Origin: Verrucomicrobiota bacterium
GTDB lineage: Bacteria; Verrucomicrobiota; Verrucomicrobiia; Opitutales; Opitutaceae
Length of the DNA stretch: 51,820 nucleotides
Direction of reading: 5' to 3'
Assembly (NCBI GenBank): GCA_030605125.1
Contig: JAUWBD010000007.1
Span: 1 to 51,820 of the forward strand
Positions within the stretch are counted from its first letter, which is position 1. Every line of letters starts with the position of its first letter. A program made the position numbers and the translations under genes. Positions 1-51,820 of the stretch are shown one piece after another. Below the pieces are notes generated by a model that worked only from the letters and a program-made list of their open reading frames with translations, had not been told where the DNA came from and searched no databases.

Positions 1-1
1 C

Positions 2-1111
<1,110 letters not shown>

Positions 1112-1114
1112 GCG

Positions 1115-1223
1115 ATTTATGATTTAACATTTATGATTGATGATTGAGGGGCCTCCCGTCCCGCCGCCCGCACCACCGCCGGTGCCGCCGCCAATCATAA
1201 ATCATCAATCCTAAATCATAAAT
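1115..1223. repeat. long AT-rich inverted repeat between mreB and mreC
   Basis: Two 32-base arms (1115-1146 and 1192-1223) are reverse complements at 28 of 32 positions and enclose a 45-base GC-rich loop. Each arm is itself built from short ATTTATGATT/GATGATT-like units. The arms are AT-rich in a strongly GC-rich genome. The repeat fills nearly the whole mreB-mreC gap and ends 8 bases before the mreC start. It resembles a dispersed non-coding repeat rather than a simple terminator, because no T-run follows the right arm. It could fold in the mRNA and tune mreC expression. Confidence 0.8.
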
Positions 1224-1231
1224 ATCCGCCC

Positions 1232-2080
1232 GTGCGTCGCTTCGACCAGGCCCGCCCCTTTCTCACGCTGGGCCTTGTGCTGCTCGCCTGGCTGCTCGTC
1301 CCCACCGTCGTCAAGCGCTTCGCGCGCCTCTCCTTCTACGAGTTTCAGGCCCCGCTCGATGTCGCCGCCTCCTACGGCCGCGATTTGCAGGATTTTTGGG
1401 CGGTCCGCACCCGCTCCAACGCCGAGCTCGTCGCCGCCGCGCGCGACCTCCAGCGGCTCAACGCCTCCTACGAACTCCGCCTCCAGGACGACGCCCGCCT
1501 ACGCGCCGAGATCACGCGCCTCGAAGGCCTGCTCCGCCTGCCCTCCTACCCCGAGTTTCGCCCCGAGCCCGCGCGCGTGGTGCGCCGCGATTTCACCGTC
1601 TGGTGGCAGCGCCTCGTCGTGCGCAAGGGCAACAACCACAACATCCGCGTCGGCTCGCCCGTGATCTACGTGGGCGGACTCGTCGGCCGCGTCTCCGAAG
1701 TCCACGCCACCACCGCCGTCATCGAGTTGATCAGCAGCCCCGGCGTGCGCCTCGCCGCCGCCTTCGAGGGCGACGACCGCCCCGTGAGCTTCCAGGGCGG
1801 CATCAACCCTCCCATGCGCCCCGCCGAGGCCGTGATCGAGTTTGTCCCGCTCGATGTCTTCGCCACGCCCGCCGCGCCGCGCCGGCTCGTCACCTCCGGC
1901 ATCGGCGGCGTCTATCCCCCCGGCCTGCACGTCGGCGAGGTGTATCAACTGGAACCCAGCACCGACGGCCTTTTCAAAAGCGGACGCGCCCGCCTCGACC
2001 CGCGCCTCGGCCGCATCACCGAGGTCACCATCCTCGTGCCGCTCGACCCCGCCTTCTTCGTCCCCTCCGCCACCCCCTAG
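1232..2080 (+). CDS. mreC: Rod shape-determining protein MreC
   Basis: Bitopic elongasome scaffold that links MreB filaments to PBP2 in the periplasm. The 282-residue product has a short cytoplasmic N-terminus and a membrane segment at about 10-27 (LTLGLVLLAWLLVP). A charged helical stretch at about 55-95 follows (DLQRLNASYELRLQDDARLR), which is the dimerising coiled coil. The rest is a beta-rich domain with the family-typical VRKGNNHNIRVGSPVI and GLVGRVSEV segments. The start is GTG, directly after the inverted repeat. Order mreB-mreC-mreD is the canonical operon. Confidence 0.95.
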   Translation: MRRFDQARPFLTLGLVLLAWLLVPTVVKRFARLSFYEFQAPLDVAASYGRDLQDFWAVRTRSNAELVAAARDLQRLNASYELRLQDDARLRAEITRLEGLLRLPSYPEFRPEPARVVRRDFTVWWQRLVVRKGNNHNIRVGSPVIYVGGLVGRVSEVHATTAVIELISSPGVRLAAAFEGDDRPVSFQGGINPPMRPAEAVIEFVPLDVFATPAAPRRLVTSGIGGVYPPGLHVGEVYQLEPSTDGLFKSGRARLDPRLGRITEVTILVPLDPAFFVPSATP

Positions 2081-2128
2081 CCTCCGACTCGCCTTCACTC
2101 CCTCGCTCGCTCCGCTGCCTCTCCGCCC

Positions 2129-2662
2129 ATGCCCGTCGCCCCTCGCCAAGTCCTCGCGCTCTTCGTCTGCGCGGCCGTGCTCTGGGCGATCGTCAACCAG
2201 CTCAACCACTACGCGTCGCCCTGGGCGCTCACCGTCTCCGTCGCGGGCCTGTTCGTCACCCTGCCCGCGCTCCGCCTGCCGCTTCGCACCGGCCTCGCCT
2301 GCGTGCTCCTCACCGGCCTCTGGCTCGATGCCGCCTCCCCCCTGCCCTTCGGCCGCCACGCGCTGCTCCTCGGCCTCGCCTTCTGCTTCGTGCACCGCAT
2401 CCGCGACCGCCTGCCGCGCACCGAGACGATCGTCGCCGTGGTGGTCGCGCTCTTCGTCAACCTCGCCCTCTTTGTCGTCCTCGCCTTTCTCGACCTCGGC
2501 TCGCTGCCCGACCCCGCCGCCGGCGGCCTGCGCCTGCTGGCCGACCTGCTCCTCACCCAGCTCCTCACCGTCCTCGTCGGCCCCTGGTTTCTCGCGCTCC
2601 AGACCGCCTCCCTCCGCCTCGTCGGCGCGCCCCCCGCGCAGATCGTGAGCCGCTACGCCTGA
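2129..2662 (+). CDS. mreD: Rod shape-determining protein MreD
   Basis: Small polytopic membrane protein of the elongasome. The 177 residues are dominated by four to five hydrophobic helices (for example VLALFVCAAVLWAIV, TGLACVLLTGLWLDAAS, LFVNLALFVVLAFLDL), the usual MreD size and layout. The family is poorly conserved, so the call leans on position: 48 bases after mreC and 7 bases before mrdA on the same strand. The Asp in the helix-2 region (GLWLDAASPLPFG) matches a recurrent MreD feature. Confidence 0.9.
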   Translation: MPVAPRQVLALFVCAAVLWAIVNQLNHYASPWALTVSVAGLFVTLPALRLPLRTGLACVLLTGLWLDAASPLPFGRHALLLGLAFCFVHRIRDRLPRTETIVAVVVALFVNLALFVVLAFLDLGSLPDPAAGGLRLLADLLLTQLLTVLVGPWFLALQTASLRLVGAPPAQIVSRYA

Positions 2663-2669
2663 GTTCGCG

Positions 2670-4628
2670 ATGCCGTCACGCAGCCCCGACCTCCAGGATC
2701 GCTCCGGAGCCCTCGTCGAATCTCACCGCGGCTACGATCCCCGCCTGTGGCTCTTCCACGGCGTGATCGTGCTCATGCTCATCGTGCTCGCCGTCGGCCT
2801 CGGCTACCAGCAGCTCGGCCGCGCCGACGTGCACCGCGAGCGCGAGACCGTGCAGAGCCAGCGCCGCGTCGTCGTGCCCGGCCCGCGCGGCAACATCTAC
2901 GACCGCGAGGGCCACCTCCTGGTGGGCAACCGCCCCCGCTTCGCCGTCACCCTCAACCTCGACGAACTCCGCTCCGAGTTTCGCCGGGAGTTCCTCCGCA
3001 TCCGGCGCAACTACCGCGAAAGCGGCGACAAGGACATCCCCACCGCCGCGCAGCTCGATCGCATCGCCCGCGTCGCGGTCGTCCAACGCCACCTCCACGT
3101 CGTCAACCGCATCCTCGGCACCCGCCACCGGGTGGACGAGACCAAGCTCGAGCGCCACTACCGCCAGTCGCGCATCCTGCCCTTCCTGCTGCTCGAAGAC
3201 GTCTCCGCCGCCGAATACTCGAAGCTCCTCGAACAACTCCCGGTCCGCTCCCCCCTCCAGGTTTACACCTCCAGCACGCGCTTCTATCCCCACGGCCGGC
3301 TCGCCGCCCATGTGCTCGGCTACACCGCGGCCGATGACGACGTCGAGGTCGGCGAGAGCATGCCCGGCGCCGAGCTGCCCACCTTCAAGATGCGCGGCTC
3401 CGTGGGCCGCAACGGCCTCGAGGCCTCGCTCGACGAGCGCCTCCAGGGAATCGCCGGCGGCGCCATCTACCGGGTGGACCCCGCCGGCTACCGCATCCAG
3501 CCCCCGCTCGAAAAACGCCGCCCCGTGCAGGGCGCGGACATCGTCGCCAGCCTCGACCTCGACCTGCAAAAGGCCGCCGACGCGCAGATGACCGAGATCG
3601 GCCTCGCCGGCGCGGCCGTCGCCCTCGATGTGCGCACCGGCGAGGTCCTCGCCCTGGTCAGCAAGCCCGACTACGATCTCAACGCCTTCACGCCCCGCCT
3701 CTCGCGCGACACCGCGGCCGACATCAACGCCCGCGGCGCCTGGCTCAACCGCGCCACCCAGGGTCTCTACCCGCCCGGCTCCACCTTCAAGCTCCTCACC
3801 GCCATCGCCGGCCTGCGCAGCGGCCACATCGAGGCGAACTCCGTCGCCGAGTGCACAGGCGCCTACCGCGTCGGCGGCCGCACCTTCGTGTGCAACAACC
3901 ACCGCGACCGCGGCCCGGTCACCCTCGCCCAGTCGGTCGAGAAGAGCTGCAACGTTTTCTACTACGACTTCGGCCTGAAGACCGGCATCGAGACGATCGC
4001 CGCCGAGGCACGCCGCCACGGGCTCCACGAGCCCACCGGCATCGAGCTCCCGCACGAGGCGCGCGGCATGCTCGTGCCCGACCCCGAATGGAAACAACGC
4101 CGCCGCGGCGACCGCTGGTTCCCCGGCGACACCGCCAACGTCTCCATCGGCCAGGGCGACCTCTCGCTCACCCCGCTCCAGATGGCCTGCTTCGTAGCCT
4201 CGCTCGCCCGCGGCGAAACCATCACGCGCCCCACCCTGCTCCACCAGGCCGACGCGCCGCGCCAGCAATCCGAGCGCGACGGTCTCTCCCCCGCCGAACG
4301 CGCCGCGCTCATCGCCGGCATGGAGGCCGTCACCAACACCGGCACCGGCCGCATCCTGCAAACGCCGCGCTTCCGCGTGCCCGGCCTGCGCCTCGCCGGC
4401 AAGACCGGCACCGCGCAGAAGCGCACGCCCGAGGGCACGATCAACTTCGCTTGGTTCGTCGGCTTCGTGCCGGTGGAGAATCCTCAGGTGGCCGTCGCGG
4501 TCATCATCGAGGGCGACACGCCCGGCGAAGACGTCGCCGGCGGCCGCTACGCCGCCCCCGTGGCCGGCGCGATCTTCAAGGCCTGGGCCGACAAAGCCGC
4601 GCGGCAGTCCACGCTCGCCACGCCCTGA
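2670..4628 (+). CDS. mrdA: Penicillin-binding protein 2 (elongasome transpeptidase)
   Basis: Class B PBP that cross-links peptidoglycan during elongation. The 652-residue product has a short cytoplasmic N-terminus and one membrane anchor at about 28-50. A PBP dimerisation domain follows (RGNIYDREGHLL near 75), then the transpeptidase domain. The three active-site motifs are visible: STFK with nucleophile S371, SCN at S426, and KTGTAQ at K578. It starts 7 bases after mreD. The polymerase partner rodA, which often follows mrdA, is not next to it here; the next gene is convergent. Catalytic residues are all present, so it should be active. Confidence 0.96.
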   Translation: MPSRSPDLQDRSGALVESHRGYDPRLWLFHGVIVLMLIVLAVGLGYQQLGRADVHRERETVQSQRRVVVPGPRGNIYDREGHLLVGNRPRFAVTLNLDELRSEFRREFLRIRRNYRESGDKDIPTAAQLDRIARVAVVQRHLHVVNRILGTRHRVDETKLERHYRQSRILPFLLLEDVSAAEYSKLLEQLPVRSPLQVYTSSTRFYPHGRLAAHVLGYTAADDDVEVGESMPGAELPTFKMRGSVGRNGLEASLDERLQGIAGGAIYRVDPAGYRIQPPLEKRRPVQGADIVASLDLDLQKAADAQMTEIGLAGAAVALDVRTGEVLALVSKPDYDLNAFTPRLSRDTAADINARGAWLNRATQGLYPPGSTFKLLTAIAGLRSGHIEANSVAECTGAYRVGGRTFVCNNHRDRGPVTLAQSVEKSCNVFYYDFGLKTGIETIAAEARRHGLHEPTGIELPHEARGMLVPDPEWKQRRRGDRWFPGDTANVSIGQGDLSLTPLQMACFVASLARGETITRPTLLHQADAPRQQSERDGLSPAERAALIAGMEAVTNTGTGRILQTPRFRVPGLRLAGKTGTAQKRTPEGTINFAWFVGFVPVENPQVAVAVIIEGDTPGEDVAGGRYAAPVAGAIFKAWADKAARQSTLATP

Positions 4629-4660
4629 CGCGTCGAGCGCCGCCGTTCGGGCTTCACCAA

Positions 4661-4687
4661 AGAAAAAGGCGCGGCTTTCGGCGCGCC
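4661..4687 (-). terminator. intrinsic terminator downstream of the zinc protease gene
   Basis: Read on the minus strand, a stem GGCGCG/CGCGCC (4687-4682 with 4673-4668) with an 8-base loop is followed by a TTTTTCT run. It lies 32 bases past the stop of the yugP-like gene, in the 90-base gap facing mrdA. Confidence 0.7.
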
Positions 4688-4718
4688 CATTCCACCTGCG
4701 AAGGGTGCGGATCCGCGA

Positions 4719-5426
4719 TCAATCGCGCCGGTTGCCGGCGAGGATGAGCAGGATGTGGAGCAGCGAGCCCAGCGCGGCGACGAAGGCCGCCACGTAGGTG
4801 AGCGCGGCCGCTCCCAGCGTCTCGTTCACGCCGCGCATTTCGTCGCGATCAAGAATACCGAGGCCGACAAGCTGCTCTTTCGCGCGACGGCTCGCGTCGA
4901 ACTCCACCGGCAGCGTCACGAGATGGAAGAGGCAGATCACGGCGAGCGCGATGGCGCCGATGACAAGCAGGTTGTAGCCGAGGGCCGAGCCGGCGTAGCT
5001 GAGCAGCACGATGCCGCCGATGATGACGAAGTTGGAAACGCCGGCGGCGATCTGCGTGGCCGGGGCCAGCGTCTGGCGCACCGACATCATGGCGTAGCCC
5101 ACCTTGTGCTGGATCGCGTGGCCGGCCTCGTGGGCGGCGACACCGAGCGCGGCCAGGCTGTGCCCGCGGTAGTTCGGCGCGGAGAGCGCGAGCGTTTTCG
5201 TGAGGGGATTGTAGTGGTCGGTGAGCTCGCCGGGCACTTCCACGATTTTCACGTCGGTGATGCCGGCGGAGCGGATGACGGCCTCCGCGGCCTCGCGACC
5301 CGTGATGCCGCCGCGCGAGCCGATGCGCACGTTTTTCGAATAGGCGCTGCGGATCTTCGCCTGCGCGTAGAGGCCGAAGAGCATGGGAATGATGATGAGG
5401 ACGATCCAGATGCCGATGCCAGACAT
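4719..5426 (-). CDS. YugP-like membrane zinc metallopeptidase
   Basis: Neutral zinc metallopeptidase of the Zn_peptidase_2 (YugP) family, an integral membrane protein of unproven substrate. The product has 235 residues. An N-terminal membrane helix is at about 5-22, and the gluzincin-like HEAGH motif gives H99, E100 and H103, followed by QHKVGY. Further hydrophobic helices lie at about 127-170 and 210-230. A conserved acidic patch after helix 3 (LPVEFDASRRA, E175) could supply the third zinc ligand. The ATG at 5426 gives MSGIGIWIVL; upstream in-frame codons read through non-hydrophobic, low-quality sequence. It is monocistronic, with its own terminator. Confidence 0.92.
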   Translation of the reverse strand: MSGIGIWIVLIIIPMLFGLYAQAKIRSAYSKNVRIGSRGGITGREAAEAVIRSAGITDVKIVEVPGELTDHYNPLTKTLALSAPNYRGHSLAALGVAAHEAGHAIQHKVGYAMMSVRQTLAPATQIAAGVSNFVIIGGIVLLSYAGSALGYNLLVIGAIALAVICLFHLVTLPVEFDASRRAKEQLVGLGILDRDEMRGVNETLGAAALTYVAAFVAALGSLLHILLILAGNRRD

Positions 5427-5744
5427 GGTGAGTGGGTGGTGTTGGTTTACGTTGGGATGCCGCGTAAAACGTGCGGGTTCCCTTCCTTTGCAAGCGGAAG
5501 CGGCCGAACAAGAAAAAGCCGGCGCGATTTGTAATCGCACCGGCTCAATCACCACTCGGGCAATTGCCGCGTCCGCCGCACCACACGACGAACGCGGAAG
5601 GGAACGCCGCTGCCGCGGCGCGTCGGGAGATGAAGTCTGAAGATTAAGATAAAGGGATGAAACCGTTCGGCCCTTGAACTTAACCTTTCCCCTTCAACTC
5701 GCCGCCCGCGGCGCCGCGCGGCGGGCGGAGGGCGGCGGGCGGCG
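5427..5744. other. 318-base non-coding interval
   Basis: No credible gene is present; the small minus-strand frame at 5549-5761 is an arginine-rich readthrough that would overlap the dehydrogenase. The interval holds an intrinsic terminator at 5511-5544 and presumably the promoter of the zinc protease (5427-5510). A relatively AT-rich patch at 5638-5695 has no recognisable motif. Confidence 0.6.
5511..5544 (-). terminator. intrinsic terminator, minus strand
   Basis: On the minus strand a 12-base stem (GCCGGTGCGATT paired with AATCGCGCCGGC, one mismatch, 3-base loop) is followed by TTTTTCTTGTT. It lies about 200 bases beyond the stop of the Gfo/Idh/MocA gene and before the zinc protease start. 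It would separate the two transcripts. Confidence 0.75.
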
Positions 5745-6896
5745 TCAGATCGCGCCGACATCCACCCACTTGCGCTGCGCCCAGCTCTCGAGCGCGAGCT
5801 CGGCGAGCTGCACGCCCTTGGCGCCTTCCTTGAGGTTCCAGGGGAAGGGCTCGTCCTTCACCACGTGGCGGAGGAAGAGCTCCCACTGCACCTTGAAGGC
5901 GTTGTCATAGACGCCTTGGTCCGGCACGCGGCTCCAGCCGTCGCGATACTTGATCGGGCTGTCGATGTCGGGGTTCCAGATGCAGCGCGGGGTGGCGGCG
6001 ATGGACTGCGCCTTGCAATCGCGCAGGCCGGCGACGGCGGTGCCGTGCGTGCCGTCCACGTGGAGCGTGAGGAGATCGTCGCGGTCAACACGCGTCGCCC
6101 ACGAGGAGTTGAAGTGGCAGATCACGCCGTTGGTCAGCTCGAAGGTGGCGTAGGCGGCGTCGTCGGCGGTGCACTTGTAGGGCTTGCCGGCCTCGTCCCA
6201 GCGCTGGGGGATGTGGGTCGCGCCGAGGCAGGTGAGGCTCTTGATGTCGCCGAAGAGGTTCTGGATCACATACTGCCAGTGGCAGATCATGTCCACGATG
6301 ATGCCGCCGTCCTCCTCCTTGCGGTAGTTCCAAGAGGGGCGCTGCAGCTTCTCGTGCTCGCCGGTGAAGACCCAGTAGCCGAACTCGCCGCGCACGGAGA
6401 GGATCTTGCCGAAGAAGCCCTGGTCCATGAGCCACTTCAGCTTCACGAGGCCGGGCAGCCAGAGCTTGTCCTGCACGACGCCGTTCTTGAGGCCGGCGGC
6501 GGTGACCTCGTTGTAGAGCGCGAGGGCCTCCTTGGAGGTGGTGGCGGTGGGTTTCTCGCAGTAGATGTGTTTCTTGGCGGCGATGGCCTTGCGCACGCCG
6601 ACCGGACGCTGGCCGGTGAGGCAGGCGTCGAAGTAGATCTGGTTTTCCGGATCGGCCAGGGCGGCGTCGAGATTGGTGGTGATGCGCTCCTCGGGCAGGC
6701 CGGCGCGGATGGCGAGCGCGGCGAGCTTGGAGGCGCTGCGGCCGACCAGGATCGGGTCGGGCATGATGACCTCGGAGTCGTTCAGTTTGACGCCTCCCTG
6801 GTCGATGATGGCCTTGATCGAACGCAGCAGATGCTGGTTCGTGCCCATGCGTCCGGTGACGCCGTTCATGATGATGCCGACTTTGTGCGTGGTCAT
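5745..6896 (-). CDS. Gfo/Idh/MocA-family oxidoreductase
   Basis: NAD(P)-dependent sugar or polyol dehydrogenase of the Gfo/Idh/MocA family, 383 residues, the normal length. The N-terminal Rossmann motif is the variant GIIMNGVTGRMG (7-18). The hallmark EKP triad is at 114-116 within YCEKPTATT. The C-terminal alpha/beta domain carries EDGGIIVDMICHWQYV, where D and H occupy the usual catalytic positions of the family's GGxxxDxxxH motif. The substrate cannot be read from sequence. It is divergent from an AraC-type regulator 156 bases away, which suggests control by that protein and a role in carbohydrate catabolism. Confidence 0.93.
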   Translation of the reverse strand: MTTHKVGIIMNGVTGRMGTNQHLLRSIKAIIDQGGVKLNDSEVIMPDPILVGRSASKLAALAIRAGLPEERITTNLDAALADPENQIYFDACLTGQRPVGVRKAIAAKKHIYCEKPTATTSKEALALYNEVTAAGLKNGVVQDKLWLPGLVKLKWLMDQGFFGKILSVRGEFGYWVFTGEHEKLQRPSWNYRKEEDGGIIVDMICHWQYVIQNLFGDIKSLTCLGATHIPQRWDEAGKPYKCTADDAAYATFELTNGVICHFNSSWATRVDRDDLLTLHVDGTHGTAVAGLRDCKAQSIAATPRCIWNPDIDSPIKYRDGWSRVPDQGVYDNAFKVQWELFLRHVVKDEPFPWNLKEGAKGVQLAELALESWAQRKWVDVGAI

Positions 6897-7052
6897 GTGG
6901 TGGAAAAATCTCGGGTGAGGTGGACGGTGCGGGGTGAGGCGGCGCCCGCGTGGGGGAAGCCGCGGCTACAAACATACCGGAACGCCCGGCTTGCGGTTAG
7001 AACAATGCCGACACTTGCTAGCACGCAGCCGCCACCCCCTTTTTCGCCCACC
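6897..7052. promoter_or_regulatory. shared divergent promoter region, dehydrogenase / AraC regulator
   Basis: This 156-base gap separates the divergent start codons of the Gfo/Idh/MocA gene and the AraC-type regulator. It must hold both promoters and probably the regulator's binding sites. I see no clear -35/-10 pair or strong repeat; the only AT-richer stretch is about 6966-7025. Confidence 0.4.
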
Positions 7053-7823
7053 ATGCTCGCCTGGAGTCCCCTGCTGGTTCAGAAGATCGAGATTCACGCC
7101 CTTGGTTTCGTGCTGCGCAAGCTGCAGCTCAACCGCCACCGCGAGGCCGAGGTGGCGGCGCACCACCACCCCTACCACCAGCTCATCCTCTACCTCGCCG
7201 GCGAGGGCGTGCAGGTGCTGCGCGACCGCCGGGTCGAGGCGCGCGCCGGGGATTTGTTCATCATCCCTCCGGGCGTGGACCATGGCTTCGCGATGTCGGG
7301 CAACAGTCGCCCGCTCTGTCTCGTGCTCGAGTATGAACGCCGCGGCGGCTCGCGCGTGCTGCACCGCCACCTCCCGCAGCAATCGCTCAACGAGCTGCAC
7401 GCGCTGCTCGCCCGCGTGCCCACCAAAGGCAGCCTCGCCCTCTCCGACTATCCGGCGGTGCTCGCGGTCGTGGCGCGCCTGCTCGAGCCGCCGCGCGCGG
7501 ACGAGGCCCCGCCGCTCGCCGCGCCCTCCCCGCTCGTGGTGCGGGTGCGCGAAAGTCTGCGCACCGAAAAACCGCTCGCCGAGATCGCGAAGGAGACGGG
7601 CTACGTGCGCGACGCGCTCACTCGCCGCCTCAAGCGCGAGCACGGGCTCGGCCTGCGCGGTCTGCGCGACCAGGAGCGGCTCCAGGCGGCGCAGGCCGCG
7701 CTGCGCGAGTTGCCCAACGTCTCCGCGGCCGCGGCGAAAGCCGGCTTCGACGACCCGAACTACTTTGCGCGTTGGTTCCGCAAACAAACCGGTCTCACCC
7801 CGAGCGTCTGGCGCCAAAAATAA
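7053..7823 (+). CDS. AraC-family transcriptional regulator with cupin sensor
   Basis: One-component regulator of 256 residues. The N-terminal half is a cupin sensor: HHHPYHQLILYLAGEG at about 37-52, then RAGDLFIIPPGVDHGF at 64-79. The C-terminal third holds the two helix-turn-helices of the AraC domain, PLAEIAKETGYVRDALTRRL (174-193) and VSAAAAKAGFDDPNYFARWF (223-242), with the usual end KQTGLTPSVWR. ATG 7053 starts at a typical sensor N-terminus; an ATG at 7005 would add a proline-rich leader. It is divergent from the dehydrogenase and is its likely regulator (inference from position). Confidence 0.92.
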   Translation: MLAWSPLLVQKIEIHALGFVLRKLQLNRHREAEVAAHHHPYHQLILYLAGEGVQVLRDRRVEARAGDLFIIPPGVDHGFAMSGNSRPLCLVLEYERRGGSRVLHRHLPQQSLNELHALLARVPTKGSLALSDYPAVLAVVARLLEPPRADEAPPLAAPSPLVVRVRESLRTEKPLAEIAKETGYVRDALTRRLKREHGLGLRGLRDQERLQAAQAALRELPNVSAAAAKAGFDDPNYFARWFRKQTGLTPSVWRQK

Positions 7824-7867
7824 GCTCCCGGGCGCCGTCAACCCCGTCGCCCCGCCCGCGCAACGCC

Positions 7868-8155
7868 CTAAAGCCGGTAAATCGGCAGCCCGCGAAACGC
7901 CCCGCGCAGCTCCATCTCCTCCGCGTCGCCTTTAGGACAATCCTCCGGCGCGAAGAGAATCACCGCCTCAAAACGCGGTGTTTCTTCTGCCAGCACCAAA
8001 GCATGGGCGTCCGGATACCAGTCTGTCTGGACCCGCTCGCCTTGCCTGGAAAAGCACCGCACCACCTCACGCGCACGCGCCTCGTCGGAGGCCACCACCG
8101 CAAAAACCCGGCCGCTCGCCGGGGCTTCAACAACAGTTCGAAGGGGCTCGCTCAT
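7868..8155 (-). CDS. small hypothetical protein
   Basis: No family recognised. The 95-residue product begins MSEPLRTVVEAPASG and alternates hydrophobic strands and charged helices (GRVFAVVASDEARAREVVRCF, then FEAVILFAPED). It reads as a small soluble alpha/beta protein, loosely reminiscent of a truncated receiver or nucleotide-binding fold, but no motif supports a function. It is convergent with the AraC gene. Its upstream region has a plausible promoter on the minus strand (TTGTTA, 18 bases, TATCTT). The AT-rich leader and the clean start make it a real gene more likely than not. Confidence 0.6.
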   Translation of the reverse strand: MSEPLRTVVEAPASGRVFAVVASDEARAREVVRCFSRQGERVQTDWYPDAHALVLAEETPRFEAVILFAPEDCPKGDAEEMELRGAFRGLPIYRL

Positions 8156-8311
8156 AGGTTTCCGTGGAAGATAGCACCGTTGACATTATTTTAACAATAG
8201 GGGCTACCACTTAATCTTATCTGGGCAAACGCCGCGCATTCTAGGGCAAACCCCGCGGGGCCGGCCGCACGGGAATTCGTTAAGTTGCGACCCCCACCTA
8301 CATACCCAAAC
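8156..8311. promoter_or_regulatory. divergent promoter region with a tandem direct repeat before ompW-like gene
   Basis: An AT-rich block at 8180-8220 contains candidate promoters for both directions. On the plus strand these are TTGACA at 8180-8185, or TTAACA at 8190-8195 with TAATCT at 8212-8217. On the minus strand there is TTGTTA with TATCTT. Downstream on the ompW side are two copies of a 14-mer beginning GGGCAAAC (8223-8236 and 8244-8257). They differ at one base and their starts are 21 bases apart, two helical turns. This fits a direct-repeat operator for an unidentified regulator. Confidence 0.5.
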
Positions 8312-8962
8312 ATGTCCTCCTTCAGAACGCTCCTCGTCTCCGCTCTTCTCGGCGGCTTCGCCCTCGCCGGCATCGCCCGTGCCGCCGAAACCATCCCCGT
8401 CACGGACAGTTCCGCGCCGAGCCCCTGGTCGGTCCGCCTCCGCGCCACTTATCTCGAGACCGTGGACAAATCCACCGGCCTGCTCGGCAAAAACGTCATC
8501 AGCGTCAGCGACAAGCTGATCCCCGAGTTCGACATCGACTACCGCCTCTCCGCCGATTGGTCGCTGGAACTCGTGCTCACCGTTCCCCAGGAGCACACGG
8601 TCAACCTGAAGGGCGTCGGTGAAATCGGCGACTTCGAGCACCTGCCGCCGACCCTGATGCTGAAGTATCACCCGACCTTCGCCGCCCTCGGTGATCGCTT
8701 CCAGCCCTACGTCGGCGCCGGCGTGAACTTCACCCTCATCATGGACGACGACATCCTCAACGGCGCCGCCAAGCTCGACAGCTACAGCGTCGGCCCCGCG
8801 GGCCAGGCGGGCTTCGACATCAAGCTCGCCGAGCGCTGGACGCTCAACTTCGACGTGAAGCGCGTCATGATCCGCAGCGACGTAAAAGTCGGCGGCGTGA
8901 AGGTCGCCGAGGCCCGCCTCGATCCCTGGCTCTACGCCGTCGGCCTCGCCTACCGGTTCTGA
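8312..8962 (+). CDS. OmpW-family outer membrane protein
   Basis: Eight-stranded beta-barrel of the OmpW family, a small hydrophobic-solute porin of the outer membrane. The 216-residue product starts with a signal peptide of about 23 residues (LLVSALLGGFALAGIARA, then AE). Family features follow: WSVRLRATYLETVDKS, an FDIDYRLSADWSLELV segment, KYHPTFAALGDRFQPYVGAGVN, and a terminal aromatic LAYRF typical of outer-membrane barrels. ATG 8312 is preferred over an in-frame start at 8285 because it begins directly at the signal peptide. It is monocistronic, with a strong terminator after it. Confidence 0.9.
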   Translation: MSSFRTLLVSALLGGFALAGIARAAETIPVTDSSAPSPWSVRLRATYLETVDKSTGLLGKNVISVSDKLIPEFDIDYRLSADWSLELVLTVPQEHTVNLKGVGEIGDFEHLPPTLMLKYHPTFAALGDRFQPYVGAGVNFTLIMDDDILNGAAKLDSYSVGPAGQAGFDIKLAERWTLNFDVKRVMIRSDVKVGGVKVAEARLDPWLYAVGLAYRF

Positions 8963-8968
8963 GGCTGA

Positions 8969-9030
8969 GGCCGGGCGGGACCGCCCGGCCCCGCTCGCCC
9001 GAAGGCGCGCCTCCCCGGCGCGCCTTTTTT
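8969..9030 (+). terminator. double hairpin terminator after ompW-like gene
   Basis: A perfect 10-base-arm hairpin (8969-8978 with 8981-8990) is followed by a second stem AAGGCGCGCC/GGCGCGCCTT (9002-9011 with 9017-9026). That stem runs into a six-T tract at 9025-9030. The second hairpin is a textbook intrinsic terminator; the first may be a repeat. Confidence 0.85.
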
Positions 9031-9043
9031 CGTGTCCGCTTGC

Positions 9044-10888
9044 TCAGCCCGCCGCCGCCTCCAGCTCCTCCCAGCGGGCGAAGGCCGTGGCGTGCTCGGC
9101 CTCGATTTCGCGCAGGCGCGCCTCGGCCGCGCGCACCGTGGCGGCGTCGGACTTGAAGAACTTCGGTTCGCCGAGCTTCGCCACCAGCTCCGCCTGCTCC
9201 GTCTCCAGTTTTTCGATACGCGCCGGCAGTTCGGCCAGCTCGCGCTGCTCCTTGTTTGAAAGCTTGCGCGCGGGGGCCGGCTTTTTTTCCGCCGGTGCGG
9301 GCGCGGAGGCCGCGGGCGTGGCGATGGCGCGGGCGTTGCCCTTTGGGGCCGCGGGCGCGGTCTTCGATTGCTTCGCCTTCTCCGCCACCCAGTCGCTGTA
9401 GCCGCCGATATACTCGGAGATGAGGCCGTCGCCCTCGAAGATGAAGCTGCTCGTGACCACCTCGTCGAGGAAGCGGCGGTCGTGGCTCACCACCAGCACC
9501 GTGCCCTCGAACTCGACGAGCAGGTTCTCCAGCAGGTCGAGCGTCTCGGCGTCGAGGTCGTTGGTCGGCTCGTCGAGCACGAGCACGTTGGCCGGCTTGG
9601 TGAAGACTCGCGCGAGCAGCAGGCGGTTGCGCTCGCCGCCCGAGAGCACCCGGGCCGGGGTGCGCGAGCGCGTGGCGTCGAAAAGGAAGTCCTGCAAGTA
9701 GCTGATCACGTGGCGCGAGCGGCCCTGCACCGTGACGTGCGAGTTTCCGTCGGAGACGTTGTCGGCGACGGTCTTGTTGTCGTCGATCTGCGCGCGGAGC
9801 TGGTCGAAGTAAACGACCTCCAGCTTGGTGCCGTGCTTGAGCACGCCGCCGGTGGGCGCGAGTTGCCCGAGCAGCAGCTTGAGGAAAGTGGTCTTGCCCG
9901 CGCCGTTCGGCCCGATGAGGCCGATTTTGTCACCACGGGTGATGACAGTGGAGAAATCGCGCACGATCGGCTCCGCGCCCGGGTAGGCGAAGGTGAGCTT
10001 CTCCGCCTCGATCACCTTCACGCCCGACTCCTCGGCGACCGAGATGCGGATGTTGGCGTTGCCCGCGCGCTCGCGGCGGGCCCGACGCTCGGCGCGCAGC
10101 GCGGCGAGCTGCTCGAGGCGCGCGCCGGCGCGCTTACGCTGGGCGGAGGGCTTGCGCCGCGCCCACTCCTCCTCCTGCTCCAGCTTCTTGTCGGCGGCGG
10201 CGCGCTGCCGCTCCTCCGCCTCGAGCCGTTCCTGGCGGCGCACGAGAAACACGTCGTAGGGGCAGGCCCAGTTGGTGAGCACGCCGCGGTCGAGCTCGAC
10301 GATGCGCGTGGCCAGCTTTTGCAAAAACGCCCGGTCGTGCGTCACGAAAAAGAGGGCGATCTTTTCGGTGATCAAAAACTCCTCGAGCCAGAGGATGCTC
10401 TCGATGTCGAGGTGGTTGGTCGGCTCGTCGAGCAGGAGCAGGTCGGGCTTGCTCGCGATGGCGCGGCCGAGCAGCACGCGGCGCTTCAAGCCGCCAGACA
10501 GCGTGGACACCTCGGCATGCGGATCGAGTTGCAGGCGCGCGATGAGATCCTCGATGCGCACGTCCACCTCCCAGTCCTCCTCGTGCCCCGCGGCGTGGCC
10601 GTCGGCGTCGCGCCGCACGCCCCCCGCCACCACGTCGTGCACCGTGCCGGCGAGATCCTGCGGCACCTCCTGCACCAGCCGCGCGAAATGCGCGCCGGGC
10701 TGGCGAAACACCTGCCCGCCGTCAGGCTTCATCTCGCCCGCGATGAGCTTCATGAGGGTCGATTTTCCCGCGCCGTTGCGGCCCACGAGACAGACGCGCT
10801 CGCCCGGGTCCACCTGGAAGTTGACGTGGTCAAGAACGGGCGCGCCACCGAACGCGTGCGAGAGATCGAGAAGACTGAAAAGTGCCAT
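9044..10888 (-). CDS. uup: ABC-F family ATPase, Uup-like
   Basis: Cytosolic ABC-F protein with two nucleotide-binding domains and no membrane domain. Such proteins act on ribosomes or, for Uup, on DNA structures. The product has 614 residues. Domain 1 has Walker A GRNGAGKST (36-44), signature LSGGLKR (130-136) and Walker B LLLDEPTNHLD (151-161). Domain 2 has GPNGAGKTT (326-334), LSGGERNR (415-422) and VLVLDEPTNDLD (435-446). The charged linker at about 215-275 and a C-terminal lysine/glutamate-rich coiled coil (about 540-614) match Uup rather than EttA. ATG 10888 gives MALFSLLDLSHAFGG, the standard start. The gene is convergent with ompW. Confidence 0.93.
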   Translation of the reverse strand: MALFSLLDLSHAFGGAPVLDHVNFQVDPGERVCLVGRNGAGKSTLMKLIAGEMKPDGGQVFRQPGAHFARLVQEVPQDLAGTVHDVVAGGVRRDADGHAAGHEEDWEVDVRIEDLIARLQLDPHAEVSTLSGGLKRRVLLGRAIASKPDLLLLDEPTNHLDIESILWLEEFLITEKIALFFVTHDRAFLQKLATRIVELDRGVLTNWACPYDVFLVRRQERLEAEERQRAAADKKLEQEEEWARRKPSAQRKRAGARLEQLAALRAERRARRERAGNANIRISVAEESGVKVIEAEKLTFAYPGAEPIVRDFSTVITRGDKIGLIGPNGAGKTTFLKLLLGQLAPTGGVLKHGTKLEVVYFDQLRAQIDDNKTVADNVSDGNSHVTVQGRSRHVISYLQDFLFDATRSRTPARVLSGGERNRLLLARVFTKPANVLVLDEPTNDLDAETLDLLENLLVEFEGTVLVVSHDRRFLDEVVTSSFIFEGDGLISEYIGGYSDWVAEKAKQSKTAPAAPKGNARAIATPAASAPAPAEKKPAPARKLSNKEQRELAELPARIEKLETEQAELVAKLGEPKFFKSDAATVRAAEARLREIEAEHATAFARWEELEAAAG

Positions 10889-10957
10889 GAACCCGCCACC
10901 CTGAAAATCCCGCCGCTTGCGTGCAACCCCGCAGACCACACGCTGACCAAACCCCTT

Positions 10958-12091
10958 ATGCCAAAACGCTTCCCCGCCCCGCTTCGCCGCTTCGTCGGCG
11001 CCGCCCTGTTCTCGCTCCTCCCCTCCCTCACCATGTCCGCCGACTCCCTCCCCACCTCCCCCGCCCTCCGCTTGTTCATCGGCAACTACGCCGACGCCAT
11101 CCAGGTCGCCGACTTTGATCCCGCCACCGGCGGCCTCTCCGACGGACGCCCGGCAGCCCCCCTTCCGAAAGCCTCCTTCCTGGCGAAGTCCGCCGACGGC
11201 CGCCATCTCTACGCCGTCTCCGAAACCGGCGCGGGCGGCCTGCATGCCTTTGCGATCCAGCCCGACGGCGCCCTCGCCCCGCTCAACTCGCGCCCGAGCG
11301 AAGGCTCCGGCCCCTGCGACATCGCCCTCTCGCCCGACGGCCGCCTCGTCGCCGCCGCCAACTACGGCGGCGGCAGCGTGATCGCTGTCCGCGTCGAGGC
11401 CGACGGCTCGCTCGGCGAGAAGGTGTTCTTCTCCCAACACACGCACTCGACCGACGTTTTCCCGGGCCGCCAGAAAAAGCCCCACGCCCATGGCATCACC
11501 TGGTCGCCCGACGGCCGCCTGCTCCTCGTGCCCGACCTCGGCGGCGACCGCGTCTATCTCTACGCGCGAGCCGGCGACACGCTCTCCCCCAATGCGCCGC
11601 AGCCCTGGATCGAGGTGCCCGCCGGCTCCGGCCCGCGCCACGCCCAGTTCTCGCCCGACTCCCGCCACCTCTACATCATCAACGAGCTGGGCAACACCGT
11701 CTCGGTCGCCACCTACGACGCCTCCGCCGCCACCCTCCCGCTCGTGGAAACCGTTTCCACCCTGCCGCCCGAAGGCTTCGCCGGCGCCACCAAGACCGCC
11801 GAGATCGCCGTCCACCCCGCCGGCCACACCGTCTATGCCTCCAACCGCGGCGCCGAGACGCTCGCCGTCTTCGCACGCGACGCCGCCACCGGACGCCTCA
11901 CGCCCCAGGCCTACGTGCCCGTGCCGCCCAACCCCCGCCACTTCGCCCTCAGCCCCGACGCCCGCTGGCTGCTCTCCGCCAGCCAGGACGCCAGTGTGAT
12001 CGCCGTGTATTCCGTCGATCCCGCCACCGGCGCACTCACCCCGGCGGGTTCCCCCTTCGCAACGCCCAAGCCGGTCTGCCTGCGATTCTGA
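10958..12091 (+). CDS. Secreted lactonase-family seven-bladed beta-propeller protein
   Basis: Member of the lactonase / 6-phosphogluconolactonase YbhE-like family (PF10282). The 377-residue product has an N-terminal hydrophobic signal sequence (FVGAALFSLLPSLTMSA, about 12-28). This points to export, unlike cytosolic YbhE. Propeller blades repeat SPDGR-type motifs (ALSPDGRLVAAANYGGG, TWSPDGRLLLVPDLGGD, FSPDSRHLYIINELGN, ALSPDARWLLSASQD). Conserved KPHAHG and GSGPRHAQF segments match the family's active-site loops. The true substrate is unknown. It is divergent from uup with a 69-base gap. Confidence 0.9.
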   Translation: MPKRFPAPLRRFVGAALFSLLPSLTMSADSLPTSPALRLFIGNYADAIQVADFDPATGGLSDGRPAAPLPKASFLAKSADGRHLYAVSETGAGGLHAFAIQPDGALAPLNSRPSEGSGPCDIALSPDGRLVAAANYGGGSVIAVRVEADGSLGEKVFFSQHTHSTDVFPGRQKKPHAHGITWSPDGRLLLVPDLGGDRVYLYARAGDTLSPNAPQPWIEVPAGSGPRHAQFSPDSRHLYIINELGNTVSVATYDASAATLPLVETVSTLPPEGFAGATKTAEIAVHPAGHTVYASNRGAETLAVFARDAATGRLTPQAYVPVPPNPRHFALSPDARWLLSASQDASVIAVYSVDPATGALTPAGSPFATPKPVCLRF

Positions 12092-12101
12092 TCCACGGGA
12101 T

Positions 12102-12120
12102 GGGCGGGCGCATCCCGCCC
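12102..12120. repeat. GC-rich hairpin after lactonase gene
   Basis: A 7-base-arm stem GGGCGGG/CCCGCCC with a 5-base loop lies just after the lactonase stop. No T-run follows. On the minus strand its left flank shares GGGTCGGGCG with the hairpin at 15981-15998, so it may be one copy of a dispersed palindrome or a factor-dependent terminator. Confidence 0.45.
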
Positions 12121-12203
12121 GACCCGTCCCCGGGAAATGCGCGGACGCGCGCTCCGGAGAATGCGGCGGGAACGCCGCCGCCGGCGCGCGAGTCGGTGAG
12201 ACC

Positions 12204-13031
12204 ATGGCCGAACAAATCCCGCTCACCGACACCGCCATCGCACCCGACATCTCCGATCTCGACCACTGCGTCGAAATCGCTCCCGACCTCGCCTACAAAA
12301 AGAACCTGCTCGTCAACGTCGCCTTCCACGGCCTCCCCGGCCAGCCCGGCTGGGTCTTGATCGACGCCGGTCTGCCCGGCTCCGCCGACGCCATCTTCCG
12401 GGCCGCCGCCGAGCGTTTCGGCGAAAACATCCCGCCCGCCGCGATCGTGCTCACGCACGGCCACTTCGACCACGTCGGCGCGCTCGCCGAACTCGCCGCC
12501 GAGTGGGAGACCCCGATCTACGCCCACCGTCTCGAGCATCCCTTCCTCAACGGCGCCCGGGCATTCCCCCCGCCGCGCACCGACGTGGGCGGCGGCCTCA
12601 TGTCGCGCGCCGCCGCCCTCTTCCCGCGCCGCCCGATCAACGTCGCCCGCTGGCTCGCCCTGCTCTCCGAGCACGCCGAGGTGCCCTTCATGCCCGGCTG
12701 GCGCGCCATCCACACCCCGGGCCACACGCCGGGCCATGTCGCGCTCTGGCGCGAGTCCGACCGCACCCTCCTCGCGGGCGACGCCTTTATCACCACGCGA
12801 CAGGAATCGGCCTACGCCGTGCTCACGCAGAAACCCGAGATGCACGGCCCGCCGCGCTACTACACGCCCGACTGGGACGCCGCCCGCGAATCCGTGCGCA
12901 AACTCGCCGCGCTCGAGCCCGAGCTCGTGGTGACGGGCCACGGCCCCGCCATGCAGGGCCCCGAGATGCGCGACGCGCTCCGGCAACTCGCCGCCGATTT
13001 CGACCGGATCGCCCGCCCGCCGCGTTACTGA
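12204..13031 (+). CDS. MBL-fold metallo-hydrolase
   Basis: Cytosolic metallo-beta-lactamase-fold hydrolase, 275 residues. The metal-binding motif THGHFDHVG gives H85, H87, D89 and H90. Further ligands are H174 in HTPGHTPGH, D193 in LLAGDAF and H246 in VVTGHGPAM, so both metal sites look complete. The order and spacing resemble the glyoxalase II / YflN-like thioesterase group; the substrate is not readable. There is no signal peptide. The gene overlaps the 3' end of the convergent DUF2293 gene by 7 bases. Confidence 0.92.
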   Translation: MAEQIPLTDTAIAPDISDLDHCVEIAPDLAYKKNLLVNVAFHGLPGQPGWVLIDAGLPGSADAIFRAAAERFGENIPPAAIVLTHGHFDHVGALAELAAEWETPIYAHRLEHPFLNGARAFPPPRTDVGGGLMSRAAALFPRRPINVARWLALLSEHAEVPFMPGWRAIHTPGHTPGHVALWRESDRTLLAGDAFITTRQESAYAVLTQKPEMHGPPRYYTPDWDAARESVRKLAALEPELVVTGHGPAMQGPEMRDALRQLAADFDRIARPPRY

Positions 13032-13711
13032 GCCCGCGCCGCCAGCGCCTGCGCCAGCGGGCAGGTCGCCGGCGAGACCTCCGCCCCGCGCCGGTAGCGC
13101 TCGAGCAGCTCCACCGAGCGACGCGCGAGCATACGGCGCACCTCGCGGCGGCGCCCCGCCACGCGCGGGATCACCATCTGGTCGTAGCCGGTCGTCTGAT
13201 GCCGCATCCAGGCGATCGTCGCCGCCTCGGCGCGAGCCTCGACCGGGATGCGCTCCGTGCGCGCCACCGTGCCGCTGCCGACCGGCGTGGCGTGCGCCGC
13301 GATGAGCGCGGCCATCCGCTCGCCGACCTCCGCGTGCCGCGGATGAAAGGCCAGAAAGGCCCGCACCGCGTCGCGAAACTCGCCCACATACTCCGCCTGC
13401 TCCTCCGCGCGCCGCCGCCGCCCCGCCTCAAGCTTGCGTTGGTAGGCCGGATCGAGCCGCTCGGCCTCGAGCTCGGCCCGTAGCGCCGCGATCCGCGCCG
13501 CGGGCGCCCAGATCCCGCGCGAGAAGCGCTTGCGCCCCTTCGGCTCGACGACCGTCCAGCTCGGGCCGTCCTCCTTGATGCGACGGCTCAAGGCCGCGTC
13601 TCCCGGCGGCAACAGGTCCCAATCGTCGGGCACGGTGAGCACGCGGGTATCAAGCCCGATCACGCGCCGCGGCGAAGGCCCCGGACGCACCTCCACATTC
13701 TGGTTCGGCAT
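13025..13711 (-). CDS. DUF2293 domain-containing protein
   Basis: The C-terminal part of this 228-residue protein fits DUF2293. It has a segment HATPVGSGTVARTERIPVEA, then IAWMRHQTTGYDQMVIP (the family's RHxxTxYDxL core), then RREVRRMLARR. Function of the family is unknown. The N-terminal half is charged and helix-rich (AALRAELEAERLD and a following arginine/glutamate stretch) and could form a coiled coil. The start at 13711 (MPNQNVEV) is chosen; an ATG at 13753 would add 14 residues and crowd the tRNA. The gene ends inside the 3' end of the MBL gene. Confidence 0.8.
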   Translation of the reverse strand: MPNQNVEVRPGPSPRRVIGLDTRVLTVPDDWDLLPPGDAALSRRIKEDGPSWTVVEPKGRKRFSRGIWAPAARIAALRAELEAERLDPAYQRKLEAGRRRRAEEQAEYVGEFRDAVRAFLAFHPRHAEVGERMAALIAAHATPVGSGTVARTERIPVEARAEAATIAWMRHQTTGYDQMVIPRVAGRRREVRRMLARRSVELLERYRRGAEVSPATCPLAQALAARAQ

Positions 13712-13798
13712 AGGACCGCGGAGCCAAACAACCGCGAGACCGGCGTCGAGCACCGCGGCTCAAAAAAACGTTCGGGAACCGGACGCCCCTCCCGCAAA

Positions 13799-13872
13799 TG
13801 GCTGCCCGACATGGATTCGAACCATGACTAGATGAGTCAAAGTCATCTGTGCTGCCATTACACCATCGGGCA
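13799..13872 (-). tRNA. tRNA-Gln (anticodon TTG), CCA encoded
   Basis: On the minus strand a complete cloverleaf is readable. The acceptor stem is TGCCCGA/TCGGGCA and the D-arm has GGTGTAATGGCAGC. The anticodon stem GATGA/TCATC carries loop CTTTGAC (anticodon TTG, Gln CAA), and the T-arm is CATGGTTCGAATCCATG. Discriminator G and a genomic CCA end the gene. It lies on the same strand as hflX, about 130 bases downstream of it. Confidence 0.97.
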
Positions 13873-14002
13873 GTGAATGGACCGGCTACCGTGCGGCCCC
13901 GGCTACCGTGGTCAAGGCCCGAGATGCGGCATTTGTGGCCGCCTCCGCTTTGGCAACGGAAATGGCAACGCCGCCACACTCCCGCGAACCCTCGCCGGGC
14001 GC

Positions 14003-15304
<1,302 letters not shown>

Positions 15305-15330
15305 GGGGTCTTGGGAAACGGGCGGGCGCC

Positions 15331-15930
15331 CTAGCGGCGGCTCGGCACGCGAACGACCTGCATGCCGGCGGCGCGGGCGGCGCGCATGCCGGGCTCGGCG
15401 TCCTCGAACACGAGACATTTCTCGGGCGGCACGCCGATGCGGCGGGCGGCCTCGAGGAACATGTCGGGGTGCGGTTTGCCGCGGCCGGGCGCCACGTCGT
15501 GCGGCGTGACCACGATCTTGAAGAGCGAGTCGAGGCCGGCGGCCTTGAGCGCGGGCAGGGCGATGTCGGGCGTGCCGCCGGTGGCGATGGCCACGGGGTG
15601 GGTCTCGGCGACCTTGCGCGCGAAAGCCACGACCGGATCGATGGGCGATATCTCGTCGAGCTGCTCGAGGTAGAGGCGCTCCTTGCGGTCGGCCACGCCC
15701 TCGGCGCAGGGGATGCGGAGACCGTGCTTTGCCGCCATGAGTTCGGCGACCTGGATCGAGGGCACGCCGCCGAGGGCGTAGAAGTAGTCTTCGTCGAGCG
15801 GGCCGGCGAGGCCCTCGTGGCGGAGGGCGGCTTCCCAGGCGCGGTAGTGCACGGGCATGGTGTCGATGAGGGTGCCGTCGAGGTCGAAGATGTAGCCGGC
15901 GAAGTCGCCGTCGGGTATTTCCAACTGCAT
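15331..15930 (-). CDS. HAD-superfamily hydrolase, beta-phosphoglucomutase-like
   Basis: Haloacid-dehalogenase phosphatase of subfamily I, 199 residues. Motif I FDLDGTLIDT supplies D16 and D18. Motif II is AIATGG, followed by a Lys near GRGKPHPDMFLEAA, and motif IV is LVFEDAEPGMRAARAAGM. The small helical cap between about 25 and 85 is typical of beta-phosphoglucomutase and of sugar-phosphate phosphatases such as YqaB; the exact substrate is unknown. ATG 15930 is the start nearest the fold. It is immediately upstream of hflX on the same strand. Confidence 0.9.
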   Translation of the reverse strand: MQLEIPDGDFAGYIFDLDGTLIDTMPVHYRAWEAALRHEGLAGPLDEDYFYALGGVPSIQVAELMAAKHGLRIPCAEGVADRKERLYLEQLDEISPIDPVVAFARKVAETHPVAIATGGTPDIALPALKAAGLDSLFKIVVTPHDVAPGRGKPHPDMFLEAARRIGVPPEKCLVFEDAEPGMRAARAAGMQVVRVPSRR

Positions 15931-15980
15931 AAAGGGTGCAGCCTCAATCCACCATCGCTCCCCGTCCAACCGAAACCGCC

Positions 15981-15998
15981 GTCGGGCATTCGCCCGAC
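15981..15998 (-). terminator. hairpin after secreted repeat protein gene
   Basis: A 7-base stem GTCGGGC/GCCCGAC with a 4-base loop starts 12 bases after the stop codon of the minus-strand gene ending at 16011. There is no T-run, so it is either a weak or Rho-assisted terminator or a palindromic repeat. Confidence 0.45.
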
Positions 15999-16010
15999 CC
16001 ATTGGGTGAG

Positions 16011-17348
16011 TTACTTAAAAAAACGCCGCGGCACATCAGGATCGATCAAGATGGTTTCGACCGCGCCCACGGGCACGGGAAGGCCAAGCGGTTCCCAAAT
16101 CCGCAGGTCCGTCGAGGTCTGGAGTTGGAGATAGGTCCCGGCTTCCCCGACGGGGGTGAGTTCGAGCACGGCACTTGTCGTCGGCTCGTTGATTACCGGG
16201 TCGATGAACACCCGCTCGCTTTGCGCAATCCGCAGTTGGGCCTCCTCGGCCAGGGGCAGCCGCTTGGCCGGCAGAGGGACGCGATGCAAAGTGCCTCCGC
16301 CCGGTCCTTCGCGCAGGAGGTAGAACGCGTCGGGCAAAGCCGCCAGGTCCAGGTGCCCGAAGTCGTCCATATCGTGAGTGGCGAAATCGCGCAGATAGTG
16401 GTGCGACACTCGCACGAACTCCCGCTCCGCCGCCCCGATCTCCATCGGCCTTTCTCGGAAGCAACCGATCCAGCTCTCGCCACCGCGGGCGACGGCCATC
16501 GCCAGCAACCTCTGCGGGTGGACCGACGGCACCGACCCGGTGTGGACGGCGATGGACGGGCCGCCCTCATGCTGAAATAAAAACGAAGACGTGGCGAACG
16601 CGTTGGAGAAGAAAAGGCGACCTCCCATGGCGACCTTCGGTCCCCCAAGGGCGTGAGGCGGATACGGATCGTTGAGCGTCTGCCAAGCCACCTCGATGGG
16701 GGCCCAAGTGAGCCCGCCGTCCACCGATTTCGCGGCATCGATGCGCAAGCCCCCCGGCACCTCGGTCTGTAGCGTGCCGTATAAGGCCGCTCCGTCGCAG
16801 ACGATGGCGACCACGTCCTGAGGCACGAACGTCTGCGCATGCGTCACGCGATCAACGCTCACCAGCCCTCGAAACAATGAATCGCCCCCAAATCCGTTTT
16901 GATTTGGCAACGAGATCAGCACGCGATCCGCCAAGGGCACCAGGCGCGTCCAGCTCGAATCGTGATCCAAAGCCGCCGCGACCGTTGCGATCAGCGCCCA
17001 CTCGCCGGTCGCCGCGTCCCATTCGCGCAGATACGCCGCCGAGCGCCATTTCTGCACCGAAACCGCGAACAACACCCCGTCCGGCGCCAAGGCGGCGTGC
17101 ACACAATCCACCGGCAACGGTATCGGCTCGCCGGATACTAAATCACCTAGCGCCAACACCCGCTTCGCGGCGCCAACCACTCCGTAGCGCAAGGCCCAGA
17201 GCTGTTGCCCGTCGGTGGTCAACTGGCTGAAACCCGGCCCCACCGTGGCGACGAACTCCGGTGGCTCCGCCCGAACCCCAGGCGAGAAACCGGCCCCCAT
17301 CGTCAAGACGAGCCCGAGGAGAAGCCGCTTCTGGGACAGGAAGGTCAT
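16011..17348 (-). CDS. Secreted beta-propeller-like protein with C-terminal anchoring-type tail
   Basis: No specific function recognised. The 445-residue product has a signal peptide (LLLGLVLTMGAGFSPGVRA, about 9-27). A propeller-like body contains a BNR/sialidase-type Asp-box-like segment (KSVDGGLTWAP), followed by a C-terminal domain of about 70 residues. That domain (LQTSTDLRIWEPLG, ending VPRRFFK) matches a tail often seen on exported proteins of Verrucomicrobiota and Planctomycetota, where it usually ends in a FYR/FFR-type motif. Role of the tail in sorting is inference. It follows the phosphatase gene by 10 bases and is probably co-transcribed with it. Confidence 0.7.
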   Translation of the reverse strand: MTFLSQKRLLLGLVLTMGAGFSPGVRAEPPEFVATVGPGFSQLTTDGQQLWALRYGVVGAAKRVLALGDLVSGEPIPLPVDCVHAALAPDGVLFAVSVQKWRSAAYLREWDAATGEWALIATVAAALDHDSSWTRLVPLADRVLISLPNQNGFGGDSLFRGLVSVDRVTHAQTFVPQDVVAIVCDGAALYGTLQTEVPGGLRIDAAKSVDGGLTWAPIEVAWQTLNDPYPPHALGGPKVAMGGRLFFSNAFATSSFLFQHEGGPSIAVHTGSVPSVHPQRLLAMAVARGGESWIGCFRERPMEIGAAEREFVRVSHHYLRDFATHDMDDFGHLDLAALPDAFYLLREGPGGGTLHRVPLPAKRLPLAEEAQLRIAQSERVFIDPVINEPTTSAVLELTPVGEAGTYLQLQTSTDLRIWEPLGLPVPVGAVETILIDPDVPRRFFK

Positions 17349-17358
17349 GAGAGGTCGT

Positions 17359-18675
17359 TTACTCGCAACGCGGCAATTCGCGGCCGAAGAGCGTCTCCCA
17401 CATAGGCACGTAGAGGTCGGTGTTGTCGAGATTCACCGGGATGCGCTCGCGGTTGAGGCCCTCGGCCCGCACCACCACACCGCCCACCATATCCCCCGTG
17501 CTGGAGAAGGTGACCCCAAACCAAAAACGCCGCCCCTCACGGTCCGGCCCGCTGAGGAAGGCCTCGCTCCCCTGCCCCGCCACGCCGTCGATCGGATTGC
17601 CCAGGCGGGTCGTCGCCGGCACGCGCGGCGGCGGCTGGTCGGGCGCGGTCTGCCGGCCGAGACCGATCACCTGCAATCCGCTCGCGTCGCTGTCGGCCGC
17701 GGTGAGCAGGAGCGTATCGGGATGGGCGCGCAGGAACTCGCGCGCCACTCCGATGGCGGCGTCGGCACGGCGGAAAGACTCAAAGACGCCGGCGGCGTTT
17801 TGGTTGTTCGCAAAGTCGTCCGTGCCCTCCTCCTCGACCACGAGCGCGAAACGTTTCCCGGTGCGCGCCAGCACGCGCAACGCCGCGTCGGTCATGTCGG
17901 CGACGCTCGGCGCCGCGGGGGCGAAAAGCGGCAGCCCGCGCTCGGCCAGCACCTCTTCGGGCAAAGCATGGTAGGTGGCGTCCTGCGCGAAGACGCCGAG
18001 CAACTTCAGCACCTCGGGCTTGGCCGCGGCCGCGGCGAGTTCCTCACGATCGAAGACCACGGTGTAGCCCTCCGCCCGCGCTTCGGCGATCAAGTCGCGC
18101 CCGTCCTCGCGCGCGCCCTCGCCGTGCCGGCCGCGGGCGCCCTTCGGCAGCAGATACTTCTCGCCCGCCGCGAGGATAACCTGCGCGCCGCTGGCGACGA
18201 TGCCGGCCGCGATGCCGGCGTAGTCGGAGCGCTTCGGGCTACTCACCAAAAACACGCCCGTGCCCGGCTCGGCGATCTGCCCGCTTTGCACGATGCCCAC
18301 CGCGAGGCCGCCGCGCAGCGCCTCGACGAGCAGCGGTGCGTCGGCGCCGGAACGGGCCTTGATCGGCCGCCCGCCGTCGGTGCCGTAGGAATCGGCGACG
18401 ACCTTCACGCCCCAGGCGTGCACGGTGCCGCCGCCGTGCGAGGTCGGCGAGAGGCCGTCGGCAAAGTGCGAGCGATAGAGCGCCACGCCGGGCAGGCGAT
18501 CCCAGTGGGTGTGGCCGTCGGGCCCGACGCTCGCGATGCGGTAGGCGTTCCACGCGTTGAGCGAGGCGCCGTCTGGGTGGATAAGAATCACGTTGCCCGG
18601 TCGAGGCGCGGCGACGGCGGCGCAGAGGGCGGAGCAAACAAACAAAAACAAGGGGGCGATGGGGCGAGGGAACAT
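17359..18675 (-). CDS. Alkaline phosphatase-superfamily protein, divergent metal site
   Basis: The fold of alkaline phosphatase is recognisable across 438 residues after a signal peptide (about 1-23). The strand NVILIHPDGASLN gives D35 at the place of PhoA D51. PTSHGGGTVHAWGVK puts S79 exactly where PhoA has nucleophile S102 relative to the following GVK. EEEGTDDFANN matches the E322/D327 region. The three His ligands of classical enzymes appear replaced: N in place of H331, S329 (TAADSDAS) for H370, and Gly in place of H412. PhoA D101 is also changed to Thr (T78). So it may be a distinct subfamily or an altered enzyme. The alignment was done by eye. ATG 18675 begins the signal peptide. Confidence 0.75.
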   Translation of the reverse strand: MFPRPIAPLFLFVCSALCAAVAAPRPGNVILIHPDGASLNAWNAYRIASVGPDGHTHWDRLPGVALYRSHFADGLSPTSHGGGTVHAWGVKVVADSYGTDGGRPIKARSGADAPLLVEALRGGLAVGIVQSGQIAEPGTGVFLVSSPKRSDYAGIAAGIVASGAQVILAAGEKYLLPKGARGRHGEGAREDGRDLIAEARAEGYTVVFDREELAAAAAKPEVLKLLGVFAQDATYHALPEEVLAERGLPLFAPAAPSVADMTDAALRVLARTGKRFALVVEEEGTDDFANNQNAAGVFESFRRADAAIGVAREFLRAHPDTLLLTAADSDASGLQVIGLGRQTAPDQPPPRVPATTRLGNPIDGVAGQGSEAFLSGPDREGRRFWFGVTFSSTGDMVGGVVVRAEGLNRERIPVNLDNTDLYVPMWETLFGRELPRCE

Positions 18676-18740
18676 GGCTCGCACCTTGCGAAACGCGCCC
18701 GCCACTGCGCAAACGCAAAGGCCCGTGAGTCGCCGGGAGC

Positions 18741-19501
18741 CTACCCGCGGCGCGTCCAGCCAAGCATCAGCCCGCCGACCGCTCCGGCCGCGAAGGTGAT
18801 CAGCCAAAACAAGGCCGGCCCCGCCTCCTCGAAGCCGTGGGCGAGGTTCATGCCAAAGATGGCGCCGAGGGCGGTGACCGGAAGAAAGATCGCCGCGAGC
18901 AGATTGAGACGGTGTCCCGAAGCGGCGATTCGCGCCGACTGCGCGGCCTGCTCCTCGGCGGTGCGTGCGCGCAGAAACTCGAAGCCCGACTGCGCGTCCT
19001 CGCGCACGAGCTCCAGCGTGCGCTCGGCCTCGCCGGCGTGATCGCGGAGGTTGATCAATTCGGGGTCGTCGATGGCCTGACGCGCCTCCTGCAAGGCGTG
19101 GTGAAGATTGCGCGCCGAGCGGGCCACCGGGATGCAGCGGCTCACGATCTGACGCAGGCTCGCGGCGCTGTCTTCCTCCTTGTCGAGACGCTCCTCCAAC
19201 TCCTGCGCGACCCGCACGTAATCCTCGACCAAACGTTGCAAGCTGCGCAGCCCCTCGACGCTGAGGGTCGAGCGCCACTTGCCCTGAGGCTCGCGCCAGA
19301 ACAGCGCGGACTTGCGCCGATAGCGCTCGCCTCCGGCACCAGGCTGAGGACGAGCAAAAGGTGCCCGTCCGCCACCATCGCGCGCTGGCGCCCCGCCTGC
19401 ACGCCGAGGCGTCGGCGAAACACCTCCGGCACGGCCCAATCGGACGGGATCAACGAGGAACCGCGGGAGGCAGACGGAAGAGGCGGTGGCTTGGGATTCA
19501 T
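18741..19501 (-). pseudogene. CorA-like divalent cation transporter, frameshifted
   Basis: Two frames together spell one CorA-family protein. The N-terminal part begins at ATG 19501 (WAVPEVFRRRLGVQAGRQRA, then DGHLLLVL). The C-terminal part continues in another frame (GERYRRKSALFWREPQGKW) through long helices. Its two C-terminal membrane helices carry the signature GMN in FLPVTALGAIFGMNLAHG. The break is at about 19345-19348; inserting a single base there joins the frames. The rest of the gene is intact and well conserved, so a sequencing or assembly error is as likely as a true mutation. It lies 65 bases upstream of the phosphatase gene. Confidence 0.8.
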
Positions 19502-19552
19502 GGAATGCTCCGGGAGCGGTCGCCGACAAGCGGCGACCCTACCTGGCAGAGC

Positions 19553-21304
19553 TCACTTTTTCGAAGCGGGCGGCGCGATCACCGGCGTAACGGGCGTGGC
19601 GATCGGCTTGGCCTCGGAGGCCGGCGTGATCACCGGCGCGGCGGCGGCCGAGGCGCCGTCGGCCCCGAGTTCGGGAATCAGGCCGCCTTTGCCGAGATCG
19701 AGGCCGAGCTCGCTGATCATCTTCTCCACGACCGGCACCTGGAGGCGGTATTGGAGCAGCGCGTTGACGAGCTGGTTGGGCAGGCCGGCGCCGTTGCCGC
19801 CCGCCGCGCCGAGGCCATCCGTGGCGCCGCCGCCGATACCGACGCCGCCGCCCTGGCCGGGCATACCGTTGATGTGCAGCATGCGGATCGAATCGATCTT
19901 CTCGGCGGGCTTCATCGCGGCGGCGATCACCTGCTCGAGCTTGGCCACGAGGTCCTTGCGCACCTCGAAGCTCATGATCGCCTCGCCGAGGAGATTCTTG
20001 GCCTGGTTGATCGCCTGCAAACCGACGGCCTCGACCTCGAAGCGCTTGGCGTCGGCCTCGGCGACGATGCGCACGCGGTCGGCCTCGGCCTGGGCCTGGG
20101 TGCGGAGCGCGGCGGCGAGATCCTCGGCGGATTTGCGTTCGGCCTCGGCCGAGACGATCACCTTCACGGCGTCCTGCTCGGCGGTCTCGCGGGCCTTGAT
20201 GACGACGATCTCCTTGGCGCGTTCGGCGGCGGCGACCTCCTGCACGGTCTTCACCTGCTCCTCGGCCTTCACCATGATGGCGCGCGCGGCGGCGGCCTCG
20301 GCGTCGGCCTTGGAGAGCTCCTCGGATTTTTTGGCGATGGCGATGCGCGCCTCCTGGCCGGCGATGTCGAGCTCGCGCTTGCGCTGGATCTCGCGGGCGG
20401 CGACGGCCTTCTCGGCGTTGATGTTGGCCTCCTTCACGGCCTGCTCGGCGGTGATCTGCGCTTCGCGGCCCTCGCGCTCGCGCTCGGCGCGTTCGCGGGC
20501 GATGCGGGCCTCCTGCGCGGCCTTGGCCATCTGGATGGCCTGCTCCTGCTCGAATTGGGCCTGCGCCTCGATCTGGCGCACGGTGAGGGACTGGCGCTCG
20601 ACCTCGAGGTTCTTCTGCTCGATGGCGAGGCGGGTATCCTGCTCGATCTGGTTGCGCTCCTTGCGCTTGCTCTCGGTGATCTCGGTGAGCTTGGCGAGAC
20701 CCTGCGCGTCGAAGGCGTTGGAGTCCTTGAAAAATTCGCGCGAGGTCTGGTCGAGCTCGGTGAGCGAGACGGACTCGAGCTCGAGACCGTTGCGGCTCAA
20801 GTCCTCGGTCACGGCCTTCTGCACCTGCATGACAAACTCGACGCGCTTCTCGTGCAGCTCGTCCATCGAGAGCGTGGCGGCGACGGCGCGGAGGGCGTCC
20901 ACGAACTTGCCTTGGAGTTGACCGGTCAGCTCGTCGGGGCGGAAGGTGCGGTGGCCGAGGGTCTGGGCGGCGACCATGATGCTCTCCACGGTCTTGGCGA
21001 CGCGGACGTAGAACTCGGCGCGCACGTCCACGCGGAGGCGGTCGCGGGTGATGAGGGCGTCCTGGTTGCGGCGCTGCACTTCGAGGCGGAGCGTCTGGAG
21101 GTTGACCTCGGTGATCTGCTGGAGGAAGGGCAACACGATGGTGCCGCCGTCGGTGATCACCTTGCCACCGCCCCAGCCGGTGCGCATGAGGGCGCGCTCG
21201 GGATTGGCCTTGCGGTAGAGCTTGGCGATCATCGCCCCGATCAGGGCGAGGAAGAACACTCCGCCGACGACGGAGAGGATGGTGACTAGGGTGAGGTTGT
21301 CCAT
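19553..21304 (-). CDS. yqiK: Flotillin-like protein YqiK
   Basis: SPFH-domain membrane scaffold of the flotillin family, 583 residues. An N-terminal hydrophobic helix is at about 5-28 (LVTILSVVGGVFFLALIGAMIA). The SPFH domain spans about 35-200 (RTGWGGGKVITDGGTIVLP and DRLRVDVRAEFYVRV). A very long coiled coil of alanine/glutamate repeats runs from about 220 to 430. A flotillin C-terminal part follows, then a glycine-rich then proline/alanine-rich tail. It sits downstream of a YqiJ-like gene, the same pair as in Escherichia coli, and of pspA, pointing to membrane-stress or microdomain function. Confidence 0.92.
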   Translation of the reverse strand: MDNLTLVTILSVVGGVFFLALIGAMIAKLYRKANPERALMRTGWGGGKVITDGGTIVLPFLQQITEVNLQTLRLEVQRRNQDALITRDRLRVDVRAEFYVRVAKTVESIMVAAQTLGHRTFRPDELTGQLQGKFVDALRAVAATLSMDELHEKRVEFVMQVQKAVTEDLSRNGLELESVSLTELDQTSREFFKDSNAFDAQGLAKLTEITESKRKERNQIEQDTRLAIEQKNLEVERQSLTVRQIEAQAQFEQEQAIQMAKAAQEARIARERAEREREGREAQITAEQAVKEANINAEKAVAAREIQRKRELDIAGQEARIAIAKKSEELSKADAEAAAARAIMVKAEEQVKTVQEVAAAERAKEIVVIKARETAEQDAVKVIVSAEAERKSAEDLAAALRTQAQAEADRVRIVAEADAKRFEVEAVGLQAINQAKNLLGEAIMSFEVRKDLVAKLEQVIAAAMKPAEKIDSIRMLHINGMPGQGGGVGIGGGATDGLGAAGGNGAGLPNQLVNALLQYRLQVPVVEKMISELGLDLGKGGLIPELGADGASAAAAPVITPASEAKPIATPVTPVIAPPASKK

Positions 21305-21354
21305 GGTGGTGGGTTAGGTCGTGGAAAAGTGGATACAGGGAGGCGGCGGCTCGC

Positions 21355-22011
21355 TCAGGCCTCGTCGGCGCGCGAGGGATTCGGGTGGCGGATCACGGTG
21401 TAAAAGGCGCCGCGGCGGCCTACGACGAGGACGATGTCCCCCTCGGCGTAGGTTTCGTCCGTGCGGTCGGAGAACGCCATGCGGTGGTGGATCGCGCCGC
21501 CGCTGTCGCGAAATTTGATCTGGCCGGGCTCGCCCGGGCCCACGCGGCCCATCACCACCTGCGCCTCGTGCCCGATTAGGGAGTCGTCGGTGACGGCGCT
21601 CGATTCCACGTCCTTCGGCCACACGCGACCGAGCGCGTAGTTGAGCAGGCGGACGGGCGGCAGCGACGCGAGAAAGGCGGCGGGCAGCACCACCGGCCAG
21701 GGCAGCGCCACGTCGATCAGTTCGAGCTGCAGGGTCTGCACGAACAGGCCGATGGAGCCCGCGCAAAGCAGCAACCCAGCGAGCGAAATGAGGTAGGGAA
21801 CGCGGCCGATGCCGAGCCAGTCGAAGACGCGCCAGCCGGCGGAGACGTCGGGCGCGGGCATGTCGATGTCCACGCTGAGGTCGATGCCCAGATCGGAGCC
21901 GACGCCGACGAGCACCAGCACGACCTCGAGCACGGCGACCGCGAAGAAGAGCAGCAGCAGCAGGCTGAAGGGCCAGACTTGGGCGTGGGTCAAAAGTTCA
22001 CCGAAGCTCAT
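21355..22011 (-). CDS. YqiJ-like OB-fold membrane protein
   Basis: A 218-residue protein with a membrane-embedded N-terminal part and a soluble C-terminal beta domain. Helices are visible at about 13-40 (FSLLLLLFFAVAVLEVVLVLVGVG), 72-92 and 100-118. The last third (SLIGHEAQVVMGRVGPGEPG, then AEGDIVLVVGRRGAFYTVI) has the OB-fold (NfeD-like) pattern. NfeD/YqiJ proteins partner flotillins and the flotillin gene starts 50 bases downstream, so the pair is a familiar unit. The acidic loop at about 40-55 (DLGIDLSVDIDMPAPD) is periplasmic or cytoplasmic, undetermined. Confidence 0.85.
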   Translation of the reverse strand: MSFGELLTHAQVWPFSLLLLLFFAVAVLEVVLVLVGVGSDLGIDLSVDIDMPAPDVSAGWRVFDWLGIGRVPYLISLAGLLLCAGSIGLFVQTLQLELIDVALPWPVVLPAAFLASLPPVRLLNYALGRVWPKDVESSAVTDDSLIGHEAQVVMGRVGPGEPGQIKFRDSGGAIHHRMAFSDRTDETYAEGDIVLVVGRRGAFYTVIRHPNPSRADEA

Positions 22012-22105
22012 GCGAAGCAGGGAAATGGCGTGAAGCGGGCGAATTGCCGAGGCGAAGTTTTCGCCCCGGCACGATCAGAAGACGCGGTGGCGGCACCGCG
22101 GTGGA

Positions 22106-22801
22106 TTAGTTGTTGGACGGCGAGGGCGAGCCGGGATTGAGGCGCGCCTTGAGCTGCTCGAGGCGGAGCTGCACGCGGTTGTCGCGCGAGACGGCGCTGA
22201 GGTCGCGCAGCTTGGCCTGCTCGGCCTCCTTGGCGTGGAGGGTGGAGCGGTCGGTGCCGGTGGCCTTGGCGTAGCGGTCGTTGAAGGCGTTTTCGGCGCG
22301 CTCGGCCTTGCGCTGCGCGGACACGCCGGGGGCGCCGCCGCCGGCGGAGGGCGTCTGGGCGCGGGTGCGGCGGAGCACGACGAGGTCGTCGTGCATCTGG
22401 GCGCGGCGGGCCTTGAGGCTTTCGAGCGACTGGCCGAGGCGCTCGGCCTCGGTTTTGTGGTCGAGCATCTGGCTCTCCAGCTCGGGGAGCTGGCGCTCGA
22501 TGTCGTCGATGCGGCCGAGACCGGCGACGGCGAGATCTTCGCGGCCGGAACGCACCGCGGTCTCGGCCTCCTCCTCGAGGCGGTTGCGCTCGGCGGTGAG
22601 GCGCTCGATGGCCTTGTTGACATGGTGCTTGCGGGCGAGGGACTCGCCCTGGGCGGTGTGGACCTCGTCGATGGCGCCGTCCACCTCGCGGATGGCGGCC
22701 TCGAGGATGCCCTCCTCGTTGAGCCCCTCGATCTTATCGACAAGGGTATGGGCGGTGCTGGTGAGCACGCGGGCGATGCGGTCGCGTAGTCGGTTTTCCA
22801 T
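22106..22801 (-). CDS. PspA/IM30-family membrane-stress protein
   Basis: Helical ESCRT-III-like protein that coats and protects the inner membrane, 231 residues, the family size. It is almost entirely charged amphipathic helix: RLRDRIARVLTSTAHTLVDK at the N-terminus, LEAAIREVDGAIDEV at about 33-47, and RNRLEEEAETAVRSGREDLA. A glycine/proline hinge (SAGGGAPGVSA) precedes the last helices. It is closer in layout to the YjfJ-type than to the classical PspA of pspABC. It lies 4 bases downstream of the ribbon-helix-helix-like gene and upstream of the YqiJ/YqiK pair. Confidence 0.85.
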   Translation of the reverse strand: MENRLRDRIARVLTSTAHTLVDKIEGLNEEGILEAAIREVDGAIDEVHTAQGESLARKHHVNKAIERLTAERNRLEEEAETAVRSGREDLAVAGLGRIDDIERQLPELESQMLDHKTEAERLGQSLESLKARRAQMHDDLVVLRRTRAQTPSAGGGAPGVSAQRKAERAENAFNDRYAKATGTDRSTLHAKEAEQAKLRDLSAVSRDNRVQLRLEQLKARLNPGSPSPSNN

Positions 22802-22805
22802 GACG

Positions 22806-23357
22806 TTATCCTCGGTTGGGGGTGGTGGTTTCGGTTTCGGACGAAAGGGAGGGCGCGGTCGAAGCGACGGCGCCCGAACCGGCGGCGGCGAGCTTGGCGG
22901 CCTCGGCGAGCACGCCCTCGAGCTCGGCGCGGGTCTGCGCCTGGTGGCGGATGCGGAGCGGATCGAGCGCGGCGGTGCGGAGGAGCTGGCGGGCGGTGCG
23001 GGCCCAGCGGCGGGCGAGCTTGGCCTCCAGCTCAGGCAGATGTTTCTCGGGGGCCTTGGCGAGGTTGTCGGTCTGGGCGAGGAGCAGCGCGGCCATCTCG
23101 ATCACGCTGCGGGCGATCTCCTCGGCGACCTCCGAGCCCTGGCCTTGCAGATGCTGCCGGCGGAGGGCTTGAAGGGTGGGATCGAGCGCGGCCTCGACGA
23201 GCTCAAGCGCGCGGGCGAGGTCGTGGCGCGAGTCGAGCAGCGTGAGTTGCTGGCGCACGAGGCGCGTCATCCGCTCGCCGTTGCTCATGCCCGGCATGGC
23301 CTCGACGATCTGCTCCCAGTCGGCCTCCTCAAGTCGGGTGTTCACTTGGATTGCCAT
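22806..23357 (-). CDS. Uncharacterised protein with ribbon-helix-helix-like N-terminus, PspA operon
   Basis: No named family recognised. The 183-residue product opens with MAIQVNTRLEEADWEQIVEA and MSNGERMTRLVRQQLTLLD. A short beta strand followed by two helices is the pattern of MetJ/Arc-type ribbon-helix-helix DNA-binding or dimerisation domains. The rest is long amphipathic helix, with a low-complexity Ser/Thr tail. ATG 23357 gives the strand at the very N-terminus; an upstream start would add 13 residues. It is the first gene of the PspA-YqiJ-YqiK cluster, 4 bases from pspA. A role as transcriptional regulator or as PspA partner is inference. Confidence 0.7.
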   Translation of the reverse strand: MAIQVNTRLEEADWEQIVEAMPGMSNGERMTRLVRQQLTLLDSRHDLARALELVEAALDPTLQALRRQHLQGQGSEVAEEIARSVIEMAALLLAQTDNLAKAPEKHLPELEAKLARRWARTARQLLRTAALDPLRIRHQAQTRAELEGVLAEAAKLAAAGSGAVASTAPSLSSETETTTPNRG

Positions 23358-23373
23358 GATTGGAATACGGATT

Positions 23374-23389
23374 GCTACACTTCTGTAGC
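23374..23389. promoter_or_regulatory. palindrome before the PspA-flotillin operon
   Basis: GCTACA-CTTC-TGTAGC is a perfect 6-base inverted repeat 17 bases upstream of the first start codon of the operon. A related TGTAGCG half-site occurs at 23432-23438. The surrounding 23380-23425 is AT-rich and is the only plausible promoter region. It fits an operator, possibly for the ribbon-helix-helix-like product of the first gene. Confidence 0.5.
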
Positions 23390-23442
23390 GAATCAATTAA
23401 AATCGGTAGGATTCTAAAATCCAGCCGATTGTGTAGCGCCGG

Positions 23443-24369
23443 CTAGGACGGTCGAGGTCCGGTGTTCGCTCGTTCGAGCAACTCCGCGTGCAGCCGCTCC
23501 AACTCGGGCGCGGGCACGCCGTGGCGCTTCGCGCGGCGGAGAGGCTCTCCCCAGATCGGCTCCAGCTCGAGCGGCCGGCCCGCCTGCCAGTCGAGCATGG
23601 TGGAGGGTTTGTAACGCATGCCGCGGGTGCGCTCGATCTGGTTTTCCAAAAACGCATCCTCGATCTCGACGCCCTCGGCGCGCGCGATCGCCTGCACCTC
23701 GCGCACGAGCGCGCGCACCCGCGCCTCGCCGGCCGGCTCGCGCAGGGTCTCGTCGCTCGTCACGCCGCCCATCGCCACCGTGAGGCCGTTGAAGGGCACG
23801 TTCCACACCAGCTTGCGCCAACGCGCCGCGAGCAAGCTGTCGCGCGTGCGGGCCTTCACCCCCGCCGACGAGAAAACCTCCGCCACCGCGCGGGCCGCCT
23901 CGCCGGCCGGCCGGCCGAACTCGCCGATCTCCACGTAGCCCTGCTCCGAGCAGATCACCTCGCCGGGCGCGAGGCGGTTGACCGCGACGAAGCAGAGCGA
24001 GCCCAGCGTGCGCTCCGCCCCCGCCACCGCCGCGACCGCCTCGTCCACGCCGAGGCCGTTTTGCAAATTCACCACGAGCGTGCGCGGGCCGAGCAAGGGC
24101 GGGAGCAGGCGCTCCAGTTCGTCGTTGGCCGTGGCTTTGAGCGCCACGACCACCAGATCGACCGGGCTGATCGCCGCGGGCTCGGTCTCGGCGCGCACCG
24201 GCCGCACCTCGTGGCGCTCGCCGCCATACTCGAGCACGAGACCGCGGTCGCGCAGGCGCTCCGCCTCGCCGCGCACCAGAAAACACACGTCGCGACCCGA
24301 GCGCGCGAAACGCCCGCCGTAGTAGATGCCGAGCGCTCCCGCGCCCACGACCGCGATGGTGTTGATCAT
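23443..24369 (-). CDS. panE: 2-dehydropantoate 2-reductase
   Basis: NADPH-dependent ketopantoate reductase (ApbA/PanE family) of pantothenate and coenzyme A synthesis, 308 residues. The Rossmann motif GAGALGIYYGGRF is at 9-21. The conserved catalytic Lys is K186 in RWRKLVWNVPFNGLT, with N190 and N194. The C-terminal KPSTMLDWQAGRPLELEPI gives the usual Ser and Glu of the substrate site. ATG 24369 starts at the dinucleotide fold; an upstream frame adds 33 non-conserved residues. The family also includes homologues acting on other 2-keto acids, so the exact substrate is inferred. Confidence 0.88.
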   Translation of the reverse strand: MINTIAVVGAGALGIYYGGRFARSGRDVCFLVRGEAERLRDRGLVLEYGGERHEVRPVRAETEPAAISPVDLVVVALKATANDELERLLPPLLGPRTLVVNLQNGLGVDEAVAAVAGAERTLGSLCFVAVNRLAPGEVICSEQGYVEIGEFGRPAGEAARAVAEVFSSAGVKARTRDSLLAARWRKLVWNVPFNGLTVAMGGVTSDETLREPAGEARVRALVREVQAIARAEGVEIEDAFLENQIERTRGMRYKPSTMLDWQAGRPLELEPIWGEPLRRAKRHGVPAPELERLHAELLERANTGPRPS

Positions 24370-24401
24370 CACCCTTCCCTGCCCGCGCGCCGCGGTGTCG
24401 G

Positions 24402-24974
24402 TCAACCTTTGGGCGCGGTGGCCGGCGGAGATTTTTTGCAGCGCGCGATCAATACCCGCGCCGGCCACGCGACCGCGAACTGGTAGAGCGCGAGCGCCAG
24501 CACCATGCCCACCGCGGCGTAAACGAAACCCTCGGCCGTGACCGGCACGGCGGGTTTGAACACCTCCCAGGTGCGGGCGGCGATCGACGAATCCACGTGG
24601 GCGAGAAACACGAAGGGGCGGTCCCAGACCGAGGCCTCGCGCAGCGCGGTCTCGGCGGCGGCGAGCGACTCGACGCGCGCCTGGGTCTCCGCGATCACGT
24701 TGCCGAGCTTGGCCACGGGCTCGACCGGCTGCGCGCGGGTGGTGTCGATGAGCTGCTGGAGCGTGATGCCGCTCTGCCGCGCCACCGTCTCGAAGCTCGC
24801 CAGCTGGCGCCGCGCCTCGTCGAGGTGGCCGCCGAGGCGCTGGAGGTATTGTTGAAAAAACTCCGGTGCCTGCGAAAGCCCCACCGCTCCGAGCACGCAG
24901 AGCACGCGGTCGAGCAGCGATTCGCCGACGCGCCCGATCGGACGCAGCGGCCGGAGCCAGGGAGATTGCGACAT
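24402..24974 (-). CDS. DUF2937-family membrane protein
   Basis: A 190-residue protein matching DUF2937. An N-terminal hydrophobic helix reads into SQAPEFFQQYLQRLGGHLDEARRQL (split here by recognition of QYLQRLGG), which is the family hallmark. A helical middle follows, then HVDSSIAARTWEVFKPAVP with TAEGFVYAAVGM entering the second membrane helix at about 145-170. The C-terminus is short and basic. Function unknown. It is 32 bases upstream of panE and 41 bases downstream of dprA on the same strand. Confidence 0.82.
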   Translation of the reverse strand: MSQSPWLRPLRPIGRVGESLLDRVLCVLGAVGLSQAPEFFQQYLQRLGGHLDEARRQLASFETVARQSGITLQQLIDTTRAQPVEPVAKLGNVIAETQARVESLAAAETALREASVWDRPFVFLAHVDSSIAARTWEVFKPAVPVTAEGFVYAAVGMVLALALYQFAVAWPARVLIARCKKSPPATAPKG

Positions 24975-25015
24975 GCCGCCGAGGCTGCGCGACCGCGTCG
25001 CGGCGCGCAATCCCG

Positions 25016-26149
25016 TCAGCGCGCCTCGTAGGCGCCGTCGGCTCGTTTCGCTATCAGGCGCTTGAGCTCCAACATCATGAGCGTCGATGAGAGCGTGTGG
25101 CTCGGCAGACCGCTCGCCGTCACCAGCGCATCGGGCGCGAGGATCGCCCCGCCGGCGAAACAGCCGAAGACCTTCGCCTCGTCGGGGCTCAGATTGGCGG
25201 CGGCGGGAGGCGTCGCCGCGGCGGGTTTCTCTGCCACCGGCGCTACCCCGGCCGGGCCGAAACCCTCGAGGTAGTTCAGCTCGCTCAACACGTCGTCCAC
25301 CGAGGTCAGCAGCGTCGCCCCGTCGCGGATAAGCTGGTGGCAGCCCGCGCTGGTAGGCTGGTCGATCCGCCCCGGCACGGCGAAAACCAACCGCCCCTGT
25401 TCGCCGGCAAACTTGGCCGTGATCATCGAGCCGCCGCTCACGTCGCTCTCCACCACGATGACCGCGCGGCTCATGCCGGCGACGATGCGGTTGCGCATGG
25501 CGAAGGACTGCTTGTCGGCGCGGCGGCCGAAGGGGAACTCGGTGAGGATCGCGCCGCCGTTTTCCTCGATGCGCTGGTAGAGTTTCAGGTTCTCCGGCGG
25601 ATAGATGATGTCGATGCCGTTGCCCAGCACCGCGGCGGTGCGGCCGCCGGCCTCGAGCGCGCCCTCGTGCGCGAAGGTGTCGATGCCGCGCGCCAGCCCG
25701 CTCACGACGCAGAAGCCGAGTCGCGCGAGCTCGAAGCCGAGCTTCTTGGCCACGGCCTGGCCGTAGAGCGTGGTGCGACGGGAGCCGACGATGGCGACGC
25801 ACGGCGCGTCGAAGCTGTAGTCGCCGCGCCGATACAGCCCGAGCGGCGCGTCGGCGAGCTCGCGCAGCAGCGGCGGATACGCCGGATCGCGAGACGTCAC
25901 GAAAGTCGCGCCCGCCTGGGCGAGCCGCGCGAGTTCCTTGGGCAGGTTCACGAGTTCGCGCCAGTTGCGCAGGTTGCCGCTGATCTTGGGGCCCACGCCC
26001 TTCACCGCCTCGAGTTCGGCGGCCGGGGCGTCGAAGAGACGGCGCGGATCCTCACTGAAGGCCGCGAGCAGGCGGTTCGTGGTGATCGGCCCGATGTCGG
26101 GCAGCGCGTTCAGCACCAGAAAAGCCTGCGTCTCGGTGAGTTCACTCAT
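25016..26149 (-). CDS. dprA: DNA-processing protein DprA
   Basis: Loads RecA onto single-stranded DNA taken up by transformation. The 377-residue product has an N-terminal helix-hairpin-helix/SAM region (ALPDIGPITTNRLLAAF and VKGVGPKISGNL). The Rossmann-like core carries the family signatures CVAIVGSRRTTLYG, VVSGLARGIDTFAHEGAL and AVLGNGIDIIYPPEN. A C-terminal winged-helix domain spans about 318-377 (SGLPSHTLSSTLMMLELKRLI). All core motifs are intact. No other competence gene is in the window; DprA is also common in species not known to be transformable. Confidence 0.95.
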   Translation of the reverse strand: MSELTETQAFLVLNALPDIGPITTNRLLAAFSEDPRRLFDAPAAELEAVKGVGPKISGNLRNWRELVNLPKELARLAQAGATFVTSRDPAYPPLLRELADAPLGLYRRGDYSFDAPCVAIVGSRRTTLYGQAVAKKLGFELARLGFCVVSGLARGIDTFAHEGALEAGGRTAAVLGNGIDIIYPPENLKLYQRIEENGGAILTEFPFGRRADKQSFAMRNRIVAGMSRAVIVVESDVSGGSMITAKFAGEQGRLVFAVPGRIDQPTSAGCHQLIRDGATLLTSVDDVLSELNYLEGFGPAGVAPVAEKPAAATPPAAANLSPDEAKVFGCFAGGAILAPDALVTASGLPSHTLSSTLMMLELKRLIAKRADGAYEAR

Positions 26150-26288
26150 GCGCTCAATCCCGCAAGGCGACGCCGTCTTTGTCCAGTGTGTTGCAAGGCC
26201 CAGCCGCGGCGGGCCGAGGTTAACGGGTAATCCGGTGGCGCCCTTCTCTCGCGGCGGCGGGCGGATGGGATGGTGGCTCCACCCCGCT

Positions 26289-28580
26289 ATGTCCTACGGT
26301 CACTTCCAAACCGACGGCACCTACACCGTCACCACGCCGCGCACGCCCGATGCGTGGCCGAATTTTCTCTTCAATCTCGGCTACAACCGCTCCGTCTCCC
26401 AGACCGGCCAGGGCGCGGCCGCCCGCGCCAAGCCGGTGCGCCGCGAAATCAACCGGCCCGGGCGCTACTTCTACCTGAAGAACCACGCCACCGGCGCGGT
26501 GTGGAACCCCAATCACGTGCCGATGTGCTCCGCGCTCGATTCCTACGAATGCGACCACGCGCTCGGCCACACCGAGATACGCTCCGTCGCGCACGGCGTC
26601 GCCAGCACCTTGACCACCTTTTTGCCCGAGGAGGGCCTGCACGAGCTCTGGCTCTGGCGCGTCACCAACACCACCGACCGCCCGCTCACGCTCTCGCTCT
26701 ACGCCGGCCTCGCCATGATCGCCGAGAAGCCCATGGGCACCGAGGTGATGCTCGACGAGCCGAGCGGCGCCATCGTCGCCGAGACCTTCCCGGCCCACCA
26801 CCGATACGACGACGCGCTGCCGCACCTCGATCGCATCCCGCGGCAATACTGGCTCGCCAGCCGCCGCCCCGATTCGTGGACCGGCAGCGAGCGGCGTTTC
26901 TTCGGCGTCGGCGAAAGCGTCGCCCACGGGCAGGCACCCGCGATGGTGCTGGCCGAGCGCCTCGACGACACCGGCTGCGTCTGGCACACCCCGCTCGCCG
27001 TGATCGCGCACACGATCACGCTCGGCCCGGGCGAGAGCTTTTCCAACGCCTACCAGGCCGGCCAGGAGACCGATCTCGAGGCCGTGCGCGCCCACGCCGG
27101 CGCGCTCACCGTCGCCTCCGCCGAGCGGGCGCTGCAAGCCGTGCGCGCGCGCTGGGACGCCGTCCGCGAGCTCCTCCGTATCGAAACTCCCGATACAAAC
27201 ATCGACCACTTCATCAACGGCTGGGTGAAGAAGCAGATGATCTGGCAGACGGAGTGCCGCCGCAACGCCGGCGCCTACCCGATCCGCAACGTGCTCCAGG
27301 ACGCGATGGGCTACGGTTTCCTCGATCCGGCGGCCGCGCTCGGCCACGTGCGCGAGATGCTCGGGCTCCAGCGGCGCGACGGCTCGGTGGACCAATGGGT
27401 GATGGCCCACCCCAGCCTGCCCAAGCATCCCTTCACCCAACTGCACCACAACGACGGTCCGGTCTGGCTCGTGCTCTGCACGCTCGTCCTCGTGCGGCAG
27501 GCCGGCGAGGAGCGTTTCCTCGACGAGCTGGTCCCCTACTCCGACGGCGGCTCCGGGACGGTGTTCGAACACCTGTGCCGCGCGGTCGCCCACCTCGCCG
27601 CCGACCGCGGCCGCCACGGGCTCTGCCGCATGCACGACGGCGACTGGACCGACCCCATCAACGGCCCCGGCCGCAAGGGCGAGGGCGAGACGGTCTGGCT
27701 CTCGCAAGGCCTCCTCCACGTCGCCAAGGAGCTGCGCGCCCTGCGCCGCGTGGAGGCCGACGCGCCGCTCGCGCGCTCGCTCGATGCCCTCGTCGCGGAG
27801 CTCGACGACGCCATCAACCGCGCCTGGAACGGCGAGTGGTTCACCTACGGCTACGACGACGAGGGCGTGCCCTACGGCGTGCCTGGCGACGAGCAGGGCG
27901 CGGTTTTCCTCAACGCCCAGACCTGGGCGCTGATCAGCGGCTGCGCCCGCGGCGAGCGGCAGACGAAGGTCATGGCCACGATCGACCGCATCGACTCCGA
28001 CTGCGGCCCGCGCATCAGCTGGCCGCCCTTCACGCGGTGGAACGCCCGCGTCGGCCGCGTGAGCGTGAAGCGCGCCGGCACCTCCGAGAACGGCGCGGTG
28101 TATTGCCACGGCGCGGTCTTCAAGGCCTTCGCCGACGCCCGGCTCGGCGACGCCGACCGCGCGCTCGACTCGCTGGTGAAGATCATGCCGACCAACCCGA
28201 AGAACCCGCCGGAGAAAAACCTCCAGGCGCCGATCTTTCTCCCCAATTCGTATTTCGGCATCGATACGCACGCCGCCTTCGGCGAGTCCACGCTCAACCA
28301 CGAGACCGGCACCGCCTCCTGGTTTTTCATGACGATCGTGGAGGAGTTGCTCGGCCTGCGCGCCACCACCGAGGGACTCACGCTGCGCCCGCTGCTGCCC
28401 ACCGGCTGGCCCGGCTACAAGCTCTCCCGCACCTGGGGCGGCGCGCGTTACCACATCACCGTCGAGGGCTACCGCCGGGGCGCGCGGCCGCGCATCGTCT
28501 GCAACGGCGCGGTGCTCGAGGGCGACCTGCTCCCGCGCGGCGCGGGCGCCACCTTCGAGGTGCGCGTGAGCTACCCGTGA
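26289..28580 (+). CDS. GH94-family glycoside phosphorylase (cellobiose/chitobiose phosphorylase-like)
   Basis: Inverting disaccharide phosphorylase of GH94. It splits a beta-linked disaccharide with phosphate into a sugar 1-phosphate and a monosaccharide in the cytosol. The 763 residues show the N-terminal beta-sandwich (YGHFQTDGTYTVTTPRTP, YFYLKNHATGAVWNP) and an (alpha/alpha)6 barrel with RNAGAYPIRNVLQDAMGY. The catalytic segment GDWTDPING has D452 and D455; in related enzymes DWND carries the general acid. A conserved C-terminal part, SYFGIDTHAAFGESTLNHETGTASW, follows. There is no signal peptide. The exact disaccharide is not readable. ATG 26289 starts at the family N-terminus. It is translationally coupled to the transporter. 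Confidence 0.92.
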   Translation: MSYGHFQTDGTYTVTTPRTPDAWPNFLFNLGYNRSVSQTGQGAAARAKPVRREINRPGRYFYLKNHATGAVWNPNHVPMCSALDSYECDHALGHTEIRSVAHGVASTLTTFLPEEGLHELWLWRVTNTTDRPLTLSLYAGLAMIAEKPMGTEVMLDEPSGAIVAETFPAHHRYDDALPHLDRIPRQYWLASRRPDSWTGSERRFFGVGESVAHGQAPAMVLAERLDDTGCVWHTPLAVIAHTITLGPGESFSNAYQAGQETDLEAVRAHAGALTVASAERALQAVRARWDAVRELLRIETPDTNIDHFINGWVKKQMIWQTECRRNAGAYPIRNVLQDAMGYGFLDPAAALGHVREMLGLQRRDGSVDQWVMAHPSLPKHPFTQLHHNDGPVWLVLCTLVLVRQAGEERFLDELVPYSDGGSGTVFEHLCRAVAHLAADRGRHGLCRMHDGDWTDPINGPGRKGEGETVWLSQGLLHVAKELRALRRVEADAPLARSLDALVAELDDAINRAWNGEWFTYGYDDEGVPYGVPGDEQGAVFLNAQTWALISGCARGERQTKVMATIDRIDSDCGPRISWPPFTRWNARVGRVSVKRAGTSENGAVYCHGAVFKAFADARLGDADRALDSLVKIMPTNPKNPPEKNLQAPIFLPNSYFGIDTHAAFGESTLNHETGTASWFFMTIVEELLGLRATTEGLTLRPLLPTGWPGYKLSRTWGGARYHITVEGYRRGARPRIVCNGAVLEGDLLPRGAGATFEVRVSYP

Positions 28581-30052
28581 GCGCTCCGGGCACGGTCGCG
28601 GACGAGGCGGCGCGGGCGGCCGCGCCCTCGCCGGTCGGCGGCGTGGCCGCGGCCGATCGCGTGCCCGTGGGCGAGAAGCTCGCCTATGGCTCCGGCCAGT
28701 TCGCGGCCAACCTGATGAACAACACCACCGGCAGCTTCATGCTGCCGGTCTTCGTCGTCACGCTCGGCGTCTCGCCCGCGTTGGTGAGCTTCCTCGACAT
28801 GGTTTACCGTATTTGGGACGCCATTACGGACATGCTCATGGGCTGGCTCTCCGACAACACGCGGAGCCGCTGGGGCCGCCGCCGCCCCTACGTGTTTGGC
28901 GGCGCGCTGCTCGCCGCGTTGTGGATGCCAGTCATCTGGCTGCTCGACCGCGACTGGAGCCTGCCCGCCGTCGTGGGCTGGATGATCGGCGCGCAGCTCG
29001 TGATGTTCGCCTGCACCACGATCTGGAACATCCCCTACCAGAGCATGCTGCTCGAGATCAGCCCGAGCAGCGTGGAGCGCACCAACGTCGCCGCCATGCG
29101 CGGCTATTTCAGCAAGATCGGCTGGTTCGTGATCGGCTGGCTCTGGTATCTCACGCAGCTGCCGGCCTTCGCCGATCCGGCGACGGGCAAGCCCGACACG
29201 CTCAAGGGCGCGCTCGCCGTCACCTGCGCCGCCGCGCTGCTGGTCGCGATCATCGGCGTGTTGCCGGCGGTCTTCGGGCGCGAGCGCTACTATGCCAAGG
29301 TGGCCGCGCAGGAGAAGGTGCCGCTGCTGAAAAACATCCGCCTCACCTTCCGAAACCGCCCGTTCCTGCACCTCTCGCTGCTCACGCTGCTCTTCACGCT
29401 CGGCACGCTGGCGGTGGACAACCTCGCGTTCTTCGCGCGGCTTTACCACGTGTGCGGCGGCGACCAGCAGCTCGCGGCCAAGCTCACCGGGCTGAGCGGC
29501 ACCGTCTCGGCGCTCGTGGGCCTCGCGGCCATCCCCGTGTTCCAAGCGATCGCGCGGCGCCACGGGAAACGCACCGCGCTCGTCGTCGTGATGTGCCTGT
29601 TCTTCACCTCGAGCCTCGCCACGCTGGTCACCTACCGGCCCGGGCTGCCCTACCTCACCTTGGTCAACAGCGTGCTGAGCGCGCTCGCGATGACCGCGAT
29701 ATGGGTGCTGTTGCCCTCGATGACGGGCGACGTGGTGGACCACGACGAGCTCCACACCGGCGAGCGCCGCGAGGGCGCCTTCGCGGCAATCTTTTCGTGG
29801 ATCTACAAGTTCTCGTTCTCGGTCTCGCTGGCCGTCTCCGGCCTGCTGGTGATGTGGGCCGGTTACGACGCGAAGCTCGGGGCGGCCCAGCCGGCGGAGG
29901 TCGTTTTCAGCATCCGGATGCTGCTCGCCTTCGTGCCGGCGCTCTTCATCGGCGTCGCGATCGTGCTCGCCGCGCGCTTCCCGCTCACCCCCGCGCGCAT
30001 GGCGGAGATTCGCTCGGCGCTCGAGGCGCGGCGCGGTCGGGTGTGCGGCTGA
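28577..30052 (+). CDS. GPH-type (MFS) sugar:cation symporter
   Basis: Glycoside-pentoside-hexuronide family secondary transporter, 491 residues with about 12 hydrophobic helices. Family signatures are visible: YRIWDAITDMLMGWLSDNTRSRWGRRRPY (recognised by DAITD and GRRRPY) and NIPYQSML. The cytoplasmic VPLLKNIRLTFRNRPF loop and DVVDHDELHTGERREGAF (core DHDE and GERREG) are also present. The start is GTG at 28577, sharing a GTGA overlap with the stop of the GH94 gene, so translation is likely coupled. It presumably imports the disaccharide cleaved by that enzyme. Confidence 0.9.
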   Translation: MSAPGTVADEAARAAAPSPVGGVAAADRVPVGEKLAYGSGQFAANLMNNTTGSFMLPVFVVTLGVSPALVSFLDMVYRIWDAITDMLMGWLSDNTRSRWGRRRPYVFGGALLAALWMPVIWLLDRDWSLPAVVGWMIGAQLVMFACTTIWNIPYQSMLLEISPSSVERTNVAAMRGYFSKIGWFVIGWLWYLTQLPAFADPATGKPDTLKGALAVTCAAALLVAIIGVLPAVFGRERYYAKVAAQEKVPLLKNIRLTFRNRPFLHLSLLTLLFTLGTLAVDNLAFFARLYHVCGGDQQLAAKLTGLSGTVSALVGLAAIPVFQAIARRHGKRTALVVVMCLFFTSSLATLVTYRPGLPYLTLVNSVLSALAMTAIWVLLPSMTGDVVDHDELHTGERREGAFAAIFSWIYKFSFSVSLAVSGLLVMWAGYDAKLGAAQPAEVVFSIRMLLAFVPALFIGVAIVLAARFPLTPARMAEIRSALEARRGRVCG

Positions 30053-30067
30053 AGGGCGGAGACGGGC

Positions 30068-31633
30068 TCAGCGGACGGCCTCGCGCAGGGCCGGCGAGAG
30101 CTGGTCGAGCCACTCGGTGATGCGCACCGCATGCGGACCGCGGGCGCGGGCGAGCCGATCCGCGGCAAGGCCGTGCCAGACGACGGCGCGCGCCGCCGCG
30201 ACGAGCGGGTCGGCGGGCGTCTGCGCGAGCAGGGTGCCGGTGAGGCCGGCGAGCAAATCGCCGCTGCCGCCGCGCCCGAGCACGGGGCCGCCGAAAAAGC
30301 TGTGATACACCAGACCGCCCGCGCCGGCGGTCTCGATACGCGTCAGCGGGCCTTTGCGAATGACCACCGCGCCGGGTGGAAGCGCGTCGGCGATGCGCGA
30401 ATATTCTCCGCCGTGCGGCGTGAGGACGCGGGCCGCGCGGCCGGCGGCGATGATCTCGGGCTGGAGCGCGTCGGCGTCGATGACCAACGGATGCGGCGAG
30501 AGCGCGGCGATCTCGGCGGCGAGCGCGAGCGTCTCGCGTTCGCGCCCGAGACCGGGCCCGAGCACGACGGAGCCGGCGCGCTCGAAGGCGGCGCGCACGA
30601 GGTGCAGGCCCTCGAGCGCGAGGCCGCCGTCGGGCGTCTCGGGGAGGCCCAGCCAGATCGCCTCGGGCACGCGCGCGGCGAAGGAGGGCACGAGCGACTC
30701 GGGAACGGCGGCGGTGACGAGACCCGCGCCGGATTGGAGCGCGGAGAGCGTGGCCATCAGCGCTGCGCCGGGAAAGCGGCGCGAGCCCGCGACGACGAGC
30801 GGGTGGCCGTGGTGACGTTTGTCGGCCCGCGGATCGCGCAGGCCGCCGAGCGGCGCAAGCACGCGCTCCGTCAGCACCCAATCCCGCCCCGCCTCCACCC
30901 CGAGATTGTCACCAATCTGGTGACAATCTCCGCTAGCCGCAGCCGCCTCGGCCCCCGAGCCATTGTCACCAATTTGGTGACAATCTCGCGAGGGCGGCGG
31001 GGTGAAGAAGCCGAGGTCGAGGAAGCGAATGCGGCCGGCGGAGGGGAGGCTGAGCAGCGGGGTCTTCGCGATGCCGGTCGCGTAGGTGAAGTCGGCGCGG
31101 AAGGCGTCGGGCGCATCGAGCCCGCTCGGCAGATCCACCGCGGCGCGGAGCCGAATCGGGTGGGCGTTGACCCGCGCCAGCAGGCGGGCGACGGGTTCCG
31201 ACAAAGGCGGGCGAAATTGGAAACCGAAGACGCCGTCGAGACAGAGATCGTAGCTCGCCGCCCAATCGCGTCCATCGGCGCGGACCGGCCGCGCAAAGCC
31301 CGCCACCGCGTGCAAGGCCCGCGAGGCGAGCGGACGCAGCGAGCGTTCGCCGAAGGGGAAAACCACATCGACGACGAGCGCCGGGTGGCGCTCCCGAAGC
31401 AGCGCGGCGGCGAGGAGCGCGTCGCCGCCGTTGTGGCCCTTGCCGACGAGCACGAGCACGCGCGGGGCGGCGGGCCAGACGCCAATCTCCTCGAAGTCCT
31501 TGGCGACGTTGTCGGCGAGAGCGCGGGCGGCGGCCTGCATCGCGGCCCATTCGCGGGTCTCGTCGCCGCCGAAGAGCGCGGCCTCGAAGGCGCCGGCCTC
31601 GGCGCAGCTCAGGATGGGATAGGCACCGTGCAT
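30068..31633 (-). CDS. nnrD: Bifunctional NAD(P)H-hydrate epimerase / ADP-dependent dehydratase
   Basis: Fused metabolite-repair enzyme. The N-terminal NnrE domain (about 1-210) epimerises damaged NAD(P)HX, and the C-terminal NnrD domain (about 250-521) dehydrates the S form using ADP. Visible motifs are VLVGKGHNGGDAL (61-73), AVDLPSGLDA (165-174), KRHHGHPLVVAGS, LTPHGGEYSRI and GRGGSGDLLAGLTG. The length of 521 is near normal. The interdomain linker carries two copies of DCHQIGDN (217-224 and 236-243), encoded by palindromic DNA repeats, which the family does not normally have. The repeats are in frame, so activity is probably kept. Convergent with the symporter gene. Confidence 0.95.
   Translation of the reverse strand: MHGAYPILSCAEAGAFEAALFGGDETREWAAMQAAARALADNVAKDFEEIGVWPAAPRVLVLVGKGHNGGDALLAAALLRERHPALVVDVVFPFGERSLRPLASRALHAVAGFARPVRADGRDWAASYDLCLDGVFGFQFRPPLSEPVARLLARVNAHPIRLRAAVDLPSGLDAPDAFRADFTYATGIAKTPLLSLPSAGRIRFLDLGFFTPPPSRDCHQIGDNGSGAEAAAASGDCHQIGDNLGVEAGRDWVLTERVLAPLGGLRDPRADKRHHGHPLVVAGSRRFPGAALMATLSALQSGAGLVTAAVPESLVPSFAARVPEAIWLGLPETPDGGLALEGLHLVRAAFERAGSVVLGPGLGRERETLALAAEIAALSPHPLVIDADALQPEIIAAGRAARVLTPHGGEYSRIADALPPGAVVIRKGPLTRIETAGAGGLVYHSFFGGPVLGRGGSGDLLAGLTGTLLAQTPADPLVAAARAVVWHGLAADRLARARGPHAVRITEWLDQLSPALREAVR
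30902..30930. repeat. intragenic palindromic repeat, copy 1
   Basis: A perfect inverted repeat with 13-base arms (GAGATTGTCACCA / TGGTGACAATCTC) and a 3-base centre lies within the linker of nnrD. In the gene's sense it encodes DCHQIGDN (residues 236-243). Its sense-strand 26-mer matches copy 2 at all but one base. Confidence 0.9.
30962..30987. repeat. intragenic palindromic repeat, copy 2
   Basis: An inverted repeat with 11-base arms (ATTGTCACCAA / TTGGTGACAAT, 30962-30984) extends by CTC to match the outer end of copy 1. It lies 57 bases, exactly 19 codons, from copy 1, so both encode DCHQIGDN in the nnrD frame (residues 217-224 here). The pair looks like an inserted dispersed element rather than conserved protein sequence. 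Confidence 0.9.
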
Positions 31634-31710
31634 GGCCTTGAAAAACCAGAGCGCGGAGCTGGCTTCCAGCCTGCACTTGGCACGGCGCGCGTCCCGGCAC
31701 CGCGCCGCCG

Positions 31711-33603
31711 CTATTTATCGCGCCCCCGCACGGCGAGCATCCACTCCCGGGCGGGCACGAGGTGCCGGTAGAAAAACGCCTGCATCCGGTCATCCGCCGG
31801 GACCACCCGGCGCCGACGCTCCGCCCCCTCGATCATCGCCACACCCTCCATGCGGAGCGCCAAAACCGAGGGCTCGGCCTGCCCGCTCGCCTGCAAGGTG
31901 ATCTCGGCCTTCTCCGCGCCGGCGGGCACCTCTGATTTCCCAACACGCAGCCAAGCCGGGCCATCCATCAACACGAGGGCGATCGGCCCGTCGAAGCCGT
32001 CTCGCCGCAAGGCATGGATCGTGACGGTGGCCTTTCCACCGGGGCGCAAATTCACGCTCGAAGGCTCGGCACGCAGCTCGAAATCGGGCCGCGGCGGCGA
32101 GATTCTGATCCGGTAGGCGTAGTCGTGGCCGCCGCGCCCCTGCGCGTCGCCCAGCCGCGCACGATGGATTCCAGTCACCGCAGGAGTGAAGACCAGGCGC
32201 GGGTCGGCGTGGTGGGTCGAGAGGCCGTCGCCTTTGTCCTCGCGGTCGTCGCTCATCGCCACCACCGCGCCATCCGGAGCCAGCACGTGCAACACGCCAT
32301 CGAGCGGCGAGCGCAGCCGCCGCGCCGTGACTTCGACCACAAGCGGCACGCCCGCCTCGGCCGGGAAGGAAAACTCGTCCACTTCCCCGGCGCGTTCGAT
32401 GCGGCCGTTCACCACGACCGGCGGCTCGACCGCCTGCGCGCCGCCGCCTCTTTTTTTGGGCGCCTCGCGGCATTCCGGCAGGTCGGCCGACTCGATCTCC
32501 ACCGGCCCCGTGGCGGCGAGACAGCGCCCGAGGTCGAGCTCGACCAGGCCAACCACGTTCGGGAGTCGCGCCCGCCTCGTCGGCGCGGGCAGGTTCCAGC
32601 CGTTGAGCACGAATTCCTGCTCGGTGCCCGCCGTGCCGCCGAGCGGGAAAACGCCCGCCACGAAGGGCAGCTCGCCGATGGCCACACGATACACGAAATC
32701 CTCGCGCCCGCGGTAGAGCGCATCGCGCACCAACAGCGTGTAGTCGCCGTCGGCCGGCAGCCGAAAGGCCAGCACGGGATCGGGCTGAAACCGAAAATCG
32801 TCGGCGAAGGCCAACTCGTGCCCGGCCGCGTCGAGCAAGCTCACGGTCGCCTGAAACCACCCCGGCACCGCGTCCGCCAGATACGGGATCAAGGACCGCG
32901 CGTGCACAGCCACGATTAGCCGCGCGCCCTTCTTGCCGACAAAACGAATTCGGTCGGTCTCTCCGGCGAGGATCTGGCCGTTGACCACCACGGGCGGCGC
33001 GACGCGCAGTTCGGCGTTCTCGGCCTGGGTGAGCGCGCGAGGGGAGCCCGGCTCGGGCCGCGGCATGATCGCGGTCACGGCGGGAAAGGTCGTCTCGGGC
33101 AAATCGCCCACCACGAAGACGAGCGGCGCGGACAAGCCCGCGCGCGATCTCAGCCGCAGGTCGCGCGGGCCGGGCTCGGCGTCGGGCGCGACGGCGATCT
33201 CGAGCGCGACCGCCTCCTGCAAAGCCGGCGGCAGCGCGGCCCCACCGAGGCTCGCGAGCCGGCGCTCCAGCTCGGCCACGCGCTCGGGCGCGGGCGAGTC
33301 GGCGCGTTTTTTTAGCTCCGCCAACTCCTCCTTCATTTGGTTTCGCTCCTCCGGCTTCAGCGGACGTTCGTGCCCGACCACGCGCGCGATCACGCCGCCG
33401 CCGGAGACGAATGCCTCCGCGACGCCCTGCAGTTGGCGTCCGCCCACGAACACGCGGAGCGTTTCCCCGCGCGGCGCCCCCGCCGGGTAAACGTATCCGG
33501 GCTGCGGCGTGTTTGCCGAGGGCGGCGCCGCGCCTGCCATCGCCGCGACAAATCCCCACGCGGCGACGAAGCGGAAAAAGCGAGAGAGACGAGGCGAAGG
33601 CAT
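31711..33603 (-). CDS. Secreted pre-peptidase (PPC)-type domain protein
   Basis: Exported 630-residue protein of the kind that accompanies DUF1501/DUF1549 genes in Planctomycetota and Verrucomicrobiota. A signal peptide covers about 1-26 (FFRFVAAWGFVAAMAGA). The body is beta-rich with two PPC-like modules: PPVVVNGQILAGETDRIRFV near 200 and PPVVVNGRIERAGEVDEFSF near 415. Each is followed by a segment of the LVVEV / LIVAV type and a DGDYTLLVRDALYRG-like motif. A charged helix near 80-115 resembles an insertion. No protease catalytic domain is seen. It is the third gene of the operon. Function unknown; carbohydrate or surface binding is a guess. Confidence 0.75.
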   Translation of the reverse strand: MPSPRLSRFFRFVAAWGFVAAMAGAAPPSANTPQPGYVYPAGAPRGETLRVFVGGRQLQGVAEAFVSGGGVIARVVGHERPLKPEERNQMKEELAELKKRADSPAPERVAELERRLASLGGAALPPALQEAVALEIAVAPDAEPGPRDLRLRSRAGLSAPLVFVVGDLPETTFPAVTAIMPRPEPGSPRALTQAENAELRVAPPVVVNGQILAGETDRIRFVGKKGARLIVAVHARSLIPYLADAVPGWFQATVSLLDAAGHELAFADDFRFQPDPVLAFRLPADGDYTLLVRDALYRGREDFVYRVAIGELPFVAGVFPLGGTAGTEQEFVLNGWNLPAPTRRARLPNVVGLVELDLGRCLAATGPVEIESADLPECREAPKKRGGGAQAVEPPVVVNGRIERAGEVDEFSFPAEAGVPLVVEVTARRLRSPLDGVLHVLAPDGAVVAMSDDREDKGDGLSTHHADPRLVFTPAVTGIHRARLGDAQGRGGHDYAYRIRISPPRPDFELRAEPSSVNLRPGGKATVTIHALRRDGFDGPIALVLMDGPAWLRVGKSEVPAGAEKAEITLQASGQAEPSVLALRMEGVAMIEGAERRRRVVPADDRMQAFFYRHLVPAREWMLAVRGRDK

Positions 33604-33626
33604 GGAGGAAAGAGGGCGTGAAGGGC

Positions 33627-34982
33627 TCACATGATCTCGCGCAACAAACCATGGCGCTGCGGCAGCTCGGCCAGGCTCGGCAACACCCGCACCTCGCGCC
33701 CTTCCGGGTGCGGCAAGCGCGCGGACGGGTCGATGCCGAGCTGAGCGTAGATCGTCTCGAGCAAATCGGCGGGATGCACGGGGCGCTCGATCACCTCCTC
33801 GCCGCGCGCGTCGGTCGCGCCCACGACCACGCCGCCGCGCAGCCCGCCGCCCGCGAGCAACGCGGAGAAGGCCTTGCCGTAGTGGTTGCGCCCGCCGTTC
33901 CAAGGCGCGTCGGTTTGCACCTTCGGCGTGCGGCCAAACTCGCCGCAGACCCAGACGAGGGTGGACTCGAGCAGGCCGCGCCCCGCGAGATCCTCCAGCA
34001 GCGCGCTCAGCGCGCGGTCGAGCTCCGGGAGTTTTCGGCGCATGGCCTGGAAGTGCTGCTTGTGCGTGTCCCAGCCTTTCACGTTGACCGTGACAAACGG
34101 CACCCCGCGCTCCACCAGACGCCGCGCCACGAGACAGGATTGCCCGCAGGTGTTGCGCCCGTAGCGCTCGCGCGTCGCCTCGGATTCCTGCCGCAGATCG
34201 AACACCTTTCCCGTCTCGCCGAGAATCATCTCGTAGGCCTCCTCGCCCGCCTTGTCGAAGGCCGCCAGGGCTCCGGGCGCGCGAGCGCGCAGCGCCGCTC
34301 CGAAGGTGTCCGATTCCGCCAGCAGCTCCCGCCGCTCCCGGAGACGCGCCTCGCTCAATCGGGGGGAGACGACGCCCTCCACCAAAAATCGCTCCGCCGC
34401 GGGATCGCCGCCGGTCGCGAAAGGTTTATGCCGCGGTCCCAAAAACCCCGCCTCGGAGAAACGCCCCTGCGGTTCGGTGAGCACGATGTAGGGTGGCAGC
34501 AGTCCGGAATAGCCGGCCGCTCGCCCCTTGAAGAGCGAGACCACCGCGCCGAGGTTGGGAAACACATCGCGTCCCCCGGCGGGGTGCCCCGTCTGGACGA
34601 TGTAGGCCGCGGTCTCGTGCGCGTTCACCCCGTGGGTGAGGCCGCGGATGAGCGCGTATTTGTCCGCCTGCTCCGCGAGCAGCGGCAGCAATTCGTTGAT
34701 GCGAACGCCCGGCACCTTGGTCTCGATCGGCTGGGTGAAAGGGCCGCAGTAGTCCGGCCCGGCCTCGGGCTTGGGATCGAAGGTGTCGAGATGCGCGGGC
34801 CCGCCCCAGAGCCAAATCTGGATCACCGCCCGCGCCTTCGGCGACGGCGCGGACGATGGGATCGGCGTCGGCGCGGGCTGCGCGTGGAGCCGCGGCAACA
34901 CGAGCCCGCCCGCCGCAAGCAGACCGGTGAGGATGGCTTCGCGACGCCCCATCGGGCGGAAAAGGGAGGCGGAGGAACTCAT
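33627..34982 (-). CDS. DUF1501 domain-containing exported protein
   Basis: Sulfatase/alkaline-phosphatase-fold relative of unknown activity, 451 residues. The N-terminus is Tat-like: MGRREAILTGLLAAGGLVLP with a twin arginine at about 12-13. Family signatures follow: IQIWLWGGPAHLDTFDPKP, GVNAHETAAYIVQTGHPAGG, VTVNVKGWDTHKQHFQ and STLVWVCGEFGRTPKV. It lies 10 bases downstream of the DUF1549/DUF1553 gene and 23 bases upstream of the PPC gene. Such pairs are common in planctomycetes and verrucomicrobia; their biochemical role is not established. Confidence 0.93.
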   Translation of the reverse strand: MSSSASLFRPMGRREAILTGLLAAGGLVLPRLHAQPAPTPIPSSAPSPKARAVIQIWLWGGPAHLDTFDPKPEAGPDYCGPFTQPIETKVPGVRINELLPLLAEQADKYALIRGLTHGVNAHETAAYIVQTGHPAGGRDVFPNLGAVVSLFKGRAAGYSGLLPPYIVLTEPQGRFSEAGFLGPRHKPFATGGDPAAERFLVEGVVSPRLSEARLRERRELLAESDTFGAALRARAPGALAAFDKAGEEAYEMILGETGKVFDLRQESEATRERYGRNTCGQSCLVARRLVERGVPFVTVNVKGWDTHKQHFQAMRRKLPELDRALSALLEDLAGRGLLESTLVWVCGEFGRTPKVQTDAPWNGGRNHYGKAFSALLAGGGLRGGVVVGATDARGEEVIERPVHPADLLETIYAQLGIDPSARLPHPEGREVRVLPSLAELPQRHGLLREIM

Positions 34983-34992
34983 GGAGGGAAAC

Positions 34993-36582
34993 TCAATGGC
35001 GGTGGAGAAATTCGGCGCTGTTGATCAAAGCCCAGGCCAGGTCTTCCCAGACCTCGCGGCGCGCGGCCGCGGCCTCCTCGTGAAAACGACGCTCCGCGTC
35101 GGAGGGACGGCGCGAGAGGATCGCGAGGTAGAGCCGGTCGAGCGGCGCGTCGGCGCCGCGCCCGCCGGGTCTGAGCAATGCGCGCATGGCGGAGCCTCTC
35201 TCGAGCTTGCGCAGCACGTGGGCGGAGTTGAGCAGGTGCAGGCGCTGGGCGGCGTTGATCGTGTTATCGCGCTCGGATTCGAGGCCGCTGTCGCGGGGCG
35301 AGCGTCCGAACTTTTCCAGGAACACGCCAGTGATGCTGCCGTCCGGGAGGGCGATGGCGCGCACGTTGGCGGGGACGTGCGTGAATGGCTCGGGGATGGG
35401 GCTCACGTAGGTGTCGGCCCCGCCCGTGATCTGGTTCAACGCGTCGGCCAGCACCTCCGCCTCGAGGCGGCGCGGCGGGTAGCTCGCGTGCGCGGCCCAG
35501 GCGGAGGCGGCCTCGATCCCGGGCGGCGGCAGGAAGGAGCGCTGGTAGGCGCGGGAGTTCAGGATGAGGCGAAACAGCGCCTTGATGTCGTGGCCGGAGG
35601 CGACGAACTCGCGCTCGAGCAGGGCGAGCAGCTCCGGATTCGAGGGCGGGTTGTCCGCCCGAAAATCGTCGGGTTCGTGCACGATGCCGCGCCCGAGGAA
35701 CCAAGCCCAGGCCCGGTTGGCGAAGGAGCGCGCGAACCACGGATGCCGCGGGTCCAGCATCCAGTCGGCGAGCGCGGCGCGGGGATCCGCGCCCTCGGCG
35801 ATGAAGGCCGGCCGGCCGTCGGGAAACACCGGCGGGCGGGCCGCGTCGATCGGCGACAAGGGGTCGAGATAAACGATCTCCTCCTTCCACTCGCCGGTGG
35901 ATTTGTAACGCAGGCCGGTGAAGAAAGCGGCGACACCCTCCCGGCGCTCCCGGGGCCACTTCTCCAGCCGCACGCCCCAGAAGGTCAGCGCCACGGCGCG
36001 CGCGAGCGTCTCCGGGTCGCGGCCCTGGACGGCGCGGTAGAAGTTGGCCGGACCGGAGCGGAAATTGCTGCCGGTGGCGGTGAGCAGCTCGCGGGCGACG
36101 AGGTCCGCGCGGCGGTTCTCGCGCAGGGCCTGCACGATCCAGCGATGGTAAACCTGCGCGCCGTTTGGCCAGAGGTTGATCGGGAACTCGGCCTTGATCC
36201 TCAGCAGGTCGCCCCAGCGCATCGCCCAGTAGTCGGCGTATTCGGGCCGCTCCAGCAGCGCGTCGATAAGCCGCCGACGCTTGTCGGGCGCCGGATCGTC
36301 GATGAAGGCGCGCGCCTCCTCGCCGGAGGGCAGCGTGCCGATCGTATCCAAAAAAGCCCGACGCACGAAGACCGCGTCGGAGCAGAGCGGGGCCGGCGCG
36401 ATCCCGAGGACGCGCAGCCGGTCCTCAACCAGCCGGTCCACCGCGGTGCCCGGCACAAGCAGGGAGGGCGCCTCGAACACCGCGGCGTCCGCCGCGGGAG
36501 CATCCGCCGCGGGGAGCGGGCGACCGGCCGACAAGAACGCCGCCACACCGACAAAAACCAGAAGCGATCGCGCGCGAGCCAT
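34993..36582 (-). CDS. DUF1549/DUF1553 domain-containing exported protein
   Basis: A 529-residue exported protein with signal peptide (LLVFVGVAAFLSAGRPLPAA, about 7-26). The DUF1549 part shows FVRRAFLDTIGTLPSGEEA and YADYWAMRWGDLLRI. The DUF1553 part shows HPWFARSFANRAWAWFLGRG, HDIKALFRLILNSRAYQRS and YPPRRLEAEVLADALNQIT. Many relatives carry an N-terminal cytochrome c (CxxCH) or a concanavalin-like domain; neither is present here, so this is a short version. First gene of the three-gene operon. Function is unknown. Confidence 0.92.
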   Translation of the reverse strand: MARARSLLVFVGVAAFLSAGRPLPAADAPAADAAVFEAPSLLVPGTAVDRLVEDRLRVLGIAPAPLCSDAVFVRRAFLDTIGTLPSGEEARAFIDDPAPDKRRRLIDALLERPEYADYWAMRWGDLLRIKAEFPINLWPNGAQVYHRWIVQALRENRRADLVARELLTATGSNFRSGPANFYRAVQGRDPETLARAVALTFWGVRLEKWPRERREGVAAFFTGLRYKSTGEWKEEIVYLDPLSPIDAARPPVFPDGRPAFIAEGADPRAALADWMLDPRHPWFARSFANRAWAWFLGRGIVHEPDDFRADNPPSNPELLALLEREFVASGHDIKALFRLILNSRAYQRSFLPPPGIEAASAWAAHASYPPRRLEAEVLADALNQITGGADTYVSPIPEPFTHVPANVRAIALPDGSITGVFLEKFGRSPRDSGLESERDNTINAAQRLHLLNSAHVLRKLERGSAMRALLRPGGRGADAPLDRLYLAILSRRPSDAERRFHEEAAAARREVWEDLAWALINSAEFLHRH

Positions 36583-36751
36583 GCGGAATAGTTTGGCAGG
36601 GAGACGCCGACGACGCGGCTCCGACTACGCGCTCCGCGCCGTTTCCAGTCCGCCTTATCGCGCCCATCGCGGGCCATACTATCCCGCGGCCGGCGGCGCC
36701 GGAGGTCGCGGGGACGGAAACTCCGTCGCAGGCTGTCGCGTCAGCGGCTCC

Positions 36752-37897
36752 ATGCACCCGGCGATCCTTCCAGGCACCCTCTCTCCGTCTCGCCCCGATC
36801 CGCCCCCGGCCGGGCGGACCCGCTCGGCGCGCGAACTCGTCGTCACCGAAGAAGCCCGGCCGGGCGAGAATCCCCTGGCCGTGATGCGCCGCGTGGCGTG
36901 GGCGCTGCACAAAGCCGGCGGCGCGGAAGTGATCGGCCTGATGCTGTTCGGCGCGTTCTCCGCCCGCGCGGAGATCGAGGCCGCCCTCCGGGCCACGCTC
37001 GGCGAGACCGACTGGCCGGTGCTTTGGATCGACGGCGCGAGCGTCCACGGCGCTCCGCTGGCCGGCGCGCAGGCCTTCGCCCTCAAGGGCGCGGCGGTCG
37101 AGCGCGTGGTCGTGGACGGGCGCGTGATCGCCTCGCGTTACCGGCTCGGGCGCGCCGAACTTTGCTGGGCGGGCGAATCGCTCCCGCGCGATCCGGGCGC
37201 GAGCCCCGGGACGCAAACCACCCAAGCTTTTCGCGCCCTCGAGACCTCGCTGGGCGCGGCGGGTTTTGCGCTCGGCGACCTGGTTCGCACCTGGTGCTAC
37301 AACCACGACCTGTTGGCGTGGTATCCGGAATTCAACCACGCCCGCACGGCGCTCTACCGCACGGTGGACTTTCGCCTCGGGGCCACGCCGGCGAGCACGG
37401 GCATCTCCGCCGCCAACCGGGCGGGCGCTGCGCTGGTGCTGGCCGGCCTCGCCGCGCGTCCGCTCTCCGGCGGCCCTGTGGCGACACCGCTCACCTCGCC
37501 GTTGCAGTGCCCGGCGCCGGCCTATGGCAGCTCGTTTAGCCGCGCGGTGGAACTCGATCTCGGCAACACGCGCCGCGTGCTCGTCTCGGGCACCGCGAGC
37601 ATCGAGCCGGACGGGGCGACGGCGTGGAGGGGCGAAGTCTGGAACCAGGTGGACCTCACGATGCGGGTGATCGAGGCGATCCTGCGCTCGCGAGGCCTGG
37701 GCTGGAGCGACGCCACGCGCGGCATCGCCTACTTCAAATCCCCCGGATACGCGCCGGCCTTCGACCTTTGGTGCGAGCGCGCGGGATGGCGAAATCCGCC
37801 GGTGGTGCGGCTCCACTGCGACATCTGCCGCGACGACCTGCTCTTCGAGCTGGAGCTCGACGCCGAGGTCGCGATCAGCGAGCCAGAAACCGACTAG
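36752..37897 (+). CDS. Rid-fold protein, chorismatase-like
   Basis: The 381-residue protein has the two-part plan of chorismatases (FkbO/Hyg5 type): an N-terminal Rid-like domain and a C-terminal YjgF/Rid domain. Shared-looking segments are VRTWCYNHDLLAWYPEFNHA, PASTGISAANRAGA, RVLVSGTASIEPDG and VIEAILRSRGLGWSDATRG. The SGTASI motif is typical of the chorismatase and wider Rid groups. Whether it cleaves chorismate or is an unrelated Rid protein cannot be decided from sequence. ATG 36752 is the only good start; upstream sequence is low-complexity. Divergent from the DUF1549 operon. Confidence 0.65.
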   Translation: MHPAILPGTLSPSRPDPPPAGRTRSARELVVTEEARPGENPLAVMRRVAWALHKAGGAEVIGLMLFGAFSARAEIEAALRATLGETDWPVLWIDGASVHGAPLAGAQAFALKGAAVERVVVDGRVIASRYRLGRAELCWAGESLPRDPGASPGTQTTQAFRALETSLGAAGFALGDLVRTWCYNHDLLAWYPEFNHARTALYRTVDFRLGATPASTGISAANRAGAALVLAGLAARPLSGGPVATPLTSPLQCPAPAYGSSFSRAVELDLGNTRRVLVSGTASIEPDGATAWRGEVWNQVDLTMRVIEAILRSRGLGWSDATRGIAYFKSPGYAPAFDLWCERAGWRNPPVVRLHCDICRDDLLFELELDAEVAISEPETD

Positions 37898-37924
37898 CCG
37901 GCCCGGAAGGAGCAACCACCGCTA

Positions 37925-38320
37925 CTAAGGCGCGCCCACCAATGCGGCCACGGCCATCGCGGTGGTGTCGGTGTGCGAAAGCGTGAGCAGGACGCCGCTG
38001 GCGCCGCGGGCGGCGAGGAGCACGCGGCCTTGCTCGTCGAGGCGCACCAGCGGAGCGCCGCGCTCGTCGTGCACGACCTCGATGGATCTCCAGCCGAGCT
38101 CGGCGCCGATGCCGGTGCCGAAGGCTTTGGCGACGGCCTCCTTCGCGGCGAAGCGCGCGGCGAGGAAGGGCGAGGGGTCGCGCATGCGCAGGCAGTAGTC
38201 CTTCTCGGCGGCGGTGTAGGTGTAGTCGAGGAAGCGTTCGCCTTGCCGCTCCCACACGGCCCGCACGCGGGCGACGTCGCAAAGATCGCAACCGAGACCG
38301 AGGACGTGACCGGAGATCAT
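37925..38320 (-). CDS. acpS: Holo-[acyl-carrier-protein] synthase
   Basis: 4'-phosphopantetheinyl transferase that activates acyl carrier protein, 131 residues, typical length. Mg-binding residues are D12 in GLGCDLCDVARV and E61 in FAAKEAVAKAFGTG, both canonical positions. The C-terminal strand VLLTLSHTDTTAMAVAAL is characteristic. It lies downstream of pdxJ on the same strand, the classical pdxJ-acpS order, though an inverted repeat of about 90 bases separates them. Confidence 0.95.
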   Translation of the reverse strand: MISGHVLGLGCDLCDVARVRAVWERQGERFLDYTYTAAEKDYCLRMRDPSPFLAARFAAKEAVAKAFGTGIGAELGWRSIEVVHDERGAPLVRLDEQGRVLLAARGASGVLLTLSHTDTTAMAVAALVGAP

Positions 38321-38335
38321 CGTTCAGAAGAGTAG

Positions 38336-38423
38336 CCCACGAAACACACGAAAAGACACGAAAGGAAACCGGCGGCGGCGGGTGCGTGGTTTGGTTTTCG
38401 TGTCATTTCGTGTGTTTCGTGGG
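38336..38423. repeat. inverted repeat between pdxJ and acpS
   Basis: Arms at 38336-38370 and 38393-38423 are near-perfect reverse complements and enclose a 22-base GC-rich loop. The only differences are one mismatch and a short bulge. The arms contain tandem CACGAAA-type units (CCCACGAAACACACGAAA). This wording is familiar as a dispersed intergenic repeat of several bacterial phyla. It almost fills the pdxJ-acpS gap, and no T-run marks a terminator. Confidence 0.85.
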
Positions 38424-38434
38424 CAGGTGTATCC

Positions 38435-39184
38435 TCAGGTGAAGGGGTTCATCCGCGTCTTCATTTCGCGGACGGCCTCCTCGATGCCGGTGAAGAGCGC
38501 GCGGCTGATGATGCTGTGGCCGATGTTGAGCTCGTGCACGTGCGGGAGCGTGCGGATCTCGGACACGTTGACGTAGTTGATGCCGTGGCCGGCGTTGACC
38601 ACGAGGCCGGCGGCGTGGGCGCGGCGGGCGCCGTCGCAGAGACGGGCAAACTCCTCGGCGCGCTTCGGCGTGTGGTAGGCGTTGGCCCAGGCGCCCGTGT
38701 GCAACTCGATCCAGGGCGCGCGCAGCTCGGCGGCGGCGTCGATCTGGGGCGCGTCGGCGTCGATGAAAAGGCTCACGGTGATTCCGGCCTCGCGCATCGC
38801 CTCGCAGACGGCGCGCACGCGCTCGCGTTGGCCGACGACGTCGAAGCCGCCCTCGGTGGAGATCTCCTCGCGGCTCTCAGGCACGAGGCAGACGGACTCG
38901 GGCTTCACGCGGAGCGCGAACTCGGTCATCGCCGGCGTGCAGGCCATCTCGAGGTTGATGCGGGTCTGCGCGACCTCGCGCAGGCGGTGCACGTCGCGCT
39001 CCTGGATGTGACGGCGGTCCTCGCGCAGGTGGATGGTGATGCCGTCGGCGCCGGCGCGCTCGGCGAGCGTGGCAAGCGCGACGGGATCGGGCTCGACAGG
39101 GCCGCCGACGGTGGAGGCGTAGCCGCGGTAGCGGGCCTGGCGCACGGTGGCGCAGTGGTCGATGTTGACGCCGAGAAGAATCAT
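38435..39184 (-). CDS. pdxJ: Pyridoxine 5'-phosphate synthase
   Basis: Ring-closing enzyme of the DXP-dependent vitamin B6 pathway, 249 residues. Family motifs are complete: LGVNIDHCATVRQAR at the N-terminus, GADGITIHLREDRRHI, INLEMACTPAM, VCLVPESREEISTEGG (E in PESREE) and GHGINYVNV near the end. TIM-barrel length is normal. The upstream pathway genes (pdxA) are not in the window. Divergent from the VC0807-family gene. Confidence 0.97.
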   Translation of the reverse strand: MILLGVNIDHCATVRQARYRGYASTVGGPVEPDPVALATLAERAGADGITIHLREDRRHIQERDVHRLREVAQTRINLEMACTPAMTEFALRVKPESVCLVPESREEISTEGGFDVVGQRERVRAVCEAMREAGITVSLFIDADAPQIDAAAELRAPWIELHTGAWANAYHTPKRAEEFARLCDGARRAHAAGLVVNAGHGINYVNVSEIRTLPHVHELNIGHSIISRALFTGIEEAVREMKTRMNPFT

Positions 39185-39277
39185 GGTGGGAGGGGCAAGC
39201 TACGCGGATGCCGCGCGTTTGAAACACGGATTTTCGGGTGACTCCGCCGCGGCGGGCGGTGTGATCGCCTGTTTCCC

Positions 39278-40006
39278 ATGGTGACCGCCCCCCAGCCCGA
39301 CGCCCCGCATCCTCGCCCCTCGCGCGAAAACCTCCTGCTGAATCTCGCGTGCAACATCGCCGCGCCCGCGCTCATCCTGGGCAAGCTGAGCCCGGAGGAG
39401 CGGCTCGGGCCGGTGCTGGCCCTGCTGCTCGCGCTGGCCTTTCCGCTCGGCTACGGGCTGCGCGACCTGGCAAAGCGAGGGAAATTCAACTTCATCTCGG
39501 GCATCGGCTTTCTCAGCACGCTGCTGACGGGCGGCTTCGCGCTGGCGGAGCTCGACGGGCTGTGGTTCGCGGTGAAAGAGGCCTCGGTGCCCACGGTGAT
39601 CGGCTTGATGGTGCTGATCTCGATGCGCACGCCCCGCCCGCTGGTGCGCGAGTTTCTCTACAACGACCAAGTGGTGAACGTGCCGCGGATCGACGCCGCG
39701 CTGGAGGAGCGCGGCAACCGGCCCGAGTTCGAAAGACTGCTGCGGATGGCGGGCTGGCTCACCGCCGGCTCTTTCGCGGTCAGCGCCGTGCTCAACTTTT
39801 TGCTCGCACGCTGGCTGTTGCGCGGGCCGGCGGGTTCGGCCGAGTTCAACGCCCAACTCGCCAAGATGCAGTGGCTGAGCTGGCCGGTCATCGTGCTGCC
39901 GAGCATGGCGGTGATGATGGTGGCGCTCTTCCTGTTTTTCCGCGGCATCCGCCAGCTGACCGGCTTGAAGCTCGAGGACCTGCTCCACGCACCCCCGCCG
40001 AAGTAG
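39278..40006 (+). CDS. VC0807-family membrane protein
   Basis: A 242-residue integral membrane protein with about six helices. The family pattern is recognisable: NLACNIAAPALILGKLSPEE, ALAFPLGYGLRDLAKRGKF, NFISGIGFLSTLLTGGFAL, FLYNDQVVNVPRIDAALEE and KMQWLSWPVIVLPSMAVMM. No transport or enzyme motif is visible and function is unknown. It stands alone: divergent from pdxJ and convergent with the lipoprotein gene, 37 bases between stops. Confidence 0.82.
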   Translation: MVTAPQPDAPHPRPSRENLLLNLACNIAAPALILGKLSPEERLGPVLALLLALAFPLGYGLRDLAKRGKFNFISGIGFLSTLLTGGFALAELDGLWFAVKEASVPTVIGLMVLISMRTPRPLVREFLYNDQVVNVPRIDAALEERGNRPEFERLLRMAGWLTAGSFAVSAVLNFLLARWLLRGPAGSAEFNAQLAKMQWLSWPVIVLPSMAVMMVALFLFFRGIRQLTGLKLEDLLHAPPPK

Positions 40007-40043
40007 TCTGCGGGGCGGGCGGCCGCAGGCGTGGCGGGTGGGC

Positions 40044-40883
40044 TCAATGCCCTTCCGGCCAGGCGAAGATCGAGCCGTCGCGAACGACGCGGGTGAGCGT
40101 GCCGCCGCCGACGCGTTGCCAGGTGACGGTCAGGTCCCACACGTCCGGAAAGTGCGGCGGGAGACCGAAAAGCGCGGGGTCCACGGTGAGCGGCAGGCGG
40201 CCCTCGGCGAGGAAGCCCATGACGGCGCGGGTGACGTTGATGCGTCGCGAGGTGAGTCCGTAGCGGGCGTCGATCACGTAGAGGTCGTTGCGCGGGCAGG
40301 GCAGCTCGTCGATGAAGGAACCGCCGCCGTTCATCTGCGTGGCCAGCTCGGTGCGGGGCAGGAAGGAGTCAACGCGGACTTTCGACGACGAGTGGTTGTC
40401 CACCCGCACCCACTTCGCCTGGCTGCCATCGAGCTCGCTCAGGAGAAGCCAGTAGGCGGCCTCGACCTTCGCGATGCGCGGGCCGATGGCGGCGCGGGTG
40501 TCGGGCGCCACCCAGGCCTCGCCGCCGGGGATGGTGAGTTTGGTGCGCACATACCAGACGCCGGGAATGGTCGCGGGCACGGCTCCGCTGCCGAAGGCGT
40601 CCTGCAAGAACCTGAGGTTATCCTGGTCGAGGAAGCGAAGCGGCATGCGCAGCAGGGCTCCGTCGGCGGAGCGTCGAATGACGCCGTCTTCGCCGAAGCG
40701 AGCCACCAGAGCGCCTTCCAAGGTGCGGCCGTCGGACGAGGTCCAGGTGCGGGAACTTAGATAATCGCGCTCGGCCTTGCTCGGACCGGAGGGAGGAGCG
40801 GCCGGCCCTTTCTGGCAACCGGCTTGGAAAAGGCCCGCCACCGCGCAGAGCAGGCATATTAAATTAACGACCCATTTACGCAC
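40044..40883 (-). CDS. Lipoprotein with SHD1-like domain
   Basis: A 279-residue probable lipoprotein: signal sequence ending LFQAGC with C23 as the lipidated residue. Residues about 44-92 fit the SLA1-homology domain 1 (SHD1): RTWTSSDGRTLEGALVARF, then ADGALLRMPLRFLDQDN. This small beta domain is common in exported proteins of Planctomycetota and Verrucomicrobiota. The remaining 190 residues, with strands such as GVWYVRTKLTIPGGEAWVAP, match nothing I know. Divergent from a second lipoprotein gene. Confidence 0.75.
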   Translation of the reverse strand: MRKWVVNLICLLCAVAGLFQAGCQKGPAAPPSGPSKAERDYLSSRTWTSSDGRTLEGALVARFGEDGVIRRSADGALLRMPLRFLDQDNLRFLQDAFGSGAVPATIPGVWYVRTKLTIPGGEAWVAPDTRAAIGPRIAKVEAAYWLLLSELDGSQAKWVRVDNHSSSKVRVDSFLPRTELATQMNGGGSFIDELPCPRNDLYVIDARYGLTSRRINVTRAVMGFLAEGRLPLTVDPALFGLPPHFPDVWDLTVTWQRVGGGTLTRVVRDGSIFAWPEGH

Positions 40884-40981
40884 GAGATATGCGTAATTCC
40901 GCGCAATCAGGGTTCAACCCTAAACTCCTATCGGGTGCTTTCGCTCGTTGCGCTTCAGCGAGCCAGGTCCACTTTGCGCTC

Positions 40982-41470
40982 ATGCTCGTCTCGAGTGGCC
41001 CACGGTTTTTGTTCTCCCTGCTCGTCCTGCTGCTGTTGGCCGGCTGCAACACCTTCGAGCGGCGCGCGAAGGAGAAATCGGCGGTCTTCAGCGCGCTCGA
41101 CCCCGCCACGCAGGCGCGGCTGGAAGCCCGACAAATCGAGGTCGGCGACACACAGGACATGGTTTACATCGCGCTCGGGGCGCCCGACGAGAAGCGGGAT
41201 CTTGTGAAGCCGGAGGGGCGCACCACCACCTGGGTTTACAGCGCCTATTGGCAGGAGTATCAGGGCACCCGGCTGGTCGGTTATCGGCGCAACGTCGTTT
41301 ACGACGCGGCGAGCAAGAGCTACCGCGTGTATCATGAGCCGGATTACCAGCCGGTCTATGCGCCGCGCATGGAGGACCGGGTGCGCATCACCTTTCAGGA
41401 CGGCCGCGTGACCGTGGTCGAGCAGGCCCAACGCGACGACCGGGGCTCCGGCGGCGCCGCAATCCGCTGA
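40982..41470 (+). CDS. Small lipoprotein, BamE/SmpA-like
   Basis: A 162-residue lipoprotein with lipobox LLLAGC (C22). The segment IEVGDTQDMVYIALGAPDEKRDLV resembles the BamE/SmpA pattern, a helix pair before GxPxxxxxxxxxxxxW, here ending TTTWVYSAYW. A beta-rich remainder follows (VRITFQDGRVTVVEQAQ). It could be an outer-membrane assembly accessory; the match is by eye. ATG 40982 starts at the signal sequence; an upstream in-frame ATG at 40889 adds 31 residues. The next gene, trkH, starts 6 bases downstream. Confidence 0.6.
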   Translation: MLVSSGPRFLFSLLVLLLLAGCNTFERRAKEKSAVFSALDPATQARLEARQIEVGDTQDMVYIALGAPDEKRDLVKPEGRTTTWVYSAYWQEYQGTRLVGYRRNVVYDAASKSYRVYHEPDYQPVYAPRMEDRVRITFQDGRVTVVEQAQRDDRGSGGAAIR

Positions 41471-41476
41471 TCGACC

Positions 41477-43276
41477 TTGGCCGCCGAAAGCGCTTCCGCC
41501 TCGCCGCACCCCCGGGCCGCCCGCCTGCTGGACTTCGCGCAGTTGCTCTGCGGCGTGCTCGCCCTGGGCCTCTTCGTGCTCGTGCTCGGCTGGCCGCTAT
41601 CCGAGATACTGCGTGAAGAGGTGGCGCGCTCCACCCGCCTCATCCTCGCGCTCTTCATCGCGCAGGAGGCAGCTCGTTTCGCGCTGGCCCCGCGCCGGTC
41701 GGCTTATTTGCGCACGCGCCGGCTTGAGGCGTTTCTGGCCCTGCTAGCCTCGTTGGAGCTGCTGTTTGGGGCCACCTTGGTCACCCGGTTGCAGGAGATG
41801 GGCACCGGGATCGCGCCGACCACCATCGCGCTGCTATGGCTCGGCAGCACGCAGCTCACCCTGCTCTTCGCGCTGGCCCTGCGCACGATGCGCGACAACC
41901 GCTGGCTGAGCACCCGTAGCCTCTCGCCGGGGTTGGTCTTCATCATCAGCTTCGCCGGCCTCATCCTCGTCGGCACGCTCCTGTTGCAGACGCCGCACGC
42001 CACGCGGGCGCCGGGGCTCTCCTGGACGGACGCGCTTTTCCTCGCCACCAGCGCGGTCTGCGTGACCGGGCTGACGCCGGTGGATATTTCCGAGACCCTC
42101 ACCGCCCATGGTCAGTGGGTGCTGCTCGGCTTGTTCCAGATCGGAGGCCTGGGTGTGATGACCCTGACCTACTTTTTCGCCTACTTCGTGGCCGGCGGCG
42201 TATCGCTGCGCAACCGCATCGGCCTGCAAGACCTCCTGAGCGAGGAAAACCTGGTCAACATCGGCGCCGTGCTCGGGCTCATCGTCGCCTTCACCGTGGT
42301 GGTGGAATTGACCGGGGCCCTGCTCATTCATCGAGCCTTGCTCGACTCGCCCTCGGCGCCCGGGAACCTGGCGTTTTTCTCGCTCTTCCATGCCGTCTCG
42401 GCCTTTTGCAACGCCGGCTTCTCCACCTTGCCGGACGGGCTCGCCGATCCGTCGGTGTCGGTCCATGGCGGCTTCTTGGGCGTGATGATGGTGCTCATCG
42501 TGCTCGGCGGCCTGGGCTTTCCGGTCGTCACTAACCTGTGGCAATTCCTCTCGGCCAAGGTGCGTCGCCTGCTCGGTCTCCGGCTGGCCGCACCTCCTCG
42601 CCTCACCGCCCACAGCCGCGTGGTCCTCATCTCCACAGCGGTGCTGCTCGTCGGTGGCGCCACGTTGATCTGGTTGACCGAATTTGTCGCCGGCGGCGGG
42701 CGCGCGCAGGTCGCCGCCGGCTCGCCTTGGCTCACCGCGCTCTTCCACTCCGTCACCGCCCGCACCGCCGGGTTCAACGTCACCCCGACCGACGCTCTGC
42801 TGCCCGCGACCACGGTGATCATCATGTTTCTGATGTTTGTCGGCGGCAGCCCCGCCTCGACCGCCGGCGGGATCAAGACCTCGACCCTCGCGATCGCGTT
42901 TCTCTCGGTGCGCCGGGTGCTGCTCGGCCGTGCCGATATCGAGGCCTTCGGCCGCCGCTTCGCGCCGGAACTGGCGGATCGCGCGCTTTCCATCCTGATC
43001 ACCGCCCTGGGCTTCATCACCCTCGTCTCGATCGCGCTCTGCGCGCTCCACCCCGAACTGCCGCCCGAAAGCCTGGTCTTCGAGACGGTGAGCGCGGTCG
43101 GCACCGTCGGCCTGAGCCGGGGCGTCACCGCGGAACTGGGCGATCCGGCCAAGCTCGTGCTCGTGATCGCGATGTTGATCGGCCGCGTGGGCGTGCTCGC
43201 GTTTCTCGTGTCGTTTTTCCCCCGCCGCGAGCCCCCCGTGCTCCGACTGCCGGAGACGACCATCGTGCTCTCCTGA
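41477..43276 (+). CDS. trkH: Potassium uptake protein TrkH/KtrB
   Basis: K+-conducting subunit of the SKT superfamily, 599 residues. Four P-loops with the selectivity-filter Gly are visible: TSAVCVTGLTPVDIS, AVSAFCNAGFSTLP, SVTARTAGFNVTP and VSAVGTVGLSRG. The family's QIGGLGVMTL stretch and an extended N-terminal pair of helices (about 15-80) are present. The start is TTG, 6 bases after the lipoprotein stop; no better start was found. The partner regulatory subunit trkA follows 51 bases downstream. Confidence 0.94.
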   Translation: MAAESASASPHPRAARLLDFAQLLCGVLALGLFVLVLGWPLSEILREEVARSTRLILALFIAQEAARFALAPRRSAYLRTRRLEAFLALLASLELLFGATLVTRLQEMGTGIAPTTIALLWLGSTQLTLLFALALRTMRDNRWLSTRSLSPGLVFIISFAGLILVGTLLLQTPHATRAPGLSWTDALFLATSAVCVTGLTPVDISETLTAHGQWVLLGLFQIGGLGVMTLTYFFAYFVAGGVSLRNRIGLQDLLSEENLVNIGAVLGLIVAFTVVVELTGALLIHRALLDSPSAPGNLAFFSLFHAVSAFCNAGFSTLPDGLADPSVSVHGGFLGVMMVLIVLGGLGFPVVTNLWQFLSAKVRRLLGLRLAAPPRLTAHSRVVLISTAVLLVGGATLIWLTEFVAGGGRAQVAAGSPWLTALFHSVTARTAGFNVTPTDALLPATTVIIMFLMFVGGSPASTAGGIKTSTLAIAFLSVRRVLLGRADIEAFGRRFAPELADRALSILITALGFITLVSIALCALHPELPPESLVFETVSAVGTVGLSRGVTAELGDPAKLVLVIAMLIGRVGVLAFLVSFFPRREPPVLRLPETTIVLS

Positions 43277-43327
43277 TCCACGCCCGCCCCACCCTCGCCC
43301 ATCCCTCCCCACCGCGCTACCCGCCTT

Positions 43328-44038
43328 ATGAAATGCCTCATCGTCGGCCTCGGCGTCTTCGGACGAAACCTCGCCCTCCACCTCGGCCAGCTCGGCGCCG
43401 AGGTCGTCGCGCTCGACCGCCGCGAGGACAACATCACCGCGATCAAGGACGAGGTCGCCGCCGCCGCCGTGATCGATTTCACCGACACCGCGCCGCTCAC
43501 GCGTTTCCCCGTCTCCGAGCTGGACGCCGTGATCATCGCGATCGGCGACGATTTCGAGGCCTCCATGGCCTTCACCATGCGCGCCCGTGAATTGGGCGCG
43601 CGCCGCCTCGTGTGCCGCGTGCTCTCGCCGATGCACGCCCGCCTGCTGCGTCTGCTCAAGGTGGACCGGCTCGTGGTGCCGGAGGAGTTCGCCGCCCGCG
43701 GCCTCGCGCACTCCCTGCTCATGCGCGGCGCGGTGGAGGGCATCGATCTGGGCAGCGGCCACGCCCTGATCGAGGCGGCCACCCCGCCGGCGCTGGTCGG
43801 CCAAACCATCGCCAAGCAAGCCGCGCTCTTCCGCCGTCACGACGTGCGGCTCGTCACGCTCAAACGCCCCGAGCGCCCGCTCTTCGGCGGATTGCTCAAG
43901 GTGGATCCCGACGCGCCGGCCCCGGTGCGCACGCTCGGCACCATCGGCCTCGACGAACCCTTCCTCACGGGCGACATTCTCGTGCTCTTCGGCCCCGAGA
44001 AAGGCCTGCGCGACTTCCTCGAAGCGGAGCCCGACTGA
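43328..44038 (+). CDS. trkA: Trk/Ktr potassium uptake regulatory subunit
   Basis: Cytosolic RCK protein that gates TrkH/KtrB in response to nucleotides. The 236 residues hold one RCK_N domain (Rossmann motif GLGVFGRNLALHLG, 7-20, then the acidic end of strand 2, ALDRRE) and one RCK_C domain (about 140-236). It is the single-domain KtrA-like form, half the length of Escherichia coli TrkA. It sits directly after trkH. Identification is firm; the Trk versus Ktr name is not decided by sequence alone. Confidence 0.93.
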   Translation: MKCLIVGLGVFGRNLALHLGQLGAEVVALDRREDNITAIKDEVAAAAVIDFTDTAPLTRFPVSELDAVIIAIGDDFEASMAFTMRARELGARRLVCRVLSPMHARLLRLLKVDRLVVPEEFAARGLAHSLLMRGAVEGIDLGSGHALIEAATPPALVGQTIAKQAALFRRHDVRLVTLKRPERPLFGGLLKVDPDAPAPVRTLGTIGLDEPFLTGDILVLFGPEKGLRDFLEAEPD

Positions 44039-44126
44039 GCGTGATCTCGTCTGCGCGCACCCCGCGCCGACGAAGGTCGGTTCACTAGGGTAAAAACCCC
44101 GTTAATGCCATTTACTTTACGATCGC

Positions 44127-44156
44127 CTCACAATTCACTTTCACCCCTACTATAGG
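44127..44156 (+). promoter_or_regulatory. candidate promoter before the CheR-histidine kinase gene
   Basis: CTCACA (44127-44132) and TATAGG (44151-44156) are 18 bases apart in an AT-rich patch (44085-44156). The implied transcript start falls at or just after the TTG start at 44160. Either the mRNA is leaderless or translation begins further in. Weak motif matches. Confidence 0.35.
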
Positions 44157-44159
44157 CTC

Positions 44160-47100
44160 TTGATCACGGACCCGTCCTCCAGCTCCAGCTCCCCCTCCGA
44201 GCATCGCCCGCCTGCAGATCTGGGCCCTGTGCTGGCCGTGTTGCGCGAGCGCCAGGGGCTCGATTTCGGCCTCTACCGCCCGGGCACGGTGGAAAGGCGC
44301 GTGCGACGGCGCATGGCCCTGCTGGATTGCGCCAGCGCGGAGGCCTACGTGGCGCGCCTCCTCTCCGACCCGGAGGAACTGGATTTGCTGCGCCACGACC
44401 TGCTGATCGGCGTGACGGAGTTTTTCCGCGAACCCGAGGCGTTCGCGTGGCTGGGTGAACACGTGCTTCCCGACCTCTTGCGCGATCCCGCCCGCGAAGA
44501 GTTTCGCGCCTGGTGCGCGGGATGCGCCACCGGCGAGGAAGCCTATTCCGTCGCCATTCTTCTCGAGGAGTGCGCGCGCGCGGTCGGCTACTCCGGCCGC
44601 CTCTCGGTCTTCGCCACGGATGTGCATCCCCGGGCGCTGGAGGTCGCGGCCCAGGGCCGGTATGAGGAGGGCAAACTTGTCGCGCTCGGCCCCGAGCGGA
44701 TCGCCCGCCACTTCACGCCCGCCCAGGATGGTCATCGGCGCGTCTCCCCCGAGCTGCGCGGCCGGGTGGTGTTTGCCCCGCACGATATTCTCGTCGATCC
44801 GTCCTTCACCCGCATCGACCTCGTCGTTTGCCGCAACCTCCTCATCTACCTGGAGCCGGAGGCCCAGGAACGCGTCGTGGCACGGTTTCACCACGCGCTC
44901 CGCCCCCAGGGCGTGCTTTTCCTTGGCGCCAGCGAAAGCCCGGGACGACACGGGGCGGCGTTCGAGGTGCTGGACGCGCGCCACAAGCTCTTTCGCAAAA
45001 AAGACGACCGCCGCATCCCGCTCGACCTGCGCCGCGTGCCCAATCCCCTGCCCGCCGCCCACGCCTCCGCTCAAGTCCCGCCCACCTTGGCCGGCCCCTC
45101 CGCCGCAGGCCCTCTCGACCGCCACTTGATCCGCGCCTACGACCAGCTCCTGCGGCGGCACGTCCCGCCCGGTTTTCTCGTCGAGGCCTCGGGCGCCCTC
45201 CTCCACTGTTTCGGCGACGCCGGTCGCCTGCTCCTGCCGCCGGAGGGCCGGGTCGAGAACCACCTGCTCGCGCGCACCGCGGGAGATTTCCGGCTCGCGC
45301 TCTCCACGCTCATCCCCCGCGCCCTGCGCGCCGGGGCGAAGGTCGAGGCTCGCGGCGTGCGCGTGACCCTGCCCGATGGATCCATCGAGGAGCTCGACCT
45401 TTTCGCCGAAGCCATCACCGACTCCACCCAGCCGCCCGCCCTCGTGCACATCGTGCTGCGGCGCGACGGCGCCCCGTGCCCGGCTGCATCGCCCGCGCAC
45501 GCCCCGGGTGACTTCACCCCCGAAAAAGCCCGGGGCGATCGCCTCGCCGACCTCGAGGCCGAGCTGCAAACCACCCGCGAGAGCCTCTTGTCCACGGTGG
45601 ACCAGCTCCAGTCGGCCAACGAGGAGCTGCACTCGGCCAACGAGGAACTCCTCGCCGCCAACGAGGAGCTCCAGGCGGCCAACGAGGAGCTGCACTCGTT
45701 GAACGAGGAACTCCACTCGGTGAACGCCGAGTTCGAGCGCAAGAACCACGAACTCCGCCAGCTCAACGCCGATCTCGACAACCTCCTTGGCGCCCTCGAG
45801 GTCGGCACCCTCTTCCTCGACCGCGAGCTTCGCATCCGGAAATTCAATCCCGCCGTCGGACGCTGCTTCCACCTCCTGCCCCAGGATGTCGGCCGGCCGA
45901 TCGTGCACATCGCCTACCAGCTCGACGACCAGGAACGCCTCATCGCCGACGTATCGCACGTGCTCGCCGACGGCTCGACCGTGTGTCGCGAGCTCCGCTC
46001 CCGCGAGGGGCGGTGGTTCCTCAAGCGCATCCTCCCCTTCCGCGATCCGAAGGGCGCCATCGACGGCGTCGTGATCACCTTCGCCGACATCACCGACGTG
46101 CGCCATATGCAGGATCGTTTCGATCTGGCGATCGAGGCCTCGCGGCTCGTGTGGTGGGACTGGGATGTCGCCCGCGACCAACTCTCCACCAACACCGCCG
46201 GCTGGTGCATCCTCGGCGACGACTACTCCGGCCGGGCCCACACCGGCTCGGACTGGTTCGCACGCGTGCACCCCGACGACCGCGCGCGCGTCCGCGCCAC
46301 CCTCGACGCCGCCCTCCGCGGCGACACCCCCGTCTGGGACTGCGAACATCGCTTCGAGACCCGCACCGGCGGATGGCTCTGGGTCGCCAACAAGGGCCGC
46401 GTCACCGAGCGCGACGCCCACGGCCGCCCCCTCCGCATGCTCGGCACCACCCAGGACATCGACGCGCGCAAGAGCGCCGAATTCGCCGTGGCCCGCGATC
46501 TCGAGCTTCTCGCCCACGTGCCCGACGCGCTCGTCTGCGTCGATCCCCAGGGAGTCGTGACCTACTGGAACCAGGCCGCCTCCACCCTCTACGGATGGCA
46601 GGCCCACGAAGTCCTCGGCCGCCCCCTTGCCGACTGCTTCCCCCCCGACGTGCAGCCGGCCCTCGCCCGCTTCCTCTCCGAGGCCCTCGCCGGCCGCGAC
46701 CTCGGCGGCGAATTTGAAAATCCCCGCAAGGACGGCTCGCGCGTCTGGGTGGACGCACGCTCGCACCGCCTCATCGACGGCGAAGGACATCTCTTCGCCA
46801 TCATGTGCATCTCGCGCGACGTCACCGCCGCCCGCCGCGACCGCGACCAGCGCGCCCGCATCGAGCACCAGCTCGCCCAGTCGCAAAAGATGGAGACCCT
46901 CGGCAATCTCGCCGGCGGCATCGCGCACGACTTCAACAACCTTCTCGCCGCCATCCTCGGCTACGCGGAGATCGCCAGCGGCCTCCTCCCCGACGACCAC
47001 CCCGCCCTCGCCAAGCTCGCCAACGTCCGCCACGCCGGCCAGCGCGCCGCCGAGCTCGTGCGCCGCATCCTCGCCTTTTCCCGCGCCGGCGAACAGCCCC

Positions 47101-48044
47101 GCCGCCCGGTCCGCGTCGCGCAGGTGGTCGAGGAAACCCTGCCCCTGCTCCGCGCCAGCCTGCCGTCCACGATCGAGATTCGCTCCCGCGTGGCGCCCGA
47201 CGCCGACCAATGCGTCCTCGGCGACCACACACAGCTCCAACAGGTCCTCCTCAACCTCTGCACCAACGCCGCCCACGCCATCGGCGAACGCACCGGCGGC
47301 CGCCTCGAGATCACGCTCGACCCCTTGGAGTTGACCGAGCTCCCCGCGCTCCACGTCGGCGCCATCGCCGCCGGCCCCGCCCTCCTCCTCGTCGTCGCCG
47401 ACAACGGCTGCGGCATCCCCACCGAGGCCGTCGAACGCGTCTTCGAGCCCTTCTTCACCACCAAGCCCGTCGGCGAAGGCACCGGCCTCGGCCTCTCCAT
47501 CGTCCACAGCATCATCTCCGCCCACGGCGGCGGCATCCGCGTGGAAGACGCGCCCGGAGGCGGCACGTGCTTCCGCCTCTATCTCCCCGCCCTCCCCGAT
47601 TCCGGCGAAGCCGCCCCCCTCGCCCGCCCCGTCGGCGGGGACGCGCTCGCCTTCCCGTCCGGCCGCGGCGAACGCGTCGCCGTCATCGACGACGAAGAAA
47701 GCGTCGCCCTCCTCACCCAGCAGGCGCTCGAGCGCTACGGCTACTCCGCCCAGATCATGCCCGACGCGCGCACCTGCCTCGAGGCCCTGCGCGCCGACCG
47801 GGATGCCTTCTCCTTGGTCGTCACCGACCAGACGATGCCGCTCATGACCGGCCTCGAGCTCGTCCAGGCCTTGCGCGCCGAGTCCATCCTCACCCCCGTC
47901 ATCATCCTCTCCGGCTACAGCCGCGCGCTCGACATCGCCGCGTTGCCCGGCCTCGGCCGCGTCGGCTTCCTCGCCAAGCCTTTCGTGCTCACCGACCTCC
48001 TCGAGCACGTGCACGCGATCGTCCGCCCCCGCGCATCCTCGTGA
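44160..48044 (+). CDS. CheR-PAS hybrid histidine kinase with receiver domain
   Basis: Large cytosolic signalling protein, 1294 residues, no membrane helices. Order of domains: CheR methyltransferase (about 25-285), a heptad-repeat coiled coil (484-525), three PAS domains (about 540-650, 655-775, 780-900), HisKA, HATPase and a C-terminal receiver. CheR features are FFREPEAF, SAM-binding WCAGCATGEEAYS at 118-130 and CRNLLIYLEPEA. HisKA carries H923 in GGIAHDFNN; the HATPase has NAAHAIG and VADNGCGIP; the receiver (about 1172-1290) has D1223. The usual N-terminal CheB methylesterase of this protein class is absent. The start is TTG; another possible start is GTG 44229. Confidence 0.93.
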   Translation: MITDPSSSSSSPSEHRPPADLGPVLAVLRERQGLDFGLYRPGTVERRVRRRMALLDCASAEAYVARLLSDPEELDLLRHDLLIGVTEFFREPEAFAWLGEHVLPDLLRDPAREEFRAWCAGCATGEEAYSVAILLEECARAVGYSGRLSVFATDVHPRALEVAAQGRYEEGKLVALGPERIARHFTPAQDGHRRVSPELRGRVVFAPHDILVDPSFTRIDLVVCRNLLIYLEPEAQERVVARFHHALRPQGVLFLGASESPGRHGAAFEVLDARHKLFRKKDDRRIPLDLRRVPNPLPAAHASAQVPPTLAGPSAAGPLDRHLIRAYDQLLRRHVPPGFLVEASGALLHCFGDAGRLLLPPEGRVENHLLARTAGDFRLALSTLIPRALRAGAKVEARGVRVTLPDGSIEELDLFAEAITDSTQPPALVHIVLRRDGAPCPAASPAHAPGDFTPEKARGDRLADLEAELQTTRESLLSTVDQLQSANEELHSANEELLAANEELQAANEELHSLNEELHSVNAEFERKNHELRQLNADLDNLLGALEVGTLFLDRELRIRKFNPAVGRCFHLLPQDVGRPIVHIAYQLDDQERLIADVSHVLADGSTVCRELRSREGRWFLKRILPFRDPKGAIDGVVITFADITDVRHMQDRFDLAIEASRLVWWDWDVARDQLSTNTAGWCILGDDYSGRAHTGSDWFARVHPDDRARVRATLDAALRGDTPVWDCEHRFETRTGGWLWVANKGRVTERDAHGRPLRMLGTTQDIDARKSAEFAVARDLELLAHVPDALVCVDPQGVVTYWNQAASTLYGWQAHEVLGRPLADCFPPDVQPALARFLSEALAGRDLGGEFENPRKDGSRVWVDARSHRLIDGEGHLFAIMCISRDVTAARRDRDQRARIEHQLAQSQKMETLGNLAGGIAHDFNNLLAAILGYAEIASGLLPDDHPALAKLANVRHAGQRAAELVRRILAFSRAGEQPRRPVRVAQVVEETLPLLRASLPSTIEIRSRVAPDADQCVLGDHTQLQQVLLNLCTNAAHAIGERTGGRLEITLDPLELTELPALHVGAIAAGPALLLVVADNGCGIPTEAVERVFEPFFTTKPVGEGTGLGLSIVHSIISAHGGGIRVEDAPGGGTCFRLYLPALPDSGEAAPLARPVGGDALAFPSGRGERVAVIDDEESVALLTQQALERYGYSAQIMPDARTCLEALRADRDAFSLVVTDQTMPLMTGLELVQALRAESILTPVIILSGYSRALDIAALPGLGRVGFLAKPFVLTDLLEHVHAIVRPRASS
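45609..45734 (+). repeat. six tandem 21-base (heptad) units in the kinase linker
   Basis: Six consecutive seven-residue units read QSANEEL, HSANEEL, LAANEEL, QAANEEL, HSLNEEL and HSVNAEF (residues 484-525). They are in-phase 21-base DNA repeats with synonymous drift. They form the parallel coiled coil between the CheR and PAS modules; similar heptads are known in CheB-CheR-PAS proteins. Confidence 0.9.
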
Positions 48045-48148
48045 TGCCGGCGCCCGCGGCGCCCCGCGCCCCGCCGTCGAGGCGCGTTTTTCGAACCCGC
48101 GCCCTCGTTTGACAAAACGCGCGCTCCCCCGCCCCATTCCCCGCTTCC

Positions 48149-49243
48149 ATGTCCACGCCCAAGCGCGCCGTTCTTCTCGTCAATCTCGGCTCCCCCGACT
48201 CCACCGACGTCCCCGACGTCCGCCGCTACCTTCGCGAATTCCTCGGCGATCCTCGCGTCATCGACCTGAAGCCCCGCTGGCTGGCCAAGCTCCTCGTCAA
48301 CTGCATCATCGTCCCCACCCGCGCGCCCAAATCCTCCGAGGCCTACAAGACCATCTGGCGGCCCGAAGGCTCGCCGCTCGTGCTCACCTCGATGAGCGTG
48401 CAGCAAAAGCTCGTCGCCGCGCTCGGCCCCGATCTGCCCGTTTTCCTCGCCATGCGCTACGGCCAGCCCGCCATCCCCGGCGTGCTCCAGGCCATCGCCG
48501 CCGCCGGCATCGAGGAGCTCCTCCTCATCCCCCAATACCCGCACTACGCGATGTCCTCCTGGGAAACCGTCGTCGTGAAGGTCCAGGAAGACGCCAAGCT
48601 CCACGCGCCCCGCACCCGCATCCATTGCGTGCAGCCCTTCTACGAGGACGCCGACTACATCGAGGCGCTCTACCAGGTCTCCAAACCCCACCTCGAAAAC
48701 AACCCGCACGACCACGTGCTGTTCTCCTACCACGGCATTCCCGTGCGCCACCTCCGCGTCGGCGACGCCTCCAAGGCCCACTGCACCATCGCCCCCGATT
48801 GCTGCAACACCTGCTCCGCCGCCCACGCCATGTGCTACAAGGCCCAGTGCGTGAAAACCACCCAGGCCTTCGTCAAACGCGCCGGCATCCCCGACGGCAA
48901 ATGGTCCATCTCCTTCCAGTCCCGCCTCGCCGGCGAGCCCTGGCTCTCCCCCTACACCGACCACGAATTCGAACGCCTGCCCAAGGAGGGCCGCAAACGC
49001 CTCCTCGTCTTCACCCCGGCCTTCGTCGCCGACTGCCTCGAGACCCTCGAAGAGATCGCGGGCGAGGGCCAGGAGGAGTTCATGCACGCCGGAGGCGAGG
49101 CCTTCCACCACGTGCCCTGCCTCAACGACCAGCCGCCCTTCATCGACTTCCTCGCCGCTCGCGTCCGCCGCTGGCTCGCCGGCGAGACCCCCACGGCCAC
49201 CCAGCGCGCCGAATCCGCCCGCACCCTCGCCTCCACCCGCTGA
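48149..49243 (+). CDS. hemH: Ferrochelatase
   Basis: Terminal heme enzyme inserting Fe2+ into protoporphyrin (or coproporphyrin), 364 residues. N-terminal AVLLVNLGSPDS and the metal-site FSYHGIPVRH, with catalytic-type H195, are clear. A C-terminal LETLEEIAGEGQ gives the acidic partner (E301/E302). A Cys-rich loop at 212-234 (C212, C218, C219, C222, C229, C234) is an insert style seen in some bacterial HemH and may bind a metal or an Fe-S cluster. It stands between two histidine kinase genes, 104 bases after the first; no other heme gene is in the window. Confidence 0.95.
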   Translation: MSTPKRAVLLVNLGSPDSTDVPDVRRYLREFLGDPRVIDLKPRWLAKLLVNCIIVPTRAPKSSEAYKTIWRPEGSPLVLTSMSVQQKLVAALGPDLPVFLAMRYGQPAIPGVLQAIAAAGIEELLLIPQYPHYAMSSWETVVVKVQEDAKLHAPRTRIHCVQPFYEDADYIEALYQVSKPHLENNPHDHVLFSYHGIPVRHLRVGDASKAHCTIAPDCCNTCSAAHAMCYKAQCVKTTQAFVKRAGIPDGKWSISFQSRLAGEPWLSPYTDHEFERLPKEGRKRLLVFTPAFVADCLETLEEIAGEGQEEFMHAGGEAFHHVPCLNDQPPFIDFLAARVRRWLAGETPTATQRAESARTLASTR

Positions 49244-49397
49244 GCGAGGCCTGCGATGCCCGGCGCGCGCGCCCGCCCCACGCCGGCATGCCTCGTCAAA
49301 AAAATCCGAATTCACCCGCGGCCGCCCGCTTCCGCCCGCCGCCGCGTTTCCCGGGCTCGACGTCGCCCCGCGGACCGCTTGCCTGAGCCCAGCCACC

Positions 49398-51820
49398 ATG
49401 GCCCCAGTCGCCACGACCGAAGCTCCCGCCGTCCTGCTGCTTGATGCCGAGGGAAAAATCGTGTCCGCGAATCCCGCCGCGGCCGCCGCCCTCGGCCGGT
49501 CCGCCGCCGACCTCTGCGGACAACCCTTCGTTTCCTTTCTCCACTTCGAGTTCCTGACCGACGACCCCGCCATGCAGGCCATCCAGTGGGAAGCCCTGCT
49601 CGGCGCCGCCGGCTCCCGCCCGCAAAGCATACGCCCCCTAGCCTCCACCCGCTCCTTCCACCTCCGCCTCGAGGCCACCACTTCCGCCGCCGACACCTGG
49701 TTCGCCACCCTCGTCCCGCTCCCCGAGACGGGCTCCCTCCGCCCCGCCGCCAGCCTGCATCCCATGCAGGAGGCGCTCAGCTTTCTCGCCAACCGCTCCC
49801 CCATCGGCTTCTTCGACCTCCGCCTCGACACCGGCGAACTCGTCACCTCCGTCGGCTGGAAACGCATGCTCGGCTACACCGAGCACGAACTCCCCGACAC
49901 CCTCGCCACCTGGCGCCGCCTCGTCCACCCCGACGACACCGCCGCCGCCCCCGACCACGCCCCCCGCCGCCAGCCCGCCGGCTCCCGCCCCTTCTCCGTC
50001 GAATACCGCCTCCGCCACCGCGACGGCCGCTACCTCTGGGTCGCCTGCGTCGGCACCCGCGTCTTCGGCCCCGAAGGCGCCCTGCAACGCGTCTCCGGCG
50101 TCCACCTCGACATCACTGAACGCAAGGAACTCGAGGAGATCAGCCTCCTCAACGACGAGCGCCTCCAGCGCCTCTCCACCCAGGGCACCCTCGCCGCCTT
50201 CGACCTCGACTTCACCTCCCACCAACACTGGTTCTCCGCCGCCTGGCACCGCCTCCTCGGCACCAGCGCCCGCGAGGACGAGTCCACCTTCCCCGAGCCC
50301 ACCCTCCTCCTCCAGGCCCTCCCCGCCGACGCCGCCTCCGCCGGCCTCACCGAACTTTTCCGCCCCGCCGACTCCGAGACCGGCGAGGGACGCAGCGTCC
50401 TCGAACTCCGCAACGCCAAGGGCGAGCCCTTCCTCGCCCTCCTCAGCTTCCAGAGCGAAATCACCCGCCGCGGCGAGCTCCTCCGCGCCACCGGCTACGC
50501 CATCCCTCTCGCCGGCCTCGCCACCGGCCGCGACACCACGCCCCCCGAACTCGTCGAGACCGCCTTCGCCGCCGTCGCCGAGGCCATCATCATCACCGAC
50601 GCGCGCGGCCTCGTCGTCTCCCTCAATCCCAAGGCCGCCAAGCTCCTCGACCTCTCCGCCCTCGACGCCTCCGGCAAGCCCCTCGCCGACATCTTCACGC
50701 TCGTCCACCGCACCGACGGCCGCCTCGCCGAAGAGGCCGTCGAAGTCGCGCTCAACCAATCCTCCGCCCCCGAGACCCCCACTCGGCTCAACGACCTACA
50801 CTCCCTCGCCCCCCGCTACCCCGGCGCCAAGCCCCGCCCCGTCGTCTGGACCGCCCGCGACGCCCGCGACCGCGCCGGCGCCCTCCTCGGCTTCATCGTC
50901 GTCTTCCGCGACCCCGAGGAGATGGCCCTCACCCCCGAGGAGCTCGTCCGCGCCAACCGCTTCGAATCCCTCGGCCTCCTCGCCGGCGGCATCGCCCACG
51001 ATTTCAACAACCTCCTCACCACCATCCTCGGCGGCGTCTCCACCGCCAAGGACAACCGCGACTTCAACCAGCTCGACGCCGCCGAGCAGGCCTGCCTCGC
51101 CGCCAAACAGCTCACCCGCCAGCTCCTCACCTTCGCCAAGGGCGCCGGCACCCACGCCACCCGCCAGGTCGTCTCCCCCGCCGACCTCCTCCAAAACGCC
51201 GTCCGCATCGCCGCCTCCGGCAGCCCCGTCGTCGTCAAGGTGGACGCCCCCGCCGATCTCGCGCCCATCGAGGTGGACAAGGGCCAGATGCTCCAGGTCG
51301 TCCAAAACCTCGTCATCAACGCCATCCAGGCCATGCCCGTGCCCGCCGACGGCCGCGTCGTCGTGCGCGCCGAAAACCTCGACCTCGCCGACCGCGAGGT
51401 GGACGAGCTCCCCGCCGGCCGCTACCTCCGCATCGACGTGCAGGACAACGGCGCCGGCATCCCGCCCGACGTCCTCGCCCGCATCTTCCAGCCCTTCTTC
51501 ACCACCAAGAAGACCGGCACCGGCCTCGGCCTCGCCACGGTGGACTCGATCGTCCGCCGCCACGGCGGCCGCATCGGCGTGCAGTCCACCCCCGGCATCG
51601 GCACCCTCTTCAGCGTCTTCCTCCCCGTATCGGTGAAACAACTACAGGAGAAGGTGCGCGCCGCCCCCGCCATCCGCTTCGGCACCGGCCGCATCCTCTT
51701 CATGGACGACGACCCGAAGATCTGCGAGCTCACCGGCGCCATGATCGCCAGCCTCGACTACACCCACGACATCGCCCGCAACGGCGACGAGGCGCTCCAG
51801 CTCTACCGCCGCTACCTCAA
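49398..51820 (+). CDS. PAS-domain hybrid histidine kinase with receiver (3' end missing)
   Basis: Open frame from ATG 49398 to the window edge with no stop: 807 residues seen. It begins with a PAS domain (LLLDAEGKIVSANPAAAAAL). A second PAS with PAC follows at about 130-250 (DGRYLWVACVGTRVFG), then a region resembling a third, and a fourth near 385-510 (AIIITDARGLVVSLNPKAA). The kinase core has HisKA H534 in AGGIAHDFNN, N-box QNLVINAIQAM, and G boxes DNGAGIPP and FFTTKKTGTGLGLAT. A receiver starts with GRILFMDDDPKICEL; its phospho-acceptor Asp is beyond the window. No membrane segment. Same kinase subtype as the protein at 44160-48044, without CheR. Confidence 0.9.
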   Translation, partial: MAPVATTEAPAVLLLDAEGKIVSANPAAAAALGRSAADLCGQPFVSFLHFEFLTDDPAMQAIQWEALLGAAGSRPQSIRPLASTRSFHLRLEATTSAADTWFATLVPLPETGSLRPAASLHPMQEALSFLANRSPIGFFDLRLDTGELVTSVGWKRMLGYTEHELPDTLATWRRLVHPDDTAAAPDHAPRRQPAGSRPFSVEYRLRHRDGRYLWVACVGTRVFGPEGALQRVSGVHLDITERKELEEISLLNDERLQRLSTQGTLAAFDLDFTSHQHWFSAAWHRLLGTSAREDESTFPEPTLLLQALPADAASAGLTELFRPADSETGEGRSVLELRNAKGEPFLALLSFQSEITRRGELLRATGYAIPLAGLATGRDTTPPELVETAFAAVAEAIIITDARGLVVSLNPKAAKLLDLSALDASGKPLADIFTLVHRTDGRLAEEAVEVALNQSSAPETPTRLNDLHSLAPRYPGAKPRPVVWTARDARDRAGALLGFIVVFRDPEEMALTPEELVRANRFESLGLLAGGIAHDFNNLLTTILGGVSTAKDNRDFNQLDAAEQACLAAKQLTRQLLTFAKGAGTHATRQVVSPADLLQNAVRIAASGSPVVVKVDAPADLAPIEVDKGQMLQVVQNLVINAIQAMPVPADGRVVVRAENLDLADREVDELPAGRYLRIDVQDNGAGIPPDVLARIFQPFFTTKKTGTGLGLATVDSIVRRHGGRIGVQSTPGIGTLFSVFLPVSVKQLQEKVRAAPAIRFGTGRILFMDDDPKICELTGAMIASLDYTHDIARNGDEALQLYRRYL

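Follow-up and report, generated by a model that had tools for sequence, protein, structure and literature searches.

Paired in-frame palindromes in the NnrE-NnrD linker of an Opitutaceae bacterium: copies of a dispersed REP-like hairpin whose kinds vary between genomes

The palindrome pair and its host gene

The window analyzed here, i.e., the 51,820-nt stretch JAUWBD010000007.1 1-51,820 of the source genome G000 (4.88 Mb, 271 contigs), carries on its minus strand a gene of 521 aa (31633..30068) coding for a fusion of NnrE and NnrD (NAD(P)H-hydrate epimerase/dehydratase). Pfam places the YjeF_N (NnrE) domain at 31064..31540 (minus strand, residues 32-190) and the Carb_kinase (NnrD) domain at 30119..30799 (minus strand, residues 279-505). 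Since the first domain ends at residue 190 and the second starts at 279, the two palindromes found in this gene both lie in the NnrE-NnrD linker. Palindrome 1 (30902..30930), GAGATTGTCACCA-ATC-TGGTGACAATCTC, has perfect arms of 13 nt around a 3-nt center, and palindrome 2 (30962..30984), ATTGTCACCAA-T-TTGGTGACAAT, has perfect arms of 11 nt around a single base. Both encode DCHQIGDN on the minus strand, at residues 236-243 and 217-224, respectively, as reckoned from the 521-aa ORF. The two 26-nt copies share 96% identity, and their starts are separated by 57 bp, with a spacer at 30931..30961; both are enclosed by a larger imperfect inverted repeat (30887..31002) with 41-nt arms that are 85% complementary. 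The coordinates, the identity, and the Pfam boundaries confirm what a preliminary description had reported, namely two near-identical palindromes 57 bases apart at the NnrE-NnrD junction, each encoding DCHQIGDN.

Searching the window for TTGTCACCAANNTGGTGACAA with at most three mismatches returned four matches, i.e., the two palindrome sites on both strands, while the mean in 100 dinucleotide-preserving shuffles of the window was 0. Compared with its shuffles, the 121-nt palindrome region folds into a far more stable structure, both as DNA (z -9.26) and as RNA (z -8.35). No known RNA family was matched at 30000-32000 beyond sub-threshold microRNA hits.

A hairpin family dispersed in the Opitutaceae

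The preliminary description proposed a dispersed palindromic element that sits in frame, and the many G000 copies in varied ORFs bear this out. A palindrome 23-mer with at most three mismatches gave 46 match rows on both strands of G000 and none with the reversed-pattern control, so the sequence is not unique to nnrD/E. The exact core TGTCACCNANNNGGTGACA occurs at 35 sites in G000 (the GTCACC/GGTGAC kind), many of them inside other genes, and a looser-core search added three GTAACC/GGTTAC sites as well as several hybrids in which the two arms are of different kinds. The preliminary description also mentioned, tentatively, similar palindromes in related genomes, and 50 of the 252 genomes in the family indeed contain the exact core (control 0), the nearest named loci with it belonging to Opitutaceae, Opitutae, and Verrucomicrobiota. 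The apex of the family spans 17 nt (GTNACC-N5-GGTNAC or GTCAAT-N5-ATTGAC), and its stem is variable, reaching about 20 paired bp in some copies; decayed copies are under-counted, as pattern searches favor palindromes. Palindromes that arose by chance or through codon use, without a common origin, are practically out of the question, being ruled out by the genome counts (46 versus 0 in G000, control 0 in 252 genomes) and by their absence from the 100 window shuffles. Palindromes 1 and 2 are copies of a dispersed element that resembles REPs and Rickettsia palindromic elements (RPEs) and is not a demonstrated member of either.

Homology around the G000 copies extends over about 25-50 bp, and further only where palindromes are paired or tripled, with a shared stretch of up to 182 bp at 69-76%. 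A longer mobile element around the copies was therefore rejected; longer matches between G000 loci sit away from the palindromes (e.g., 570 bp between L005 and L017). When the copies were considered as MITEs, no long common flanks were found, nor a clean empty site at which a target-site duplication could be read. Neither of two alleles had an exact match in viral_contigs. One G000 locus (L006, C264, ~29039-29171) holds three in-frame palindromes 57 and 57 bp apart in a single ORF with a weak GH20 match, with the palindrome peptides CHPLGD, CHQIGD, and CNPIGD. L352 (G001:C1:2022719-2023278) contains three family palindromes spaced at about 270 bp, whose flanks are alike, in the manner of tandem units.

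At 29 G000 loci checked for coding signal, with the ORF picked by its length and by a higher GC content at third than at second positions, the palindrome lies well within such an ORF in 12; the other 17 are intergenic, N-terminal, or unclear. Besides NnrE-D, the hosts, some of them named from their domains, comprise an OmpR-type response regulator, a CysJ-like flavoprotein, a PfkB kinase, an RMMBL-DNA ligase fusion, a DUF58 protein, a TonB receptor, a GH2 mannosidase-like enzyme, an alpha/beta hydrolase, and a PabB-like enzyme. Coding copies use two frames, xVTNLVTx and xCHQIGDx, and the third holds a stop. The hairpin lies between domains in NnrE-D, the response regulator, the ligase, pabB, and the TonB receptor, and within a Pfam domain in cysJ, pfkB, and the GH2 mannosidase. 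The earlier suggestion that insertion is least harmful at a domain junction thus fits NnrE-D itself but does not extend to a confinement of the family to junctions.

The kinds of hairpin differ between genomes, though not cleanly. GTNACC matches are present in all 15 genus genomes, and in G109 the GTAACC kind accounts for 75 of 76 GTNACC sites. Copies of GTCAAT-N5-ATTGAC were found in G110 (33), G113 (14), G118 (12), and G106 (4) and in none of the other 11 genus genomes, G000 included (control 0). Kinds coexist in G110, with 43 GTNACC-pattern matches (control 0; one of them, GTAACCTATTGGGTTAC, a GTAACC) alongside the 33 GTCAAT copies, and in G106, where GTAACC copies accompany the four GTCAAT ones. 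The GTNACC signal is weak or near background in G107, G113, G115, G117, and G118 (4-14 matches versus 2-5 in the reversed control).

Orthologous sites and compensated stems

We compared 110 NnrE-D loci, into which at least nine genomes enter twice. A linker hairpin of at least 8 bp was found in 16 of them, several being unrelated GC-rich ones. Outside the genus the family was recognized, with decayed copies liable to be missed, only in L097 (Rariglobus sp.) and L100 (Opitutus sp. GAS368), both with TGTCACT-TATTA-AGTGACA. The DCHQIGDN pair was seen in none of the distant NnrD/E linkers read, in line with the preliminary description. Two linkers from other genera, L178 and L119, hold an unrelated palindrome (GTGGCACGGGCTTCCAGCCCGTGCCAC, in L178) or the repeat peptides RGTGFQPV and GRDAHAT (the latter in L119), and repeats may land in the NnrE-D linker quite generally.

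Within the genus, an NnrE-D match was recovered in 10 of 15 genomes, and in nine of these ten a pairing hairpin occupies the same spot, always in the same frame, with three apex kinds (GTCACC, GTAACC, and GTCAAT). G000 and G114 carry two hairpins each of the GTCACC type with differing loops, and the loop of site 2 is inverted (AGATT in G000, AATCT in G114). The 57-bp register of the pair is common to both genomes, the spacer sequence mostly not, and the second hairpin is confined to them among the recovered same-genus orthologues; their linker segment measures 175 bases versus 76-82 in the other eight, i.e., it is 93-99 bases longer. A single imperfect GTCACC copy with 6-nt arms is found in G108, GTAACC hairpins in G109, G119, and G116, GTCAAT hairpins in G113 and G118, and a hybrid with 8-nt arms in G110. 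No pairing was detected at the hairpin spot of G106, whose GQSIKDK is a possible relic of SQSIIDK. The NnrE-D tree groups G106 with G113 and G118, places G110 as sister to G000 and G114, and joins G108, G116, G119, and G109, so that hairpin kind tracks the tree imperfectly. In G113 and G118, the NnrD part of the match contains one internal TGA (G113:C125:3831-4634 and G118:C96:5998-6801).

The comparison was extended to eight more host genes in six relatives. In cysJ, G114 (same kind as G000) and G119, G109, and G116 (all GTAACC) have a same-frame hairpin, and five of six orthologues share its spot and frame; G108 is hairpin-free at equal length, and a close orthologue from G110 was not recovered. 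In pabB, the hairpin is shared by G114, G110 carries a GTCAAT-type hairpin of 41 nt that keeps the frame, and four relatives have none. The abhydrolase hairpin is likewise shared by G114, while GCATTTTGTAACCAAATTGGTTACAAAATGC occupies the site in G108 without a shift of frame, and three relatives have none; in G110, the closer copy (L305) ends at a contig edge before the site and a distant copy (L300) is hairpin-free. In pfkB, G114 shares the hairpin, and in G110 GTCAATCAATGATTGAC occupies that place in another frame, which would fit an independent arrival; other relatives were not recovered. The ligase has two hairpins in G114 and a pair in G108 (one mixed-arm, one GTCACC; CNQFGDK and CHQFGDK) in the frame of the G000 copy, so that one frame is common to G000, G114, and G108; G116 has none, and the matches in G109 and G119 end at residue 366, short of the linker. 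The mannosidase hairpin is shared by G114 and lacking in three relatives, both recovered relatives lack the DUF58 hairpin, and the response regulator returned only distant homologues (36-39% identity), which are uninformative on its site.

Overall, four genes besides NnrE-D (cysJ, pabB, abhydrolase, and pfkB) have, in one relative or another, a hairpin of a different kind at the corresponding position, and 14 gene-genome cases are empty. The hairpin in pabB and the mannosidase accompanies 2-5 extra residues; added length is, however, not required, as the comparison of cysJ with that of G108 indicates.

Whether the stems keep their pairing while their sequence changes was assessed in alignment A1, with 26 orthologous-site hairpin sequences. 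It excludes the hairpin-free orthologues of cysJ (G108), mannosidase (G108, G110, G116), pabB (G108, G116, G119, G109), abhydrolase (G109, G119, G116, L300), DUF58 (G109, G119), and ligase (G116), together with the ligase rows, the second NnrE-D hairpin of G114, G000 DUF58, G114 pfkB, and the G000 mannosidase rows. Paired cells amounted to 88.1% versus 67.9% after shuffling (reached by 0/500 shuffles), and covariation to 0.445 versus 0.142 (sd 0.022; 0/500); related sequences can beat shuffles in such a test, and the slid versions, which preserve relatedness, stayed at or below 0.093. Two of the five measures were not outstanding, namely pairs changed on both sides (7 versus 6.1 shuffled, reached by 174/500) and further pair types (15 versus 12.6, reached by 54/500). 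Beyond the apex, the match of an arm to its own partner exceeds that to the arms of other copies in four sets (29, 1, 2, and 0 of 5000 shuffles reach the observed value), with own-arm versus other-arm matches of 0.597 versus 0.496 in G109 and G119 together, 0.578 versus 0.426 for GTCAAT, 0.515 versus 0.379 for other family members, and a modest 0.509 versus 0.459 in G000. Own-arm pairing was without clear excess in G119 alone. Stem changes are compensated, and the structure is what is kept.

Possible origin of the shared hairpins

These comparisons make the NnrE-D linker hairpin look like an old site with in-place replacement rather than a newly inserted element. We lean slightly towards the reading that the two palindromes are copies of a REP-like Opitutaceae hairpin family at an old linker site, at which the hairpin has been replaced in place by the current kind. 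One copy would have entered the linker before the genus diversified, as the shared position and frame suggest, and would have persisted because the element can be read through in two of the three frames and its peptide is tolerated in the linker; the lineage of G000 and G114 would have acquired a further copy at a distance of 57 bp. At shared sites another kind current in the genome in question would have taken the place of the hairpin, the copies being exchanged as single-stranded hairpins, probably at replication forks, through a trans-acting hairpin-recognizing enzyme or through template switching at the fork. An HUH/Y1-type nuclease is the leading guess for an enzyme of spread and exchange, and template switching inside the hairpin would keep the arms matched and flip the loop. 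Short-patch illegitimate recombination is another possible exchange route. The element is most likely selfish or neutral, and a benefit to the host is not needed. The 14 empty cases, the coexisting kinds, the absence of either core from the 19 Y1_Tnp loci examined, and the failure of the kind to follow the NnrE-D tree cleanly run contrary to in-place replacement, which is not complete genome by genome since kinds coexist in G110 and G106.

The preliminary description had the element simply entering the gene, and the dispersed nature of the element stands, while a simple recent entry seems at odds with nine of ten orthologues sharing spot and frame with three kinds. Nonetheless, a mobile palindrome that simply inserts in frame, like the Rickettsia palindromic elements, could account for shared positions as repeated hits on hot spots, i.e., on existing hairpins or tolerant linkers and not on inherited sites. 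The coexistence of kinds in G110 and G106, the 93-99 additional bases in the G000 and G114 linkers, the different frame of the G110 pfkB hairpin, and the unrelated palindrome (L178) and GRDAHAT peptide (L119) in the linkers of other genera speak for this explanation. We consider it unlikely, given the spot and frame common to nine of ten NnrE-D and five of six cysJ orthologues, the equal length of the hairpin-free cysJ of G108, and the ligase frame common to G000, G114, and G108; with about 80 copies per 4 Mb, we estimate a chance coincidence within 60 bp at ~0.1% per site.

The hairpins might instead be putative binding sites of a dimeric DNA-binding protein (chromosome-organizing or silencing) that have co-evolved into species dialects, with the coding copies tolerated. 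Such a role, which we find quite improbable, would suit the tens of sites per genome, the strictly palindromic apex, the near uniformity of G109, and the close pairs of G000 and G108, whose preferred distances (54-57 and 65-67 bp) differ by roughly one helical turn. Pairing, however, reaches into copy-specific outer stems that a sequence-reading protein would not need, a change of kind would take 2-4 substitutions at dozens of sites, and pair spacings are unrestricted (46 to 179) in G109 and among the G119 pairs listed. Strict helical phasing, suggestive in G000 and G108, was rejected on its absence in G109 and among the listed G119 pairs. An action in mRNA, e.g., slowing ribosomes between domains to aid folding, is very improbable: the strong RNA fold (z -8.35) and the copies between domains in NnrE-D, the response regulator, the ligase, pabB, and the TonB receptor are set against copies inside domains (cysJ, pfkB, GH2) and outside coding ORFs, and against same sites that are empty in many relatives.

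Beyond in-place replacement at the NnrE-D linker, the 20-40 bp hairpins may be in concerted evolution at inherited sites, including those in protein-coding genes, their stems being rewritten to the prevailing kind of the species with pairing kept, a broader proposal that we hold possible, with the balance tilting against it. If true, it would imply either a co-evolving factor that binds hairpins or a hairpin-specific exchange or conversion machinery for which the hairpin alone provides the homology. As to how REP-like hairpins spread and remain alike, the sites can here be traced base by base, as a natural series in which one gene stretch has, from species to related species, hairpins of the same architecture but different spelling. 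Besides, the host proteins reveal which peptides are tolerated in enzyme linkers and even within domains.

Relation to known repeat systems

Tags were sought near the apex in five partly overlapping flank sets. GTAG within 22 nt occurred in 0/86, 1/64, 0/36, 0/46, and 3/66 flanks (reversed-flank control 6, 2, 1, 1, and 5), and GTAG or GTGG in 8, 4, 1, 1, and 7 (control 14, 5, 1, 2, and 7). CGTC was found in 5/86, 7/64, 6/36, 1/46, and 8/66 (control 5, 4, 3, 4, and 5), i.e., slightly over the control in three sets and equal or under in two, without consistent excess. The GTNACC and GTCAAT cores were both absent from 19 Y1_Tnp loci of 1.8-3.3 kb in G000 and five relatives (three loci, in G106, overlap one another; G110, G113, and G118 were left out of this search), and a RAYT/IS200-type carrier beside the palindromes was rejected on this count. 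Y1_Tnp loci such as L051, L053, and L284 hold other hairpins or none. In L053 and L051 (G000:C146 and C172), Y1 transposase genes lie near other palindromes, GCGCAGGCATTCCTGCCTGCGC and GCACGGGGCTCCCGCCCCGTGC, which apparently represent separate REP families of G000. No exact core of the Opitutaceae family was found in G173, which we take to be O. terrae PB90-1.

REPs with GTAG and CGTC tags have been described, with RPE-4 and RPE-6 classed with a CGTC end, and in the excerpted text of the same study Opitutus terrae has the most intragenic GTAG repeats, one of them in a DNA ligase (Di Nocera et al. 2013, PMC3733652). The GTAG REPs described there are small scattered hairpins that occur alone or in pairs, the spacers mostly measuring 20-100 bp, and have variable complementary stems. 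The Opitutaceae family resembles them in that it consists of dispersed 20-40 bp hairpins that are often paired; it differs in having neither a GTAG/GTGG tag nor a Y1 transposase nearby. The same excerpt mentions a Xanthomonas pair with different REPs at about the same recB site, and beyond this remark it contains no genus-wide replacement at orthologous REP sites (PMC3733652). The REP/TnpA-REP systems, as far as covered by the excerpt of PMC8266576, likewise involve hairpins handled as single strands, some with perfect palindromes around 3-4 nt, but they use a GTAG guide motif that is absent from the Opitutaceae family. Template switching between inverted repeats, with arm homogenization and spacer inversion (PMC8604942, in excerpt), and coding palindromes (PMC6649704, in excerpt) fit the compensated stems and flipped loops; on the other hand, they act within one repeat and leave the dominance of one kind at dozens of sites unexplained.

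Occurrence in frame in functional protein genes is shared with Rickettsia palindromic elements and CGTC REPs, and the earlier likening to the former holds as an analogy but not as kinship: the phylum is another, the Opitutaceae sites are kept across species with changed stems, and the CGTC end is not consistently enriched. Among open-licence PMC papers, subscription papers being outside the scope, no prior description of the family was found by title or abstract. In-frame REPs are already known in this bacterial family, and the tagless Opitutaceae hairpins would, from their sequences, be a variant new to the open-licence PMC literature.
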